Assembly: GCF_021545845.1 (NCBI RefSeq)
Contig: NZ_CP088923.1
Span: 2,418,001 to 2,482,000 of the forward strand
DNA from: Rhodanobacter thiooxydans
Lineage (GTDB): Bacteria > Pseudomonadota > Gammaproteobacteria > Xanthomonadales > Rhodanobacteraceae
Direction of reading: 5' to 3'
DNA: 64,000 bases
Shown here: positions 1 through 64,000 of the stretch, piece after piece
Layout of the letters: the number at the start of each line of letters is the position of its first letter
Numbering within the stretch: position 1 is the stretch's first letter
The notes under the pieces: model-generated
Told to the model about the DNA's origin: nothing
The model's input: only the letters and a program-made list of their open reading frames with translations
Database searches by the model: none
Made by a program: the position numbers and the translations under genes

Positions 1-2394
1 GTCGGCCTCGGGATCGATGCGCCAGAATCGCGTGCCGCCGACGTCCGCCAATCGGGGACAGAACCGGTACCCCAGCAGCCTGAACAACCCGAACACCACG
101 TCGCTGTATGCGCCGGTGTCGGTCATGATCTGCGTCGGCTGCAATTCGGTGGGCTGTTCGAGCACCACGCCCAGCAAGATCAAGCTGTCGCGCAGCGTGC
201 CCGGCACGGTGATGTGGTTGAGACCGCTGAACTGGTCGGAGATCAGGTTGTACCAGGTCACGCCGCGTTCCCGACCGAAATACTTCGGATTGGCGGCCGC
301 ATGCACAGTGCGCACGGGCACGACGAAACGCATCCCGTCGGCTGACGCCACGTCGCCACCACCCCACTGATGGGCCAGAATCGACCGGTTCTGAGCCGCC
401 ACCAGGATGGCATTGGCCGCAACCAGGGTGTCGTTGCGGAGGTAATTCTGGTCGACCCACGACAGACGCGATCGTTTCAGTGCAGCGATGTCGGCACGAA
501 CGAGGGGTTCGAAGCCCGTGTTGCTCGCCTCAGCCAGCAATACGGCACAGAGGCTGATCGGAAGCTCCGCAGCACGAGCAGACCGCTCGGTGAGATGGGT
601 GAAGGCATCGGTGAAACCGGTACGGGCCGCAATCTCCAGCAATACCTCTTCAATGTCCACGCGTGGCAAACGCTCATTAACCGCAGCGCGCAAGGCCAGC
701 AAAGACGCTGGTTCTTCGAGCTTGTCGAGGGAGCTGACGACCAGGTCGTTCTCGCCTTCGAACCGCACCGCAGGATTGTCCGGAAGTCGGGACGCTACCG
801 CGCGGTAGGTCTCATCGAGTTCTTTGGTGATCGCGACGAGTGCCGACGAGGGCGTTGGAGACAAGCTGAGCGTGCGGCAGATGATGGGGCGCGCAGTCTC
901 CCATTCGTTGCCGCTCAACAGCCCTGCGCGCGGGTCGGCATACTTCCAACTGGGGGCGACGAACACGTCGCGCCGGCGTAACGACGTATGCAATTCGTCG
1001 AGCACGCAGAAAGTGTAGGCCCGATGATCGATGCTGTCGTCGTCGCGAATCGCGTAGCGCTGCCAGCGTTTGCGAATGACATCACGCGGGACGTCGTCGT
1101 CGGCCTTGAATCGCCCGGGATGCGAGCGAAGCCATTCATAGGCGGCGACCACAGCCTCGCCTGCGGGACTCGCGCCGAAACGCAGATTCTCCAGCACAAA
1201 GGGGAGAAAGCGCCGGATGCGCCGATAGCGTTCGCTCAGCTCGCTGTAAAACACGTCGTCGGGCGGTCGTACCAGGTTGCTCACTTCCTGGAGCGCCTGG
1301 GCGAGGACGTCGCGCGGCACCTTGGCGAACAAGGCTTTGCGTAGTTTCTTGTCCGGGAGCGTGCTGTCCAGCACCACTTGGCAAGCATCGGCCAGCAGCG
1401 TGGCCGCACGATCCAGGTCTTTCAGCGTGCGCAAGCGTGTTTTCCGATCCTCCTTGCGCGCTGTGGAAAAAACATCCCGCAGCAGCATTTCAAGAACTTC
1501 GACGGCGTCATCATGCGCGGTGGCTTCCAGGCAATGCACAAACGCTACGAGAGTGGCAAGGCGGCGAACGTCGGGCAAGCGGCTCACGGCGCTGGCTTTG
1601 GCGGCTCCCGCAAAGCGAGCCAGTGCCATGACGCGACTGGCCGGAAGGTGTGACACCCTGGGCAGGTCGATGCCGAGCTCACGAACCTCCCGTAGTCGCA
1701 TCAGCGTTTGAATGAGTGCCGGTCCGCTGACGCGCGTGGGGCCCGATCGCAGCTGATCCAGCAGCGAGTAGCGGCTGCCGGCTGGCACGATCAACAACTG
1801 TTCGAGGCGTTCGCGCTGCCTGTCCAAGAGACGGGTTCCCAGACGCCGCCAAAGATGCTCTTCGACGCGGGCTTTCACGCGAGCGACAAATCGTTCGAGT
1901 GTGCTGCGCCCGGGAAGCAGTACCTTGTGCGTCAACAGCCATGTCATGGCTCGCTCGAACAGGACGCTGGGCCGCTCCGTTCCCGTCCAGCAGAGTGCGT
2001 ACAGCCAGCGACCCAATCGAAAGCCGATAGGCGGTTCGGTGATTTCGACGAAGCCGTATTGACGACAGATATCGCGCTGATGATCCCACCGGAGTTCACC
2101 TGTCCGGTAGTCGTCGAGGGAGGGATCCGTGTCCGTAATATCCAGCTGCCTGGCAACGGTGGATAACACCAGCGCAGGGAGATCCAGCGGATCGTCCAGA
2201 AATGTTCCCAAGTAGCGCAGCGTCGTCAGCTGCAATGCGATGCCCAAACGATTCGCATGACCGCGCTTGCGCGCGATGTAGGTGCGATCTGCATCGTCGA
2301 GATGGAAGTAGCGTGCCAGTTCGTCGCTGGACGGGTTGCCGTTGTACCGGCCGTAATTGTCGCGTTGTCCCTCGGTAACGTAGCTGACCGGCAT
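1..2394 (-). CDS. tnpA: Tn3-family transposase TnpA (C-terminus beyond window)
   Basis: This is a continuous minus-strand frame of 798 codons from an ATG at 2394 to the window edge, with no stop. The N-terminus reads MPVSYVTEGQRDNYGRYNG, typical of Tn3-family transposases of about 990 residues. Two of the three DDE catalytic residues are visible: D686 in SADGMRF and D759 in IMTDTGAYSD. The catalytic Glu would lie outside the window. TnpA binds the terminal repeats and carries out replicative transposition, forming cointegrates that tnpS/tnpT would resolve. The element's own end must lie to the left because Tn3 tnpA genes normally finish next to a terminal repeat. The reading frame is undamaged as far as visible. 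Confidence 0.93.
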   Translation of the reverse strand, partial: MPVSYVTEGQRDNYGRYNGNPSSDELARYFHLDDADRTYIARKRGHANRLGIALQLTTLRYLGTFLDDPLDLPALVLSTVARQLDITDTDPSLDDYRTGELRWDHQRDICRQYGFVEITEPPIGFRLGRWLYALCWTGTERPSVLFERAMTWLLTHKVLLPGRSTLERFVARVKARVEEHLWRRLGTRLLDRQRERLEQLLIVPAGSRYSLLDQLRSGPTRVSGPALIQTLMRLREVRELGIDLPRVSHLPASRVMALARFAGAAKASAVSRLPDVRRLATLVAFVHCLEATAHDDAVEVLEMLLRDVFSTARKEDRKTRLRTLKDLDRAATLLADACQVVLDSTLPDKKLRKALFAKVPRDVLAQALQEVSNLVRPPDDVFYSELSERYRRIRRFLPFVLENLRFGASPAGEAVVAAYEWLRSHPGRFKADDDVPRDVIRKRWQRYAIRDDDSIDHRAYTFCVLDELHTSLRRRDVFVAPSWKYADPRAGLLSGNEWETARPIICRTLSLSPTPSSALVAITKELDETYRAVASRLPDNPAVRFEGENDLVVSSLDKLEEPASLLALRAAVNERLPRVDIEEVLLEIAARTGFTDAFTHLTERSARAAELPISLCAVLLAEASNTGFEPLVRADIAALKRSRLSWVDQNYLRNDTLVAANAILVAAQNRSILAHQWGGGDVASADGMRFVVPVRTVHAAANPKYFGRERGVTWYNLISDQFSGLNHITVPGTLRDSLILLGVVLEQPTELQPTQIMTDTGAYSDVVFGLFRLLGYRFCPRLADVGGTRFWRIDPEAD

Positions 2395-2530
2395 CAAGGT
2401 TTCCTTCTGCGGAGAGTTGGGTAGAAGGTTCCATCACTGAAAATCAAGCCTTTCGCCCATCACGCCTTGGAGCTGGCGAGGTGGGATCGCCTTCAACCAT
2501 GTTTCTTGGGTTCTGCCGGGAGGCATTGCA

Positions 2531-2546
2531 TTGGCGGTTTCGCCAA
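2531..2546. other. perfect palindrome upstream of the iron permease
   Basis: A 6-bp perfect inverted repeat (TTGGCG / CGCCAA) around a 4-nt loop sits in the divergent tnpA/FTR1 intergenic region, about 20 bp upstream of the Fur-like site. No T-run follows on either strand, so a terminator is unlikely. It could be an operator or a chance hairpin. Confidence 0.35.
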
Positions 2547-2564
2547 GGTCGAGTACGATACATG

Positions 2565-2583
2565 AATGATAACGACTCGTATT
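2565..2583 (+). promoter_or_regulatory. candidate Fur box overlapping the FTR1 start codon
   Basis: The 19 bases AATGATAACGACTCGTATT match 16 of 19 positions of the common gammaproteobacterial Fur-box form AATGATAACGATTCTCATT. The site covers the ATG at 2566. Fur represses iron-uptake genes when iron is replete, which fits the FTR1 permease directly downstream. The overlap with the start codon implies either direct blocking of initiation, or a true start further downstream at a TTG or GTG codon still ahead of the signal peptide core. Confidence 0.5.
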
Positions 2584-4554
2584 CGCAGCATATTGCGCAA
2601 CCTCTCCGTGGCCGCCCTTCTGCTTTGGGCACTCCCACTCCCGCGGGCGCATGCTCAAGACGTCAGTTCAACCGTGCCGCAGACATGGCAGATGATCGAC
2701 TATCTGGCCACGGATTACGCCGGCGCGGTCAAGAACGGAGCGGTGCTCAGCGCGTCTGAATACGCCGAGATGCGGGAGTTCACAGCCACCGTGCATCGCC
2801 GCCTTCAGGCGTTGCCGCCGACGCCCGGTACACCCGCGTTGTTGTCCCAGGCCGACCAGCTCATCGCTTCAGTGGATGCGAAGGCCTCGCCAGCGCAGGT
2901 GGCGATCGAGGCACATGCCCTGGCCGATGCCTTGCTGAAGGCGTACCCGATACCCACCGCGCCGGCCCAAGCGCCCGATCTGACGCAGGGCGCAACGCTG
3001 TACCAGAACCAGTGCGCCATGTGTCACGGCGCCACCGGGCATGGCGATGGTCCCGTGGGGCTGCAGCTCAATCCGCGACCGGTGGACTTCACTGACCAGG
3101 CGCGTGCGGACCAGCGCAGCCCGCTGTCCCTGTACGAAGTGATCAGCCACGGTGTCGAGGGAACGCCGATGGCCAGTTACTCGTCCCGGCTGTCGTCGGA
3201 CGAGCGATGGGCACTCGCGTACTACGTGGGGTCGCTAGCCTATACCCGCGAAGCCACGACCGGTGCGACCCTCTGGCAGCACGATACGGCCGCGCGTGCG
3301 CAGATCGCGGACCTGAAGGAGTTGTCGCAAGCACGCGTGTCGCAACTGGCTCCTGCACTGGGTGCCGAACATGCCCGCGCGATCATCGGTTACCTGCGTG
3401 CGCATCCGCAGGCGATGCAACAGGCGTTGACGGGGCTTCCGCTTGCGCGGGGGCGACTTGCTGCAAGCCTGGCGGCCTATCGTGCCGGCGACGCCAAGGA
3501 AGCCACACAACTGGCATTGTCGGCCTATCTCGATGGCGTCGAACCCATCGAACCCCAGCTCAACGCACGCGATGGCGCGCTACGCGCCCGCATCGAAACG
3601 GCCATGGGCGCCTATCGCACAGCGGTGTCGGGCAAGGCCGCGCTGCCGGCGGTGACCCAGCAGGCCCACGCCGTGGATGTCCTGCTTGCGCAGGCGCAGG
3701 AGGTCACGGCGGATGCGGCGGGCGATCCGGCCGCCACGTTCCTCGGCGCCTTCACGATTCTGGTTCGCGAGGGTCTGGAAGCCTTGCTGGTGGTCGTCGC
3801 CTTGCTGGCCTTCCTGCGCAAGGCAGATCGACGCGTGGAAGTGCGTTACGTGCATGCCGGCTGGATTCTTGCCTTGGTGGCCGGCGGGATCACCTGGGCA
3901 CTGGCCAGCTATGCCATCTCGATCAGTGGCGCCGGTCGCGAACTAACCGAGGGCCTGTCTTCGCTGTTCGCCGCCGTGGTGCTGCTCAGTGTCGGCTTGT
4001 GGATGCACCAAAAGAGTATTGGTGGACGCTGGCAGGCCTACCTGAAGGAAAAGATGGCCGCGGCACTCGACCGACGTTCGGCGTGGTTCCTGTTCGGCCT
4101 CGCCTTCATTTCGGTGTATCGGGAAGTGTTCGAGACGATCCTGTTCTACGCCGCGCTCTGGAACGACGGCCAGGAAGTCTGGCTGCTGGGCGGCATTGCG
4201 GCCGGCGCGGTGACCTTGGGACTGATCGCCTGGCTCCTGCTGCGCACCAGTCGGCGTCTGCCCATCGGCAAGTTCTTCGCGGCGAGTTCGATCCTGATCG
4301 CCGTGCTGGCCGTCGTTCTCGCGGGTAAGGGCATCGCCGCGTTGCAGGAAGCTGGCTGGGTGTCGGTGACGGTCGCCCCGGTGCCGCACATTGAACTGCT
4401 CGGCATCTATCCGACCTGGCAGACGCTGCTCGCACAAATCGCCGTGGTCCTGATGCTGAGTGCGGGTTTCATGTTCAATATGCTTCGTGGCCGTAGCGCT
4501 CCCGACGCATTGCCCGCATCCACCACTACACGCCCGGAAGAGGATCGCGCATGA
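2566..4554 (+). CDS. FTR1-family iron permease fused to an N-terminal cytochrome c domain
   Basis: The protein has 662 residues. It begins with a signal peptide (about 1-30, ending AHAQ), then a periplasmic region with a haem-binding CAMCH at 150-154, then a C-terminal FTR1 permease of about seven membrane segments. The two iron-binding motifs are REGLE (401-405) and a degenerate REVFE (519-523). FTR1/EfeU proteins move iron across the inner membrane after oxidation; the attached cytochrome could provide the electron step. The 4-bp overlap with the CDF gene downstream indicates an operon of three genes. No convincing ribosome site precedes 2566, so the exact start is uncertain. The Fur-like site over the start suggests iron control. 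Confidence 0.87.
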   Translation: MITTRIRSILRNLSVAALLLWALPLPRAHAQDVSSTVPQTWQMIDYLATDYAGAVKNGAVLSASEYAEMREFTATVHRRLQALPPTPGTPALLSQADQLIASVDAKASPAQVAIEAHALADALLKAYPIPTAPAQAPDLTQGATLYQNQCAMCHGATGHGDGPVGLQLNPRPVDFTDQARADQRSPLSLYEVISHGVEGTPMASYSSRLSSDERWALAYYVGSLAYTREATTGATLWQHDTAARAQIADLKELSQARVSQLAPALGAEHARAIIGYLRAHPQAMQQALTGLPLARGRLAASLAAYRAGDAKEATQLALSAYLDGVEPIEPQLNARDGALRARIETAMGAYRTAVSGKAALPAVTQQAHAVDVLLAQAQEVTADAAGDPAATFLGAFTILVREGLEALLVVVALLAFLRKADRRVEVRYVHAGWILALVAGGITWALASYAISISGAGRELTEGLSSLFAAVVLLSVGLWMHQKSIGGRWQAYLKEKMAAALDRRSAWFLFGLAFISVYREVFETILFYAALWNDGQEVWLLGGIAAGAVTLGLIAWLLLRTSRRLPIGKFFAASSILIAVLAVVLAGKGIAALQEAGWVSVTVAPVPHIELLGIYPTWQTLLAQIAVVLMLSAGFMFNMLRGRSAPDALPASTTTRPEEDRA

Positions 4555-5174
4555 GCGACTGCGGTTGCCACGCCGAAGCCGCCAGCGAGGCGGAACGCCG
4601 CATCCTGCGCATCGCGCTCGGTCTCAATGCCACCATGTTCGTGGTCGGTGTCGTGGCCGGCCTGATCGCCCAATCGATGGGCCTGGTCGCTGATTCGCTG
4701 GATATGCTGGGCGATGCCTGCGCCTACGGCATCGCCTTGCTGGCGTGGACACGCAGCGCCTATTTCAAGGCGTCGGCCGCGCACTGGAATGGAACCTTGC
4801 TGGTGGTTCTTGGCGTCGGCGTACTGGTGGGGGTGCTCTGGCGTCTGGTGACCGGTAGCCACCCGGAAGGCCTATGGATGATGAGCGTTGCCTTCGTTTC
4901 CTTGATCGTGAATGCCACGGTGCTGAGGCTCTTGGCGCGATTTCGTCACGGTGAAGTGCATCTGCGCGCCATCTGGATATGCACGCGGGCCGACGTCATC
5001 GCCAATCTGGCGGTGATCGTGTCCGGTGTGCTGGTGCTTCTTCTGCACAGCGCCGTGCCTGATCTGGTGATCGGTACGGCCATCGCCTGCTACGTGCTGA
5101 AGGAGGCGTTGGGCATTCTGCGCGAAGCGAAGGACGCACGGATCGCCGCCATTGCACCGAACGGCAAGCCATGA
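4551..5174 (+). CDS. CDF-family cation transporter (short form)
   Basis: This 207-residue membrane protein starts with a Cys/His-containing MSDCGCH. Acidic metal-site residues in the second membrane segment read ADSLDMLGDA (D48, D51, D55), and TRADVIANLAV lies in a later segment (about 147-157). CDF proteins export divalent cations by proton antiport. The usual cytoplasmic C-terminal domain is absent, making it shorter than the CzcD-like protein at 5783. The ATG overlaps the FTR1 stop by 4 bp and its own stop overlaps the PAP2 start, so the three are translationally coupled. The substrate cannot be read from the sequence; coupling to FTR1 makes iron or a contaminating metal plausible. Confidence 0.8.
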   Translation: MSDCGCHAEAASEAERRILRIALGLNATMFVVGVVAGLIAQSMGLVADSLDMLGDACAYGIALLAWTRSAYFKASAAHWNGTLLVVLGVGVLVGVLWRLVTGSHPEGLWMMSVAFVSLIVNATVLRLLARFRHGEVHLRAIWICTRADVIANLAVIVSGVLVLLLHSAVPDLVIGTAIACYVLKEALGILREAKDARIAAIAPNGKP

Positions 5175-5755
5175 CGTCGCCGATCTCGGGATTTGGCTCG
5201 ATGGTTTACGCCGTTGACCTTCGACTGTTCAACGCCATTCATTCGCCGGTGCCACCGTCGCCAGCGATGCTTCATGTGGCGCGCGTCCTGGCCGATGGAC
5301 CGTTGATCCTGACAGCTCTCCTTCTTGGGTGGATGCTGATGGTTCCTCGCCAGTCGATGCGCTTGATCGCCCTGAAAGCATCGGGTGCCGCCGCTGCAGC
5401 ATTGCTCGCGAACCTGATCATCGGCTTGGTTTGGGATCGCGCACGTCCCTTTGTCGCTGGAGTCGGTCAAGCATGGGTGTCTCATGCGGCGACCGGCAGC
5501 TTTCCCAGCGACCATCTGACTGTGCAATGGGTGGTGGCCGGCATACTGTTGCTGAATCAATGCAGCCGGCCTTGGGGCATCGGGATCGCACTGCTCGGCC
5601 TGCCGATGGCCTGGGCACGGATCTACTTGGGCGTGCACTACCCCGGCGATATGCTGGGAGCCCTCGGGATGGGCGGACTGGCCATGCTCAGTGGCTGGCT
5701 GTGGTTTCGCCGGTCCGTGACATCAGCCATCGCGCCATTGCCATCTCAGGGATAA
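5171..5755 (+). CDS. PAP2-superfamily membrane phosphatase (undecaprenyl-diphosphatase-like)
   Basis: A 194-residue protein of several membrane segments. It carries the three PAP2 signature blocks: DRARPF, then SFPSDHL (the PSGH block with Asp for Gly), then ARIYLGVHYPGD with the catalytic His and Asp. Such enzymes (BcrC type) dephosphorylate undecaprenyl diphosphate or similar lipid phosphates at the periplasmic face. It is the last gene of the FTR1-CDF-PAP2 operon and overlaps the CDF stop by 4 bp. A link between lipid phosphate turnover and metal export is not established, but a second PAP2 gene at 36211 also follows an ion-transporter-like gene. Confidence 0.85.
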   Translation: MTSPISGFGSMVYAVDLRLFNAIHSPVPPSPAMLHVARVLADGPLILTALLLGWMLMVPRQSMRLIALKASGAAAAALLANLIIGLVWDRARPFVAGVGQAWVSHAATGSFPSDHLTVQWVVAGILLLNQCSRPWGIGIALLGLPMAWARIYLGVHYPGDMLGALGMGGLAMLSGWLWFRRSVTSAIAPLPSQG

Positions 5756-5782
5756 GGTTTCGCCCCGCTGCGAAGCGAGGGT

Positions 5783-6739
5783 CTAGTGCGCTGCGCCGGG
5801 TGAGGTGAACGTGCAGCCTGTCGCGCGGGCCGATTCGTCCGTGGTCGCGTGATCGGTTTGCAAGGTGGTGTGCGTGATGGCGAAACGATCATGCAGCATC
5901 GCTTCGATCTCTCGGCGCACATCGTGGCAGTCGATGTCGTGATTCACGTAGATGTGGCCCGACAGTGCCGGCATGCCCGAGGTCACTTCCCACACGTGCA
6001 GATCGTCCAGCCGAGTCACCGCCGGCATGGCACGGATCGCCTCGGCAATGGATACTGGGTCCAGACCGCGTGGTGCCGCTTCCAGGAAGATGCGGCCCGA
6101 GTCGCGCACCAGTCCGATACCGGCTTTCAGCATCAATCCGGCGACGACCAGTGCGGCAAGGGAGTCCACGCGATTCCAACCCGTCCACCAGATGATGGCA
6201 CCGGCAATGGCAGTGGCGATGAAGGCGTAGAGATCGGTGAGGATGTGCTGGAAGCTGCCTTCCACGTTGAGGCTTTGCCGGTTGGCCTTGCTCATCGCCC
6301 ACACGGCGAGCAGGTTGACGCCAATACCGACCACCGCGATCACCGTGACCAGCAGACCTTCCACCACCGGCGGGTCGATCAGCCGGCGGATCGCCTCGAC
6401 GATGAACCAGACCGACAGCAACAACAGCGTCAGCCCGTTCGCCTGGGCGCTCAGGATTTCGACCCGCTTGAGTCCGAACGTGTAGCTGCCACTGGCCGGG
6501 CGGCTGGCCAGACGCATCGCGACAAGCGCCAGTCCGATCGAGCCCACATCGGTGAGCATGTGCCCGGCATCGGAAATCAGGGCCAACGACTTGGCCAGGA
6601 TGCCGACCACCACCTCGACCGCCATGAAGCCGAGCAGCAGCAACAGCGCGATGGTCAGGTACTTCTTGTCCGCATCCGGTGCCACGCCATGGCTATGGTC
6701 GTGATGATGGTCATGTTCGTGGGGCTTGGTTGTGCCCAT
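5783..6739 (-). CDS. czcD: CzcD-like CDF zinc/cadmium/cobalt exporter
   Basis: The start is set at the ATG at 6739, which has a GGAG 9 bp upstream. A longer in-frame extension exists but lacks CDF-like sequence. The 318-residue product has a His-rich N-terminus (EHDHHHDHSHG), six membrane segments and both HxxxD metal sites (SDAGHMLTD and QHILTDLYAF), followed by a normal cytoplasmic C-terminal domain with HVWEVTSG. CzcD-type proteins export Zn, Cd and Co from the cytoplasm by proton exchange. It lies downstream of the czc operon, separated by a strong hairpin, so it may have its own promoter between 6740 and 6804. It converges with the PAP2 gene. Confidence 0.9.
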   Translation of the reverse strand: MGTTKPHEHDHHHDHSHGVAPDADKKYLTIALLLLLGFMAVEVVVGILAKSLALISDAGHMLTDVGSIGLALVAMRLASRPASGSYTFGLKRVEILSAQANGLTLLLLSVWFIVEAIRRLIDPPVVEGLLVTVIAVVGIGVNLLAVWAMSKANRQSLNVEGSFQHILTDLYAFIATAIAGAIIWWTGWNRVDSLAALVVAGLMLKAGIGLVRDSGRIFLEAAPRGLDPVSIAEAIRAMPAVTRLDDLHVWEVTSGMPALSGHIYVNHDIDCHDVRREIEAMLHDRFAITHTTLQTDHATTDESARATGCTFTSPGAAH

Positions 6740-6804
6740 AGGAGTCTCCAGTGCGGCGGCCACTCTACGTGAGCGCCAAAGTGTTATGACATGACATCGG
6801 GAAG

Positions 6805-6829
6805 GACGGGCGGGAGTGACCCGCCCGTC
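6805..6829 (-). terminator. hairpin after the czc operon
   Basis: A perfect 10-bp stem (GACGGGCGGG / CCCGCCCGTC) with a 5-nt loop begins 4 nt after the stop of the P-II gene. The U-tract is weak on the minus strand, so it may be an intrinsic terminator of moderate strength or an mRNA-stabilising 3' end. Its placement separates czcCBA-PII from czcD. Confidence 0.6.
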
Positions 6830-6833
6830 TTCT

Positions 6834-7160
6834 TCATTCAGCCCCTTGACCGTCGATGGGCCACGCCCGATCCACCGTGCTCTGGTAGACCCAGCCGGCC
6901 ACACTCTGACCGGTGCGCCCGTGCAGGCGGATCAACTGCACCGCCCGTTCGGCCTGATCGTCCTCACAGAACACTTCGAGCTTGATCTGCCGGGTCACCC
7001 GTTCGCCCAGTTCCATCGAATAGACCTGTTCCTGGCCGTTGAGCGCGGTCAGCAGACCTTTGACGTCGCTCACCGACAGGTAACGAAACCCCGCTTCTTC
7101 CAGCGCATGGATGACGTCGACCACGCGGCCACGATGGATGAAGGCCTTCACTTCTTTCAT
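6834..7160 (-). CDS. P-II-like regulatory protein of the czc efflux operon
   Basis: The protein has 108 residues and starts MKEVKAFIHRGRVVDVIHALEEAG, the ferredoxin-like fold start of the P-II/GlnB superfamily. It lacks the classical T-loop uridylylation sequence. Members of this subgroup are found at the end of heavy-metal RND operons and are thought to sense metal or nucleotide and modulate efflux. The ATG overlaps the czcA stop by 4 bp, so production is coupled to the pump. It is the only candidate regulator of any kind in the transposon cargo, and it is not a DNA-binding protein. Confidence 0.8.
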   Translation of the reverse strand: MKEVKAFIHRGRVVDVIHALEEAGFRYLSVSDVKGLLTALNGQEQVYSMELGERVTRQIKLEVFCEDDQAERAVQLIRLHGRTGQSVAGWVYQSTVDRAWPIDGQGAE

Positions 7161-10100
7161 GGGGTCTTCTCCTTGGCGAGGCGCCGGGCGGCGCGTTCTT
7201 CGATCCAGTCGTAGAGCACCGGCAGCAGCACCAGCGTCAGCAAGGTCGAGGTGATCAGACCACCGACCACCACGGTGGCGAGCGGGCGCTGGGTTTCCGC
7301 ACCCACGCCACTGGAGAGCAGCATCGGCACCAGGCCCAGGATCGCTACGCTCGCGGTCATCATCACCGGGCGCATGCGCAGGGCCGTACCGCGGATCACT
7401 GCCTCGCGCACAGGCAAGCCTTTCTCACGTTGTTCGTTCAAGAAACTCACCAGCACGATGCCGTTCAACATCGCCACGCCGAACACCGCGATGAAGCCGA
7501 TGGCCGAGGGTACCGACAGGTATTGCCCGGTGATCGCCAAGCCGACGATGCCGCCGATGGTGGCAAACGGCACGTTGGCCAAGATCAGCGTGGCGTGCTT
7601 CACCGAGTTGAACGCGGTGTAGAGCAAGACAAAGATGAAGAAAATCGTCGCCGGCACGATCAGCGACAATCGCTTCAACGCCCGCTGCTGGTTCTCGAAC
7701 GCGCCGCCCCATTCGCTGTAATAGCCAGTCGGCAACTTCACCTGTTGCGCGATGGCCGCATTGGCTTCCTTGACGAAGCCGTCGATGTCACGACCGCGAA
7801 CATCCATCTGGATCACCGCATAGCGCTGCAGTTGTTCTCGACGAATGAACGAGTAGCCTTCCGCATCGCTGACCTCAGCCACCTGCGACAGCTGCACCAG
7901 TGCGCCGCTGGGCGTGCGGATCGGAATGCGCTTGATCGCCGGCAACGAGGCCTTGTCCGCATCGTCCAGCCGCACGGCGATGTCGAAGCGTTTCACGCCG
8001 TCGAGTAAGGTCGTCACCGGCTCGCCGCCGATGCCGTTCTTCACCACGGTGAGCACGTCGTCGGCGTTCAAGCCGTAACGGGCCAGCGCATCGCGATCCA
8101 CCTTGATGCGGATCTGCGGCTTGCCGATGTTCGCCTCCAGCGCGAGATCGGCGACGCCAGGCACCCCGGCCAACACGTTCTTGATGCGACTGCTCAAGCG
8201 ATCAAGTTCGCCCAGGTCATCGCCATAGATCTTCAGTGCCAGCGTGGCGCGCACACCCGAGATCAGTTCCTCGATGCGCATCTGGATCGGCTGCGTGTAG
8301 CTCACCACCGCGGTGGGCAGCGCCGCCGACAGTTCCTTCTGCATCGCTTCCTCGATGCTTTCCAGCGTCTCGCCCTTGCGCCATTGATCCTTCGGTTTCA
8401 GCGGCGTGTACACCTCCATGTAGTTCACATCCGCCGTTTCGCCTTTTTCGGCGCGACCGATCATCGCCAGCGTGGTTTCCACTTCCGGAAACTTTTGTTT
8501 GACCAGTGTCGACACTTGCTTGGAGATGGCGATCGATTCGTCCAGCGATGCCGACGGAATCGAGGTAATGCGCCACATGATGGCGCCTTCCTTCAGGTTA
8601 GGCATGAACTCCTTGCCGAGGAACGGGAACAGCGCGAGGCTGCCGACCAAGGCTCCGGCGGCGATGCCCAGCACTAGCTTGCGGCGCGCCAGCGCCCAGG
8701 CGAGCACCGTGGCGTAGTGGCGTTTCAGGAACGCCACCAGCCAGGTGTCCTTTTCTTCCTTGGGTTTCAACACCAGCGCGGCGAGCACCGGGATCAGCGT
8801 CAAGGCGAGAATCAGCGAACCGGCCATCGCGAAGCTGATATTGAACGCCATCGGCTTGAACATCTTGCCTTCCAGCCCTTGCAGGCTGAACAGCGGAAGG
8901 AACACCACGATGATGATCCCGATCGCGAACGTCATCGGGTTGGCCACCTCGCGGGCGGCCGCCAGCACAGCCGACGTGCGATCCACTGGGCCGCCATGCG
9001 CCTTGCGCTCGGCCATGATGCGGTAGGCGTTTTCCACCATCACCACGGCGCCGTCCACCATCATGCCGATACCGATCGCCAGGCCCGCCAGCGACATCAG
9101 GTTGGCCGACAGGCCGACCTGATTCATGCAGATGAAGGCGATCAGCATCGCCAACGGCAACGCCACGACGACCACCAGCGCGCTGCGAAACTCACCCAGG
9201 AACAGGAACAGCACCAGTGCCACCAGGATCGAACCTTCCACCAGCGCACGCACCGCGGTGCCCACCGCCGCGTTGACCAGTTCAGTGCGCTCGTACACCG
9301 GTTTTACGACCACGCCCGGCGGCAAGGATTGCTTCACTGTGTCGAGCTTGGCCTTGACCGCATCGACCACGCTCTTGGCGTTCTCGCCAATGCGAGCCAG
9401 CGCTTGGCCCATCACCACTTCCTTGCCATCGCGCGTCACGGCACCGGTGCGGGGCGCACCCGCCTCGGTGATGGTGGCCACGTCACGCACGTAGACCGGC
9501 GTGCCGTCTTCGGTCTTGAGCACGATGTTGCCCAGATCCTTCGCGTTCTGGATCAGGCCCAGTCCACGTACCAGGTACTGCTCGCGGCCGACATCGACGA
9601 AGTTGCCGCCGACTTGCGCGTTGTTGGCCTGCAGCGCCTCGATCACCTCTTTGAAGCCAAGCTTGTGCGCGATCAGTTTCATCGGGTCGATGCGCACCTG
9701 GAACTGCTTTTCCTGGCCGCCCCATGAGCTGACGTCATCGACACCCGGTGCGGTGCGCAGGATCAAACGGATGGTCCAGTCCTGCAGTGTGCGCAGATCC
9801 ATGTCGTTCGGTGCCGTACCGGCCGTGGCGCCTTTCAAGGTGCTGTCGGCGCGTTCGACGGTGTACCAGAACACCTGGCCGAGACCGGAGGTGTTCGGTC
9901 CCATCTCCGGTTTGCCGTAGCCGGCCGGCAAGCGATCGCCCACCTGCTGCAACCGTTCGTTGACCAGCTGGCGAGCGAAGTAGATGTCCATGCTGTCGTC
10001 GAAGTAGACCGACACATAGGACAGCCCGAACAAGCTCACCGAGCGGATCTGCTCCACTTTGGGCAGGCCGGCGAGCGCCGATTCCACCGGCGTGGTGAGG

Positions 10101-10294
10101 AGTTGTTCGACATCCTCCGCCGCCAGCCCCGATGCCTCGGTGTAGACATTGACCTGCACCGGTGTGACATCGGGAAACGCGTCGATGGGCAGCTGACGCA
10201 CCGCCTGGAAACCGAGGAAGCCGATCACCACGAAGGCGATCAGCACCAGCGCCTTGTAGCGCAGGGAGAATTCAACCAGACGTTCCAGCATCAT
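7157..10294 (-). CDS. czcA: CzcA-like heavy-metal RND efflux pump
   Basis: The protein has 1045 residues with the full RND layout: two sets of six membrane segments and two large periplasmic loops. In membrane segment 4 the motif reads GIGMMVDGAVVMVEN (Asp at 414). It keeps the second Asp of HME-RND pumps, but the first Asp of the DFGxxxDGA form seen in classical Co/Zn/Cd CzcA is replaced by Gly, so the metal range may differ. It exports divalent cations from periplasm or cytoplasm across the outer membrane, driven by protons, together with CzcB and CzcC. Genes overlap by 4 bp on both sides. No frameshift is present. Confidence 0.92.
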   Translation of the reverse strand: MMLERLVEFSLRYKALVLIAFVVIGFLGFQAVRQLPIDAFPDVTPVQVNVYTEASGLAAEDVEQLLTTPVESALAGLPKVEQIRSVSLFGLSYVSVYFDDSMDIYFARQLVNERLQQVGDRLPAGYGKPEMGPNTSGLGQVFWYTVERADSTLKGATAGTAPNDMDLRTLQDWTIRLILRTAPGVDDVSSWGGQEKQFQVRIDPMKLIAHKLGFKEVIEALQANNAQVGGNFVDVGREQYLVRGLGLIQNAKDLGNIVLKTEDGTPVYVRDVATITEAGAPRTGAVTRDGKEVVMGQALARIGENAKSVVDAVKAKLDTVKQSLPPGVVVKPVYERTELVNAAVGTAVRALVEGSILVALVLFLFLGEFRSALVVVVALPLAMLIAFICMNQVGLSANLMSLAGLAIGIGMMVDGAVVMVENAYRIMAERKAHGGPVDRTSAVLAAAREVANPMTFAIGIIIVVFLPLFSLQGLEGKMFKPMAFNISFAMAGSLILALTLIPVLAALVLKPKEEKDTWLVAFLKRHYATVLAWALARRKLVLGIAAGALVGSLALFPFLGKEFMPNLKEGAIMWRITSIPSASLDESIAISKQVSTLVKQKFPEVETTLAMIGRAEKGETADVNYMEVYTPLKPKDQWRKGETLESIEEAMQKELSAALPTAVVSYTQPIQMRIEELISGVRATLALKIYGDDLGELDRLSSRIKNVLAGVPGVADLALEANIGKPQIRIKVDRDALARYGLNADDVLTVVKNGIGGEPVTTLLDGVKRFDIAVRLDDADKASLPAIKRIPIRTPSGALVQLSQVAEVSDAEGYSFIRREQLQRYAVIQMDVRGRDIDGFVKEANAAIAQQVKLPTGYYSEWGGAFENQQRALKRLSLIVPATIFFIFVLLYTAFNSVKHATLILANVPFATIGGIVGLAITGQYLSVPSAIGFIAVFGVAMLNGIVLVSFLNEQREKGLPVREAVIRGTALRMRPVMMTASVAILGLVPMLLSSGVGAETQRPLATVVVGGLITSTLLTLVLLPVLYDWIEERAARRLAKEKTP

Positions 10295-11388
10295 TCTTCT
10301 CCCAGCTGCGAGCGCAACAAGCGGGCCTTCAAGGCGAAGGCGCCCTTGCGCACGTAGGTGTCGCCGGCTTTGAGGCCTTGCGTGATCACCGTCCAGCCAT
10401 CCCGCGTGTCGCCGACCATGACCGGCGCCGGCTCGAACTGACCGTTGCCTTTGGCGAGGAACACGGTCGGCTGGTTTTGCAGCAGCACGATCGCTTCGGC
10501 GGGAACGGCCAGCTTCGGCACGGCGCTGCCGGCGGCGATGCGCGCTTCGACCAGTTCGCCCGGATGCAACAGATCCTCACGGTTGTCGACTTCGATGCGC
10601 ACCGGCACCGTGCGCGTGCGCTCGTCGGTCTGATGCGAGCGCTGCACGACCTTGCCGGGGATCGTGGTGTCATGCACGAGGATGCGGGCGTCGGCGTCCG
10701 GCTTGACCCGTTCGGCATCGGCCGGCGCCATCTGGGCGACGACCCAGACCGAATCTTCCTTGACCAGGGTGAACAGCGTGCGGCCGGGTTCCACCCGCTC
10801 GCCGACCAGAAACTCGTCGGTGGTGACGCGACCGGCGGCGGGCGCGAGCAGCTCGAAGCTGCCATCGGCACCGGCCGAACCCTTGCGCAGCAGGCCACCG
10901 ATCTGACCGTCGGACAGCCCGTAGGCGCGCAACTTGGCACGCGCCTGGTCACGCTGCACCTTCGCTTCGTTGTAGCGCCGTGCCGAGACCGCCTGCGGCC
11001 CCAGCGACGCGATCCGCTGCCAGTCCTGCTCGGCCACGATCAACGCGCCTTGTGTCTCGGCCACCTGCACACTGGAAAGCACCACCAGCGGCGCACCGGC
11101 CTTCACCACGTCGCCGAGCTTGGCCTTGCGGGCCAGCACCTGCGATTCCACGCGCGGCGACACCAGCACGGTGGAATACGCATCGGCCTTCACTTCGCCG
11201 GGGGCCTTCAGTTCATCGGTCAAGGCACGCGGAGCGGCCTTGTCGAGCACAATCCCGGCGTCCTTGATCGCCTTGGCGTCGAGCGCCAGCGGATTGGCCG
11301 GTGCGGGTTCCTGCGCCATGACGGGGCCGCCCAGCGCAGCCAGCAGCACCATGCAGAAAAGGCTGCGTTTCAAAAAAGAGACATTCAT
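10291..11388 (-). CDS. czcB: CzcB-like periplasmic adaptor (membrane fusion protein)
   Basis: The 365-residue product has a signal peptide ending GPVMAQ, then a barrel-sandwich hybrid/lipoyl half (SPRVESQVLARKAKLGDVVKAG), a helical hairpin, the second lipoyl half and beta-barrel domains. It joins the RND pump to the outer-membrane channel. The product of the middle gene of czcCBA overlaps both neighbours by 4 bp. The N-terminal His-rich metal-binding stretch found in some CzcB proteins is absent. Confidence 0.9.
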   Translation of the reverse strand: MNVSFLKRSLFCMVLLAALGGPVMAQEPAPANPLALDAKAIKDAGIVLDKAAPRALTDELKAPGEVKADAYSTVLVSPRVESQVLARKAKLGDVVKAGAPLVVLSSVQVAETQGALIVAEQDWQRIASLGPQAVSARRYNEAKVQRDQARAKLRAYGLSDGQIGGLLRKGSAGADGSFELLAPAAGRVTTDEFLVGERVEPGRTLFTLVKEDSVWVVAQMAPADAERVKPDADARILVHDTTIPGKVVQRSHQTDERTRTVPVRIEVDNREDLLHPGELVEARIAAGSAVPKLAVPAEAIVLLQNQPTVFLAKGNGQFEPAPVMVGDTRDGWTVITQGLKAGDTYVRKGAFALKARLLRSQLGEE

Positions 11389-12689
11389 CGGGAGATTTCC
11401 TGAGTGGGGCCGTCCTGAGTGCGGCCGTCGAGCCAGTCGGTCAGACGGCCCGCAGCGGTGAGGTAGTCGAACCAGGTCTGCCAGGTTTGGCTTTCCAGTT
11501 CCTGGCCGGACAAGGCGGTGTCCAGGCTCTGCTTGAGCTGTACGAGGTAATCGGAGGTGCTGATCTCGCCGGCACGCCAGAGCTTCTCTAATAGCGCGGT
11601 GCGATCCTCGAAGGCAGCGGCCCGGCCGCTGCGAAAGGCTTCGGTCGCACTGCGCAAGGCGGCGTAGCGGGCTTGTGCTTCCTGCAATCCGGCACGCAGC
11701 ACAAACTGACGCGAACGCACGCCGGCCGCGGCTGCATCGGCTTCCGCGCGGGCGGCATCGACTTCGGCACGGCCGGTATTGAGCACCGGCAAGGGAATCG
11801 ACACGCTCAGGCCAATCACCTGATCGGTGCGCGGCCCGCTGCGTACCTGCCCACCGGTCAGGCTGAGCGTGGGATCGGGAATGCGTGCCCGGCGGGCAAC
11901 CTGCACTCCGGCCTCGGCACTCGCTTGCTGGGCACGGGCCTGTCGCAGTTCGGGCAGTTCATCGACGGGCAACGGCGTAAGACTGCCCGCCGCCGGTGAC
12001 ATACCCTTGGGCAACGGCGGAAGCGCGGCCCCTTGATCGCCACTGATGGCCAGCAACGCGGCACGGGCCGCCGCTTCGTTGCTCGCGAGCGTGGCTTGTT
12101 GCACCTGCGCCTCGCCCAAGGCCAAGCCGGCCAGATCGCGTTCGGGACTACTGATGTCGCCGACCTTCAGCCGCTGCGCGGCCAAGTCATCGAAGCGCTG
12201 CATCAGCGTGAGGCGATGCTGGCCCAGCTCACTCTGTCGGGCCGCGAGCGCGGCCGTCGACCAGGCTTTCAGCCAGCGGGCGGCGACGTCACGCCGCACC
12301 AGGTTATAGGCCGCCTCGGCGGCGCGCAGGTCGGCCTCGCCCTGACTGGCCCGGGCACGACGCTTGCCGGACAGGTCCAATGGCAGACTGATGCCAGCCG
12401 TACGCCGATTGACGTCGGCGTTCTCCGCATCGAGTGACAGAGAGGGGTTGTACAGCGGCTGCGCGGCGGCACGTGCACGGGCTTGGGCCGCGTCAAGATC
12501 GGCCCGCGCGGCCTGCACCTCGGGGCTGGCTTGCCAGATACGACGCACCGCCGCCTGCAACGGTGATGACGCCAACGCTGTCGGCAGGGGAGCTACCGGT
12601 GAGGACGGATGGGTGACGGGTGCGGCACTGAGTATCGCCGCGTACAACAGACACACGGCGCCGATCGGCACCGAACGAAAAACAGACAT
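11385..12689 (-). CDS. czcC: CzcC-like outer-membrane efflux channel (TolC family)
   Basis: A 434-residue protein with a signal peptide (MSVFRSVPIGAVCLLYAAILSAA) followed by two repeated outer-membrane-factor domains rich in coiled-coil Ala/Gln/Arg sequence, as in OMF proteins. It forms the outer-membrane exit duct of the czc tripartite pump. It is the first of the three pump genes and follows the czcI-like gene by about 70 bp. Its length is normal for the family. Confidence 0.9.
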   Translation of the reverse strand: MSVFRSVPIGAVCLLYAAILSAAPVTHPSSPVAPLPTALASSPLQAAVRRIWQASPEVQAARADLDAAQARARAAAQPLYNPSLSLDAENADVNRRTAGISLPLDLSGKRRARASQGEADLRAAEAAYNLVRRDVAARWLKAWSTAALAARQSELGQHRLTLMQRFDDLAAQRLKVGDISSPERDLAGLALGEAQVQQATLASNEAAARAALLAISGDQGAALPPLPKGMSPAAGSLTPLPVDELPELRQARAQQASAEAGVQVARRARIPDPTLSLTGGQVRSGPRTDQVIGLSVSIPLPVLNTGRAEVDAARAEADAAAAGVRSRQFVLRAGLQEAQARYAALRSATEAFRSGRAAAFEDRTALLEKLWRAGEISTSDYLVQLKQSLDTALSGQELESQTWQTWFDYLTAAGRLTDWLDGRTQDGPTQEISR

Positions 12690-12760
12690 GAAGCGATCTC
12701 CTGAAAACGGTCACGAAGCGATGCACCGCACAGGCGGTGGCGTCGCGTAACGGAGCGGTT

Positions 12761-13150
12761 TCAGGCGATCGGAGGTCGCAACAGTGAGCCGGTGGTGGCC
12801 GGCGTGACCCCCGAATGGAAGGTGAGCGGCGCGAAGTGCGCCTCCATCCGGGCGATGGGAAGCGGTGCACTGGCCGGCAACGTCACCGAATGCGCACAAG
12901 CGCAATGACAGCCGCTTCCTTCGCCCAGGAGACAGCTGTTTGCATCGTCAGCCGCTGTCGGGCTGACGGCGGTATCCGCCACCAGGGTGGTCGGGGCAGC
13001 CGCGGTCGCCGAAGCGAATCGCATCCCGGCCCCATCGGCCACGCAGATCGACCCGCTGACCAGCTTGATCAGCAGCACCGCCACGGCCAACACCCACAGA
13101 CCGCGGTGGCGGCGCAGGCGAGTCAGCAGTGATGGCACGGACCGATGCAT
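12761..13150 (-). CDS. CzcI-like small exported protein
   Basis: The 129-residue product has a basic N-terminus, one hydrophobic signal/anchor segment (GLWVLAVAVLLIKLVSGSICVADG) and a Cys/His cluster GCHCACAHS at about 80-88 that could bind metal. Small proteins of this type head czcCBA operons (CzcI) and are believed to modulate pump expression or metal delivery in the periplasm. The assignment rests on position, size, export signal and the Cys/His cluster. I cannot trace residue-level homology with certainty. Confidence 0.6.
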   Translation of the reverse strand: MHRSVPSLLTRLRRHRGLWVLAVAVLLIKLVSGSICVADGAGMRFASATAAAPTTLVADTAVSPTAADDANSCLLGEGSGCHCACAHSVTLPASAPLPIARMEAHFAPLTFHSGVTPATTGSLLRPPIA

Positions 13151-13156
13151 GCTTCG

Positions 13157-13186
13157 ATCCTAAACGACAGTCGCGCTGTTAGACAA
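13157..13186 (-). promoter_or_regulatory. candidate sigma-70 promoter of the czcICBA operon
   Basis: On the minus strand TTGTCT and TAGGAT are separated by 18 bp, with the -10 element only 6 bp before the czcI-like ATG. The spacer holds an ACAG/CTGT inverted repeat that could be an operator. The very short distance to the ATG would give a nearly leaderless mRNA, so the call is tentative. Confidence 0.35.
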
Positions 13187-13249
13187 TTTCACTTGGCCGC
13201 CTGGCCGTCGCGGAGCATGCCGCCTTGGCGGGCTCGTCGTCGCACCCGT

Positions 13250-13591
13250 TCAGGGCATGGGCCGCGCGTGATCTGCCCACTGCGCCGTGCCCTGGATCAG
13301 TTCGGCCCGCACGCAATGCGCGTCCGTGATCGACGTAACGGTGGCTTGCCCGCTCAAGGCGAAGTGTTCAATGGGCACGCCTTTGCTGGGAATCACGTAA
13401 GCCACCCGCATGACCTGCAGCCGCGTGCCGACGGCGGACAGTGGCGTAACCCGGTAGCAGATGTCCAGCTGCCGTCCGTTAACATGACCAATCCAGCCGT
13501 CGGCGTAAGTATTGGTCGCGTGCGCGATCGTGCCGATGGTCAAGCCCGTGAATAGCAGGGCGGTGGAGAGATACGCAGCATGCGATTTCAT
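13250..13591 (-). CDS. small exported protein of unknown function
   Basis: A 113-residue product with a clear signal peptide (MKSHAAYLSTALLFTGLTIGTIAHA) and a mature part of about 88 residues containing two Cys (DICYR and AHCVRAEL) that could form a disulfide. I do not recognise the family. It sits between the cus and czc operons on the same strand, 130 bp after cusF. It could be a periplasmic accessory to either pump, but nothing in the sequence proves a metal role. Confidence 0.55.
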   Translation of the reverse strand: MKSHAAYLSTALLFTGLTIGTIAHATNTYADGWIGHVNGRQLDICYRVTPLSAVGTRLQVMRVAYVIPSKGVPIEHFALSGQATVTSITDAHCVRAELIQGTAQWADHARPMP

Positions 13592-13722
13592 CGTTGTACT
13601 CCAAAATCATCGGACTACCGTGGACAGGTGCGGCCACAAACCTCACGATGCACGTGGCCGCACTGCCACCCCCGCCGGTCGGCCCCTGCCGGAGGCAAGC
13701 GCCGGTTGGCGGCGGTTCCCGA

Positions 13723-14073
13723 TCAACCTGCCGGGCTGATCGCTGTCACCGTGCTGGCCATGCCGCCCGGATGCAGGGTGAACCGCACCTGCTCGCCCAC
13801 CTTCACCTTTTGCAGTAGCGCCGGCGGGTCGACCTTGAAGGTCATGGTCATCGCCGGCCAGCCGATGGCGGAAATGGCTTGGTGCTGAAGGGTGATCGTG
13901 CCTTTGGCGGTGTCGATGGCCTTGACGATGCCTACGCCCTGCGCCTGGGTGGGCTTCGCCGCTTGCATGTCGGCCATGCCGGGCATGTTCGGGTCCATCT
14001 GTTGGGCGAACGCGGCGGTCGAGGCCAAGGCCAGCGCGCTGGCGCATGCGAGGGTGAAAACGTACTTCTTCAT
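13723..14073 (-). CDS. cusF: CusF-like periplasmic copper-binding protein
   Basis: The start is the ATG at 14073, with AGGAG 9 bp upstream and 4-bp overlap with the cusA stop. The longer in-frame extension upstream lies inside cusA and is discarded. The 116-residue product has a signal peptide ending AFAQ, a Met-rich linker ([12 protein letters not shown]) and the CusF core motif [11 protein letters not shown]. CusF captures Cu(I)/Ag(I) in the periplasm through Met, His and Trp and hands it to CusB/CusA. Here it is the last gene of cusCBAF, not the second as in E. coli. Confidence 0.9.
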
Positions 14074-17000
14074 GGTTGAATCTCCTGGGGTGGATGAAAC
14101 GTCGGGATGGACTGCGCTGCTTTGCGAAGTCGGTACCGCATCAGCAGACGGAACGCCGCCGGCAGCACCAGCATGGTCAGCAGCGTCGCGGTGACCATGC
14201 CGCCGATCATCGGTGCGGCGATGCGCTGCATGACTTCCGAGCCGGCGCCGTGGCCGAGCAAGATCGGCAGCAGGCCAGCGATGATCACCGCCACGGTCAT
14301 CGCCAGCGGCCGCACGCGCTGCGCGGCGCCTTGGCGGATCGCTTCGTCGAGCGCGTCGACACCGGCCTGCGGATCGAGCGCGAGCTGCCGATCCCAGGCG
14401 TGACGCAGGTACAGCAGCATCACCACGCCGAACTCGGCGGCGACGCCGGCCAGCGCGATGAAGCCGATCACCGTGGCTACTGATACCGAATGGCCGAGCA
14501 GCCAGATCAGCCACAGGCCGCCGACCAGCGCCAGCGGCACGTTGGCCATGATGAGCGCCGCCTCACTGGTCCGCCGGAACACCGCATAGATCAGCCCGAA
14601 GATGATCAGCAATGCCACCGGCACCACCAGCTTGAGTCGTTGCGCCGCGCTGGCGAGGTACTGGAACTGCCCCGACCAGTCCAGCGTGACGCCGGGCGGC
14701 AGCGTGACCTGCCGGGCCACCGCGCGCTGCAGCCGGGCGACCACGCCGCCGAGGTTGCTGCTGGCCGTGTCGATGTAGACGTAGGTCGCCAGCTGGCCGT
14801 CCTCGCTCTTCAGCATCGACGGCCCCGCCGCAACGGTGATGTCGGCGACCTGGCTCAACGTGAGCTGGGCGCCGTTCGCAGCCACGATCGGCAGCTGCCG
14901 CAGTGCCTGCACCGAATCGCGGTCCACCCGCGGGTAGCGCACCACGATCGGAAAACGCTCGCGTCCTTCGATGCTCTGGCCAACCGGATCGCCGCCGACC
15001 ACCGTGGCGATCAGCTGCTGCACGGCTTCCTGCGTGAGTCCATAGCGTGCCGCCTCGTCGCGGCGGATATGCACGTCGACATAGCGACCGCTGGTCGGAC
15101 GCTCGGCCACGGCCGAGCTGACCCCGGGCACGGTCTTGGCGACTGCTTCGATGCGATCGGCGACCGTCTGCAGCGTGGTCAGGTCGGTGCCCAGCACCTT
15201 GATGCCGATCGGGCTCTTGATGCCGGTGGAGAGCATGTCGATGCGGTTGCGGATCGGCGGCACGAACAGGTTCGTCAGACCCGGCACATGCACGGCCTGG
15301 TTCAGCGCGGCCTTGATCTTGTCCATCGTCATGCCGGGGCGCCACTCGCTCTTCGGCTTGAACGTGATGGTGGTCTCGAACATCTCCAGCGGCGCCGGAT
15401 CGGTGGCGGTGTCGGCGCGTCCCGCCTTGCCGAACACGTGCGCGACTTCCGGCACGGTCTTGAGCATGCGGTCGGTCAGCTGCAGCAACTGCGCGGCCTT
15501 GCCGGCTGACAACCCGGGCAGTGCGGTGGGCATGTACAGCAGCGTGCCTTCGTCCATCGCGGGCATGAACTCGCTGCCGAGCTGGCTGAGCGGCACCAGT
15601 GCGGTGAGCAGCACCAAGGCGGCCAGCCCCAGCGTGGCCTTCGGAAAACGCAGCACCACGTCGAGGATCGGCCGGTACAGCGCGATCAGGCCGCGATTGA
15701 TCGGATTGGCGTGCTCGGCACGCAGGTGTCCGCGTACCAGGTAGCCCATCAGCACCGGCACCAGGGTCACCGCCAGCCCCGCGGCCGCCGCCATCGCGTA
15801 GGTCTTGGTAAACGCCAGCGGCTTGAACAGCTTGCCCTCCTGGCCTTGCAGCGCGAACACCGGCACGAACGACAGCGCGATGATCAGCAGGCTCACGAAC
15901 AGCGCCGGACCCACTTCCACGGTGGCCTCGGCGATCAGCGCCCAGCGGGCGGCGCCCTGTGGTTCTTGCCCATCGTGCGCGTCGCGCCAATGCTCCAGGT
16001 GCTTGTGGGTGTTCTCGATCATCACGATCGCCGCATCGACCATTGCACCGATCGCGATCGCGATGCCGCCCAGCGACATCAGGTTCGCGGTGACGCCCTG
16101 CAGGTTCATCACGATGAAGGCGGTCAACACGCCCAATGGCAACGTGATCACGGCGACCAGCGCCGAGCGCAGGTGACCGAGGAACAGCGCGCAGACCAGC
16201 GTGACGACGAGAAACTCCTCCAGCAACTTTCGCCAGACGTTCTCCACGGTGGCGTCGATCAGCTGGGAGCGGTCGTAGGTGGGCACGATCTCGACGCCCG
16301 GCGGCAGGCTGCGTTGCAACTGCGCCAGACGCGCCTTCACCGCCGCGATGGTGGCCTTGGCGTTCTGACCCGAGCGCATCACGATGATGCCGCCGACCAC
16401 TTCGCCCTGGCCGTCCAGTTCGGCGAGGCCGCGCCGGAAGGTCGGACCGCGGCGCACCGTCGCCACGTCGCGCAGCCGCACCGGCACGCCGTTCGCGTTG
16501 GCGACGATCGGCACGTTCTCGAAGTCGGCGCGGGTCTTGAGATAGCCCTCGCTGCGCACCATCAGCTCGGCCTCACCCTGCTCGATCACCGAGCCGCCGT
16601 TGGCGCCGTTGGCGGCGCGCACGGCATCAACGAGCTGCGCCACGGTGAGGCCGCGCGCGGCCAGCGCCTGCGGATCGGGCACGATCTGCCAGGCGCGGTC
16701 CATGCCGCCCAGGGTGGCCACCTCGGCGACACCCGGCACGGTTTTCAGCTGGAAGCGCAGGTTCCAGTTTTGCAGCGCGGTGAGCTGGCCGATGTCGTGT
16801 CGACCGGTGCGGTCGACCAGCGCGTATTCGTAGATCCAGCCCAGCCCGGTGGCATCCGGACCCAGTGCGGGATTGACGCCGGCCGGCAGTCGATCGCGCG
16901 CCTGGCTCAAATATTCCAGCACGCGTGAGCGTGCCCAGTAGAGGTCGGTGCTGTCGCTGAACAACACATCCACGTAGGAGTCGCCGAAGAACGAATACGC

Positions 17001-17249
17001 GCGCACCGTGGTCGCGCCGGGCACCGACAGCATGGTGGTGGCCAGCGGATAGGTCACCTGATCCTCCACCACTTGCGGCGACTGGCCGGGGTAGCTGGTG
17101 CGGATGATGACCTGGGTGTCGGAGAGATCGGGTAGCGCGTCGATGGACGTATGCCACGCCGAGAACACACCGACCGCCGCCAGCGCCAGCGCGGCCAGCA
17201 GCACGAACACGCGATACCGGATCGAAACGCGGATCAGCGCGGCGATCAT
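14070..17249 (-). CDS. cusA: CusA-like copper/silver RND efflux pump
   Basis: The 1059-residue protein has the HME4 (Cu/Ag) membrane-segment-4 motif [18 protein letters not shown] with D405 at the same number as the essential proton-relay Asp of E. coli CusA. The metal-site Met contexts [16 protein letters not shown] and [14 protein letters not shown] are all present. It exports monovalent copper and silver from the periplasm or cytoplasm with CusB and CusC. Overlaps of 4 bp with cusB and cusF show one operon. No damage is visible. It is only distantly related to the czcA of this window, so the two pumps are not a recent duplication. Confidence 0.94.
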
Positions 17250-18517
17250 GGCCGCTGCTCCGGCATGGGCATACCCGGCATAGCGCTACTCGCCGTATGC
17301 GCCGGTTCGCTGCTCTGCAGGCGTTGCAACGCGCCAGACAGGCTCGCCTCCGAGTCGATCAGGAACTGGCCAGACACCACCACGCGCTCATCGCTGGAAA
17401 GCCCCGCGAGAATCTCTGTGTCGCCACCGGCCGAACGGCCGAGGCGCACCGCCACCGGCCGGAACTGTCCGTTGCCCTCGGCCACGATCACCCGTGGTGT
17501 GTCGCTGCCGGTGGCGATCACGGCGCCATCGGGCACCACCAGCTCGGGCCGGGCCGGTGGCGGTTGCAGCTCCACCGTGACGAACTGACCCGGACTCAGC
17601 GCGTGATCCGGATTGGGCAGCACGATGCGCGCACGCTGGGTGCGGGTCATCGGGTCGAGGTCGGGCAACAGGGCTTCCACCTGTCCACGAAACACCTGGC
17701 CGGGCAGCGCTGTCGCACGCACGGTCACCGGCGTGCCGGTGCGCACCGTCCCCGCCGCGGCCTGCGGCAGCGCCGCCTCCACCCACACCGTGGACAGGCC
17801 GTTGAGCGTCATCAGCGTCTGCCCGGCGCCGACTTGCTGGCCTTCGCGCACGTCCAGCGTCGTGACCACGCCGCCCTTCGGCGCGTGCAGGGTGATGTGG
17901 CCACCCCGTTCCGAAGCGATGTCCTGCGCGGTCAGGCCCAGCACTTGCAGTCGCTGCCGCGCGGCTGCGCGCAACGCCTGCGCGTCGGCCGAGTGTGCAT
18001 GCTGCAATGCTCGGTACTCCGAGATCGCACTGCTCCATTGCGGTGCCAGCAGTTCAACCAACGGTTGCCCGGCCTTGACGGTGGTATAGGGCGCGCGCAC
18101 GTCGAGCTGCTCCACCGTCGCGTCGACGCGCGCACTCACGGTAACGGCATCACGCAGGTTCCAACTCACAGTACCCGGCACCTGGAGCTGGTTTGCCAAT
18201 ACCCGGCGCACCACGGGCGCGGTGCGCACGCCCAGGTTCTGCACGGTGGCCGGGTCGATGTGCACCACGTTCTTGTCGATGCTGCTGTCATCCGCGTACT
18301 TGGGCACCATTGGCATGCCCATCGGCGACACGCCGGGGTGGTCGAAGTGCTGCTCGGGCACCATCGTGTCGTACCAGTACAGCACCTTGCGTTGCGCGCC
18401 CGCGGACGCGCTGGCCGGCGTCGACGTGGCGCCGACATGGCGCCCACCGACATACCCCAAAGCCAGCAGCACGGCGGCACCCGCCAGCGCACCGATCACG
18501 ATACCGATCCGTTTCAT
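17246..18517 (-). CDS. cusB: CusB-like periplasmic adaptor
   Basis: The start is the ATG at 18517, overlapping the cusC stop by 4 bp; the open frame extends further upstream only inside cusC. The 423-residue product begins with a membrane anchor ([25 protein letters not shown]), then a heavy-metal-binding YHS-like segment ([21 protein letters not shown]) that supplies Met ligands, then lipoyl, barrel and hairpin domains. The C-terminus is Met/Pro-rich (MPGMPMPEQ). CusB accepts copper from CusF and connects CusA to CusC. Confidence 0.92.
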
Positions 18518-19806
18518 GGCAGGTTCTCCGAAGACGAAGTGGATTCGGGCAACAGGTAGGCCAAGGCGGCCCAGGCGCGGGCGCGAGCTGCCAGCGCATC
18601 GGCGTAGTCGAGGCGCAGCGCGATCTCGTCGCGGCGCGCATCGAGCCACGGTTGCAGCGTGCCGCCGCCGCGGTAGGCGGCCAGCGCCACCCGGCTGCGA
18701 TCGCGGGCCAGCGGCAGCAGCGCCGTGCGATCGCGTGCGATCTGCCGCCCCCAGCCCTGCCAGGCGGCGACGTCGCGCGCGACGGTTTCGCGTTGCGCAC
18801 GGCGGGCATCCTCGTGCGCCGACTCGACCGCATCGCGTTGCGCCTGCTTCGCGCTGATGGCGCGGTCTTGCCGGTTGCGGGTGAACAGCGGCAGGCTCAC
18901 ACCCATCTGCACCATCACCATGTCCGACAGATACGGCGCGCGGCGGCCGTAGGTCACGTCCACGCTCCAGTCCGGATGCTTCGAGGCGCGCGCCTGCGCC
19001 AGTGCGGCATCGGCCACCTGCTCGCGCGCCTGCCACGCCTGCATTGGCGCCTGCCGATCGGTGTGCTGTTCGAGTTGATCCGGCGCGACCGGCAACTGGT
19101 CGAAGTCCGGGGCGTCCGCCAGCGCCGTCGGCGCGTCGCCCAGCCAGCGCTGCAAGGAGGCACGCGCCGCCTGCAACTCCGCGTCGGCCGCCTCGATCCG
19201 GTTGGCCAGCGTCAGCGCCTGGGCCTGTGCCGCCAGCACGTCCGCGGCACTGCCGGTGCCGCCGCGCAGCCGCGCTTTGGCGACCTGTACGGCGAGGGTG
19301 CTTTCGTCACGCAAGGCATCCAGCAGCGTGCGCTGTTGTGTGGCCGCCCATACGCCGATCCAGGCATCGGCGATGCGCTCACGCACATCTTGTGTTGTAG
19401 CGGTGCGCTCGGCCTCGGCAGCGTCGACCTGCGCGGCCGCGAGCGACCGTTCGGCCGTCCGTGCTGCACGCGAGGGGATCGTTTGCATCACGCCGATCGT
19501 GCGCATGGTCATCGTGTCCGAGCGCAGGCTGAAGGCGCCCGGGTCGGTGACCGGAAAATTGGAGACGCCGAAGGTCAGCGACGGGTCGGGCAAGCGGCCC
19601 GCGCGCACGGACTCCTCGCGCGTCGCATCGAGATCGGCGTTGCGCGCGGTGAGCAGTGGCGTATGGATCACGCCCTGCCGCACGGCGGCGTCGAGCGTCA
19701 GGGGTGGCGCACTGGCGGTTTGCGCCGCGGCAACAGTCACCGATCCGCCCAGGATGATAAGCAGCGCCCACGCGCAACGGCGCCGGGCCAAACAGGAAAA
19801 TAGCAT
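18514..19806 (-). CDS. cusC: CusC-like outer-membrane efflux channel (TolC family)
   Basis: A 430-residue protein with a signal peptide (LIILGGSVTVAAAQ) and two OMF repeats. It contains the typical GRLPDPSLTFGVSNFP stretch seen in copper-cluster TolC proteins. It is the outer-membrane duct for CusBA and the first gene of cusCBAF. The 75 bp before it contain no obvious promoter, so it may be read through from the cytochrome/cop genes upstream. Confidence 0.9.
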   Translation of the reverse strand: MLFSCLARRRCAWALLIILGGSVTVAAAQTASAPPLTLDAAVRQGVIHTPLLTARNADLDATREESVRAGRLPDPSLTFGVSNFPVTDPGAFSLRSDTMTMRTIGVMQTIPSRAARTAERSLAAAQVDAAEAERTATTQDVRERIADAWIGVWAATQQRTLLDALRDESTLAVQVAKARLRGGTGSAADVLAAQAQALTLANRIEAADAELQAARASLQRWLGDAPTALADAPDFDQLPVAPDQLEQHTDRQAPMQAWQAREQVADAALAQARASKHPDWSVDVTYGRRAPYLSDMVMVQMGVSLPLFTRNRQDRAISAKQAQRDAVESAHEDARRAQRETVARDVAAWQGWGRQIARDRTALLPLARDRSRVALAAYRGGGTLQPWLDARRDEIALRLDYADALAARARAWAALAYLLPESTSSSENLP

Positions 19807-19881
19807 GAGGGTTCACTCCCGTAATCGATCAGGCGTCGCGCCACGCAGGCACGACGGCACCTCGGCGATGGCCGGGAGGCG

Positions 19882-20343
19882 CTAGATCAACAGGGAGCAG
19901 AACAACAGGGTGACCGGTGGCGGCGGCGCACGCAGCCGGTAGTAGCGCTCGGGAACGGAGGTCGCCGGCGTTGGCGGAACGACGAGCGGCAAGGCGGGCG
20001 GCAACATCGCAAACAAAGTGGGAGGCACGGTCATGGGCCGCGTGTCGCTGGGTACGGATGCCTGCGCCGCGCAGTGCTGGGCGCACAGAACGTGGTCGCT
20101 CGCCGCGTGTTGCATCTCCGGGCAGGTGCCGCGCATGGCGGCATCTCCTGCAACCATGCCCATCGCCATGACCGGCCCCATCAGGGTCGGCGGCATCGTG
20201 CAGGCGTACGCCGCCAAGGCCGTCTGCAGACCCAGCATGAACAGCGCACCGACCAGCAGCAGCCCGCGTGTCAGGCGGGCGCGACGAAGCTCACGCAATC
20301 GCCATGGGCGCGGTCTGCGTGGCATGAATCGGGTGCGTGCCAT
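19882..20343 (-). CDS. small Cys/Pro-rich membrane or exported protein
   Basis: The ATG at 20343, 10 bp after the cytochrome c stop, gives 153 residues; a longer upstream start is possible but overlaps the cytochrome gene. It has an Arg-rich start, one hydrophobic segment (LLLVGALFMLGLQTALAAYA) and Cys at CTMPP, GTCPEM and LCAQHCAAQ. Proteins of this shape (DUF2946-like) are frequent in copper clusters, but the family match is not certain. It is probably cotranscribed with the cytochrome c and cusCBAF. It may bind copper through its Cys and His residues. Confidence 0.5.
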   Translation of the reverse strand: MARTRFMPRRPRPWRLRELRRARLTRGLLLVGALFMLGLQTALAAYACTMPPTLMGPVMAMGMVAGDAAMRGTCPEMQHAASDHVLCAQHCAAQASVPSDTRPMTVPPTLFAMLPPALPLVVPPTPATSVPERYYRLRAPPPPVTLLFCSLLI

Positions 20344-20353
20344 GCGAAGTCCG

Positions 20354-21055
20354 TTACGGATGCGCGTGCCCGTCGCCGGTCGGCTTCGCACCGACCGAGC
20401 GGGCCGTTGCAGGCGTCGGTGCGGAAGTCGCATCCTGGCCGGACATGTCCATATCCTTCATGGCCGCCTCACCGTGGGCATGCGCGTCGCCGTCTTCGTG
20501 ACTGTGGGCGCCACCTTCATCCATGTCCATGTCCTCGTCCGGCGGCGCCTTGGCCACAATCGCCTTGTATTCGGCGGGCGTCATGCCAGGCAGTTTTTCA
20601 AGGAAGGCCACCATGCTCCAGATCGTCGGATCGTCGTGGCCCGCCTTGCCCCAGGCGGGCATCGCGCTCATCTTGATGCCGTGCTTGATCACCCAGAAGG
20701 CATCCTTCGGATCGACGTGCACCTTGGAGAGATTGGGCGGCTGCGGGTACATGCCGGTCCGCAACTCGGAGTCGTTCACCCCCGGCGAAAGGTGGCAGCC
20801 GGTGCACATCGCCGCGTACTGGCCGGCACCTTTCAGGATCAGTTGCGGATCGTCGAGGTTCGGCACGGTCAGATCGTCCGAACGCAAGTGGATCGAGCGG
20901 TCGCGTAGGGTTTGCAGCACGGTGAACACAGGCTTGGTGTGATGGTCGTCCGCGCCGATGTTGTACAGGCCGGAATAGACGAACGCGCCGGCGCCGATGG
21001 CCAACACGCCCAAGGTGACGGCGACCGTGATGACGTGCGCAGTGTGTTTTTTCAT
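20354..21055 (-). CDS. membrane-anchored c-type cytochrome
   Basis: The 233-residue protein has an N-terminal anchor (about 8-30), one haem site CTGCH (84-88), and a likely axial Met in KMSAMPAWG. It ends in an Asp/His/Met-rich tail (DEDMDMDEGGAHSHEDGDAHAHG) that could bind metal. Its place directly after copB and before the cus genes suggests electron transfer connected to Cu(I)/Cu(II) oxidation by CopA or protection of the respiratory chain. The role is inferred from context only. Confidence 0.82.
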   Translation of the reverse strand: MKKHTAHVITVAVTLGVLAIGAGAFVYSGLYNIGADDHHTKPVFTVLQTLRDRSIHLRSDDLTVPNLDDPQLILKGAGQYAAMCTGCHLSPGVNDSELRTGMYPQPPNLSKVHVDPKDAFWVIKHGIKMSAMPAWGKAGHDDPTIWSMVAFLEKLPGMTPAEYKAIVAKAPPDEDMDMDEGGAHSHEDGDAHAHGEAAMKDMDMSGQDATSAPTPATARSVGAKPTGDGHAHP

Positions 21056-21064
21056 GGGTGTCCC

Positions 21065-22324
21065 TCAGAACCAGATGCGGACGCCGGCCACGATCTGCCG
21101 GTCGAGTACGGGTTGATGATCCTGCCGCGCATAGTCGGCCGTGGTGCCGATGCGGCGAACCCAGTTCACGCCAATGTACGGCGCGAATTGACGATGGAAC
21201 TCGTAGCGCAGGCGCAGGCCGAACTGCACGTCGGATACGCCACTGCCGATGCGTCGTTGCGGATCGTCCTTGCCGTACAGATTGACCTCGGCCTCGGGCT
21301 GCAGGATCAATCGCTGGGTGAATAGCAGCTCGTATTCGGCCCGTAGGCGCGCGGCCGTGCGGCCGTTGGTGCCGACGTAGCCGGTCGCTTCCAGCTCGAA
21401 CCAGTACGGCGCCAGGCCTTGCACGCCGAACGCGGCCCACGTCCGCTTCGGACCTGCGCCTATGTCTTGGCGAGCACCCAGTTGGGTGCTCCAGTAGGTA
21501 GCGATGGCGTGGTTCCAGAACGCTTCCAGATCACCATCGTCGAGCTTGCCGCGACTGCGTTCGCCTTCCGTGCGGATCCACAGCTTGTTCTCGTCGTTAC
21601 CGTACCAGCCTTCGGCCTCCCAGACCTGGCCGTTCGCGTCACGGCCGTGGAACACTTCCAGTTGGTCGATCAGCAGCATGCCTTGCGATGCGTCGTCGAG
21701 CATGTGCATACCCAGCATGGGGCCGTAGCCGACGCCGTCGGAATAGTCCGGGCTGCGCGCGTTCGGTGGTGGACTGCCGCCTTGCATCGGGCCCATCGTC
21801 ATGCCGGGCATCGCGCCCATACCGGCCATGCCACCCTGTGCCTTTGGGGGCATCGCGCCGTGATCCATGCCGACCATGCCAGCGTGGTCCATCCCCTTCA
21901 TGCCCTCCGGACTCATGCCGGGCATCGAGGCGTGATCCATACCCGACATGTCACCGGTGGGTGCCGCCGACGAAGCCGGCTTGGCGGGCATCGGCATGCC
22001 CTGCATCGCACCGTGATCCATACCCTTCATGTCTTGCATGGTGTGGGAGGCTGGAGTTGGCTGTGCAGCGCGGAGTTTCTTCTTGGCTTTCTTGGCGGGC
22101 GCTTTCGTCGCGGGTTTCAGCGTGCTGCTCGCGGGAGCCGGCATGGTCATGCCGGGCATGCTGCCGTGATTCATGCCTGACATGGAACTCATATCCATCG
22201 GCGACGTGCTGCTGAACGCTGGTGCGCTCTGCGCGGTGGCCACCAATGGCAACGCCAGCAGGAGAGCGGCCAGTAACAGTGACCGATGTGCACGCAATGG
22301 GCGGATGCAACGGTTGATCGTCAT
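21065..22324 (-). CDS. copB: CopB/PcoB-like outer-membrane copper resistance protein
   Basis: A 419-residue protein: signal peptide, then about 150 residues of repeated MDHGxMxGM-type copper-binding motifs, then the conserved CopB beta-barrel domain beginning DYSDGVGYGPMLGMHML and ending with the aromatic VRIWF typical of outer-membrane proteins. CopB binds or sequesters copper at the outer membrane. Its ATG overlaps the copA stop by 4 bp. The Met-rich region is long for the family, implying many copper sites. Confidence 0.93.
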   Translation of the reverse strand: MTINRCIRPLRAHRSLLLAALLLALPLVATAQSAPAFSSTSPMDMSSMSGMNHGSMPGMTMPAPASSTLKPATKAPAKKAKKKLRAAQPTPASHTMQDMKGMDHGAMQGMPMPAKPASSAAPTGDMSGMDHASMPGMSPEGMKGMDHAGMVGMDHGAMPPKAQGGMAGMGAMPGMTMGPMQGGSPPPNARSPDYSDGVGYGPMLGMHMLDDASQGMLLIDQLEVFHGRDANGQVWEAEGWYGNDENKLWIRTEGERSRGKLDDGDLEAFWNHAIATYWSTQLGARQDIGAGPKRTWAAFGVQGLAPYWFELEATGYVGTNGRTAARLRAEYELLFTQRLILQPEAEVNLYGKDDPQRRIGSGVSDVQFGLRLRYEFHRQFAPYIGVNWVRRIGTTADYARQDHQPVLDRQIVAGVRIWF

Positions 22325-24090
22325 GACACCACCACCTCACGGAACATGCCCGCTTCCATGTGATACAGCATGTGGCAGTGGTAGGCCCAGCGGCCCAGGT
22401 TGTCCGCGCTCACGCCGTAGGCGATGCGCTGAGCTGGCTGCACGTTGATGGTGTGCTTGCGCACCTGGAACTGCCCGTCCGGGTTCTCCAGCTCGCTCCA
22501 CATACCGTGCAAGTGGATCGGGTGGTTCATCATGGTGTCGTTGACCAGCACCAGGCGTAGCCGCTCGCCGCTGCGGAAATGGACCGGCTTGGCGTCGGAG
22601 AACTTCACGCCGTCGAACGACCACATGTAGCGCTCCATGTTGCCGGTGAGGTGCAGCTCGATCTCGCGGCTCGGTTCGCGCGGGTCGATGGAGCCGCCAA
22701 TCGTGTGCAGGTCGGCATAGGTGAGCACGCGTCGGCCGTTGTCGCGCAGGCCGGTACCCGGGTCATCGAGGTTGGTGCGTGGCATGTCCACGTGCATGTC
22801 GACGCCCGGGTTGTGGTATTCGGTGCGGGCGTGATGCACCACCGGTGCGGCAGCTGTTGCCATGCCGCTCATGTCCATGCCGGGCATATCCTGCATCCCG
22901 GCCATGCCCGCCATCCCGGACATGCCGCCGTGTCCGCCGCCCTGGGCCATCGCCCCCATCATGTCCACCATGCTCACAGGCATGCGCGGATCCATCGCCG
23001 GCACCACCGCCTGCATGCCGGGCCTTGGCGCCAGCGTGCCGCACGCGTAACCGGTGCGGTCGATGGACTGGGCGAAGATCGTGAACGCCCGGTCTTCCTG
23101 CGGCTCGACGATCACGTCGTAGGTTTCGGCCACCGAAATGCGGAACTCGTCGACCGGCACCGGTGCCACATCTTGGCCGTCGGCGGAGATCACCGTCAGC
23201 TTCAGGCCCGGAATGCGCACGTCGAAGATCGTCATCGACGAACCGTTGATGAAGCGCAGCCGGACCTTCTCGCCGGGCTTGAACAGACCGGTCCAGTTGC
23301 CGGCCGGGGCGGCGCCGTTCATCAGGTAGGTATAGGTGTAGCCTGAGACGTCGCTGAGATCGGTGGAGTTCATGCGCATCTGATTCCACATCTTGCGTTC
23401 GGCCAGCGCCTGTCGCAGACCCTGTTCACGCACGTCGCGGAAGAACTCGGGCGCGGTGGGTTGCGCGAAGTTGTAGTAATCGCTCTGGCGTTTCAGCGTG
23501 GCGAGGATGTGCTCGGGGTTCTGATCCGTCCAGTCGTTGAGCATCACCACGTAATCGCGCGCGGTGGGGTGTCGCTCCGACCCGGCCGGATCGATCACCA
23601 GCGAGCCGTACAGTCCGGTCTGTTCCTGGAATCCCGAGTGCGAGTGGTACCAGTAGGTGCCGCTCTGGCGCACCGGGAAACGGTAGGTGAAGGTTTCGCC
23701 CGGCGCGATGCCGGGGAAGCTGATGCCCGGCACGCCATCCTCCTGGAACGGCAAGATGATGCCGTGCCAGTGGATCGACGTGGGCACGCGCAAACGATTG
23801 GTGACGCGCAGCGTGACCGTGGTGCCTTCCTTCCAGCGCAGGGTTGGCCCAGGGACGCTGCCATTGACGGTGGTGGCCAAGCGCGGGCGCCCGGTGTAGT
23901 TCACCGGCGTTTCGGCGATGTCGAGCGCAAAGTCGGTGCCGCTGAGGATGGCAGGTTGCCCCGCAGTGTTCAGCGCCCAGGCTTTTGACGGGCGCAGCAG
24001 ACCGAGGGCAGCGACGGTGCCGCCGAAGGCGACACCCTGGACGAAACGACGCCGCGACCAGTCCATCGCGGACGGGGGAAGGATTTTCAT
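22321..24090 (-). CDS. copA: CopA/PcoA-like periplasmic multicopper oxidase
   Basis: The start is the ATG at 24090 with a GGAGAGG ribosome site; the longer upstream start adds non-conserved sequence. The 589-residue protein has a Tat signal (SRRRFVQG at 12-19), HWHG (107-110), HSH (149-151), a Met-rich insertion (MAGMAGMQDMPGMDMSGM), and the C-terminal copper ligands H523, H526, H528 and the HCH at 571-573 with H577 and M582. All trinuclear and type-1 ligands are therefore present. It oxidises Cu(I) to the less toxic Cu(II) in the periplasm. It is coupled to copB. Confidence 0.95.
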   Translation of the reverse strand: MKILPPSAMDWSRRRFVQGVAFGGTVAALGLLRPSKAWALNTAGQPAILSGTDFALDIAETPVNYTGRPRLATTVNGSVPGPTLRWKEGTTVTLRVTNRLRVPTSIHWHGIILPFQEDGVPGISFPGIAPGETFTYRFPVRQSGTYWYHSHSGFQEQTGLYGSLVIDPAGSERHPTARDYVVMLNDWTDQNPEHILATLKRQSDYYNFAQPTAPEFFRDVREQGLRQALAERKMWNQMRMNSTDLSDVSGYTYTYLMNGAAPAGNWTGLFKPGEKVRLRFINGSSMTIFDVRIPGLKLTVISADGQDVAPVPVDEFRISVAETYDVIVEPQEDRAFTIFAQSIDRTGYACGTLAPRPGMQAVVPAMDPRMPVSMVDMMGAMAQGGGHGGMSGMAGMAGMQDMPGMDMSGMATAAAPVVHHARTEYHNPGVDMHVDMPRTNLDDPGTGLRDNGRRVLTYADLHTIGGSIDPREPSREIELHLTGNMERYMWSFDGVKFSDAKPVHFRSGERLRLVLVNDTMMNHPIHLHGMWSELENPDGQFQVRKHTINVQPAQRIAYGVSADNLGRWAYHCHMLYHMEAGMFREVVVS

Positions 24091-24200
24091 GGGCCTCTCC
24101 AAGGCAGGCGGCATCCTCGTGGCGATGCCGATCACAGCCGATGGCTACGAGGGTCGACACGCGACCGTCGTGAGCCATGCTCATCGAAACGATGGGAGAG

Positions 24201-24611
24201 TCAGACCGCCGGCGGTCGGAGCGGTGGCGCGTTCGTCCCCGAAGGGGCCGTTATGCCTGAGGGCATCGCGTAGGTTGCCGTCAATGCCATCGAAGCCGGC
24301 ATCAATGCCGCCCTCGACAGAAGCGCCGTGGCACACATCGCGGCACAGGCGCACTGGCCAACCGCACCGTTGCAGCAGTCCGCCGAGTGATGGCAGCAGG
24401 AATCAGCGGCTGTGGACGTGGCCGCGTGATGGCAATGCATGCCGTGTGCTGCGGCCGCGGCGACCATCGTATGCTCGGCCTGAGCATGCGATGCCATCGG
24501 CATGCTCATGGGAGCGGCTGCCACGGATTGGATCACGAGCATCAGCCACGCCAACACGCTCATCGCCCGGAGGCGACGAGAACGCGCAAGCTGACGCAAC
24601 GAGAATCTCAT
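24201..24611 (-). CDS. copL: CopL-like Cys/His-rich leader protein
   Basis: The 136-residue exported protein has a signal segment (MSVLAWLMLVIQSVAAA) and dense His/Cys motifs: HGMHCHHA, SCCHHSADCC and QCACAAMC. It lies 110 bp upstream of copA, as copL does in Xanthomonas copLAB, where it is needed for copper-induced expression and binds copper. Size and composition fit. A near-perfect 14-bp palindrome sits 2 bp before its start codon. Confidence 0.75.
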   Translation of the reverse strand: MRFSLRQLARSRRLRAMSVLAWLMLVIQSVAAAPMSMPMASHAQAEHTMVAAAAAHGMHCHHAATSTAADSCCHHSADCCNGAVGQCACAAMCATALLSRAALMPASMALTATYAMPSGITAPSGTNAPPLRPPAV

Positions 24612-24612
24612 A

Positions 24613-24626
24613 GAGTGAGCTTACTC
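24613..24626. promoter_or_regulatory. palindrome at the copL translation start
   Basis: GAGTGAGCTTACTC is a 14-bp inverted repeat with one mismatched pair, ending 2 bp upstream of the copL ATG where a ribosome site should be. It could be an operator or a structure that limits copL translation. Confidence 0.4.
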
Positions 24627-24670
24627 GGGCGATCTGGCCCTCTCAACTCTGGAGGTGGGTTCAAGGGGAT

Positions 24671-25000
24671 TCACGGCTTGCTGAAACCCATATGCAAGGT
24701 GATTTTGTCGCCGGCTTTCAGGCCGGCCATGGCGGACGGTGGGAAATGCACCTTCAGGGTCATGCCTTCGGTCGTCACCTCGACCACACCGGTCTTCGCA
24801 TCCGCTGCCGTCACGGTCGCCGGCATCATGTGCATGCCCATCATGTTGTGGTGCATACCCTTCATGTCCGAGTGCATCGCACCCATCTTGTCCATGCCGC
24901 TCGTGGGCGTGCTGTCCTGGGCCAAGGCGACACCACTGAGGGCCGATGCGAGCGCCAAGGCGCCAAGCATCGAAAGTAATGATTTGCGTGAAATGGTCAT
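24671..25000 (-). CDS. small Met/His-rich periplasmic protein of the copper cluster
   Basis: The start is the ATG at 25000 (MTISRKSLLSMLG), which opens a signal peptide ending VALAQ; an upstream in-frame extension lacks signal features. The 109-residue product has a Met/His stretch (MDKMGAMHSDMKGMHHNMMGMHMM) and a C-terminal beta-rich domain (TLKVHFPPSAMAGLKAGDKITLHM) that resembles CusF-type OB folds in layout. It is probably a periplasmic copper binder. It is the first gene of the copper block, followed by copL. Confidence 0.65.
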   Translation of the reverse strand: MTISRKSLLSMLGALALASALSGVALAQDSTPTSGMDKMGAMHSDMKGMHHNMMGMHMMPATVTAADAKTGVVEVTTEGMTLKVHFPPSAMAGLKAGDKITLHMGFSKP

Positions 25001-25111
25001 ATAGCCGTCCCAACGATGCGTTGCCAGACGCAACAGTGGGAGCGTGCGCCCAATCGTGTGTACGGACGTTGAAATTCTGGCCGATGATCCACTTTGCTGC
25101 AGGCCATGGGG

Positions 25112-25420
25112 TTACACCTTCAAATAATCCTCGCAGGCCACGATCAGTTCGCGTATCTCGGACTCGGTGGCGTCAGGTCGTGCCCGAAGGATGGTGCACA
25201 GTTGCGCAATCTGATCGTTATTCGGGATCAACTCCGACGGACTTTCCCACATCCAGTCGATCACGATCGGCAGGAGCTGGGTGGCCGGCAATGTCGCCAC
25301 CTCCTGGCGGGTGGGTACGTACATACCCATCCAAAAAACCGGGCTATCCAAACCATGGCTTTCCCGGGCAGCCTGGAATGCGCTCGCCGGCATGCCAAAG
25401 CGATCGTCGGGGTCAGTCAT
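25112..25420 (-). CDS. small protein coupled to tnpS, unknown function
   Basis: An ATG at 25420 overlaps the tnpS stop by 4 bp and gives 102 residues (MTDPDDRFGMPASAFQAARE ...). The longer upstream frame lies inside tnpS and is discarded. No membrane segment or signal is visible. The C-terminal half is acidic and helical (RARPDATESEIRELIVACEDYLKV). I do not recognise the family. Coupling to the recombinase suggests a transposon function rather than metal cargo. Confidence 0.6.
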   Translation of the reverse strand: MTDPDDRFGMPASAFQAARESHGLDSPVFWMGMYVPTRQEVATLPATQLLPIVIDWMWESPSELIPNNDQIAQLCTILRARPDATESEIRELIVACEDYLKV

Positions 25421-26580
25421 GGCACATCTCCGTGAGGCACCGAGGTCGCGATGCGTGGTTTGGTGGTACTGGCATGGCGCGCATCTTCTTCCGCATGAAC
25501 GTAGATCGACGTCGTGCCAATGGAACTGTGGCGGAGGTTCTGCTGAATGTGATGGATGGGTGTGCCGTCCTCGGCCTGGTGCGTGGCGGCCGTATGCCGC
25601 AACCAATGCGTCGATGCGCGGCGCACTCGTGTGGCCTTGACCTCATCCTGCCGCTGCAGTGTCTCGGCCACGCGTCGGAAGGTGTCCTTGACGACCTGAT
25701 AGACCGCCGTGGGCGTCAGCGGGGACGGACGTCCGGCGATGCCCAGAATGGCCGGGATGTTGCCGTCGCCCGAAGGCAACGCGGGCAGTCCGTGGAAGCG
25801 CCGATAGCGTGCGAAGTCGTCCATGAGGCCATCGCCCAGGGGAATGGTGCCTTCGACGCCACCTTTCCCCACGGTATGCAGCCACCACCGTCCCCGAAGA
25901 TGTTGGAAATCACCTTCGCCGGCGGCCGCCGCTTCGGCAGCCCGCAGCGCAGTCTCATAGAGAAAACGAAGCACCCAGCGAGCGCGTTCGTGGCGTTGCC
26001 GTTCCCGCGCTGTGTCCTGGGGCCAATCGTCGACGACGCGCAGCACCTCTTCCCAGAGAGCACGGTCCAGATAGCGTTCGATCGTGCGTCGGGTGCCGCG
26101 GCGCGCCCGTCGTCGCTGCAGCACAAACGGGCTGCCGGCGAGATAGCCGGCGCGCACGAGGTAGTTGAACAGTCCGGCGAGGATGCCCAGCGCCTGGCGG
26201 CGACTGCGCTCGGCCAACGGCCCGACGAACAGTCGTCGATGCTCACCCCGGCGGGCGAGACCGGCATCGCACCAGGTCGCCGGTGGCTGGGCGAGAAACG
26301 CCTCATACGCGATCACATCCTCGCGGGTGAGACTGGACACCGGTTTGCCACGCACTTGCGTGGCCCAGAGCAGCAGCCGCTCGGCCTCTTTGCGGTAGCT
26401 GCGGAAGGTATGCGGCGAGTCGTGATATTCCGCCAGCCACAGGCCGATGGCGGCCACGTCGTCGTTGGCGGCGATCTGCCGCGCCACGCTGGCCGGGGCT
26501 CGGTTGCTTCCGTTACCTCCCGACAGGGCGGGCGGCAAGGTGAGGGGCCACGTCATAAGGCTCAACAAGGGCTCAGTCAT
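25417..26580 (-). CDS. tnpS: tyrosine recombinase TnpS (cointegrate resolution)
   Basis: A 387-residue protein with an N-terminal SAM-like core-binding domain (about 40-150) and a catalytic domain with R213 (TALRAAE), K239, the H325-x-x-R328 box (HWLRHT), H351 and the nucleophile Y360 (SIYVHAEED). All tyrosine-recombinase catalytic residues are therefore present. In Tn4651-type elements TnpS resolves cointegrates at rst together with TnpT, whose gene is divergent. That exact arrangement is found here. The 102-residue gene downstream overlaps its stop. Confidence 0.9.
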   Translation of the reverse strand: MTEPLLSLMTWPLTLPPALSGGNGSNRAPASVARQIAANDDVAAIGLWLAEYHDSPHTFRSYRKEAERLLLWATQVRGKPVSSLTREDVIAYEAFLAQPPATWCDAGLARRGEHRRLFVGPLAERSRRQALGILAGLFNYLVRAGYLAGSPFVLQRRRARRGTRRTIERYLDRALWEEVLRVVDDWPQDTARERQRHERARWVLRFLYETALRAAEAAAAGEGDFQHLRGRWWLHTVGKGGVEGTIPLGDGLMDDFARYRRFHGLPALPSGDGNIPAILGIAGRPSPLTPTAVYQVVKDTFRRVAETLQRQDEVKATRVRRASTHWLRHTAATHQAEDGTPIHHIQQNLRHSSIGTTSIYVHAEEDARHASTTKPRIATSVPHGDVP

Positions 26581-26747
26581 GCTTTCCGATGTCCGACACC
26601 ACGGGAAACGCAGCGTACTGCCAAAAGACTTTCGATTATGGGAGTTATCGTAAATTTCCTGAATGTATAGTTATATATATAACGTAATACTGTGATATAC
26701 ATTGTTTGAATTTTCCAAAAACGACCCGCCGAGTGACTGGAGCCGCC
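26581..26747. promoter_or_regulatory. rst-like resolution site and divergent tnpS/tnpT promoter region
   Basis: The 167 bp between the divergent genes are strikingly AT-rich compared with the surroundings. They hold a perfect 14-bp palindrome GTTATATATATAAC at 26670-26683, framed by an 8-bp perfect inverted repeat AATGTATA (26662-26669) and TATACATT (26696-26703). In Tn4651 the recombination core and both promoters lie between tnpS and tnpT, so this is the expected crossover site. Confidence 0.75.
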
Positions 26748-27731
26748 ATGAGCCGTGTCAGTGACACCCGCCAACGTACCCGCGAAGCCGCCGCTGCCCT
26801 GGTCGCAGACGGCAGACGCCCCCACGAGCTCACTGTCGACCTGATCTATGCCACCATCCAGCAAGGCAGCCGGACCACCATCAACGATGAGTTGAAATTG
26901 TGGAAGGATGAGCGCGCCAAGGCCGACGCCCTCGGCGCCGATCTACCGCCGGCGATCGCCGATGCCATGCGCGCACTCTGGGTGGCAGCCGTGGAACAGG
27001 GGGAGCATGCCTTCAACGAGCACCGCCAAGCGCTGGAATCCGATCTGGAAGCACAGAAGCGTGCGTACGATGCCGTTGTCGTCGAACGAGATGCGGCGCA
27101 GGCCTCGGTTCACCAACTGCAGCACGAGGTCAGTCAACTTCGCGAACAGAGCATTGAGATCCAGCAGCAGCTCGCCCGAGAAATCGAGGCCAAGCGTGAC
27201 GCCCTTGCCCGGGTTCAGTCATTGCAGCACGAGGTGGCGACCGTTCGCGCCGACATGGCCCAGCAACTGGACACCGCGCGGCAGGTTCACGACCGGTTGA
27301 CCACCGACTTCCAGGCAACGATAGCCGCCCGCGATGCCGCCTTTCAGGCGGAGCGGGACAAGGCCAACGAACGCATGGAGGCTGCCCAGGCGCGCATGCT
27401 GCAGGAAACCGATGCCGCGCGTGAAGGACAGCGGCACGCCGAGCAGCAATTGGCCAAACTGCGGCAACGCAGTGAAGACCAGCAGGCCAATCTCACCGAA
27501 TTGCGCCTGGACATGGCGCATCTTCGTCGGGAATTGACGGAGGGCGAAGCGCGCTTAGCAGCGATGGCCACCATCACGGGAGAGCGCGACCAGCTTGCCT
27601 TGGCGCTGGCTGACGCACGGGGACAGGTCAGTGGCTTGACGGCTGCACTTCAATCAGCGGAAGCCCGCGCAGTGGCCGCAGAGAACCAGATGACCGTGGC
27701 TCACAAACGCCGTCCATCCAAGCAAAAATGA
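26748..27731 (+). CDS. tnpT: TnpT cointegrate resolution protein (KfrA-like DNA-binding, coiled coil)
   Basis: The ATG at 26748, with a GGAG shortly upstream, gives 327 residues; an upstream TTG start is less likely. Residues 1-80 form a KfrA_N-type DNA-binding domain (RTREAAAALVADGRRPHELTVDLIYATIQQG). About 100-310 is a long Ala/Glu/Gln/Arg-rich coiled coil. TnpT binds rst and stimulates TnpS-mediated resolution. It is the last gene before the terminal repeat. Confidence 0.88.
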   Translation: MSRVSDTRQRTREAAAALVADGRRPHELTVDLIYATIQQGSRTTINDELKLWKDERAKADALGADLPPAIADAMRALWVAAVEQGEHAFNEHRQALESDLEAQKRAYDAVVVERDAAQASVHQLQHEVSQLREQSIEIQQQLAREIEAKRDALARVQSLQHEVATVRADMAQQLDTARQVHDRLTTDFQATIAARDAAFQAERDKANERMEAAQARMLQETDAAREGQRHAEQQLAKLRQRSEDQQANLTELRLDMAHLRRELTEGEARLAAMATITGERDQLALALADARGQVSGLTAALQSAEARAVAAENQMTVAHKRRPSKQK

Positions 27732-27777
27732 GAGCTGCGTTGATACGAAATACTATGATCTGTAAAGACTTTTCGTG

Positions 27778-27815
27778 CTTATCCCGGTTTTCCGTTCCGT
27801 TGCTCCCCAAACCCC
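27778..27815 (-). repeat. 38-bp terminal inverted repeat of the Tn4651-type transposon
   Basis: Read inward on the minus strand the sequence begins GGGGTTTGGGGAGCAACGGA, contains ACGGAAAA and ends GGATAAG, matching the Tn3-family pattern GGGG...ACGGAAAA...TAAG and the usual length of 38 bp. It starts 46 bp after tnpT. The outer edge at 27815 coincides with the abrupt start of SNF2 helicase coding sequence. The first 5 bases outside, AATTT at 27816-27820, are the expected target duplication. Confidence 0.85.
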
Positions 27816-30294
<2,479 letters not shown>

Positions 30295-30301
30295 GCGGCC
30301 A

Positions 30302-31843
30302 TCAGCCCGTACCTGCTTGGGCGGCCGCCATCAGGTCGCCCGTTCGCACGGTGTCGTCGCCGAAAACCTCCCGATAAAGATCGACGCCATGACTGGTCTG
30401 GAGCGGTTCGCCTTCGATGATGCGGAAGGTGCGGCGACCATCGTCCAGGCGCTCCGCACGCAGGAAGATCGCGCCATCCGGGGGATGATCGAACAGTCCC
30501 CGCGCGAACGTGTACAAATGGGTCACGAAGAACACCTTGATGCCCCGCTCCAGCAAGGCACCCACGACCTGGCGAGCGATCTCCGAGCCTTCCAGCTCGT
30601 TGGTCGAGGCGAACGATTCGTTGAACAGGACCACGGCGCCGGGTCGGAGCCGGTCGACGATCGCGCTCAGCCGGCGCAGCTCCTCGTCGAACTTGCCGCT
30701 GCGCAGAGTCGCATCCTCCTCGCGCTTGGCGTGGGTGAACAGCCCGGCGCAGAGTTCGCCGGCGAACGACTCGGCGGCCACGAACATGCCGCTCTGCATC
30801 ATCAGCTGGGCGAGGCCCACGCTGCGCAGGAAGCTCGACTTGCCGCCCTGGTTGGCACCGGTGACGATGGCGAGCTGTTTGTCGTCCGCGTCCAGCGCAT
30901 TGCCCACCACGCTGCGGCCCATGCTGAGCGCCAAGCTGGCATCGCACAGTCCACGGAACTGCAGGCGTCGCGTACCCGCGACCTGCGGAAAGCAGTTCGT
31001 TACGCCGAGCGCGGTCAGCTTCGCATGCAGGTTGACGCAGCCGACGTAGAAAGCGAGCTCCGCCCGCAGCATCTCGAAGAAGCCGAGGATATGGTCCATC
31101 GCCTGGGCCAGCGCATTGGCCACCTCGTTGATCCCGCGGTTGCGCAGTTCGGACAGCGCCTGTGCGCCCGCCTGGTCGCGATCGGCAATGCGGAACGTGT
31201 AGCCGGATTCTCGCTTGCTCCACAAGCGATCGAGCCAGTACGGCTGGCTGTAGGCTGCCTCGCGCAGCGCATAGTTCGTGCCTTCGTTGCCCTGGCTCAG
31301 TTGCGCACTGAGCAGCACGCCCTTGTCGAGTTTCAGCTCGATCAGGTGGGTCCGGACGCGCGCCAGGTAAGCGTCGTCGAATTCGGATTGCAGCATGGCG
31401 CACAACGCCTTCAACCCCGTGGACTCGAAGCTGGCGCCGTGGGCGACGACGAGCTCTCTGAGTTTCTCCAGTACGGTCATGAAGATCCCCAGCACACAGA
31501 CGGCACCGTACAGGATCGACGAGGGATAGTGGCCGGCGAAACCCCAGTGGCTCTTGCGCTTGCCCTCAATGGCCTCGACGGCAAGGTCGTAGCACTGGCG
31601 CAGCACGTCTGGATGAGCCAGCGCATCGCGCACGATGTCCTGACGATACACAACGGTGTCAATGTCGTTGCCCGAACTCAGCAACAGCGCCTTGCGCGCC
31701 ACCTCGAAAAGGAACGGGTCCTCGGCTGCCATCGCATCAAGCAGCACGTCCAGCGCGAGGTCCTGACGCAGATCGGACTCATGCTCCGGCATAGGCCCCT
31801 GCACGTCGAAATCGCGATCCGGATGCATCAGCAGCGCCTTCAT
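30302..31843 (-). CDS. MutS-family ATPase-domain protein (second of tandem pair)
   Basis: The start is the ATG at 31843, which has GGAGG 9 bp upstream and overlaps the previous stop by 4 bp. The 513-residue product has an N-terminal helical clamp-like part and a C-terminal MutS V ATPase: Walker A GANQGGKSS, Walker B VVLFNESFAST and a HLYTFARGLFD switch-like segment. It lacks the mismatch-recognition domain and its Phe-x-Glu motif, so it is not housekeeping MutS. The pair with the upstream homologue suggests an obligate heterodimer, in line with MutS proteins acting as dimers. The substrate is unknown. Confidence 0.82.
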   Translation of the reverse strand: MKALLMHPDRDFDVQGPMPEHESDLRQDLALDVLLDAMAAEDPFLFEVARKALLLSSGNDIDTVVYRQDIVRDALAHPDVLRQCYDLAVEAIEGKRKSHWGFAGHYPSSILYGAVCVLGIFMTVLEKLRELVVAHGASFESTGLKALCAMLQSEFDDAYLARVRTHLIELKLDKGVLLSAQLSQGNEGTNYALREAAYSQPYWLDRLWSKRESGYTFRIADRDQAGAQALSELRNRGINEVANALAQAMDHILGFFEMLRAELAFYVGCVNLHAKLTALGVTNCFPQVAGTRRLQFRGLCDASLALSMGRSVVGNALDADDKQLAIVTGANQGGKSSFLRSVGLAQLMMQSGMFVAAESFAGELCAGLFTHAKREEDATLRSGKFDEELRRLSAIVDRLRPGAVVLFNESFASTNELEGSEIARQVVGALLERGIKVFFVTHLYTFARGLFDHPPDGAIFLRAERLDDGRRTFRIIEGEPLQTSHGVDLYREVFGDDTVRTGDLMAAAQAGTG

Positions 31844-33396
31844 GATGCGATCCTCCGCTGCAGCCATTCCCCCGTGACCCGATACTTGCGCGCGATCGCC
31901 TGGGCGTAGGCCAGCCCGTCGGCTGGGCGCCGTTCCACCCGGTAGGTGCGGATCGCCGGGTCCTCCGGATCGACCAAGCCGACCATGCTCACCGTTTTCT
32001 CGTCGAACGATGCCAGCTCAGGCAGGAAGGTGACGCACACGCCCAGCACGTCCTTGGCCGAGAGGACGGTCATGATCCGCTTGCTCAGGTACAGCGCATC
32101 CTCCAGTGTGGTCGAGGAGAAGATCTCGTTCAGGATGACGAGGCTGTCGGGTGTGGCCGCCGCCAGGACGGCGTGGATGCGTACCAGGTCGTCCTTGAGT
32201 TTGCCGCGCAGGCTGGCGATGTCCTCCTGTTTCTCGAAGTGCGTGAAGATGCGATCGCACAGGAACAGCCTCGCCCGGGTGCCCGGCACGGGACAGCCCA
32301 GGCTGGCGAGGTAGTGCAGTTGACCGACCATGCGTGCGAAGGTGGTCTTGCCGCCTTGGTTGGGCCCGGACACCACCAGCAGGCGTTCCCGTCCGCGTAG
32401 GGAGAAACTGCTGCGGACGACGGGTTGGCGCCCGTCGATGAGCTTGTCGGCCAGGGCCAGGTCGCAGGCGTCGCGAACCTCGATCTCCTTCTCGGTCGCA
32501 GACAACGCCGGGTAGCAGAAATCCAGGCCGCGCTGCCGGTGCTTGTCCATGTACGCGAGGAAGGCCAGATAGAACAGTACCTCGCGGTCGAACCGCACGA
32601 TCGTGTCGTCCTGGTATGGAGCGTGGTTGGCGCAGAAGGTTTCCAGCGTCCGGAAGCATTCCGGATACAGCAGCGCCACGCGGTCCAGGATCTGCGCTTC
32701 GACATGATTGAGGCCGATTATGCGGCGGAAGCCGGCCCGGTAATCCTTCGCGACGCCGCGACGGAACGTCGCGAAGGTCGCCTCGACCGCCTGGCTGTAG
32801 TCGGCCTCGCCCTCGTACGGGCGCACGGTCACGCGGTTGCCTCTGATGAACAGGCCGTAGCAGATGTTCGAGAGTTCGACGACGAGCGCCCGCGCCTCTC
32901 CCGCAAGTCGGACGAACGGTGGCGTTGCGGTGTAGGCCGTGAGGTATTCACGCAGCGCACGCAAGCCGCGTGAGGCCGGTTTGCCATGATCGAGTGCCTG
33001 ACCAAGACACTCGACAGCGTCGCAGTAGAGGGCGACAGCGTCCAGAAACCAGCGCTCCTTTTCCGGCTTGCAATAGAGCTTCTCGATCCGCGCCAGACGC
33101 TCGCGCATCATGCGCATGCGCTGGCCGAAGGCGGCGACGGCTCGCCTCAGTGGCGCACCATCAAGATCCCGCATCACCTCCTGCCGGTAAGCAATTGCGT
33201 TCGGATCCCGCAATGGGACGTGGAAGAAGGGTGCCAGTTCGTCCGCGGGACAGGCTGCGACGATCGCCGCGATCACCTGGTCGAGATTCAGGTCGCGAAA
33301 GCAAAGCGGTGCCTCGCTCAGCCAGACGGCTTCCCTCGCATCGGGATAGAGAATGCTGGCGAAGGGTGGCACACGCACGGCGACGACGTCGTTCAT
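31840..33396 (-). CDS. MutS-family ATPase-domain protein (first of tandem pair)
   Basis: The start is the ATG at 33396 (MNDVVAVRVPPF) with AGGAG 10 bp upstream; the longer upstream frame has no ribosome site. The 518-residue product has a helical N-terminal two thirds and a MutS V ATPase with Walker A GPNQGGKTT and Walker B VILNEIFSSTT. It is about as long as its downstream partner and only moderately similar, so the duplication is old. No DNA mismatch-binding, endonuclease or Smr domain is visible. Confidence 0.82.
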   Translation of the reverse strand: MNDVVAVRVPPFASILYPDAREAVWLSEAPLCFRDLNLDQVIAAIVAACPADELAPFFHVPLRDPNAIAYRQEVMRDLDGAPLRRAVAAFGQRMRMMRERLARIEKLYCKPEKERWFLDAVALYCDAVECLGQALDHGKPASRGLRALREYLTAYTATPPFVRLAGEARALVVELSNICYGLFIRGNRVTVRPYEGEADYSQAVEATFATFRRGVAKDYRAGFRRIIGLNHVEAQILDRVALLYPECFRTLETFCANHAPYQDDTIVRFDREVLFYLAFLAYMDKHRQRGLDFCYPALSATEKEIEVRDACDLALADKLIDGRQPVVRSSFSLRGRERLLVVSGPNQGGKTTFARMVGQLHYLASLGCPVPGTRARLFLCDRIFTHFEKQEDIASLRGKLKDDLVRIHAVLAAATPDSLVILNEIFSSTTLEDALYLSKRIMTVLSAKDVLGVCVTFLPELASFDEKTVSMVGLVDPEDPAIRTYRVERRPADGLAYAQAIARKYRVTGEWLQRRIAS

Positions 33397-33891
33397 TCCC
33401 GACTCCTGCTGGCGGAGCGCAGGACGCTCCGGTGGGCAGGCATCATCGGTCACCGCGACGGTTCCCCCGGTTGCCGGGGCGGAGGAATGCCACCTCCTTC
33501 ATCTCAATGTACACCGCTCCTGGCGATGGCTCCAGAGCGCTGCTCAGGCGCTTCTAAGGATCGCTCGCTATCGTGGCCTGCAACGGTCGCCGCCCGATCG
33601 TGTTGCGATCGAGTCGTTTGCTTTACCATGCAGCAATCCCACGGAGATGGCATTCCTCCGGCCCCGAGTTGACTGGGGTGAACCGCCGCCCACGGCTGAT
33701 GATGCCTGCCCACCCCGGAGTCCGGGGCGCGCGCAGGTGTTCGTCACCCGACGAAACCCACGCGCACCTTGTGTCTCCCGAACCGCAGGAGCTATAGCCG
33801 TGGGTCATCGAACGATCAGTCATCGACCGCGAAAGCTTTCTCGTGCGCGTCCAGGCTGCGGGCTCTCCATGTGCATCGGCGGTAAGCGCGC
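33397..33891. other. intergenic region, no gene seen
   Basis: About 495 bp between the divergent MutS-like gene and the MFS block. Open frames here lack codon character. It must hold the MutS-like promoter. The only clear structure is a palindrome CCCCGGAGTCCGGGG at 33713-33727 without a T-run. Confidence 0.6.
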
Positions 33892-33987
33892 ATGAACCGG
33901 GGTAACCTGCGCTTCTACACGTACGAGCTGGCGGAACACCCCACGCTGTTCCTGCACGAAGGGTTGCTGGCGGCGGCCGGCACATGA
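33892..33987 (+). CDS. 31-residue ORF coupled to the MFS gene
   Basis: The ATG at 33892 encodes MNRGNLRFYTYELAEHPTLF followed by 11 residues. It ends in a TGA that overlaps the MFS start by 4 bp. It could be a leader peptide for translational coupling or the 3' scrap of a lost gene. I recognise no family. Confidence 0.35.
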   Translation: MNRGNLRFYTYELAEHPTLFLHEGLLAAAGT

Positions 33988-35204
33988 GGCGCGATCACCC
34001 GCGCATGCAAGGCACGCCGGCCAGCCGCATCGCCATGCGCTTCGTGCTGCTGATCGGCATCCTCAGTTTCTTCGCCGACTTCACGTACGAAGGCGCGCGC
34101 AGCGTGTTGGGGCCGTACCTGGCCTCGCTGCAGGCCTCCGCCCTGGTGGTGGGCGCGGTCACCGGCTTCGGCGAGTTGCTGGGCTACGGGCTGCGTTTCT
34201 TCTCCGGGCGGCTCGCGGATTCGACAGGCAAGTTCTGGCCGATCACGATCTTCGGCTACGTGCTGCAGATGGCTGCGGTGCCCGCGCTGGCCCTCACCGG
34301 CAGCTGGCAGACCGCCGCCGTGTGCATCATCGCCGAGCGCGTAGGTCGCGCGATCCGCAATCCGCCGCGCGACGTGATGCTCTCGCACGCGGCGAAGAAT
34401 CTGGGCGGCTACGGTTGGACCTTCGGTATCCACGAGGCCTGCGATCAGTTCGGTGCCATGTTCGGCCCGCTGGTGGTGGCCGCCGTGCTTGCCCATCACG
34501 GCAGCTATCACCTGGCCTTCGCCGTCCTGCTGGTGCCGGCGCTGATCAACCTGACGTTCGTGGCGACGGCGCGCCTGCTCTATCCGAAGCCGCAGGATCT
34601 GGAGCAAGGCCTGCAGGTGGCTGCATCGGGCGCACGCTTCTCCCGCACCTTCTGGGTCTATCTCGCGGGCGCGTCGCTGGTGGCGATTGGGTTTGCGGAC
34701 TTCCCGCTGATCGCCTACCACTTCACCCGCGCCGGCAGCGTCTCCCCCTTCTGGATTCCGATTTTCTATTCAGTGGCGATGGCGGTCAGTGGAAGTTCCT
34801 CGTTGTTGTTTGGACGGCTGTTTGATCGCTTTGGTTTCCGCGTGCTGATCGTGCTGACCGTGATCGCTTCGCTGTTCGCGCCGTTGGTTTTTCTTGGCGG
34901 ATTCTGGGCTGCGTTGGCCGGTGCGGCGGTGTGGGGCATGGGCATGGGTGTACATGAGTCGATCATCCCCGCCGCCGTCACCCCGATGGTGCAGATGCAG
35001 CATCGGGCCTCGGCGTTCGGGTTGTTCACGGCGGGCTACGGCATTTTCTGGTTCATCGGCAGCGCGGCGATCGGCTTTCTCTATGACCGCTCATTGCCGT
35101 GGACCATTGCCTTCTGCGTCACGACCCAGCTGCTGGCGATTCCGTTCTTCGTCTGGGTGGCGCGCCATCAGAAACCACTCGCCGATTCACCCTCCCCTGC
35201 GTAA
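33984..35204 (+). CDS. MFS transporter
   Basis: A 406-residue protein with about 11-12 membrane segments and the MFS loop motif GRLADSTGKFWP after segment 2, repeated as GRLFDRFGFRV in the second half. It is a secondary transporter of the drug/sugar type; the substrate is not readable. RNPPRDVMLSHAAKN in the cytoplasmic loop is conserved in an uncharacterised MFS group. The ATG overlaps the small upstream ORF and is followed at 21 bp by the COG4280-like gene, so it probably leads an operon running to the LTA-synthase-like gene. Confidence 0.85.
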   Translation: MRRDHPRMQGTPASRIAMRFVLLIGILSFFADFTYEGARSVLGPYLASLQASALVVGAVTGFGELLGYGLRFFSGRLADSTGKFWPITIFGYVLQMAAVPALALTGSWQTAAVCIIAERVGRAIRNPPRDVMLSHAAKNLGGYGWTFGIHEACDQFGAMFGPLVVAAVLAHHGSYHLAFAVLLVPALINLTFVATARLLYPKPQDLEQGLQVAASGARFSRTFWVYLAGASLVAIGFADFPLIAYHFTRAGSVSPFWIPIFYSVAMAVSGSSSLLFGRLFDRFGFRVLIVLTVIASLFAPLVFLGGFWAALAGAAVWGMGMGVHESIIPAAVTPMVQMQHRASAFGLFTAGYGIFWFIGSAAIGFLYDRSLPWTIAFCVTTQLLAIPFFVWVARHQKPLADSPSPA

Positions 35205-35225
35205 TCCATCTTCCCAAGAGATCAA

Positions 35226-35987
35226 ATGATGCTTATCAACTGGACGCATGTAGGGCCTACCGTGGTGGCGGCGTTTCTCGCGTCGCTGGTCGAATTCGTC
35301 GAGGCGCTGACAGTCGTGCTGGCCGTGGGCGTGGTGCGTGGCTGGCGCGGCGCACTGATGGGCAGTGGTGCCGCGACATTGGTGCTGCTGGCCATCATCG
35401 CGATCTTGGGTCCTGCACTGACGCGGATTCCGCTCGGCGTGGTGCAACTGGCGGTGGGTGCACTGTTGCTGTTGTTCGGCCTGCGCTGGTTGCGCAAGGC
35501 GATCCTGCGTGCCGCCGGCATCATCGCCATGCACGACGAGGCGGCGATCTATACCCGGCAAGAAGAGACGTTGCGGCACATGGGTCGCCGTGGTGGCCGC
35601 TGGGACAAGCTCGCGTTCGCCACCGCGTTCAAGATCACCATGCTCGAAGGCATCGAAGTGGTCTTCATCGTCATCGCGCTGGGCGCCGGCGGCATCGGCC
35701 TGCTGCTACCGGCCAGCTTCGGTGCGCTGGCGGCGCTGGTAGTCGTGGTGGCGCTGGGCATCGTGGTGCACCGCCCGCTGTCGCGGATCCCGGAGAACAC
35801 GCTGAAGTTCGTGGTTGGCGTGCTGCTGTCGGCTTTCGGCACCTTCTGGGTCGGTGAAGGTCTCGGCCTGGCGTGGCCCGGTCAGGACTGGTCGATTTTC
35901 GGCCTGATTGTGGGCTACCTCGTGGTGGCGACGATCACCGTGCCGATGTGCCGCACACAACCCGTCGCTACCCCCTCTGTCCCTTGA
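35226..35987 (+). CDS. COG4280-like membrane protein, possible cation transporter
   Basis: A 253-residue protein of about six or seven membrane segments with two internally related acidic motifs in membrane segments: LVEFVEALTVVLAVG near the start and MLEGIEVVFIVIALG in the middle. The duplicated E-x-x-E pattern recalls FTR1 and Gdt1-type metal transporters, but neither full signature is present. I infer an ion transporter. A PAP2 phosphatase follows shortly downstream, as after FTR1 at 2566-5755. Confidence 0.6.
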   Translation: MMLINWTHVGPTVVAAFLASLVEFVEALTVVLAVGVVRGWRGALMGSGAATLVLLAIIAILGPALTRIPLGVVQLAVGALLLLFGLRWLRKAILRAAGIIAMHDEAAIYTRQEETLRHMGRRGGRWDKLAFATAFKITMLEGIEVVFIVIALGAGGIGLLLPASFGALAALVVVVALGIVVHRPLSRIPENTLKFVVGVLLSAFGTFWVGEGLGLAWPGQDWSIFGLIVGYLVVATITVPMCRTQPVATPSVP

Positions 35988-36004
35988 GCCGCAGGAGTCA
36001 TTCC

Positions 36005-36214
36005 ATGTCGTGGTTGAAAAGCATTTTTCGGGAAATCTTCGGGCTCTTTGTCGATGACGGGAGTTTTGCGATCGCGATCCTAGTCTGGCTGGCGTTGCTC
36101 TGGCTGGCGTTACCGCATCTGCCGATTCCCGCGGTCTGGCATGGCGTGATCCTGTTTGCGGGGTTGATCGCGATCCTGATCGAGAGCGCACTGCGCCGAG
36201 CCCGGCAGCGGTGA
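36005..36214 (+). CDS. small two-segment membrane protein
   Basis: The ATG at 36005 with CAGGAG upstream gives 69 residues with two hydrophobic segments (FAIAILVWLALLWLALPHL and WHGVILFAGLIAILIESAL) and a basic tail. The longer upstream frame has no start signal. The stop overlaps the GTG start of the PAP2 gene by 4 bp. The family is not recognised; it may be a subunit of the COG4280-like protein. Confidence 0.7.
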   Translation: MSWLKSIFREIFGLFVDDGSFAIAILVWLALLWLALPHLPIPAVWHGVILFAGLIAILIESALRRARQR

Positions 36215-36855
36215 ACGCGTTGCCCGACTCGAATGCGTTGTGGGAATCATGGAACGTGGCGTTGTTCCAGCACCTTCACGCCACGTCATCGTCTCCGCAT
36301 GCACTCATCGCGGTAGCGACCGTTCTCGCCGAGTGGCCGTTGTTCGTGGGGGCCGGCGTGACCGGCTGGCAGTTGCTCCGTCAGCGTGATCGTCTCGGCA
36401 TGGTTCGGCTGATCGCAGCCGGTGGCATGGCGCTCCTGATCGAGGCGCTGGTGAGCGCCTTGGCCTTCCATCCCCGGCCATTCGCGGTCGGTTTCGGCCC
36501 TGCCTGGGTCACGCATACCGCGAACAACTCCATGCCGAGTACCCATGTCACCCTCACCCTGATCATGGCGATCACGCTGGCGATGCGAAGGCAGCGCTGG
36601 ACGAGCTTGGTAGTGGTTGTCCTCGCCACGATGCTGGCATGGGCCCGCGTGTATGTCGGCATCCACTGGCCGGCGGACATGGTCGGTGCCGCCTTGAGCG
36701 CCATCGTGTCGGTCGCCGTGATCTACGGCTTGGAATGGGGCATCACCGTTCTGATGCAACGACGCAAAGAAAACGCGGTCGCGCGACTTCGCCAAGAACC
36801 GGAACTCCCTGTCAACACAAAACGCTCGCCCGCCCGTCAGCCTACGGAGAGATAA
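36211..36855 (+). CDS. PAP2-superfamily membrane phosphatase
   Basis: A GTG start overlapping the previous stop gives 214 residues with five or six membrane segments. The three PAP2 blocks are FHPRPFAVG, NNSMPSTHVT (the PSGH block as PSTH) and ARVYVGIHWPADM. It probably dephosphorylates an undecaprenyl or phosphatidyl phosphate on the periplasmic side. It is a different lineage from the PAP2 gene at 5171. The C-terminus carries a basic tail of about 30 residues. Confidence 0.85.
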   Translation: MNALPDSNALWESWNVALFQHLHATSSSPHALIAVATVLAEWPLFVGAGVTGWQLLRQRDRLGMVRLIAAGGMALLIEALVSALAFHPRPFAVGFGPAWVTHTANNSMPSTHVTLTLIMAITLAMRRQRWTSLVVVVLATMLAWARVYVGIHWPADMVGAALSAIVSVAVIYGLEWGITVLMQRRKENAVARLRQEPELPVNTKRSPARQPTER

Positions 36856-36858
36856 GTC

Positions 36859-38046
36859 ATGCGCGCCCTTCGATGGAATCGCTTTCAAACGCTGTCGGTG
36901 CTGATGTTGGCACTGTTCGCTGTCACCAGCCACGCAGCTTCTCAACACTCGCCGCAAAAAACCGGGACCGGTGGCTCGTGGACCTTCGCCGTCTCCGGTG
37001 ATTCACGCAACTGCGGCAATATCGTGATGCCGGCGATTGCCGCCGGCGCGCGCCGCGATGGTGCCAGTTTCTACTGGCATCTGGGCGACCTGCGGGCGAT
37101 CTACAAGGTCGACGAAGATTACGCGGCCGAGAAGCGGTTCAAGCACTACTCACCGCCTCCAAGCATCTCGGACTATCTCCAGACGGCGTGGAGCGACTTC
37201 AGCCAGCATCAGGTGGCACCGTTTGGCGACATGCCGTTTTTCCTCGGCATCGGCAACCACGAAGTCATTCCACCGAAATCGCGCAGCCAGTTTCGAGCCG
37301 ATTTCGGTCCCCTGCTCGATCGGCCGGAACTGCGGGCGCAACGTCTGAGTGACCTGAAGACCAGCCCCGCCGTGCCAGCCACGGCGGCCGACCAGACCTA
37401 CGACCACTGGGTGATGCGCGGCGTCGACTTCATCAATCTCGACAACACCGCCGATGATGCGTTCGATGCGGAGCAGTTGGCCTGGTTCGACGCGCTGCTG
37501 GATGCCGACCTGGCGAATCCGGCGATCCGCAGCATCGTGATCGGCATGCACGAACCCCTGCCGCACAGCCTGTCGGACGATCACAGCATGTGTGCCAGCA
37601 ACGAGGGCATCCGCAGCGGCGAACACGTCTATACCCGGCTCGCCCAGGCACAACGCCGCAAGCCGGTATACGTCTTGGCCAGCCACGAGCACTACTACCT
37701 CGCCAACGTCTACGACACGGCGTACTGGCGCGATCCTGCCCATCGCGCGGCCGTCGTGCCCGGCTGGGTGATCGGTACCGCTGGCGCGTCGCGTTATCCG
37801 CTACCCGAAGGCGTTACATCCGGCCCCGATGCACGTGAGCACGCGTACGGCTACCTGCTCGGGCACGTCAGCAAGGACGGGCATATCGCCTTCACGTTCC
37901 GCGAACTGGACGAAGCCGCCTTGCAGCGGACGCGCGGCGACGACTATGACGACGACACGGTGAAGTTCTGCATGGCGAACAATCCCGCGCCCGAACTCAT
38001 GAGCAAACCCGGCAAGAAGATCAGCTGCGAGCTGCCCCAGCGCTGA
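36859..38046 (+). CDS. exported metallophosphoesterase (calcineurin-like)
   Basis: A 395-residue protein with a signal peptide (LSVLMLALFAVTSHAA). Metal-site motifs occur in order: SGDSRNCG, HLGDLRAIY, GIGNHE, IGMHEPLP and LASHEHYY. This is the calcineurin-like fold with two divalent metals, acting on phosphomonoesters or diesters in the periplasm. It starts 3 bp after the PAP2 stop, so it is cotranscribed. The substrate is unknown. Confidence 0.85.
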   Translation: MRALRWNRFQTLSVLMLALFAVTSHAASQHSPQKTGTGGSWTFAVSGDSRNCGNIVMPAIAAGARRDGASFYWHLGDLRAIYKVDEDYAAEKRFKHYSPPPSISDYLQTAWSDFSQHQVAPFGDMPFFLGIGNHEVIPPKSRSQFRADFGPLLDRPELRAQRLSDLKTSPAVPATAADQTYDHWVMRGVDFINLDNTADDAFDAEQLAWFDALLDADLANPAIRSIVIGMHEPLPHSLSDDHSMCASNEGIRSGEHVYTRLAQAQRRKPVYVLASHEHYYLANVYDTAYWRDPAHRAAVVPGWVIGTAGASRYPLPEGVTSGPDAREHAYGYLLGHVSKDGHIAFTFRELDEAALQRTRGDDYDDDTVKFCMANNPAPELMSKPGKKISCELPQR

Positions 38047-38075
38047 TTCACATCACTGCATCGAGGAATACCATC

Positions 38076-38762
38076 ATGGGACGATATCTCACACTTGTTC
38101 GGCACGGCCAGAGCACCTACAACGCAAGCAATCGCTTCACCGGCTGGCTCGACCCGGAGCTGACCGATCAGGGCGTTCACGAGGCGCATGCGGTCGCAGA
38201 ACAGCTACGCGGCGCCGAGCTGACCTTCGATATCGCCTTCAGTTCGGCGCTGCACCGAGCGCGACGCACGGCGCGCATCATTCTGGACGACCTTCAATTG
38301 AAAGCCATGCCCGTCACGATGGATTTCGCGCTGGACGAACGCAACTACGGTGACATGACTGGTCTCGACAAGGACGAAGCACGTCGGCGTTGGGGCGTCG
38401 ACCAAGTGCAACACTGGCGACGCAGCTACGCGGATGCACCCCCCGATGGTGAAAGCCTGCGCGATACCGTCGCGCGTGTGCTGCCTTTCTATATCCAACA
38501 TATCCTTCCCGCCGTCATGCGTGGCCAGGCCGCGTTGGTCGTCGCGCATGGCAACAGTCTGAGAGCTTTGGTGATGGCCCTGGACGGACTGTCAACGCAA
38601 GCCGTGACACAGCTCGAAGTCGCCACCGGCGAAGTGCTTGTCTACGAGCTGGCCGCCGACACCACCATCCTCAGCAAGCGCTCGCTTGCGATGGAGACGC
38701 CCGCCAAGGCTCCTCCTGCCGCCGCGACGGAAGACGCGTCCACACCACCGGCGACATCCTGA
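38076..38762 (+). CDS. gpmA: phosphoglycerate mutase-like protein (2,3-BPG-dependent type)
   Basis: A 228-residue protein with the catalytic phospho-His in LVRHGQSTYN, the substrate loop NRFTGWLDPELTDQG, the acid residue in DERNYGDMTG and the second His in VAHGNSLRALVMAL. This is the dPGM type converting 3- to 2-phosphoglycerate. The usual ERHYGALQG is changed to ERNYGDMTG, so activity may differ from housekeeping GpmA. The Pro/Ala-rich C-terminal tail is atypical. Together with the enolase at 29017 it provides two successive steps of lower glycolysis. Confidence 0.85.
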   Translation: MGRYLTLVRHGQSTYNASNRFTGWLDPELTDQGVHEAHAVAEQLRGAELTFDIAFSSALHRARRTARIILDDLQLKAMPVTMDFALDERNYGDMTGLDKDEARRRWGVDQVQHWRRSYADAPPDGESLRDTVARVLPFYIQHILPAVMRGQAALVVAHGNSLRALVMALDGLSTQAVTQLEVATGEVLVYELAADTTILSKRSLAMETPAKAPPAAATEDASTPPATS

Positions 38763-38805
38763 CACCGCATCAACCCCACCATTTCCCTTGAAGGTTTCGT
38801 TGAAC

Positions 38806-40755
38806 ATGACCCATCCATCGTCCAGCGCGTTACGCCAGCGCTTTCGTCCCTTGTGCTGGCTCGGCGCGTGTTTTCTCGCCATCGCTTTTATCGTGCGTCT
38901 TGTGCTGCTGATCTGGGCCGGCCACGCGGTGCCGCTCAATCCGCTGAGCTGGCTCTACATCTTCGGTGTGGGTTTGGTCTACGACCTGATCACGTTCGTC
39001 TATGTCGCGTGGCCCCTGGTGTTGTACCTGTGGCTGATGCCCACCCGCGCCTACCGTTCGCGCCCGAACCAATGGGTGGCCTACGTGATCGGCCTGGTGT
39101 TGCTGTACGGGCTGATGTTCATCGCGGTATCCGAATGGGTGTTCTGGGGCGAATTCTCCACCCGCTTCAACTTCATTGCGGTGGACTATCTGGTCTACAC
39201 CACCGAGGTGATCGGAAACATTCAGCAGTCCTATCCGATCGGTCTGTGGATGTTGTTGATCGGGCTGGTTGCCGTCGTCGTGACGTGGCTGACGCGTCGC
39301 GGACTGAGCGTGCGTGATGACGGCAGCACGTTCGGCAGGCGTTCGCTGTGGGTGGCGGGCTGGCTCGCCTTGACGGTGCTCACCGCCTTTATGTTCAACG
39401 CCGAGGCCAAGAATCGCAGCACCAATGCCTACGTCAATACGCTGGCCGGCAACGGGATCTATGAATTCTTTGCGGCCTTCCGCAACAGCCATCTCGACTA
39501 CGCGCACTTCTACCAATCGCTGCCGGAGGATCAGGCGTTCACCGAACTGCGCCAGATGCTGAAGACACCTGACGCCACCTATGTCAGCAACGACATCCAT
39601 GACATCACCCGCAGCATTCATCACGACGGCCCCGAAAAGCACCTCAATGTGGTGTTGATCAGTGTGGAGAGCCTGTCTGGCGAGTACCTGAAGACCTTCG
39701 GCAATACCGAGAACCTGACGCCGAACCTGGATGCGCTGGTCGGGCAAAGCCTGTTCTTTGATCGGCTCTACGCCAACGGCACACGCACGGTACGCGGGCT
39801 GGAAGCCCTGGCGCTATCCGTGCCGCCGACACCCGGCGATTCCATCGTCAAACAGCGAAACAACGAGCATCTGTTCTCGCTGGCCGACATCTTCAATGCA
39901 CGCGGGTATGAGTCGAAGTTTGTCTACGGCGGCTACGGCTACTTCGACAACATGAACTACTTTTTCGGCAACAATGGCTACACCGCCGTCGACCGCAAGG
40001 ACATCCTCAAAACCTCACCCATCCACAGCGAGAACGTCTGGGGCGTGGCGGACGAAGACCTTTTCACGCTCAGCTTGCAGCAGATGGATCAGGCCCATGC
40101 CAATGGCAAGCCGTTCTTCCTGCACATCATGACCACCTCCAACCATCGGCCGTACACGTTTCCGGCCGGACGCATCGATGGCGCGCAGGGACAACGCACC
40201 AGCGCGGTGAAGTACACGGACTGGGCCATTGCCGATTTCATCAAGCGAGCACGCAGCAAGCCCTACTTCGACGACACCGTATTCGTGATTACCGCGGACC
40301 ATTGCGCCTCCAGTGCCGGGCGCAGCAGCGTGCCGGTCAATCGTTACCACATTCCGCTGTGGATCTACGCGCCCAAGGTCATTCAGCCGCAGCGCGTGAA
40401 TCGGCTGATGTCGCAGATCGACATCGCCCCCACCCTGCTCGGGCTGCTCAACTTCAGCTACCGCAGCCGCTTCTTTGGCTACGATCTGTTTGCGCTGGAA
40501 CCTGGCCGTGAACGCGCGTTTCCATCGACTTACGAAAACCTCGGTTACTTGAAGGGCGATCGTTTGACCGTATTGTCACCGAAGCAAAAGGTTGAGCAAC
40601 TGCACCCGGATGTCGATACCGGCGATGCCACGCCGGTAGCCCATGTCGATGAGAACGAGGTAAGACAAGCCATTGCGGTCTATCAAACCGCGAGTTTCAT
40701 GTTCAAACATGGCGCGATGAAGAATGCCGCGTACCCAGCGTCTGAGCAGCCCTAG
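38806..40755 (+). CDS. LTA-synthase-like sulfatase-fold phosphoglycerol/phosphoethanolamine transferase
   Basis: The ATG at 38806 begins MTHPSSSALRQRF; an earlier in-frame start lies inside the phosphoglycerate mutase gene. The 649-residue protein has five N-terminal membrane segments (to about 200) and a periplasmic alkaline-phosphatase-fold domain. The metal Glu is in VVLISVESLSGEY, the Thr nucleophile in NGTRTVRGLEAL, and metal Asp/His in VITADHCASS. Gram-negative homologues (OpgB-like) transfer phosphoglycerol or similar groups to periplasmic glucans or lipids. It ends the operon. Confidence 0.87.
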   Translation: MTHPSSSALRQRFRPLCWLGACFLAIAFIVRLVLLIWAGHAVPLNPLSWLYIFGVGLVYDLITFVYVAWPLVLYLWLMPTRAYRSRPNQWVAYVIGLVLLYGLMFIAVSEWVFWGEFSTRFNFIAVDYLVYTTEVIGNIQQSYPIGLWMLLIGLVAVVVTWLTRRGLSVRDDGSTFGRRSLWVAGWLALTVLTAFMFNAEAKNRSTNAYVNTLAGNGIYEFFAAFRNSHLDYAHFYQSLPEDQAFTELRQMLKTPDATYVSNDIHDITRSIHHDGPEKHLNVVLISVESLSGEYLKTFGNTENLTPNLDALVGQSLFFDRLYANGTRTVRGLEALALSVPPTPGDSIVKQRNNEHLFSLADIFNARGYESKFVYGGYGYFDNMNYFFGNNGYTAVDRKDILKTSPIHSENVWGVADEDLFTLSLQQMDQAHANGKPFFLHIMTTSNHRPYTFPAGRIDGAQGQRTSAVKYTDWAIADFIKRARSKPYFDDTVFVITADHCASSAGRSSVPVNRYHIPLWIYAPKVIQPQRVNRLMSQIDIAPTLLGLLNFSYRSRFFGYDLFALEPGRERAFPSTYENLGYLKGDRLTVLSPKQKVEQLHPDVDTGDATPVAHVDENEVRQAIAVYQTASFMFKHGAMKNAAYPASEQP

Positions 40756-40849
40756 CCCATCGATCAGCGTTGCCAACGATGTGGCACATTCAGGCGAATC
40801 CTTCGAGACTGCCATGAACCGGCCCTAATCGCGACCTGACCGATCATGC

Positions 40850-41050
40850 CAACTCAATCTGGAGGCTGCGCAGCGCGAGAATACGCAGCGCAGTTACGCC
40901 TCGGCGATTCGCCACTTCGAGATCGCTTGGGGCGGATTGCTGCCAGCGACAATCCAGAGCGTCGCGAACTATCCGGTCGCCTACGCCCCTACCCTCTAAA
41001 TCAACACGTTGGGACACCGTCTGGCCGATCTCGCACACTGGCATCACGAA
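40850..41050 (+). pseudogene. N-terminal remnant of a tyrosine recombinase/integrase
   Basis: The frame from 40850 reads LEAAQRENTQRSYASAIRHF and then IAWGGLLPATIQSV, typical of the core-binding domain of phage-type integrases. A TAA at 40997 interrupts it. The same frame continues with INTLGHRLADLAHWHHEH, still integrase-like, and similarity ends near 41050. The catalytic domain is missing. It is a decayed, truncated gene just upstream of the second Tn3 transposase. Confidence 0.7.
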
Positions 41051-41207
41051 CATATTCCCGTGATCGTTGGCATTCCCCAAAGCATGCCTGACGGCATGAC
41101 CTTGCCCCACCAGTATCGCAGTCAGTTTGACTTCTATGCTGCCATCATCGAAGCAGCGCTAACCCAGCATTTTTCGTCGTTGAAAACCACTCACACCGGT
41201 AACTTGC

Positions 41208-44200
41208 ATGTCGTCGGCCCCCAGTTCTCACCGTCTGAACATCCTCACTCCTGAAGAAGTTGAAGACCTGTATGGATTGCCTCAATTTTCCGATGATGAT
41301 CGGAACCTTTACTTCGATCTGAGCCCGCTCGAACGGGCTTCGATCGACGCGCGCACCCCTGCTGTCGGCGTGTATTTGGCGTTGGAGCTGGGTTACTTCA
41401 AAGCCAAGCGACAGTTCTTCACCTTCGAGCAGAATGCCGTGGTCGACGACCTGCGCTATCTGCTCGAGCAGTATTTTCCGGGCCACACCATCGAGTCGAT
41501 CAAGGCACCGTCCAGACCCACGCGTGGCGCCATCCAACAAGCCGTTCTCGACCTGTTTGGTTACCGTGTTTGCGACAACGCCGCCAAGGCGGAACTGGAG
41601 CAAAAAGCCCGGCGAATCGCGACGCTGTCGACCCAGCCGCTGTACATCCTGCGTGAGTCACTGCAGTACCTGAACAACGAACGGATTGTGGCGCTGCAGT
41701 ACACGACCATGCAGGACATGGTGGGACGGGTGGTGACGCATGAGCGCAGTCGCGTCACCCGCCTGCTCGAACAGGCGATGCCTCCGGGGATCGAGCAAGC
41801 TCTCGACGACTTGCTGCGCGCCGACGAACAAATGTATCGGATCAGCGCGCTCAAGCGCGAACCGAAGGACTTCAGTTACAAGGAGCTCAAGCGCGAAGTC
41901 GAACGGCGCAAATTTTTCCTGCCACTGCACGAGTTCGCCCAGAGCTTTCTCGTCGCAGCTGGCTTGTCCAACGAGAGCGGCAAGTACTATGCGTCGTTGG
42001 TCAAGTTCTACACGGTTTACAAGCTGCAGCGCATGCCCAAAGGGACGACGCGCCTATACCTGCTCTGTTTTGCCTTCCATCGCTTCCGGCAGATCAACGA
42101 CAACCTCATCGAGGCGTTCATTCATCTGGTCCATCAGTACGAGAATCAGTCCAAGCGTGCTGCCGAAGCGGCGATGCAGCAGGCGCTGGTGGACGCCAGC
42201 GAACACCTTCAGGCAGCGGGTGAGGTTCTTCGTCTGTTCATCGACAAGTCCATCGCCATCGACAGTCCGTTCGCCACAGTCCAGAAGAAGGCCTTCAAAC
42301 TGCTGAAACCGGAGCGCTTTGCGGCAGTGGCCGACTACCTACGCAACGTCGCCTTCGACAAGGCCGCCTTCCAGTGGGCCCACTACACCAAGCTGTCGCA
42401 TCGATTCAAGCGCAACCTTCGACACCTGTTCTGCGAAATGGACTTTGCTGGTCGGGTGGAGGATGCGCCGCTGCTGGATGCGGTCACGTTCCTTCAGGAG
42501 CTGCTGCGGGCGGGCAAGTCACCGCGACAAACCCAGCCGGCGCTGTTTCCAACCGCAATGATCCCGAAGGGTCTGCAGCGCCACCTCTTTGCCAAGACTG
42601 ACGGAGTAGACGATACGAAGGAGGAGGACAAGCGGTTGGAAGTCGATCGCTATGAGTTTCTCGTCTACCGACTGCTACGGAACGCTCTGGAGGCGGGGGA
42701 TCTGTTCGTCAAGGGCAGCAATGAATTCCGCCGTTTCGAAGATGACCTGATCAGCGATACACGCTGGGAACAGCGCGAGACTGTTCTGCAGGAGATTGGC
42801 GCACCGCTTCTTTTGGCCCCTATCGAGGACACGCTGAGTACGTTCCGTGAAGCGCTTGAGGATCGATTTGCTCAAGTCAACCAGCGCATCACCGACAGCG
42901 CCAACAAGCACATCAAGCTCACCGGGCGTGCCGAGAAGCGGCGATGGAAGCTGATCTACCCCACAGCAGAGGAACCCGTTAGTGGCTCGTTCTACAGCCA
43001 ATTGCCTGGCACCGGCATTGCCGATTTGCTGAGATTCGTTGCGGGAGCGACGGGCTTCTTGGGTGCCTTTACCCATGTGCTCGATCGCTACGTCAAACAC
43101 GCCCCTGATGCCCGTGAAATCCTCGCCTGCGTGGTGGCGCTGGGCACCAACATGGGGTTGTGGAAAATGGCGGAAGTTTCAGGCCTGAGCTTTTCGTCGT
43201 TGCAGGGCACCGCGCGCAACTACCTACGGCTCGAAACGCTGCGGGCCGCCAACGATGCCATCACTAATGCCATTGCGACCTTGCCGGCGTTCCATCTGTA
43301 CGATATCCGCGACGAAATGCACTCCAGCAGCGACGGTCAGCGCATCGAAACCCAGATCGACACGATCAATGCCCGATACTCACCGAAGTATTTTGGGCTG
43401 CAGAAGGGCGTGAGTGCATACACGTTGGTGGCCAACCACGTACCGATCAACGCCCGCATCATCGGCACGCACGAGCACGAGAGTCACTACGTGTTCGATC
43501 TGTTGTACAACAACACGTCCGACATCAAGCCGGAACGTCATTCAACCGATACACACGGTACGAACCAAGTCAATTTCTGGATCTTGCGCACCTTCGGGTA
43601 TGGCTTCGCGCCGCGCTACCGCGATCTGCACAAAAAGATGCAGACTCTGGTCGCCTTCGAGAATCCGAGTCACTACGCCGACATGCTTATCAAGCCGGCA
43701 CGCAAGGTCTATGACGAATTGATCGTTAAGGAATGGCCTAACATCCAACGCATCATGGCCTCACTGGCGCAGAAAGATGTCACTCAGGCCACCATCGTCC
43801 GCAAACTGAGCAGCTATGCCCGGCAGAACCAGACCAAGAAGGCCCTGTGGGAGCTCGACAACATCTGCCGCACGCTGTACATCCTCGACTTCATTGATGA
43901 CGTGGATTTGCGGCAAAGCGTGCAAAAGGCGCTGAACCGAGGGGAGGCGTATCACCGGTTCCGCAAGGCGGTTGCCTACGTCAACGGCGGCAAGTTCCGA
44001 GTTCACACCGAAGCCGAACAACAGATCTGGAACGAATGCTCGCGCCTTATCGCCAACGCGATCATCTTCTACAACACGGCACTGCTGTCCAAGGTGTATG
44101 CACAGAAGGTAGCCGCTGGCGACCACGAGGCTATCGCCTTCTTGCGGGGAATATCCCCAGTGGCTTGGCAGCATATCAACCTATTTGGCACATTCGAATT

Positions 44201-44309
44201 CGACGAAACGACAGACAAGGTCGATATCGATGCGCTTGCCGCCAGATTCGCCGATCCGGATTACTGGAGCAAAGCGTTGAGGGAGATGCAGGAATTGCCT
44301 CTCGGCTGA
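41208..44309 (+). CDS. tnpA: second Tn3-family transposase TnpA (DUF4158 type)
   Basis: This 1033-residue protein appears complete. The N-terminal DUF4158 domain starts LNILTPEEVEDLYGLPQFSDDD. The C-terminal Tn3 DDE domain has D709 (SSSDGQR), D781 (STDTHGTN) and E943 (NECSRL), so all three catalytic residues are kept. It is a different Tn3 lineage from the copy at 1-2394. No resolvase, partner or convincing pair of terminal repeats accompanies it, so the element around it seems incomplete or rearranged. Confidence 0.93.
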   Translation: MSSAPSSHRLNILTPEEVEDLYGLPQFSDDDRNLYFDLSPLERASIDARTPAVGVYLALELGYFKAKRQFFTFEQNAVVDDLRYLLEQYFPGHTIESIKAPSRPTRGAIQQAVLDLFGYRVCDNAAKAELEQKARRIATLSTQPLYILRESLQYLNNERIVALQYTTMQDMVGRVVTHERSRVTRLLEQAMPPGIEQALDDLLRADEQMYRISALKREPKDFSYKELKREVERRKFFLPLHEFAQSFLVAAGLSNESGKYYASLVKFYTVYKLQRMPKGTTRLYLLCFAFHRFRQINDNLIEAFIHLVHQYENQSKRAAEAAMQQALVDASEHLQAAGEVLRLFIDKSIAIDSPFATVQKKAFKLLKPERFAAVADYLRNVAFDKAAFQWAHYTKLSHRFKRNLRHLFCEMDFAGRVEDAPLLDAVTFLQELLRAGKSPRQTQPALFPTAMIPKGLQRHLFAKTDGVDDTKEEDKRLEVDRYEFLVYRLLRNALEAGDLFVKGSNEFRRFEDDLISDTRWEQRETVLQEIGAPLLLAPIEDTLSTFREALEDRFAQVNQRITDSANKHIKLTGRAEKRRWKLIYPTAEEPVSGSFYSQLPGTGIADLLRFVAGATGFLGAFTHVLDRYVKHAPDAREILACVVALGTNMGLWKMAEVSGLSFSSLQGTARNYLRLETLRAANDAITNAIATLPAFHLYDIRDEMHSSSDGQRIETQIDTINARYSPKYFGLQKGVSAYTLVANHVPINARIIGTHEHESHYVFDLLYNNTSDIKPERHSTDTHGTNQVNFWILRTFGYGFAPRYRDLHKKMQTLVAFENPSHYADMLIKPARKVYDELIVKEWPNIQRIMASLAQKDVTQATIVRKLSSYARQNQTKKALWELDNICRTLYILDFIDDVDLRQSVQKALNRGEAYHRFRKAVAYVNGGKFRVHTEAEQQIWNECSRLIANAIIFYNTALLSKVYAQKVAAGDHEAIAFLRGISPVAWQHINLFGTFEFDETTDKVDIDALAARFADPDYWSKALREMQELPLG

Positions 44310-44361
44310 CTTTACATTTTTGGGGGTTGGGCAAAATTAGCCATCATCCAAGGCGGCAAGG

Positions 44362-44724
44362 CTACCTGATCGGCCGATCCGCATAGCGGCCACTGCAACG
44401 TACAGGATCGCCCACCGTGCCGAGCTGGCTATAGCTCGCTCCGTCCACCAGCACCACCACACCGCCGACGCAGCGCTGATTGCCAGTCAGCAGCCGACGA
44501 TTCCACGACACAGCCACTTCCTCACGCCGGCGCTGGGCTGCCTTCTGGTCGGCCTCCGCAAGCTCGACGTCCATCTGCGCCGGGACACGCAGAATCTGGC
44601 CCATGACCTCCTGCGCCTGACGCAAGTCACGCGCCCGATCGAACTCACGATATGCGACGTACACCACGGCCAGCAGCAGCGCCGCAACCACGATACCAAC
44701 AGCCACCTTCACCCCCTCACTCAT
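44362..44724 (-). CDS. small membrane-anchored protein next to the inovirus
   Basis: The ATG at 44724 with a GGGAGG upstream gives 120 residues. There is an N-terminal membrane segment (VAVGIVVAALLLAVVYVAY), then a charged helical part (about 27-70), then a domain with two Cys (NQRCVGGVVVLVDG and DPVRCSGR). It lies beyond the zot gene on the same strand, where filamentous phages often carry an accessory gene. Whether it is phage or host is not settled. Confidence 0.6.
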   Translation of the reverse strand: MSEGVKVAVGIVVAALLLAVVYVAYREFDRARDLRQAQEVMGQILRVPAQMDVELAEADQKAAQRRREEVAVSWNRRLLTGNQRCVGGVVVLVDGASYSQLGTVGDPVRCSGRYADRPIR

Positions 44725-44837
44725 CCCTGCCCCTCCCTGATAGTGAAAGCATGGTAACAAAGGCCATGGCCATCCCTACGGGCTGACCACAGATCACGAG
44801 CGAGCCGGGGCACCGAACGGACTTCATCCACAGGTTT

Positions 44838-44859
44838 TGACCAAGTGCAGGCACTTGGT
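44838..44859. other. perfect hairpin in the phage intergenic region
   Basis: GACCAAGTGC and GCACTTGGTC form a perfect 10-bp inverted repeat around 2 nt. No T-run follows on either strand. Position in the phage non-coding region suggests a single-strand origin or packaging signal, which are hairpins in filamentous phages. Confidence 0.5.
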
Positions 44860-45038
44860 CCCGGATAGTGCGACAGCCAAAGCGGTTGGCGGGAAGCGGT
44901 ACGGGAAAGAATGACCGCTGGGACAGGTGCGGCCGGGGTGGACACCGCGTGCCATGCATCGACCATGGCCGGCCTAAGTTCGCTCCTTCCAGTCGCTAGC
45001 GGGCCTGCGGCCCATATCGGCGGATTGAATTAATGGGC

Positions 45039-45066
45039 TTGACACGCGAATTAGGTACGGTATGAA
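45039..45066 (+). promoter_or_regulatory. candidate sigma-70 promoter on the plus strand in the phage intergenic region
   Basis: TTGACA at 45039-45044 and TATGAA at 45061-45066 are spaced by 16 bp. Transcription would run rightwards into the 3' end of zot, antisense to the phage genes. No ORF of note follows. Confidence 0.4.
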
Positions 45067-45131
45067 TGAATCATAACCTTAAACTGAACGATTACTGAAT
45101 GGCATGATTAATGCGTACTTGACAAGTCTGC

Positions 45132-46286
45132 TTATTTGTGCTTGGAAACGCCGCCGAAAGGGTCAGGATTCCAACGGCCGAAGGTAGGCGGAGTGTACGG
45201 GACCGCCGTATCGCGCTCGCGGCCCGTCTCGATGCCGGCCAAGGTCGGCGACGGGCCGGGCGTCGGCGGCGCCTGCGGCTGTACCGACGCCGCCCGGCCC
45301 GTCGTCTCCTCTTGCCGCTTGTGATCCTCACCAGCGAATGGGTTGTAAACACCATCAGCGACCATTGAGCGGCAGCGGTCCAGCGGCACAGCGTAGCGCG
45401 TGCCCTGCTCGGTCATGCAGCTACAGCGGCCATCCTCGACCGCCACGCAGAACAACCGAGGCTGCGCCTGCACTTGCAGATTGTCGAACATCGGCGCAGA
45501 CCACGGCAGACCCTCAACACGCGGACGCATCCACGCCGCGAAATCGCGATGACGCATGTCGTCGTCGGCGGACTTGCGGCCCGCGTCCGCTTTCTGCCCT
45601 GGCTGATCGTCGGCAGCTTTGCCGTTAATCATTTCGACGTTCTTTGCTTGCGCATGGCGCACGACGAAAGGCACCGCGACCACCGCGACCACCGCGAGAA
45701 CGCACAACGCAGCGAAGTAATAGACCTTGCGCGGAATGCGGACTTTCATGTTGTGGCTGTTGCTGGACTGGTACAGGTCGAAGATATGCGCCGGCAGCGT
45801 GCCGATGGACTCCACGCCCGCTTTCTGCGCGCGCTCGTTCTCGGGCTTCTCGATGCACCGGCCCCACGTGTATTTCATGGTCACCTTCGTATTGAACTTG
45901 CGCACCGTGTGCACGTGCTGATCGACCAGCCGCCGCACCGACGGCGACAGGTCGGCGGGATGCTGCACCGTCAGCACGAAGTCCATGCCCTCGTGCCGCA
46001 CCTTGCGGATGCGCTTCACCCACTCTTTCGGCTGGCCGCGATCCAGCGGCATCAAGTGATCCTCCTGCGCTTCGTCAATGAAGATCACCGAGTCCGTAGG
46101 CAACGCTTCCCACCAGCGTTCGAGCTGCTGCATGGTGAGTTCGGTAGCCAGACCCGGCAGCAAGCCGCGCACGCCCATGTGAAAACGCGGGCGGTCGGGC
46201 TGTTCGTCTTGGTAACGCACGATCTCCGCGACCATCTGCGCAGTCTTGCCGGCGCCCGGAAGGCCGCTGTAAAGCTTCACAGGCAT
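45132..46286 (-). CDS. zot: Zot/gene I-like phage assembly ATPase
   Basis: The ATG at 46286 (MPVKLYSGLPGAGKT) gives 384 residues; the longer frame overlaps the upstream gene. Walker A is GLPGAGKT (8-15) and Walker B is SVIFIDEAQ. A single membrane segment follows (VYYFAALCVLAVVAVVAVPFVV, about 193-214), then a periplasmic Pro-rich domain. This layout is that of filamentous phage pI/Zot proteins, which drive extrusion of the virion through the envelope. Confidence 0.92.
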   Translation of the reverse strand: MPVKLYSGLPGAGKTAQMVAEIVRYQDEQPDRPRFHMGVRGLLPGLATELTMQQLERWWEALPTDSVIFIDEAQEDHLMPLDRGQPKEWVKRIRKVRHEGMDFVLTVQHPADLSPSVRRLVDQHVHTVRKFNTKVTMKYTWGRCIEKPENERAQKAGVESIGTLPAHIFDLYQSSNSHNMKVRIPRKVYYFAALCVLAVVAVVAVPFVVRHAQAKNVEMINGKAADDQPGQKADAGRKSADDDMRHRDFAAWMRPRVEGLPWSAPMFDNLQVQAQPRLFCVAVEDGRCSCMTEQGTRYAVPLDRCRSMVADGVYNPFAGEDHKRQEETTGRAASVQPQAPPTPGPSPTLAGIETGRERDTAVPYTPPTFGRWNPDPFGGVSKHK

Positions 46287-46287
46287 G

Positions 46288-46572
46288 TCAGTGCGCCGCC
46301 CGCTTGGTAAAGAAGGCCTTTGACGCACCGACCGCCACGCGGCCTATCCACGCGCTCAAGACGATGGTTATGGCAACGTCGATGCCGAGAAAACCGACGT
46401 AATCCGCCATCGCACCAGCAGCGCCCAGACGCGCCGAGATCGCATCACGCACCGGCGCAATCACCAGCTGATGCGTCGCCAGACCGACCCCGGCACCGAT
46501 CAAGGCACGGATCGCCATTTCCCCAATTGTCGAAAGCAGCATGCTTCCGATCCAAGCCACGATGACAGGCAT
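46288..46572 (-). CDS. DUF2523 minor coat protein (pVI-like)
   Basis: A 94-residue protein with three hydrophobic segments (MPVIVAWIGSMLLSTIGEMA, ALIGAGVGLATHQLVIA and YVGFLGIDVAITIVLSAWIG). Position between the adsorption protein and Zot is that of gene VI. pVI caps the virion end together with pIII. The start touches the stop of the upstream gene, showing coupling. Confidence 0.82.
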   Translation of the reverse strand: MPVIVAWIGSMLLSTIGEMAIRALIGAGVGLATHQLVIAPVRDAISARLGAAGAMADYVGFLGIDVAITIVLSAWIGRVAVGASKAFFTKRAAH

Positions 46573-47921
46573 TAGCCGACCCCTCCCGCAGTAATGCGCG
46601 CCGCCGCGAAGAGCGCGAACGCAATGATGATTGCCTTGAGCCAGCCGCCGACCTCGCAGCCCGCCGAGAACTTGATCGCGAAGGAGCGGCCTCCCGGCAA
46701 CGGCACCTGCATGTCGTGCAACGGGCAGGCAGTCGCGAAGCCCATGCCCGACAGGTCATAGTTGCCGGCGTTGGCCGCGTCCGCTGTGCTGTTGCCGGTA
46801 GACGTGCCATCGCTCCACACGTCGGCAGCGGTGTGCGCGCCGTCCGTCAGCGACGGCGGCGCCGTCGTACCGGCAAGATCCTTGTGGACTTGGCAGGTCG
46901 TCGCCCACTGCGTGCGCGCTGCGCCACACATCACCATGTCGCCGCTGCACACTGGCGGCGTCTGACAGTCCTGCCCCCCGCCAAAGGTGCCGTTCGTGCT
47001 GCCGCCACTGCTGGTAGCCGACGCCGGACCAGCGTCGCCGGATTGCTGGCCGCTGGTAACCTTCGTCCCAGGAAGCCCGTAGGCGTTAACCGTGACCACC
47101 ATCGCGGCGCCCGTGGTCGGACTAGCCTGCGTGTACTTATCCGACCCCTGAATCTGCGTCGACGGGTCGGGAATGATCGCCGAAGGCGGCGGAGGAATGA
47201 CAGCCTGCCCTGCACACACGGCAGCGCTGCCGCTGGCCGTACAGCCACCCGTGGAGGACGTCGCCGTCGCACCGCTGACGCAATACTGCTGACCGCCTGC
47301 ACTGCCGCAATACTGGTTAGTCCCGGCGTTGTAGCAACTGCTGCCGGAACACACCGAAGGCGGGGCCGTGACGTTGGTCGCCGGCAAGGTCGGAATCGGC
47401 GGCTGAGGATTCACCGCCGCGCCGTTGCCGTCCGTCCATCCCGAACCACTGGCGAGATTACCCGAAGGTGCAACGCTACCGTACGTCTCCCACGTACCAT
47501 CGCTGCGCATCGTCGGAACCCCGATGGGCGTGACGCTCATCGCGCACTGCACCGTGCCCCCGGTCATGGGATCGGTCGCATTCTCCGGGATCGAATAGCC
47601 GGTGAGAATCTTGCCGGTCAGGTACACATTCGCGGGCGCGATGCTGGAACAGGGATTCGACGGCGGAGGCGTCCAGCCAGCAGGACATGCGGCACCATCC
47701 ATCACAAACGCACTCTGCGACCCATTCATACCGACATAGCTCCAAACAAAATGCGTGGTCCAGGGATTCGAACACGAGCCCGACTGATACGACGTGCCAA
47801 TCTGCGCCCGCTGATCCGCACACCACTGCACGCCAGCGTCATACCCCGGACAACCCGACCCCTGCGCAAACGAGAGCCGGGCGACCGAAAGCAACACGAC
47901 GACGAGGAGCCATCGGAGCAT
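46572..47921 (-). CDS. phage adsorption/minor coat protein (pIII-like, TspB-like)
   Basis: The ATG at 47921 opens a signal peptide (MLRWLLVVVLLSVARLSFAQ); the upstream extension is less likely. The 449-residue product is rich in Gly, Ser, Thr and Pro. It has many paired Cys (such as CSGSSCYNAGTNQYCG) and a C-terminal membrane segment (LKAIIIAFALFAAARITAGG). This is the pIII architecture: exported receptor-binding domains, flexible linker and a membrane anchor. It determines the pilus or host receptor. Confidence 0.82.
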   Translation of the reverse strand: MLRWLLVVVLLSVARLSFAQGSGCPGYDAGVQWCADQRAQIGTSYQSGSCSNPWTTHFVWSYVGMNGSQSAFVMDGAACPAGWTPPPSNPCSSIAPANVYLTGKILTGYSIPENATDPMTGGTVQCAMSVTPIGVPTMRSDGTWETYGSVAPSGNLASGSGWTDGNGAAVNPQPPIPTLPATNVTAPPSVCSGSSCYNAGTNQYCGSAGGQQYCVSGATATSSTGGCTASGSAAVCAGQAVIPPPPSAIIPDPSTQIQGSDKYTQASPTTGAAMVVTVNAYGLPGTKVTSGQQSGDAGPASATSSGGSTNGTFGGGQDCQTPPVCSGDMVMCGAARTQWATTCQVHKDLAGTTAPPSLTDGAHTAADVWSDGTSTGNSTADAANAGNYDLSGMGFATACPLHDMQVPLPGGRSFAIKFSAGCEVGGWLKAIIIAFALFAAARITAGGVG

Positions 47922-48006
47922 CACGACAGCGACAGCCAGATAGCCGGCAGCAAGCCGAGGCACAGCGCAAAGAGAAAGACAACACACGCGCAGCGAAGAA
48001 CGCACA

Positions 48007-48084
48007 TCAATCATCACTCCGGCCGAACACGATCCAGCCCGCACCGAGCAGCGCGATCAACACGAAGTAACCTGCTATTTCCAT
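48007..48084 (-). CDS. 25-residue phage membrane protein
   Basis: The ATG at 48084 encodes MEIAGYFVLIALLGAGWIVF followed by GRSDD: one membrane helix with an acidic C-terminus, after the major coat gene and before the adsorption gene. Tiny single-helix proteins of this size are minor tip proteins in filamentous phages. Confidence 0.55.
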   Translation of the reverse strand: MEIAGYFVLIALLGAGWIVFGRSDD

Positions 48085-48148
48085 GTCCGCTTCTCGCCCT
48101 GGAAAAAAAGAGGCGCGGAGGTTGCCCCCCGCGCCCGCCTCGCCTGGA

Positions 48149-48361
48149 TCAGCCCGCACCCTTGATCCACTTGTAGAGCTTGATGCCGTAGTGCATCGAC
48201 AGCACCGCGACACCGATCGCCGCCGCAGCGGTTGCCGCGTCCGTGATGACGGCGACGATGGCCGTGGTATCGACGGCAGCACTAGCACTCGTGACAGCAG
48301 CCAGCCCCAGCAGGCCGGCAGTGGTGAGCTGGGCACGCTTGCCCTTGAAGAACTTGTTCAT
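48149..48361 (-). CDS. major coat protein pVIII
   Basis: The ATG at 48361, with GGAG 10 bp upstream, gives 70 residues. A signal peptide (about 1-28, basic MNKFFKGKRAQ then a hydrophobic core ending SASA) precedes a mature coat of about 42 residues with an acidic N-terminus (AVDTTAIVAVITDA), a hydrophobic helix and a basic C-terminus (YGIKLYKWIKGAG). This is the classic filamentous major coat pattern. Confidence 0.92.
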   Translation of the reverse strand: MNKFFKGKRAQLTTAGLLGLAAVTSASAAVDTTAIVAVITDAATAAAAIGVAVLSMHYGIKLYKWIKGAG

Positions 48362-48365
48362 GGCG

Positions 48366-48566
48366 TCAGTCTCCGACCCGCCGGAGAGAACGAAAGACAT
48401 ACGCCGTTGCCCAGCAGGTCAGAATCGCAACGGATATGGCGATGCCGGCAGTGGCATCTAAGTCGGGAAACAAGCCCTGTTGCGCCACCCAGTACGGATG
48501 CGCGCAGACGCCCGTGGTCGCATCCACGTCGGCAGAATCGCAGCCTTGAACGAGCGGAACGAACAC
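48366..48566 (-). CDS. small phage membrane protein with two Cys
   Basis: A GTG start gives 66 residues: MFVPLVQGCDSADVDATTGV, a second Cys, then a membrane segment (ATAGIAISVAILTCWATAYVF) and a basic end. It lies 4 bp upstream of the major coat gene, the position of gene IX or of small orphan genes in Xanthomonas-type inoviruses. Confidence 0.65.
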   Translation of the reverse strand: MFVPLVQGCDSADVDATTGVCAHPYWVAQQGLFPDLDATAGIAISVAILTCWATAYVFRSLRRVGD

Positions 48567-48596
48567 GGGACGGCCTCACAGCAGAAGGTCAAGATC

Positions 48597-48622
48597 GCAG
48601 GGGAAACATCGGTTCCCCCTGC
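48597..48622 (-). terminator. hairpin between replication and coat gene blocks
   Basis: GCAGGGG and CCCCTGC arms (with flanking AA/TT pairs and one bulge) form a stable hairpin between the 27-residue ORF and the coat genes. It may attenuate transcription between the early and structural genes. No clear U-tract follows. Confidence 0.45.
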
Positions 48623-48653
48623 ACCCCCCGGTGTCCAAAAGCGGGACAGCGGG

Positions 48654-48737
48654 TTAGAAGCGAATGCGGAAAAGCCAACAGCCGAACCGCACGAAAGCGA
48701 GAGCAAGGAACGCGTACGCGATCCAGCGCGGACGCAT
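48654..48737 (-). CDS. 27-residue phage membrane protein
   Basis: The ATG at 48737 overlaps the stop of the ssDNA-binding gene as TAATG and encodes MRPRWIAYAFLALAFVRFGC and seven further residues: one membrane helix with basic ends. This is the place and size of gene VII. It is too short for ordinary gene finders. Confidence 0.55.
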   Translation of the reverse strand: MRPRWIAYAFLALAFVRFGCWLFRIRF

Positions 48738-49015
48738 TACGCCGCCTTGGAAGCTTTAAGCGGCACGAACTCGCGGCCGATCTGCAAGCGGCCGTCACGG
48801 TCGAGATACAGGCCGGTTGCCACCACGGTGTAGTCGCCCGGAGCAAGGAAGTACGGCGACTTGTCCGGGTCGAAATACTGCTGGAACTCCTCAACCCGAC
48901 CCTCACCCTTGACGATGCCGCAGGTCTGAAAACCGTGAACCTTGGAAGGGTCTTTCTTGCCGTTGGCGCGCTTCACTTCGTTGTAGGCGCGCAGGATGTT
49001 GTGGTTATCGTTCAT
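48737..49015 (-). CDS. phage ssDNA-binding protein (gene V-like)
   Basis: A 92-residue protein rich in aromatic and charged residues in a beta-rich C-terminal part (DYTVVATGLYLDRDGRLQIG), located between the replication initiator and the small coat genes, exactly where gene V lies. Gene V proteins coat the viral plus strand before packaging. The family match is by position, size and fold-like pattern. Confidence 0.68.
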   Translation of the reverse strand: MNDNHNILRAYNEVKRANGKKDPSKVHGFQTCGIVKGEGRVEEFQQYFDPDKSPYFLAPGDYTVVATGLYLDRDGRLQIGREFVPLKASKAA

Positions 49016-49037
49016 GGAAGCGTCTCCTTGTGGACGT

Positions 49038-50075
49038 CTAGACTGCTAATTGCGGGCTAGCGAATGCGCGCCCGAGTGACACCCGCCCTAGCGGGTTTGC
49101 GTTGAGCCAGCCCGGCATAGAAGCCCGCGCCAGCTTCAGGCGGATAAACCGCCCGATCATTTCGTCATCGATTTGGTTACGAGAAATCAGGCCGAGAAGC
49201 GCGCCGTACTGGCGCTTGCAGTGGCGGATGGCGCTGGCGAGGTTGGCTTGCGTGCGCTTCACGGCAACGCGGATCACGGACATGCACGCGCTGATCCAGC
49301 TGAGAGCCGGGTACTGGCCGACCATGAACTCCCACGGTGCATCGAGCGCTTCCAGAGGGACGGGTCGATCACGGTTGAAAAACCGGGCTTCCCAGCGAAC
49401 CCACTCAACGCCGGCGTCACCGTCACGGAAGCCCTGTTCCCTGCCCTTTTCGTAGACGACAAGCTGGCGGCTGCCCGTAGGCTTGCCGATTTCGATGGTC
49501 TTGCCGCTACCGTCGTTCCACCCGTTCGGCTTCATTGCTGGCCGCACGTGAGCGCCGTCGAAATCGCCGGCCTCATACATCGAGACGGCGAGCGCCAGAT
49601 CATGAACGCCGGCATAGTCGTCGTGGGCGATATCCAGCCGGGTGATCTTGGCCCCGACGGTCTCCAGCAGACAGCGCACGTGCCCCCACGCTTCCGCGAA
49701 GGGGCGCGACGCTGCAACGCGGGCGCAGCCTGCGCCCGTCAGCTCGACAGAGACCGTCCCCATCTGGCGGTCACCGCCGAAACTAATATCACCGCAGGAC
49801 TCGCCCGAGGGTGTGAGGAGCTGAAAGTGGTGCGTGTAGCCCCGGCGTCCGCCCTTGCGGTCGGTCTCCACGGAGATGCCCGACTCCGGCGCAAGCGCCC
49901 GGATGAACTCCACGGCATCAAGCTGCTGGCGGAACTCCTGATCAAGACCGATATACGCCTGCTGAATCGTGAAGCGCAGAAAATCAGGGATCGCGGGCAC
50001 CCAGCTATTCGCGTCGTTCAGGTTAGTACCTCCCCTGTTAGCCAACGGGAGGGCCGGCGCGCTGCGCCGGCTCAT
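49038..50075 (-). CDS. phage replication initiation protein (Rep_trans type, gene II-like)
   Basis: A 345-residue protein with replication initiation factor signatures TRLDIAHDD (145-153), VYEKG (207-211) and WVRWEARFFNRDR. It nicks the replicative form at the plus origin and starts rolling-circle replication. The ATG overlaps the stop of the small upstream ORF by 4 bp. Confidence 0.88.
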   Translation of the reverse strand: MSRRSAPALPLANRGGTNLNDANSWVPAIPDFLRFTIQQAYIGLDQEFRQQLDAVEFIRALAPESGISVETDRKGGRRGYTHHFQLLTPSGESCGDISFGGDRQMGTVSVELTGAGCARVAASRPFAEAWGHVRCLLETVGAKITRLDIAHDDYAGVHDLALAVSMYEAGDFDGAHVRPAMKPNGWNDGSGKTIEIGKPTGSRQLVVYEKGREQGFRDGDAGVEWVRWEARFFNRDRPVPLEALDAPWEFMVGQYPALSWISACMSVIRVAVKRTQANLASAIRHCKRQYGALLGLISRNQIDDEMIGRFIRLKLARASMPGWLNANPLGRVSLGRAFASPQLAV

Positions 50076-50197
50076 GCCTGCGCCTCATTCGCTTCGTCAG
50101 CGAGCCGAAGCCAGACAGCAGCCTTGCGCCAGTCCCCGGCATCAAGGCATGCGATAGCGGCAAGCACCGCTGCGCACTCCGCCTGAAGCGCGCTCAA
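50072..50197 (-). CDS. 41-residue early phage ORF
   Basis: A TTG start at 50197 overlaps the previous stop, and the TGA overlaps the replication ATG by 4 bp. The product is a short Ala/Leu/Trp-rich helix (LQAECAAVLAAIACLDAGDW then RKAAVWLRLADEANEAQA). Tight overlap on both sides argues that it is translated. No family recognised. Confidence 0.5.
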   Translation of the reverse strand: MSALQAECAAVLAAIACLDAGDWRKAAVWLRLADEANEAQA

Positions 50198-50325
50198 AGC
50201 AGCAAACCCGTCGAGCGCTGGAAATGGACCGCCTCGCGGCGGCGCTGGGCGGCCCGCATGCGGCGGTCAAGGGCGCGCACGGCAAGCGCGGCGGCGACGG
50301 CGTAGAGGATGGCGAGGGCGATCAT
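50194..50325 (-). CDS. 43-residue early phage membrane ORF
   Basis: The ATG at 50325 gives MIALAILYAVAAALAVRALD followed by an Arg-rich tail (RRMRAAQRRREAVHF): one membrane helix plus a basic cytoplasmic tail. It lies between two other small ORFs and its stop overlaps the next start. Confidence 0.5.
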   Translation of the reverse strand: MIALAILYAVAAALAVRALDRRMRAAQRRREAVHFQRSTGLLL

Positions 50326-50329
50326 GCCG

Positions 50330-50503
50330 TCACCACGTCGCAATCGCGAAGGCATAAGCCGATTGGGCCTCGGCGTTCTCAGCGGAAAACGCCGCGAGTT
50401 CTAAGAAACCGGCATCGCGGTAAGACGCCTCAAGCTCCATCGCGGCCTCGCAGTGTTCGGCACACTCGATGATGGCTTGCCGGTCGGATTCGTTGATCTG
50501 CAT
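50330..50503 (-). CDS. 57-residue early phage ORF
   Basis: The ATG at 50503, preceded by AGGGGCG, gives an acidic helical protein (MQINESDRQAIIECAEHCEA ... AFAIATW). It is the first gene of the phage operon, directly downstream of the operator-like repeats, so it is likely controlled by the repressor at 50581. Function unknown. Confidence 0.55.
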   Translation of the reverse strand: MQINESDRQAIIECAEHCEAAMELEASYRDAGFLELAAFSAENAEAQSAYAFAIATW

Positions 50504-50514
50504 GATTCGCCCCT

Positions 50515-50581
50515 GTCAAGTGAATTGCGACAGGCGGCAACGTAAAGTAGATTGCGACACCCCGTCAAGAGGAATGCGACA
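50515..50581. promoter_or_regulatory. three operator-like direct repeats between repressor and phage operon
   Basis: Copies AATTGCGACA (50523-50532), GATTGCGACA (50550-50559) and GAATGCGACA (50572-50581) lie in the 77-bp divergent intergenic region. The first and third are both preceded by GTCAAG. The third abuts the repressor ATG. The layout is that of a repressor operator controlling both directions. Confidence 0.65.
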
Positions 50582-50931
50582 TGTCGGCTGTAAATAATTT
50601 ACTTGACAAATACCGCGAAGCATGCTCCATCACGTCAGACAGCGCCTTAGCGGAATCGCTGCGCATGACGCGGCAGGGTGTTCACCAATGGCGAAAGGGC
50701 ATGTCGTGGCCGTCAGAGGATCACGTCATCGCGATGGCGAACGCGATCAAAGAGCCAGCAGAACGCTGGTTCGTGGCAATCAATGCGGACCGGGCATCGC
50801 CCGCAGCCCGCAAGGTCTGGCTTCGACTCGCTCAAATCGCCGCAATGATTGCTTTGACCGTAGGCATTGCACCGGCTCACGCCGGGACAGTTTCAGCTCC
50901 GCATAATCCGGGGCATGTGTATATTATGTAA
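50581..50931 (+). CDS. phage repressor-like HTH protein
   Basis: The 116-residue product has an N-terminal helix-turn-helix (ALAESLRMTRQGVHQWRKG, about 22-40), a helical middle and a hydrophobic segment near the C-terminus (IAAMIALTVGIAPAHA). Divergent placement against the phage operon and the operator-like repeats at its start indicate the phage immunity repressor. Its last codons (VYIM and stop) fall in a dif-like sequence, so its 3' end could differ between integrated and free phage. Confidence 0.78.
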   Translation: MSAVNNLLDKYREACSITSDSALAESLRMTRQGVHQWRKGMSWPSEDHVIAMANAIKEPAERWFVAINADRASPAARKVWLRLAQIAAMIALTVGIAPAHAGTVSAPHNPGHVYIM

Positions 50932-50934
50932 AAT
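50899..50934 (+). other. dif-like XerCD attachment site
   Basis: TGTATATTATGTAAAAT at 50918-50934 matches the dif central region and XerD half-site (TGTATATTATGTTAAAT) at 16 of 17 positions. A XerC-like half CCGCATAA lies at 50899-50906, giving a lengthened spacer. Degenerate, stretched XerC halves are known in phage att sites. It probably marks the phage-chromosome junction. Confidence 0.55.
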
Positions 50935-51149
50935 TAAAGGTAGTGTGGTATCGACTCGGCCGGCGCGTCACGTCCTTCCTGTCTTCTTCCTGTCTTTCGT
51001 CAAAAACCAAGACATACGCCAGACATGGCGGTCAATCATCTGCACCGTCGCCTTGGGACGAGCCGAGGCTCGGACGTCGGCCCTGCTCGGTCCTGTCTAC
51101 TACCGCACTTGGTCGCACCATTCCCCGAACGTCCCTTGGGATTTGAGGG

Positions 51150-51176
51150 GGCTCCAACTTTCGAGAAGTTGGGGCC
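51150..51176 (+). other. hairpin directly before the IS3-like ATG
   Basis: An 11-bp stem (GGCTCCAACTT with AAGTTGGGGCC, one G-U pair) and 5-nt loop ends one base before the ATG at 51177. It looks like the terminal region of an insertion sequence or a translation-blocking structure. Confidence 0.4.
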
Positions 51177-51335
51177 ATGAACAACAAGTCGAGCAAGTTT
51201 TCCCCTGGGTTCCTGCAGAAAGCAGCTAGTCGGCACGCGCATGCTCATCGATACGCTTGCTCGCGTCGTTACTACCAGTATCTCCCTGACGCCGCGGCAG
51301 AACAGCGCATGTCTGAGGGCCTGAATCCTTTTTGA
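51177..51335 (+). pseudogene. possible IS3-family orfA remnant
   Basis: The 52-codon frame begins MNNKSSKFSP, like the start of IS3-family OrfA proteins (MNxKSSKFSPEVRERAVRMV), then diverges at once. It is probably the broken left end of an insertion sequence. The evidence is only about ten residues. Confidence 0.3.
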
Positions 51336-51505
51336 CCATAGTCAAATGCGTATGCGGCGCAGCGGCTTACCGTGGCATCGTGGAGTCGGAAAGCCGCCAG
51401 CACAGTGCGATGCGCAACCGTCATCGCCTGACGTCAGCCCGAGTGACCACTCCTTCCGCCGGGCACGGCGAGCCTGCGGATCAAACGCTGTCATAGGAGG
51501 CGCTC

Positions 51506-51808
51506 ATGAAAGCATCTCATACCCCTGCTCCCGGGCCGTCGGCCATCCGGGGACGTTGGGTCTGGTGGATCTTCGCGGCGATCGCCACCTACTATCTGCT
51601 GAGCGATTACCACGCACGTGGTACTGGCTTTACCGGCTGGCTACCGCTTGGCCTGCTTCTGTTATGCCTGCTGATGCACGTTTTCATGCACAGGGGGCAT
51701 GGGCATGGAGCACACGGCGCACATCGGGACACGCAACACGGTATGCCACCGGGTCCGACGCCCGATTCGCAACCGGCTCGGCACGACCACCAGCCACCGG
51801 AGCACTGA
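51506..51808 (+). CDS. DUF2933-type small membrane protein
   Basis: The ATG has a strong AGGAGG. The 100-residue product has two membrane segments (WVWWIFAAIATYYLLSDY and WLPLGLLLLCLLMHVFMH) and a His-rich tail (HRGHGHGAHGAHRDTQHG). DUF2933 proteins are small His-tailed membrane proteins that often accompany copper P-type ATPases. It leads the operon running to the end of the window. Confidence 0.75.
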   Translation: MKASHTPAPGPSAIRGRWVWWIFAAIATYYLLSDYHARGTGFTGWLPLGLLLLCLLMHVFMHRGHGHGAHGAHRDTQHGMPPGPTPDSQPARHDHQPPEH

Positions 51809-51809
51809 C

Positions 51810-52019
51810 ATGCCGCATGCGCCGTCCCATGGCTGCGGCCTGTGGTTCCTCGTCGCCCCCATCACCTTGGTGCTGTACCCGATGATGCTCGTCGCCTACG
51901 TGCGTCTCGCACGTCGGGAGGAGCGTGACAGCTTCGCTCGCTTCGGCCCGAGGTACGCCGCGTATATGCTGGACGTGCCCGATTTCCTTCCCCTCCGCTC
52001 GCACGCCACACAGACGTAG
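51810..52019 (+). pseudogene. C-terminal piece of an isoprenylcysteine methyltransferase-like protein
   Basis: The 69-codon frame reads GLWFLVAPITLVLYPMMLVA, then YVRLARREERDSFARFGPRYAAYM, which matches the conserved C-terminal end of ICMT-type membrane methyltransferases (the YxxLARREE...RFGxxYxxY region). The first three or four membrane segments and the SAM-binding part are absent. Either it is a decayed gene or a recycled small membrane protein. It starts 2 bp after the DUF2933 stop. Confidence 0.55.
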
Positions 52020-52045
52020 CATCCCCCGCACTGAAGGAGATTGTC

Positions 52046-54502
52046 ATGACCGGTCAAGACCCCGGGCAACGCGGAAGCGCTGGTGATTTGCATGCGCTTG
52101 TTGGTCCCGTCGAAGCGAGCACCCACACTATGGATGCCCACGCGCCCTCCAGCCGCAGTCACGCCTGGCCCATCGGCGGAATGGTGAGTGCTGGCTGCGC
52201 CCGCACGCTGGAGCAGACGATTGCCCAGCTGCCGGGTGTGCGTGCGGCCGATGCCAGCTTCGCCGCATCACGGTTGAAGGTCGACTACGACCCGGCGCAG
52301 GTAGATGCCAGCCGAATTGCCGAGGCGATCCGGCGCTGTGGCTTCGAGTGCGCCACGAACGGTCACCGTGACGTTGCGCATGCGCATGACGGCCACGCGC
52401 ATGCGCACCACCACGCGCACGCGGACGAGACGGGCCGGGAGCAGCCAGCCGCGGGCTCGCATGCCGATCACGCCGCGGATGCAGGCGACGCCCATGCCGG
52501 CATGCACCACGGCGGTGACCTGCACGCGGCGGCACGGGACATGCGCCGCCGTTTCCTGGTCGCATTGGCGTTCGCGATCCCGGTATTCCTGTGGTCGCCG
52601 ATGGGGTTGATGCAACCGCTGCCGGTGCCTTTCGGCCTCGATAAAAACGTCTGGCTGTTCCTGCTCGCCTCGGGTGCGGTGCTGTATCCAGGCTGGCCGT
52701 TCTTCACCGCGGCAATCCGCTCGTTGCGCCATGGCGTGCTCGACATGTCCGTACTGGTGCTGCTCAGCGTAGGCACGGGCTACGGGTTCAGCATTGCGTC
52801 GACCTTCTTCTTCGAAGGCCCGAACTTCTACGAGGCTTCCGCGGTCCTGCTGACTTTCATCCTGCTGGGCCATTGGCTGGAGATGCGGGCCCGGGCCGGT
52901 GCCTCGGATGCGATGAGGGCGCTGCTCAAATTGTCTCCGCCCCGTGCGATCGTGCGGCGCGACGGACAGGATCTCGAGGTGGCCACCGCCGAGGTCCGGG
53001 CCGGCGACGTAGTGGTCGTCCGTCCCGGGGCCAAAGTGCCGGTGGATGGGACGGTACTTGAGGGTAGTTCGCAAGTTGACGAGTCCATGCTGACCGGCGA
53101 GTCGATGCCGGTTCGCAAGGACCCGGGTGCCACGGTGGTCGGCGGTTCGATCAACAAGAGTGGCGCCTTCGCCTACACCGCCACCAAGGTTGGCGGCGAC
53201 ACGGCGCTGGCGCAGATCATCAAGCTGGTGCAGGACGCGCAGAACTCCAAGGCTCCTGCGCAGTTGCTCGCCGATCGGGCCTCGCAGTGGCTGGTGCTGG
53301 CGGCGATCGTGATCGGTGTAGCGACTTTCGTCGTGTGGTACTGGTGGCTGGACCAGTCCTTGCTGTTCGCGCTCACGCTGACCATCACGGTCTTCGTCAT
53401 CGCCTGCCCCGACGCCCTCGGGCTGGCGACGCCGATGGCGATCATGATCGGCACCGGCCTGGGTGCGCGTCACGGCATCCTGTTCAAGCATGCCGAAGCG
53501 ATCGAGCTGAGCGCGCGGCTGGACGTGGTGATCTTCGACAAGACCGGTACGCTCACCGTCGGCCAGCCGGAGGTGGTCGACCTGGCGACGGCCCCTGGCT
53601 GGACACCCGAACGCCTGCTTGCCGCCGCCGCGGCGGTCGAGGTGCATTCCGAGCACCCGCTTGCCCAGGCCATCCTGAAACGTGCGGGCGCGGTGCCGAC
53701 GCGCGCGACGGCATTCACCAACATCGACGGCCAGGGCGCCACCGGCGTGGTCGACGGGGCGCAGGTGCTGCTCGGCAACCGCCTGCTGATGGCCGAACAC
53801 GGCGTGGACCTGGGTGGACTGGAGGCGGACGCGGCACGACTCACCGGCGCCGGCCGAACGGTGATCTTCGTCGGCGTCGATGGCCAGCTCGCCGGTCTCA
53901 TCGCGATCGCCGATGCGATCCGCGAGAGTTCGCGCGCAGCCATCGAGGAGCTGCATCGGCGCAACGTCAAGGTCGCGATGATCACCGGCGACAATCGGCC
54001 CACCGCCGAGCGCGTGGCCCGCGACCTTGGCATCGATATCGTGCTCGCCGACGTGCTGCCCGCAGGCAAGGCCGACGAGGTGAGAAAGCTGCAGGCGCAG
54101 GGCCAGAAGGTCGGCATGGTGGGCGATGGGGTGAACGACGCCCCTGCGCTGACCCAGGCTGAGGTCGGTTTCGCCATCGGCGCCGGCACCGACGTGGCGA
54201 TCGAAAGTGCCGACATCGTGCTGATGCGCAGCGACCCTTACGATGTAGTTCGCGCGGTCACCATTGCCCGCGCGACCTTGCGCAAGATGCACCAGAACCT
54301 GGCCTGGGCGGTCGGCTACAACGTGGTCGCCTTCCCGCTCGCGGCCGGCGTGCTCTACCCGTTCACGCTGTCGCCGGAGATCGCGGCGCTGTCGATGTCC
54401 GGCAGCTCGGTGATCGTCGCGGTCAACGCATTGATGCTGCGCCGCGTCCGCCTGGCGCCACGCTCGGGCGACACCTCCCCATCCCAAAAGGCAGCGACCT
54501 GA
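52046..54502 (+). CDS. P1B-type heavy-metal ATPase with CPD motif
   Basis: An 818-residue protein. Its N-terminal HMA-like domain has the metal motif degenerate: GMVSAGC (45-51), with Ser for the first Cys of GMxCxxC. A His-rich linker (HAHDGHAHAHHHAHAD) follows. Eight membrane segments are predicted. The transmembrane metal motif is C454-P455-D456 where copper pumps have CPC or CPH. TGES, DKTGT (498-502), the SEHP-type HSEHPLAQ and GDGVNDAP are intact, so it should hydrolyse ATP. Close P1B-3-like context suggests copper export, but the Asp leaves the substrate open. RBS AAGGAG. Confidence 0.9.
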   Translation: MTGQDPGQRGSAGDLHALVGPVEASTHTMDAHAPSSRSHAWPIGGMVSAGCARTLEQTIAQLPGVRAADASFAASRLKVDYDPAQVDASRIAEAIRRCGFECATNGHRDVAHAHDGHAHAHHHAHADETGREQPAAGSHADHAADAGDAHAGMHHGGDLHAAARDMRRRFLVALAFAIPVFLWSPMGLMQPLPVPFGLDKNVWLFLLASGAVLYPGWPFFTAAIRSLRHGVLDMSVLVLLSVGTGYGFSIASTFFFEGPNFYEASAVLLTFILLGHWLEMRARAGASDAMRALLKLSPPRAIVRRDGQDLEVATAEVRAGDVVVVRPGAKVPVDGTVLEGSSQVDESMLTGESMPVRKDPGATVVGGSINKSGAFAYTATKVGGDTALAQIIKLVQDAQNSKAPAQLLADRASQWLVLAAIVIGVATFVVWYWWLDQSLLFALTLTITVFVIACPDALGLATPMAIMIGTGLGARHGILFKHAEAIELSARLDVVIFDKTGTLTVGQPEVVDLATAPGWTPERLLAAAAAVEVHSEHPLAQAILKRAGAVPTRATAFTNIDGQGATGVVDGAQVLLGNRLLMAEHGVDLGGLEADAARLTGAGRTVIFVGVDGQLAGLIAIADAIRESSRAAIEELHRRNVKVAMITGDNRPTAERVARDLGIDIVLADVLPAGKADEVRKLQAQGQKVGMVGDGVNDAPALTQAEVGFAIGAGTDVAIESADIVLMRSDPYDVVRAVTIARATLRKMHQNLAWAVGYNVVAFPLAAGVLYPFTLSPEIAALSMSGSSVIVAVNALMLRRVRLAPRSGDTSPSQKAAT

Positions 54503-54538
54503 TCCAGACCGCCTGCCCTGCACCTTTCCTGGAGCGAT

Positions 54539-55924
54539 ATGAACAACGCTACCGATTCCACCTTGCAGTTCCTCGGCGCCGCCGGCACGGTCACCGGCTC
54601 GCGTTACCTGATCGAAGCCGGCGGCCATCGCGTGCTGGTCGACTGCGGGCTGTTTCAGGGGTACAAGCAGCTGCGCGAGCGCAACTGGGCGCCGTTCCCG
54701 GTCGCGCCGGACTCGATCGATGCAGTCGTGCTCACCCACGCCCACCTGGATCATTCCGGCTATCTGCCGGCGCTGGTCAGACAGGGATTCCGCGGCACGA
54801 TCCATTGCACCACAGGCAGCGTCGCGCTGTGCGGCCTGCTCCTGCCGGACAGCGGGCACCTGCTGGAGGAGGAGGCGAAATACGCGGCACGCAAGGGCTA
54901 CTCGAAGCACGCCAAGCCGCTGCCGCTCTACACGAAGGAGGACGCGGAGCGCAGTCTGCGGCAGCTGCACGGCCACGACTACGAGCGGGACGTGGAGGTC
55001 GTAGCTGGCATCCGGGCGCGCTTCTACCCCGCGGGGCACATCCTCGGCGCCGCCCATGTCAGCCTCGACGTGCACGGCCGGCGCCTGCACTTCAGCGGCG
55101 ACCTCGGCCGGCAGCACGAGTCGCTGATGAATCCGCCTACGCCGCTGCCTGCCTGCGACGTACTGGTCTGCGAGTCCACCTACGGCAACCGCGCGCATGT
55201 CCCGATCGACCAGGAGGCGGAACTCGCGCCCATCGTGCGGCGGGTCGCCGCACGCGGCGGGGTGATCGTGATCCCGGCCTTCGCGGTGGGTCGCGCCCAG
55301 GCGCTGATGTTGCACCTGGCGCGGTTGCGGCAACGAAACGAGATCCCTCCGGTCCCCGTCTTCCTCAACAGCCCCATGGCGGTGGATGCAACGCGCCTTT
55401 ACCACGAGCACCACGCCGAGCACCACGTATCCGACGAGGACTGCCGCCGCATGTACGAGATCGCCACGTTCGTCAACAGCGTCGAGGAGTCGAAAGCGCT
55501 CAACCGCCGGCGCGAGCCGATGATCATCATCTCCGCCAGCGGCATGGCCACCGGTGGGCGCGTGTTGCACCACATCGAAGCGTTCGGTCCCGACGATCGC
55601 AACGCGATCGTGCTCTCCGGCTACCAGGCCGGCGGCACCCGCGGCGCGGCGCTCGCTGGCGGTGCGCACACCTTGCGCATGTTTGGCCGGGAAGTGCCGA
55701 TCCGCGCCGAAGTCATACCGCTGGCCGGGTTCTCCGGGCACGCCGACGCGAACGAACTGCTGGCGTGGATGCGGACCACGCCATCCGCTCCGGAGATGGT
55801 CTACGTTACCCATGGCGAACCGGATGCCTCCGACACCCTTCGCGCGCGCATCGAGCACGAGCTTGGGTGGCATGCGCGCGCACCGGAACACATGGAGCGC
55901 GTTTCGCTGGAGGGCGCGAACTGA
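54539..55924 (+). CDS. beta-CASP metallo-beta-lactamase-fold hydrolase
   Basis: A 461-residue protein with the zinc motif HAHLDHSG, a later SGDLGR, the CPSF/beta-CASP signatures CESTYGNRAH and IISASGMATGGRVLHH, and a C-terminal RMMBL-type end (GFSGHADANELLAWM ... YVTHGEPDAS). Relatives are RNA endo/exonucleases of the CPSF73/YSH1 group. It lies in the phosphoketolase operon, 1 bp before the AMP-phosphorylase-like gene. A role in RNA turnover feeding nucleotides to its neighbours is an attractive inference. Confidence 0.88.
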   Translation: MNNATDSTLQFLGAAGTVTGSRYLIEAGGHRVLVDCGLFQGYKQLRERNWAPFPVAPDSIDAVVLTHAHLDHSGYLPALVRQGFRGTIHCTTGSVALCGLLLPDSGHLLEEEAKYAARKGYSKHAKPLPLYTKEDAERSLRQLHGHDYERDVEVVAGIRARFYPAGHILGAAHVSLDVHGRRLHFSGDLGRQHESLMNPPTPLPACDVLVCESTYGNRAHVPIDQEAELAPIVRRVAARGGVIVIPAFAVGRAQALMLHLARLRQRNEIPPVPVFLNSPMAVDATRLYHEHHAEHHVSDEDCRRMYEIATFVNSVEESKALNRRREPMIIISASGMATGGRVLHHIEAFGPDDRNAIVLSGYQAGGTRGAALAGGAHTLRMFGREVPIRAEVIPLAGFSGHADANELLAWMRTTPSAPEMVYVTHGEPDASDTLRARIEHELGWHARAPEHMERVSLEGAN

Positions 55925-55925
55925 C

Positions 55926-57440
55926 ATGGACGCATCCTCCCCTGCTCGCCTGCGCGTGATCCGTGCCGGCATCGACACCTACCAGCAGCCGGTGGTGTAC
56001 ATGCACAGGGACTGCGAGGTCTGCCGCTCCGAAGGCTTCGCGGCGGTGACCCGCGTGCAGATGGATATCGGGGGGCGCACGCTGATCGCGACCCTGAACG
56101 TCGTGGTCGGCGACCTGGTCACCGTCGACGAAGTGGCCCTGTCGGAGGCCGCCTGGCAGGTCCTGGCCCCCGCTCCCGGCGCGCTGGCCAGCTTCCGCCA
56201 CCCGGAACCGGCGGCCTCGGCTGGCGCACTGCGGGCCAAGGTATTTGACGCACGGCTGGATGATGCACAGTTCCTGGCGCTGATGGAGGACACGGTCGCA
56301 AGCCGCCTGTCCGACCTGGAACTGGCAGCGTTCGTCACGGCTTGTGCGGGCGAGCGCCTCGATCCGGACGAAAGCACCTCGCTGACGCGGGCAATGGTCG
56401 CGGTCGGTCAGCGGCTCGACTGGGGCGGCGGCCTGGTGCTGGACAAGCACTGCGTCGGTGGCTTGCCGGGCAACCGCACGACACCCATCGTGGTGGCGAT
56501 CATCGCCGCGCTGGGCTACCGCATCCCGAAGACGTCTTCGCGCGCGATCACTTCCCCTGCGGGCACCGCGGACACCATGGAAGTGATGGCGCCGGTCGCC
56601 CTCGACCTGCCGGCCATGCGCCGGGTGGTCGAGCAGGAAGGCGGTTGCATCGTCTGGGGTGGCAACGTGCGCCTGAGTCCTGCCGACGACATCCTGATCC
56701 GGGTCGAGCGTCCGTTGGATTTCGACAGCGACGGCCAACTGGTCGCCAGCGTGCTGTCCAAGAAGGTTGCCGCCGGCTCGACCCACGTCTTGATCGACAT
56801 GCCGATCGGACCGACTGCCAAGGTGCGCAGTGACGCCGCGGCCGCCCGCCTGACCGCCCGCCTGGTCAGCACGGCGAGCGCGCTGGGCGTGTCGTTGGGT
56901 GTGCATCGCTCCGACGGCACGCAGCCGGTCGGTGTCGGAATCGGCCCGGCGCTGGAAGCACACGACGTGCTTCGCGTGCTGCGCAACGCGCCGGACGCGC
57001 CGGCAGACCTGCGCGATCGCGCCATCGCGCTCGCGGGTGCGCTGCTCGACCTCGTGCCCGGCAGCATCACGGGCAGCGGGGAAGCCCGCGCTCGCGCGAC
57101 GTTGCAGTCCGGCCAGGCGTTGGCGAAATTCCTGGCGATCTGCGAGGCGCAGGGAGGCTTCCGCGAACCGCCACGCGCGCCGTACACCGCAGACGTGGCG
57201 GCTGGTGCGGACGGCCGGATCGCCGCGATCGATAATCGCCGGCTGGCGCGCATCGCGAAGCTCGCCGGTGCGCCCGTCTCAGCCGCCGCCGGCCTGGAGA
57301 CTGCATGGCGCGTCGGCGACCTGGTAGCGCGCGGGCAGCCGCTGTTCACCGTGCACGCACAATCGCGCGGGGAACTGGCCTACGCGCTGGAATACGCCGC
57401 GTCGACCACCCCATTCGACATCGTCAGGGAGACGGTATGA
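55926..57440 (+). CDS. AMP phosphorylase / thymidine phosphorylase family protein
   Basis: The ATG at 55926 gives 504 residues, matching archaeal-type AMP phosphorylase (about 500) rather than DeoA (about 440); the extra length is an N-terminal domain of about 80 residues. Catalytic and phosphate-binding motifs are LVLDKHCVGGLPGNRTT, SSRAITSPAGTADTMEV and GGNVRLSPADDI. Archaeal enzymes convert AMP and phosphate to adenine and ribose-1,5-bisphosphate. The stop overlaps the PRPP-synthetase-like start by 4 bp. Confidence 0.87.
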   Translation: MDASSPARLRVIRAGIDTYQQPVVYMHRDCEVCRSEGFAAVTRVQMDIGGRTLIATLNVVVGDLVTVDEVALSEAAWQVLAPAPGALASFRHPEPAASAGALRAKVFDARLDDAQFLALMEDTVASRLSDLELAAFVTACAGERLDPDESTSLTRAMVAVGQRLDWGGGLVLDKHCVGGLPGNRTTPIVVAIIAALGYRIPKTSSRAITSPAGTADTMEVMAPVALDLPAMRRVVEQEGGCIVWGGNVRLSPADDILIRVERPLDFDSDGQLVASVLSKKVAAGSTHVLIDMPIGPTAKVRSDAAAARLTARLVSTASALGVSLGVHRSDGTQPVGVGIGPALEAHDVLRVLRNAPDAPADLRDRAIALAGALLDLVPGSITGSGEARARATLQSGQALAKFLAICEAQGGFREPPRAPYTADVAAGADGRIAAIDNRRLARIAKLAGAPVSAAAGLETAWRVGDLVARGQPLFTVHAQSRGELAYALEYAASTTPFDIVRETV

Positions 57441-58348
57441 ACCGGGTACTGATCCCCTTCCCCGCCAATGCCGCGCTGGCAGCCACCATCGCGCCGACGC
57501 TGCGGGCGCGCCTCGCGCCGCTGGCCTGGCGCCACTTTCCGGATGGCGAGTCGCTGGTCGCGCTCGATGACGACCTGCAGGGCGCCGACGTCGTCCTCCT
57601 CGCCAGCCTGCACGATCCGGATTCTCTTGCCCTGCCGCTGCGTTTCGCCGCGCAAACCGCCCGTGAATTCGGCGCGCGCTCGGTCGGACTGGTTGCCCCC
57701 TACCTGGGATACATGCGCCAGGACACCCGCTTCCACCGTGGCGAGGCCATCAGCGCGCGGCTGTTCGCGCGTTTCCTTGAGGAAGCCTTCGACTGGCTGG
57801 TGACGGTCGATCCCCATCTGCACCGGTATCCGCGACTCGACGCGCTATACCGGATTCCCGTCCGCCAAGTTTCGGCCACGCCGGCCGTGGCAGGCTGGAT
57901 CGCGCGGGAGGTGCCCGATGCCATGCTGATCGGGCCGGACAGTGAGAGCGAACAATGGGTGGCGGGCATCGCCGCACAGGCCCACCTGCCTTACCAGGTG
58001 CTCAGCAAGGAGCGGCATGGCGACTACGACGTACGCGTCAGCCTGCCCGATGCCACTGCCGCGAACGGCCGCACGCCGGTGCTGGTGGACGACATCGTTT
58101 CGTCGGGCCATACCCTCCTGGAAACGCTCAAGCACCTACAGCGGCTGGGACTGCCAGCGCCGGTGCTGGTCGCCATCCATCCGGTGTTCGCGGGCGACGC
58201 CTATGCGCGGTTACAGTCCGCGGGCCTGGTGCGCATCGTCAGCACCGACACCATCGCGCACGCATCCAATACCATTCCCATGGGCGACGCGCTGGCAGTA
58301 GCGGTGTCCGAGCTGATGGCGCGGGGTCTGACCCAGGGGGCTCCATGA
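57437..58348 (+). CDS. ribose-phosphate pyrophosphokinase-like protein
   Basis: A 303-residue protein. The N-terminal half has the ATP-binding loop region (GLVAPYLGYMRQDTRFHRGEAIS). The C-terminal half has the PRPP loop VLVDDIVSSGHTLLETL and GPDSESEQW. It is shorter and more divergent than housekeeping Prs. It makes PRPP from ribose-5-phosphate and ATP, or may run in reverse or on another phosphoribosyl substrate in this operon. Both ends overlap neighbours by 4 bp. Confidence 0.85.
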   Translation: MNRVLIPFPANAALAATIAPTLRARLAPLAWRHFPDGESLVALDDDLQGADVVLLASLHDPDSLALPLRFAAQTAREFGARSVGLVAPYLGYMRQDTRFHRGEAISARLFARFLEEAFDWLVTVDPHLHRYPRLDALYRIPVRQVSATPAVAGWIAREVPDAMLIGPDSESEQWVAGIAAQAHLPYQVLSKERHGDYDVRVSLPDATAANGRTPVLVDDIVSSGHTLLETLKHLQRLGLPAPVLVAIHPVFAGDAYARLQSAGLVRIVSTDTIAHASNTIPMGDALAVAVSELMARGLTQGAP

Positions 58349-60800
58349 ATTTGCATTTCACTTGTTGCACTGCCGACCAGCTTCCCCCTGCCGACCGCCA
58401 GCGCATCGAACAGTTGGCGGCTGCGCATAGGCAGGCCGACGCTGACTTCGCCGACTGGGCCGCGGGCTATGGCGTGATCCGGCACGACGCACTCACCCAG
58501 GTGCGGGTCCGCGAAATGGTGGCCGAACGCGTCGTGCTGGGCCGGCTCGCCGACGCGGCGACGGGTTGGCGCCGGCTCGCAGCCGCCGACCGCCTCGCGA
58601 GCGCCGGGATGTGGCTGGTCGTGCATATGACCTACGCTCGCCGCATGCGCACCGATGGCGGCGCGCTGGAGGCGGACGACTTCAAGGCGACCCCGGAAGG
58701 CCACACCGGCGGGTCGCTCAACATGGTGCCGGCGTACACGGCCTATCTGCTGATGGATGCCCTCGATGGCGTGACCCGCGCCTGGATGATGGGCCAGGGA
58801 TATTGCGTGGCCGCCATCGACGCGCTCAATCTGCTGGTCGGCAACATGACCGACGCGCACGCCGCGCGCTACGACCGCAGCGACGCCGGGCTGAGCCGCT
58901 TCGCCAGCGACTTCTACGCCTACACCCTCAATCCGGACGGCACGCAGCGTCGCCGCTCGGTTCGCACGTCAACGCGCACACCGCCGGTGGCGTGCTGGAA
59001 GGCGGTTACCTGGGCTTCGCGGAACTGCAGTACGTGCACGCGCCGCTCAAGGGCGAGCGCCTGGTCGCCTTCCTCAGCGACGGCGCCTTCGAGGAGCAAC
59101 GCGGCAGCGACTGGGCGCCGCGCTGGTGGCGCGCCGAGGACAGCGGGCTGGTCAGCCCCATCATCATCCTCAACGGCCGCCGTATCGAGCAGCGCAGCCA
59201 GCAGGGTGGCGAGCGCTGGCTGGACCGGCACCTGCGCCTTAACGGATTTGATCCGATATCCCTGGACGGCCGTGATCCGGCCAGCATCGCCTGGGGCATC
59301 CACGTGATGGAGGCGCGCCTGCAGGCACCCGGCGAGTCGCACGATCGTGGGGTCGTGCTTCCCTACGGCATCGCTGAGACAGTCAAAGGCTACGGGTTCC
59401 CCGGCGCGGGGACCAATACCGCGCACAACCTGCCGTTGCCGGGCAACCCGTCGCAGGACGAACCAGCGCGGGCCCTCTTCAACGAGGGCGCGGCGGCGCT
59501 GTTCGTGCCCCGGACCGAACTCGATCAGGCTCTCGCCGCCCTCGATACCCACCAGACCCAGCAGCGGATGCGCGAACGCGACCACGCACTGGCGACGCGC
59601 CAAGTTCCGCCACCACGGGTTCCGCCCATCGCGGACCGCGCGCCCGGCGGCACGAGCTCGCCGATGCAGGCGCTGGATGCGCAGTTCACGTCGATCGCCG
59701 AAGCCAATCCGCAACTGCGCGTGTGCGTGGGTAATCCCGACGAGCTGCGCAGCAACAAGCTCGACCGCACCCTCGACACCCTCAAGCATCGGGTGCAGGA
59801 GCCCGAGCAGGGCGTCGCGGAGTCGACCACCGGCGCGGTCATCACCGCGCTCAACGAAGAAGCGGTGATGTGCGCCGCGCTCGGCAACAAGGACGGGCTC
59901 AACCTGGTCGTCACCTACGAGGCCTTCGCGCCGAAGATGCTCGGCGCGGTGCGCCAGGAACTGATCTTCTCGCGCCATCTCCGTCAGGCCGGGCGTCCAC
60001 CTGGTTGGCTCGGCGTGCCGCTCGTGTTGACTTCGCACACCTGGGAAAACGCCAAGAACGAGCAATCGCATCAGGATCCCACCATGGCCGAGGCGTTGCT
60101 CGGCGAAATGGCGGATGTTTCACGCGTGGTCTTCCCGCCCGACTCGAACGGCGCCGCTGCCGCGCTGGCGCATGCCTATGCGCAGCTGGGTACCGTCACC
60201 GCGCTGGTCGTGCCCAAGCGCTCCGTGCCAGACGTGTTGACGCCGGACCAGGCGCACAATTTGGCGGAAGCAGGCGCAGTGCATCTGGCCGGAGATCCAC
60301 ACGGTGCGCAACTGATGCTCGTTGCCACCGGCGCCTACCAGCTACAGGAAATCCTGCGTGCGTATGAACGTCTGTCGGCGCACGATGTGCCGACCACGGT
60401 GGTTTACCTCGGGGAGCCAGCACGGTTCCGTGCGCCGCGCGACCCGGATGAATCGACTTACGTGCAGCCTGCCGCCTTCGTCCACGAATTGTTTCCACCC
60501 ACGATGCCGCGGGTTTTCCTGACCCATACCCGTCCCGAGCCCTTCCTGGGCGTGTTGCGCCCCCTGGATCTTGGCCCGGCGACGACGGTGGCGCTTGGCT
60601 TCATCAATTGCGGCGGCACGCTGGATGTGCCCGGCTTGTTGTTCGCCAACCGCAGCACTTGGGCGCATGTGGTCGATGCGGCGGCACGCGTACTTGAGCG
60701 CGCCACCGAGGAGTTGCTGACCGTCGACGAACGTACAGCACTGGACGGGCGCGGGAATTCCGCAACGATCATCGCCATCCGGCATGGGGCGCGTCCGTGA
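58345..60800 (+). pseudogene. phosphoketolase with a one-base frameshift
   Basis: Codons 1-201 run from the ATG at 58345 (58345-58947) and contain HTGGSLNMVPAYTAYL and GYCVAAIDALNLL. The remaining about 617 codons are in another frame from 58947 (ASPLGSHVNAHTAGGVLEGG) to 60800. The joined length of about 818 is normal for phosphoketolase, and NPDGTQ/ASPLGSH would be seamless if one base were added at 58947/58948. Phosphoketolase splits xylulose-5-P or fructose-6-P to acetyl-phosphate and a sugar phosphate using TPP. Either a real mutation or a sequencing deletion explains the break. Confidence 0.88.
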
Positions 60801-61081
60801 CGAGTGCCGATCCGGGCATGGGCAAGCGCATCGACTTGTTGTCGATCGCGGGCGCCGCGCCGGGCGCGCTTTTCGCGCGCGCGCTACTTTCGCTGGCGTA
60901 TCCGCTGTCAGGAATCGGGCTCCTCGTCCAACGCCTCGGCATGCGCGCACGCGATCGTGTAGATTCGCGGGGCGGCCCGCTGCCACTCGGCTGGCGCGTG
61001 CTCTATGGCGTGTGCCGGGTCGCCATCGATGCGCTGCCAGTGGCGGCCACGGTGCAGCAGCTGTCGATTGGGGGGCAGTAA
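60797..61081 (+). CDS. 94-residue protein of unknown function
   Basis: A GTG start overlaps the phosphoketolase stop by 4 bp. The product has two amphipathic or weakly hydrophobic segments (IAGAAPGALFARALLSLAYP and WRVLYGVCRVAIDALPVAAT). It ends in TAATG shared with the kinase-like gene. I do not recognise the family; the coupling implies a real gene working with its neighbours. Confidence 0.6.
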   Translation: MTSADPGMGKRIDLLSIAGAAPGALFARALLSLAYPLSGIGLLVQRLGMRARDRVDSRGGPLPLGWRVLYGVCRVAIDALPVAATVQQLSIGGQ

Positions 61082-62673
61082 TGCAGGGAACCTTTGGGCG
61101 TGGCATGCAGATCGCGTGGGCCGGCCTCGGCCTGGCCTGGGATGCGCTGCGTTGGCGGCGTCGCGCACCGGAGCGCTTGCCGGAATGCGTTCGCGTGACG
61201 CTCACTCGCCTGGGCACGACCTTCATCAAGCTCGGCCAGGGGTTGAGCCTGCGCTGGGATCTACTCCCCGCGGCCTATCGCGAAGCGCTGTCGCACCTGC
61301 ACAGCGACGTGCCCCCGTTCCCATCGTCGCAGGCCGCCGCAGCGATCGATGCCGCATTCGGACAGCCACTGTCGTCCCTGTTCTCGGAATTTGATCCGAA
61401 CCCGCTCGCCGCCGCCTCGGTCGCGCAAATCCATCGCGCGCGCCTGCACGATGGCCGTGAGGTCGTGGTCAAGATCACCCGCCCAGGAATCCAGGCCCAG
61501 GTTCATGCCGACCTACGCCTGCTCAGGCGCACGGCTCGCATCGCCCAGGTCGTCTGGCCGCCGCTGCGACGCCAGCGTCCGGTGGAGCTGGTCGACGAGC
61601 TCTCGCAGTTCATGCACGCCGAAATCGACATGCGCCACGAGGCGCAGAACATGCGGCGCATGGCGCCCGTGCTCGACCCGTTACCCGACGTCACCTTGCC
61701 CCACGTCATCGAGCCCTTCGCCGCGCGCGAGGTGCTGGTGCAGGAAATGAGTCACGGACAGCGGTTGGAAGCCTACTACAGGACGCCGCAGGCGCCTGCG
61801 CTCGCCATTGCGCTTCTCGACGCCTATCTCCACCAGTTGTTCATCGCAGGCGTGTTCCACGCCGACCCACATCCGGGCAACCTCTTCGTGCTCGACGACG
61901 GCCGCCTGTGTTTCCATGACTTTGGTTCAATTGGCGTGCTTGATCCGGGCGCACGGCTCGCTCTCGGCAGCCTGGTGGAGGCGGTCGTCGCCAATGACGG
62001 CGCCGATGTGCTCGATGCGGCCATCGCATTGGGATTCTTCGGTCCCCACATCGAACGGCGCGATCATGAGCGTGAAATCCACCTGATCCTTTCAGAATTG
62101 GTCGGTCGGCCGCTCGCCCAATGGTCGGTGGCCGAGGCGATCTGGCGCGTCGCGCGGATCGGCCATGGCGCGAGCTTCCGCCTGCCCGCCCATCTGCTGG
62201 TGCTCATGCGCACGCTGTTCCTCGTCGAGAACACGCTGCGCGCGCTGGATCCACAATTCGACATGCTCGGCACGCTGGCGCGTCGCGCGCCGGAGATCGC
62301 GACTGCCATCGACGACGCCAGCCACACGGGCCAGCGTCCACTCGCAGCGCAGTTTGCACGCACGGCACGGCAATTGCCGCAACTGGCAGCCGACTTGCTG
62401 CGCCAGGCGCAACTCAATGGCGGACGGCCCGCATTCACCATCCACCACCGCGGCTTGGTATCCACACAGGAAGCGATCGGCCGCACCGGTAATCGGCTCG
62501 CACTGGCGCTGGTCACGCTGGGTCTGTACGTAAGTGGTTCACTGCTGACGCTCCATGGCGACGGCCCGCGGATGTTCGGCCACCTGCCAGTGCTCTCCGT
62601 CATCGCTTTCGTAGCTGCCGCCGTGCTGTCGTTGCGCCTGATCATCGGTATCAGCCGCTCGGGACACCTGTGA
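61081..62673 (+). CDS. ABC1/UbiB-family atypical kinase-like protein
   Basis: The ATG at 61081 gives 530 residues. Family motifs are the KxGQ loop (KLGQGLSLRWDLLP), ASVAQIH, the EIDMRHEAQN motif, HADPHPGNLF and HDFGSIG. Two C-terminal membrane segments end the protein (LALALVTLGLYVSGSL, VLSVIAFVAAAVLSLRLI). This is a UbiB-like architecture. UbiB supports coenzyme Q synthesis; here, in a phosphoketolase operon, the role is probably different and unknown. Confidence 0.88.
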   Translation: MQGTFGRGMQIAWAGLGLAWDALRWRRRAPERLPECVRVTLTRLGTTFIKLGQGLSLRWDLLPAAYREALSHLHSDVPPFPSSQAAAAIDAAFGQPLSSLFSEFDPNPLAAASVAQIHRARLHDGREVVVKITRPGIQAQVHADLRLLRRTARIAQVVWPPLRRQRPVELVDELSQFMHAEIDMRHEAQNMRRMAPVLDPLPDVTLPHVIEPFAAREVLVQEMSHGQRLEAYYRTPQAPALAIALLDAYLHQLFIAGVFHADPHPGNLFVLDDGRLCFHDFGSIGVLDPGARLALGSLVEAVVANDGADVLDAAIALGFFGPHIERRDHEREIHLILSELVGRPLAQWSVAEAIWRVARIGHGASFRLPAHLLVLMRTLFLVENTLRALDPQFDMLGTLARRAPEIATAIDDASHTGQRPLAAQFARTARQLPQLAADLLRQAQLNGGRPAFTIHHRGLVSTQEAIGRTGNRLALALVTLGLYVSGSLLTLHGDGPRMFGHLPVLSVIAFVAAAVLSLRLIIGISRSGHL

Positions 62674-63143
62674 GCGACCTGCGTCTGCTCGCGCCCAGCT
62701 TGGGCTCCGCGACCCTCAAGGCTGCGACTTACCACCTCGCTCGATCCGATCACGCAGACGCGGCACACCTGAGCAAGCCGGCCCGCATCGAAACTCCGAT
62801 CCAAGGAGGTGCAGACCAACCTTTCGACGCACTGCTGCAGGGGCTGCCGACGGACGGGCATGTACCGGATGTCGTTGTGCACCGGATCGTTCATGGGGGA
62901 GACCTGGCGCACGGCTGCGAACTCGATGATGTCCCGCTCGCGCAATTGGATGCACTCGCGATGCTGGCACCGCCGCACCAACCAGCGGCGTTCGCCCTGG
63001 CGAGGGAGACACGCATGCGCTGGCCGGCGGCGCGGCACGGGGTGGCGTTCGACACGAGCTTCCACGCCACGCTTGCGCAGCTGCTGGCCGCAACGCGGAC
63101 CGTGTCAACCCCGACGCAGCCTGCATCGGTGGAACCCGCGTGA
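62670..63143 (+). pseudogene. N-terminal acetate-kinase-like fragment
   Basis: A GTG start coupled to the kinase gene gives 157 residues with recognisable AckA landmarks: GSATLK for the GSSSLK loop, VVHRIVHGG, LAPPHQPAAF for LAPLHNP, and GVAFDTSFH. The catalytic Asn near the N-terminus is not seen. The C-terminal half of about 240 residues, including the ATP site, is missing. It is therefore either a decayed acetate kinase or a half-domain protein. An acetate kinase beside phosphoketolase is expected, because it turns acetyl-phosphate into ATP. Confidence 0.7.
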
Positions 63144-64000
63144 CGCAGGGACAGTCCACGCTGGTCGGGCGTCACGCCACGGTCGTGGCCAGCGCGGCGA
63201 CGGCCTTGGCATACGGTTTGGTACTACCAGTGCTTCCGGTCCTGATCGCGCGTCTTGCCGATATCGATGCGGCACCGCTGACGGGGCGTCTCATGGCGGT
63301 CTACAGCCTGGCCGTGATCGTCAGCGCGCCGCTGTGGGGGTGGCTGTGCAGCGGCATGGGCGCAGTACGCGTGCTGCGTGTCGGATTGATCGGCCAGATC
63401 GGCGCCCTGGCTTTCTACACGCTGCCTCCGACGCTTGCCAGTCTGATCACTGCACGCGCACTGCAGGGTCTGTTTGCTGGCGCCGTCCTGCCGGCGCTGC
63501 TCGCACAGGCTTCGCAGGTGGCCCTGGACGAAGCGGACCGTTCCCAAAGGTTTGCGGATGTCGTGCGTGGCGGGCTGCTGGGCGGGCTGTTTGGCCCAGG
63601 CCTCGGCGGCGTCCTGGCGTCGGACTCGCAGCTGCAACTGCCGGCGCTGGCGGGTCTGGCCGCACTCGCCGTCGCTACGGCCGTCGCCTGGCGGATACCG
63701 AGCCTGCCGGCGACCGCACAAGTAGTGGTTCCCCGGGCGGTGGGTCACCGCGGTGAATTGCTCGTTTGGCTCGCGCTGGGAGCGCTTGCCGCGGCGGCCA
63801 TGAGCGTCTACGAAGTCGGTCTCACCACGCGTGGGCGACTGGCCTTGGGGCTCACCGCGCGTGATATCGGACTGATGTTCAGTGGTTGCGGCGTAGTCAT
63901 GCTGTTGGCGCAGATGATGGTGTTCCACCGCGGTCATGATCCGGTACGTGCCTTCGGCTGGGTCGCGCCCGCATTTGCCGCAACCGCCGCCGGGCTGGCG
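63140..64000 (+). CDS. MFS transporter (C-terminus beyond window)
   Basis: A GTG start overlaps the previous stop by 4 bp. The 287 visible codons contain at least eight membrane segments (VVASAATALAYGLVLPVLPV, LMAVYSLAVIVSAPLWGWL and others) and an MFS-like fold pattern, with GRLMAVYSLAVIVSAP in the first half. No stop before the window edge. The substrate is unknown; export of acetate or another product of the operon is conceivable. Confidence 0.82.
   Translation, partial: MTQGQSTLVGRHATVVASAATALAYGLVLPVLPVLIARLADIDAAPLTGRLMAVYSLAVIVSAPLWGWLCSGMGAVRVLRVGLIGQIGALAFYTLPPTLASLITARALQGLFAGAVLPALLAQASQVALDEADRSQRFADVVRGGLLGGLFGPGLGGVLASDSQLQLPALAGLAALAVATAVAWRIPSLPATAQVVVPRAVGHRGELLVWLALGALAAAAMSVYEVGLTTRGRLALGLTARDIGLMFSGCGVVMLLAQMMVFHRGHDPVRAFGWVAPAFAATAAGLA

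Follow-up and report, generated by a model that had tools for sequence, protein, structure and literature searches.

What joins a probable ribonuclease, a long phosphorylase, a protein resembling PRPP synthetase (Prs) and a phosphoketolase in one gene run of Rhodanobacter thiooxydans? An earlier note read these genes as a possible operon at 54539..60800, joined by stop–start overlaps, and drew from them a route from RNA through AMP, PRPP and ribose phosphates to acetyl-phosphate. The gene set recurs in varying form across many bacteria and some plasmids. Judged from the encoded families, it looks built for the conversion of RNA nucleotides into sugar phosphates and ATP at low oxygen.

The gene run and the state of this copy

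In the window, which is the whole analyzed stretch of 64,000 nucleotides, the genes of the run lie on the plus strand, and family matches bear out all four families. The product of the first gene (54539..55924) matches PF10996, PF07521 and PF00753 above cut-off, scores 264.3 bits against TTHA0252 and contains the motifs THAHLDH, PAGH, SGDLG and SGHAD. The MBL metal motifs and the Beta-Casp and RMMBL domains of beta-CASP ribonucleases are present, which agrees with the architecture first proposed, and the gene probably encodes a ribonuclease. It is followed by the genes for a long thymidine phosphorylase family protein (55926..57440) and a Prs-like protein (57437..58348), and by an N-terminal (58345..58944) and a C-terminal piece (58947..60800) of phosphoketolase, the latter carrying the XFP domain in another frame. 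The proposed overlaps hold for two junctions, phosphorylase/Prs-like and Prs-like/phosphoketolase, each a four-base ATGA, whereas a one-base gap separates the beta-CASP and phosphorylase genes.

The run also extends beyond this interval on both sides. Upstream lies the gene for a P1B-type heavy-metal ATPase (52046..54502), in which the motif reads CPD, CPC presumably being its usual form. It is preceded by a 46-residue remnant of an ICMT-like gene (51861..51998), with 54–61% identity to residues 164–209 of full-length proteins of 220–221 residues in relatives, of which the one in locus L114 matches PF04140. Downstream lie a small ORF of 94 residues without a family match in the profile search (60797..61081; 45% identity over 76 residues to a 113-residue ORF at the same place in L110), a UbiB/ABC1-like kinase gene identified by family match (61081..62673) and, likewise by family match, the N-terminal portion of an acetate kinase gene (62670..63143; 157 residues). 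The four-gene cluster as first described is therefore partly confirmed: the four families lie inside the interval, but the run is longer and the phosphoketolase is not one frame.

The phosphoketolase assignment stands, with a PF03894 match in the region of the C-terminal piece, but the gene is split over two frames, the break lying at 58,944–58,947. Both pieces are in a single frame in all 19 named loci that hold them, several of which are near copies, and also in each of six further loci, of which two (L208 and L216) probably duplicate the records L109 and L111. The acetate kinase fragment matches residues 1–142 of the 362-residue enzyme of L110. Because the phosphoketolase frame is broken and only an N-terminal fragment of acetate kinase is left, this copy of the cluster looks decayed. 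Fuller copies occur in the same genus. The same genome contains another phosphoketolase and acetate kinase about 100 kb from the cluster, with a full-length acetate kinase match at C1:2578350-2579489.

The long phosphorylase and its proposed product

The second gene had been taken to encode an AMP phosphorylase of archaeal length. This description fits its 504 residues, its nearest PDB match (the AMP phosphorylase of T. kodakarensis) and most of its discriminating residues, but the protein misses the cut-off of the archaeal model TIGR03327 (424.5 against 535 bits) and is DeoA-like at K174 and D330. It belongs to NF003338 (631.2 bits; cut-off 434) and falls under the cut-offs of the DeoA/PYNP models NF004490 (173.4 against 269 bits), TIGR02644 (167.2 against 409.05) and TIGR02643 (123.5 against 570.7). 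An N-terminal domain precedes the core, and the structural match to AMP phosphorylase is full-length. The discriminating positions, chosen by the analyst rather than taken from a published signature, are those common to T. kodakarensis and absent from L002/PYNP. The T. kodakarensis-type residues P181, N183, a basic residue at 184, T203, S205, A207–S210, A215, W244, E261–R262, P293, K299, G331 and P341 are each conserved in 39 or more of the 41 bacterial sequences; K174 (41/41) and D330 (33/41) agree with DeoA/PYNP and not with T. kodakarensis. At most discriminating positions the family follows AMP phosphorylase over DeoA/PYNP, and NMP (AMP) phosphorylase activity is proposed.

The same residues bear on ordinary (deoxy)nucleoside salvage, in which a thymidine phosphorylase and a PRPP synthetase would be accompanied by genes hitch-hiking on a metal/hypoxia island. 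NF003338 and plasmid records do carry the name thymidine phosphorylase, K174 and D330 fit it, P-type ATPase and transporter genes are frequent neighbors, and the distribution is patchy, with some copies plasmid-borne. Such salvage is nevertheless improbable, since most discriminating residues point the other way, the phosphorylase model finds another, shorter match in the same genome (C1:3214976-3216220), and phosphorylase, Prs-like, MBL and sometimes phosphoketolase genes remain together while their orders vary.

For the proposed NMP phosphorylase, gene fusions point to R15P as the product. In five genomes PhnN and the phosphorylase are encoded in a single open frame; all five lack a Prs-like protein above cut-off, and PhnN (ribose-1,5-bisphosphokinase) is an R15P kinase. 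It acts on the substrate proposed for the Prs-like protein, but it belongs to a different family, uses ATP, makes PRPP and is absent from the present window. Among the first 44 genomes, nine with a Prs-like protein also carry PhnN above cut-off elsewhere, and of the 69 phosphorylase-bearing genomes, 13 lack both a Prs-like protein above cut-off and a fused or adjacent PhnN; both counts speak against the proposed route.

A related entry of nucleotides is found in the archaeal pentose bisphosphate pathway of T. kodakarensis, which the cited passages describe as NMP/AMP phosphorylase, R15P isomerase and form III RuBisCO (PMC9700705). In that account, a homologous long phosphorylase likewise converts NMPs into R15P, and nucleotide ribose reaches central metabolism. 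The archaeal pathway so described uses R15P isomerase, whereas bacterial clusters mostly pair the phosphorylase with a Prs-like protein or PhnN instead and, in some cases, place phosphoketolase and acetate kinase beside it. The R15P isomerase model (TIGR00511) gave a match above cut-off in none of 44 genomes and in none of a second set of 28 (69 phosphorylase-bearing genomes overall). Matches below cut-off in 23 of the 44 and 12 of the 28 (best 138–187 bits) presumably represent other superfamily members; the R. thiooxydans genome reaches 181.9 bits against the cut-off of 314.1.

The Prs-like protein

The product of 57437..58348 belongs to NF005537, which upholds its description as PRPP-synthetase-like, and its predicted structure has the Prs fold. 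The residues R94, Q95, D96, H127, D168, K191, R193, D219 and T226 occur in 111 of 111 sequences and D218 in 110; this set includes near copies and 70 of 72 named-locus matches (>100 bits). The family retains the catalytic Lys/Arg, the His and the R5P loop of Prs, but the Gly-Gly that follows the Asp of the pyrophosphate loop in Prs is replaced by E170 (111/111) and S171 (108/111), turning PDxGG into PDxES. Canonical Prs picks have Gly in 17 of 20 at each position, with about three that look like poor frames kept in the count. This loop in Prs presumably holds pyrophosphate, and Glu-Ser in its place argues against diphosphate binding by the Prs-like family. The family further differs in W174, where canonical Prs has Arg, and in an HxHR motif. 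A loss of basic residues after RQD, apparent in 41 sequences, was dropped as a family trait on the full set of 111, in which R98 occurs in 71 and K or R at position 97 in 56.

The earlier note made this protein an ordinary PRPP synthetase working in reverse, from PRPP and AMP to R5P and ATP. The conserved catalytic residues and the predicted fold are compatible with this, but it is very improbable: no other gene recognized in the run is a source of PRPP, and Glu stands at the Gly-Gly position throughout. The PRPP step is also unneeded, because the product of an NMP phosphorylase would be R15P instead of PRPP and Gly-Gly is missing from the Prs-like family.

PRPP could instead be the product. 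The Prs-like protein, like PhnN, would then convert R15P from NMPs into PRPP to be used in base exchange or NAD synthesis, and phosphoketolase and acetate kinase would be separate, co-regulated fermentation genes. PhnN, which is PRPP-forming by its family description, replaces the Prs-like protein in the phosphorylase fusions, and the Prs-like protein may, by analogy, make PRPP too; nadC adjoins the fusion in L080, L081 and L085, and in many loci phosphorylase and Prs-like genes alone were found, without phosphoketolase. Regeneration of PRPP is still rather unlikely, as Glu-Ser speaks against a diphosphate ligand and the tight TP-ACK-XFP-PRS runs of L137 and L138 call for R5P over PRPP.

The preferred reaction, R15P + AMP → R5P + ADP, would be Prs chemistry one phosphate short, with the energy of the glycosidic bond kept as ADP. 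In this exact form it is tentative.

Distribution, proposed low-oxygen control and proposed route

The phosphorylase and Prs-like families occur jointly above cut-off in 39 of 398 Pseudomonadota genomes against 4.4 expected, a pairing far above chance; most genomes also contain matches below cut-off to the phosphorylase, Prs-like and PhnN models, interpreted here as ordinary relatives. Of 585 named stretches, the best 80 include 70 with a Prs-like match above 100 bits, 55 with an MBL match, 46 with a P-type ATPase match (tblastn, E up to 1e-8, either strand), 19 with a UbiB/ABC1-like kinase match (tblastn) and 8 with type II GAPDH, six of these 8 being near copies of one island. Phosphoketolase matches lie in 22 of these 80 and acetate kinase matches in 14 of 125 loci; their presence speaks for the route, their low share against it.

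A minority of relatives have phosphoketolase, acetate kinase or type II GAPDH genes next to the phosphorylase gene, in orders that include TP-ACK-XFP-PRS, PRS-XFP-MBL-TP, XFP-TP-PRS, TP-PRS-XFP-ACK and, in L222, MBL-TP-PRS-XFP-ACK-GAPDH2. Genome-wide, phosphoketolase is mildly commoner with the phosphorylase (15/44 against 48/354 genomes, counted by eye and uncorrected for kinship). The loci include the near copies L112/L113, L125/L126 and L140/L143/L145/L147/L148/L150. The simple ORF picker behind the locus maps picked the wrong strand or the wrong frame at some GC-rich loci, and the maps consequently miss genes detected by tblastn, such as the Prs-like genes of L110 and L144. A link to the Burkholderia lxa locus was dropped; the lxa papers listed in a text search gave zero counts for thymidine phosphorylase and phosphoketolase.

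The sole TTGAN6TCAA match in the window is the FNR/ANR/FixK-type box TTGACCATAGTCAA (51332..51345). Chance gives a mean of 0.35 per window and at least one match in 30 of 100 shuffles, so that this box alone is weak evidence. Around relatives there are 33 FNR-type boxes, against 0–6 for 11 permuted half-sites. Such boxes lie close upstream of the phosphorylase gene in some nearer loci and are missing from 4 of 15; directly upstream they are absent in many of 45 further loci and hence not universal.

The cited passages on Bradyrhizobium diazoefficiens list bll3117-bll3116-bll3115 and bll2518-bll2517 as FixK2/microoxia genes (PMC6515984, PMC9104804), and rows of FixK2 boxes cover like-named genes (PMC9104804). 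Their product names are the same (thymidine phosphorylase family, Prs and MBL; phosphoketolase and acetate kinase), a likeness by name only. Low-oxygen control is exerted by FixK2 boxes there and matched by FNR-type boxes near relatives here, but the Bradyrhizobium genes form two separate units instead of one run, and those passages assign them no biochemical role. A description of the pathway was not found in the openly available journal literature searched. The claim that no bacterial pathway with this exact set is described holds to that extent, but the cited passages already place like-named genes under FixK2/microoxia.

In outline, there is nearly an even chance that the cluster provides an emergency route from ribonucleotides to ATP at low oxygen. 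The beta-CASP protein would cut RNA and, with other RNases, supply NMPs, which it would not yield alone. Judging from its family, residues and PhnN fusions, the phosphorylase would convert AMP, perhaps also CMP and UMP, with Pi into base and R15P. The Prs-like protein would return R15P to R5P, most likely by the AMP-dependent transfer; this step would remove AMP, and adenylate kinase would therefore be pulled toward ATP. Phosphorolysis and the transfer from R15P to ADP are unfavorable at standard state, a point against the route. Housekeeping isomerases would then form xylulose-5-phosphate, and phosphoketolase would release acetyl-phosphate and glyceraldehyde-3-phosphate; acetate kinase would make ATP, and a neighboring type II GAPDH may take the triose in some relatives. 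In the R. thiooxydans genome, the local genes for this last step are broken. FNR/FixK-type regulators would switch the cluster on, as the observed boxes and the FixK2 rows of the cited Bradyrhizobium passages suggest. The route first drawn from RNA to acetyl-phosphate retains the backing of residues, PhnN fusions and neighbor genes, but loses its PRPP step and, locally, an intact phosphoketolase and acetate kinase.

It is possible, though doubtful, that NF005537 is a new enzyme, an AMP-dependent R15P phosphotransferase, which with NMP phosphorylase and phosphoketolase forms a mobile, oxygen-controlled RNA fermentation pathway. If so, many bacteria, some via plasmids, would hold a second route of AMP phosphorolysis beside the archaeal one, and under anoxia RNA would be their ATP reserve. 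A role would be found for a set of FixK2/microoxia genes that is so far unexplained, and the names thymidine phosphorylase and Prs would need correcting in many annotations.

Structure of the gene cluster and apparent damage to the local copy

A single same-strand run of genes extends from a P-type ATPase to an acetate kinase fragment (52046-63143 in the window, which corresponds to C1:2418001-2482000 of the 4.2-Mb genome). The P-type ATPase (52046-54502) is followed by the MBL/beta-CASP protein (54539-55924), the 504-aa phosphorylase (55926-57440), the Prs-like protein (57437-58348), the phosphoketolase (58345-60800), a 94-aa ORF (60797-61081), a UbiB-like kinase (61081-62673) and the acetate kinase fragment (62670-63143). 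The ATPase and beta-CASP genes are separated by 36 bases and the beta-CASP and phosphorylase genes by one base; every later junction is an overlap of one or four bases.

Relative to the reading of its relatives, the phosphoketolase shows an apparent frame change between 58944 and 58947. The acetate kinase match is limited to residues 1-142 of a 362-aa relative, and an ICMT-like gene is cut down to 46 residues (51861-51998). In two loci of the same genus (L214 and L217), where the phosphorylase match is 84% identical to that of the window, the phosphoketolase pieces share one frame and acetate kinase is matched over residues 6-361. Their gene order is ICMT, ATPase, MBL, phosphorylase, Prs-like, phosphoketolase, small ORF, UbiB and acetate kinase. 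The genome itself carries a second phosphoketolase domain (C1:2580304-2580834, inside an 814-aa open frame) and a region that matches acetate kinase at residues 1-391 out of 392 (C1:2578350-2579489), both about 100 kb from the module.

Other features of the window include a Tn3-family transposase (PF01526; 41208-44309, +) 5' of the module and a replication initiation factor (PF02486; 49038-50075, -), a type known from filamentous phages. Two regions (7160-9598 and 14082-16589, both -) with 37-53% identity to module-flanking genes of Luteimonas/Lysobacter relatives look like putative RND pumps.

Companion genes and spread of the module

Companions were searched on both strands of whole loci using tblastn (E up to 1e-8). 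The 80 named loci are the best of at least 585 confirmed stretches, 51-81% identical, with titles including Rhodanobacter, Lysobacter, Luteimonas, Mesorhizobium, Rhodobacteraceae, Alcanivorax, Ralstonia, Achromobacter, Legionella and Flavobacterium. Among these best 80, matches were found to the Prs-like protein in 72 (70 over 100 bits), MBL in 55, the P-type ATPase in 46, the phosphoketolase C-part in 22 and UbiB in 19. Acetate kinase occurs in 14 of 125 loci (these 80 and 45 unnamed). Phosphoketolase and acetate kinase are companions in a minority of loci. The type II GAPDH family was found on the same strand in 8 of the best 80, six of them near copies of a single island, with one member scanned. 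This archaeal-type enzyme lies near the module in Pseudomonadota (L172:9539-10603, L222, L223:17217-18260).

Gene order varies between loci, which favours shared function over hitch-hiking. In L135, acetate kinase lies 3' of the phosphorylase, and the phosphoketolase is judged, from its start and a 25% match, to be of another type.

The module is patchily distributed and partly mobile. The phosphorylase exceeds its cut-off in 12 of 36 Rhodanobacter genomes, including that of the window. A search of 72,556 plasmid records matched it in 113 at E 1e-60, of which 46 are typed as conjugative. On Acidovorax plasmid p1-T1, annotations place ppk2, a P-type ATPase, MBL, a thymidine phosphorylase family protein, Prs, a hydroxyacid dehydrogenase, UbiB and type II GAPDH on one strand within 18 kb; phosphoketolase is absent from the annotations of this stretch.

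Prs-like protein and PhnN as alternative partners

Among 398 Pseudomonadota genomes, the phosphorylase model (NF003338) exceeds its cut-off in 44 and the Prs-like model (NF005537) in 40. Both occur in 39, against 4.4 expected by frequencies (Fisher p 2.4e-47, kinship ignored). Only G383 has the Prs-like protein without the phosphorylase. Five genomes show the reverse: in G285 a Prs-like protein below cut-off (299.6 bits) adjoins the phosphorylase, and in G392, G382, G308 and G249 PhnN over cut-off shares its open frame. In nine further genomes bearing the Prs-like protein, PhnN over cut-off lies elsewhere in the genome.

A second sample drew 200 genomes from the class to which G392 belongs, 28 of which have NF003338. 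The Prs-like protein was over cut-off in 12 of these 28 (in G607 on a different contig), PhnN shared a frame with the phosphorylase in G392 and G510 and was a head-to-head neighbour in G598, and 13 had neither the Prs-like protein over cut-off nor an adjacent PhnN. Several of these 13 loci (L224-L236) come from small genomes. Over both samples (69 genomes), 50 have the Prs-like protein (by genome, G285 included), 6 a fused or adjacent PhnN and 13 neither; the first two groups share no genome.

The PhnN family is described as a ribose-1,5-bisphosphate (R15P) kinase, so R15P is the most likely product or substrate of the phosphorylase fused with it. In neither sample did any phosphorylase genome (44 and 28) have an R15P isomerase (TIGR00511) match above cut-off; matches below it were present in 23 and 12.

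PhnN and the long phosphorylase form a single frame in L080:7470-10430, L081, L084, L085 and L238, and both cut-offs were passed by the two fusions scanned. nadC over its own cut-off lies beside three fusions (L080, L081, L085) and, judged by eye, adjoins that in L238. Fusion and nadC possibly form a separate NMN/NaMN base-exchange unit.

Probable low-oxygen regulation and the proposed route

An FNR-type box lies at 51332-51345 in the window, which is not rare by chance (at least one box in 30 of 100 shuffles). Across the 80 named loci (1.28 Mb; best 80 of at least 585), TTGAYN4RTCAA occurs 33 times, versus 0-6 (mean 2.5) for 11 permuted half-sites. At least one box is present in 11 of 15 nearer loci. 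In L210, L211, L213 and L218 it stands 122-194 bases upstream of where the phosphorylase match begins; in L214 and L217 it precedes the first gene by about 0.4 kb. In Bradyrhizobium diazoefficiens, bll3117, bll3115, bll2518 and bll2517 appear in table rows with FixK2-box units, where bll3116 is named inside a predicted operon, and the four are listed as 6.6- to 30.6-fold down in a fixK2 mutant at 0.5% oxygen (PMC9104804). A microoxia table of another study of this species includes bll3115, bll3116, bll3117 and bll2518 (PMC6515984).

The observations comprise the families, linkage, alternative partners, lack of R15P isomerase over cut-off, residue patterns and boxes; all enzyme activities and the direction of flux are what we infer. 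The exact Prs-like reaction, R15P + AMP -> R5P + ADP, is proposed with low confidence. In outline, a low-oxygen route from RNA to ATP is a tentative reading, held at slightly less than even confidence. Phosphorolysis of NMP is already known as an archaeal route, and the bacterial cluster is read as a new variant of it.
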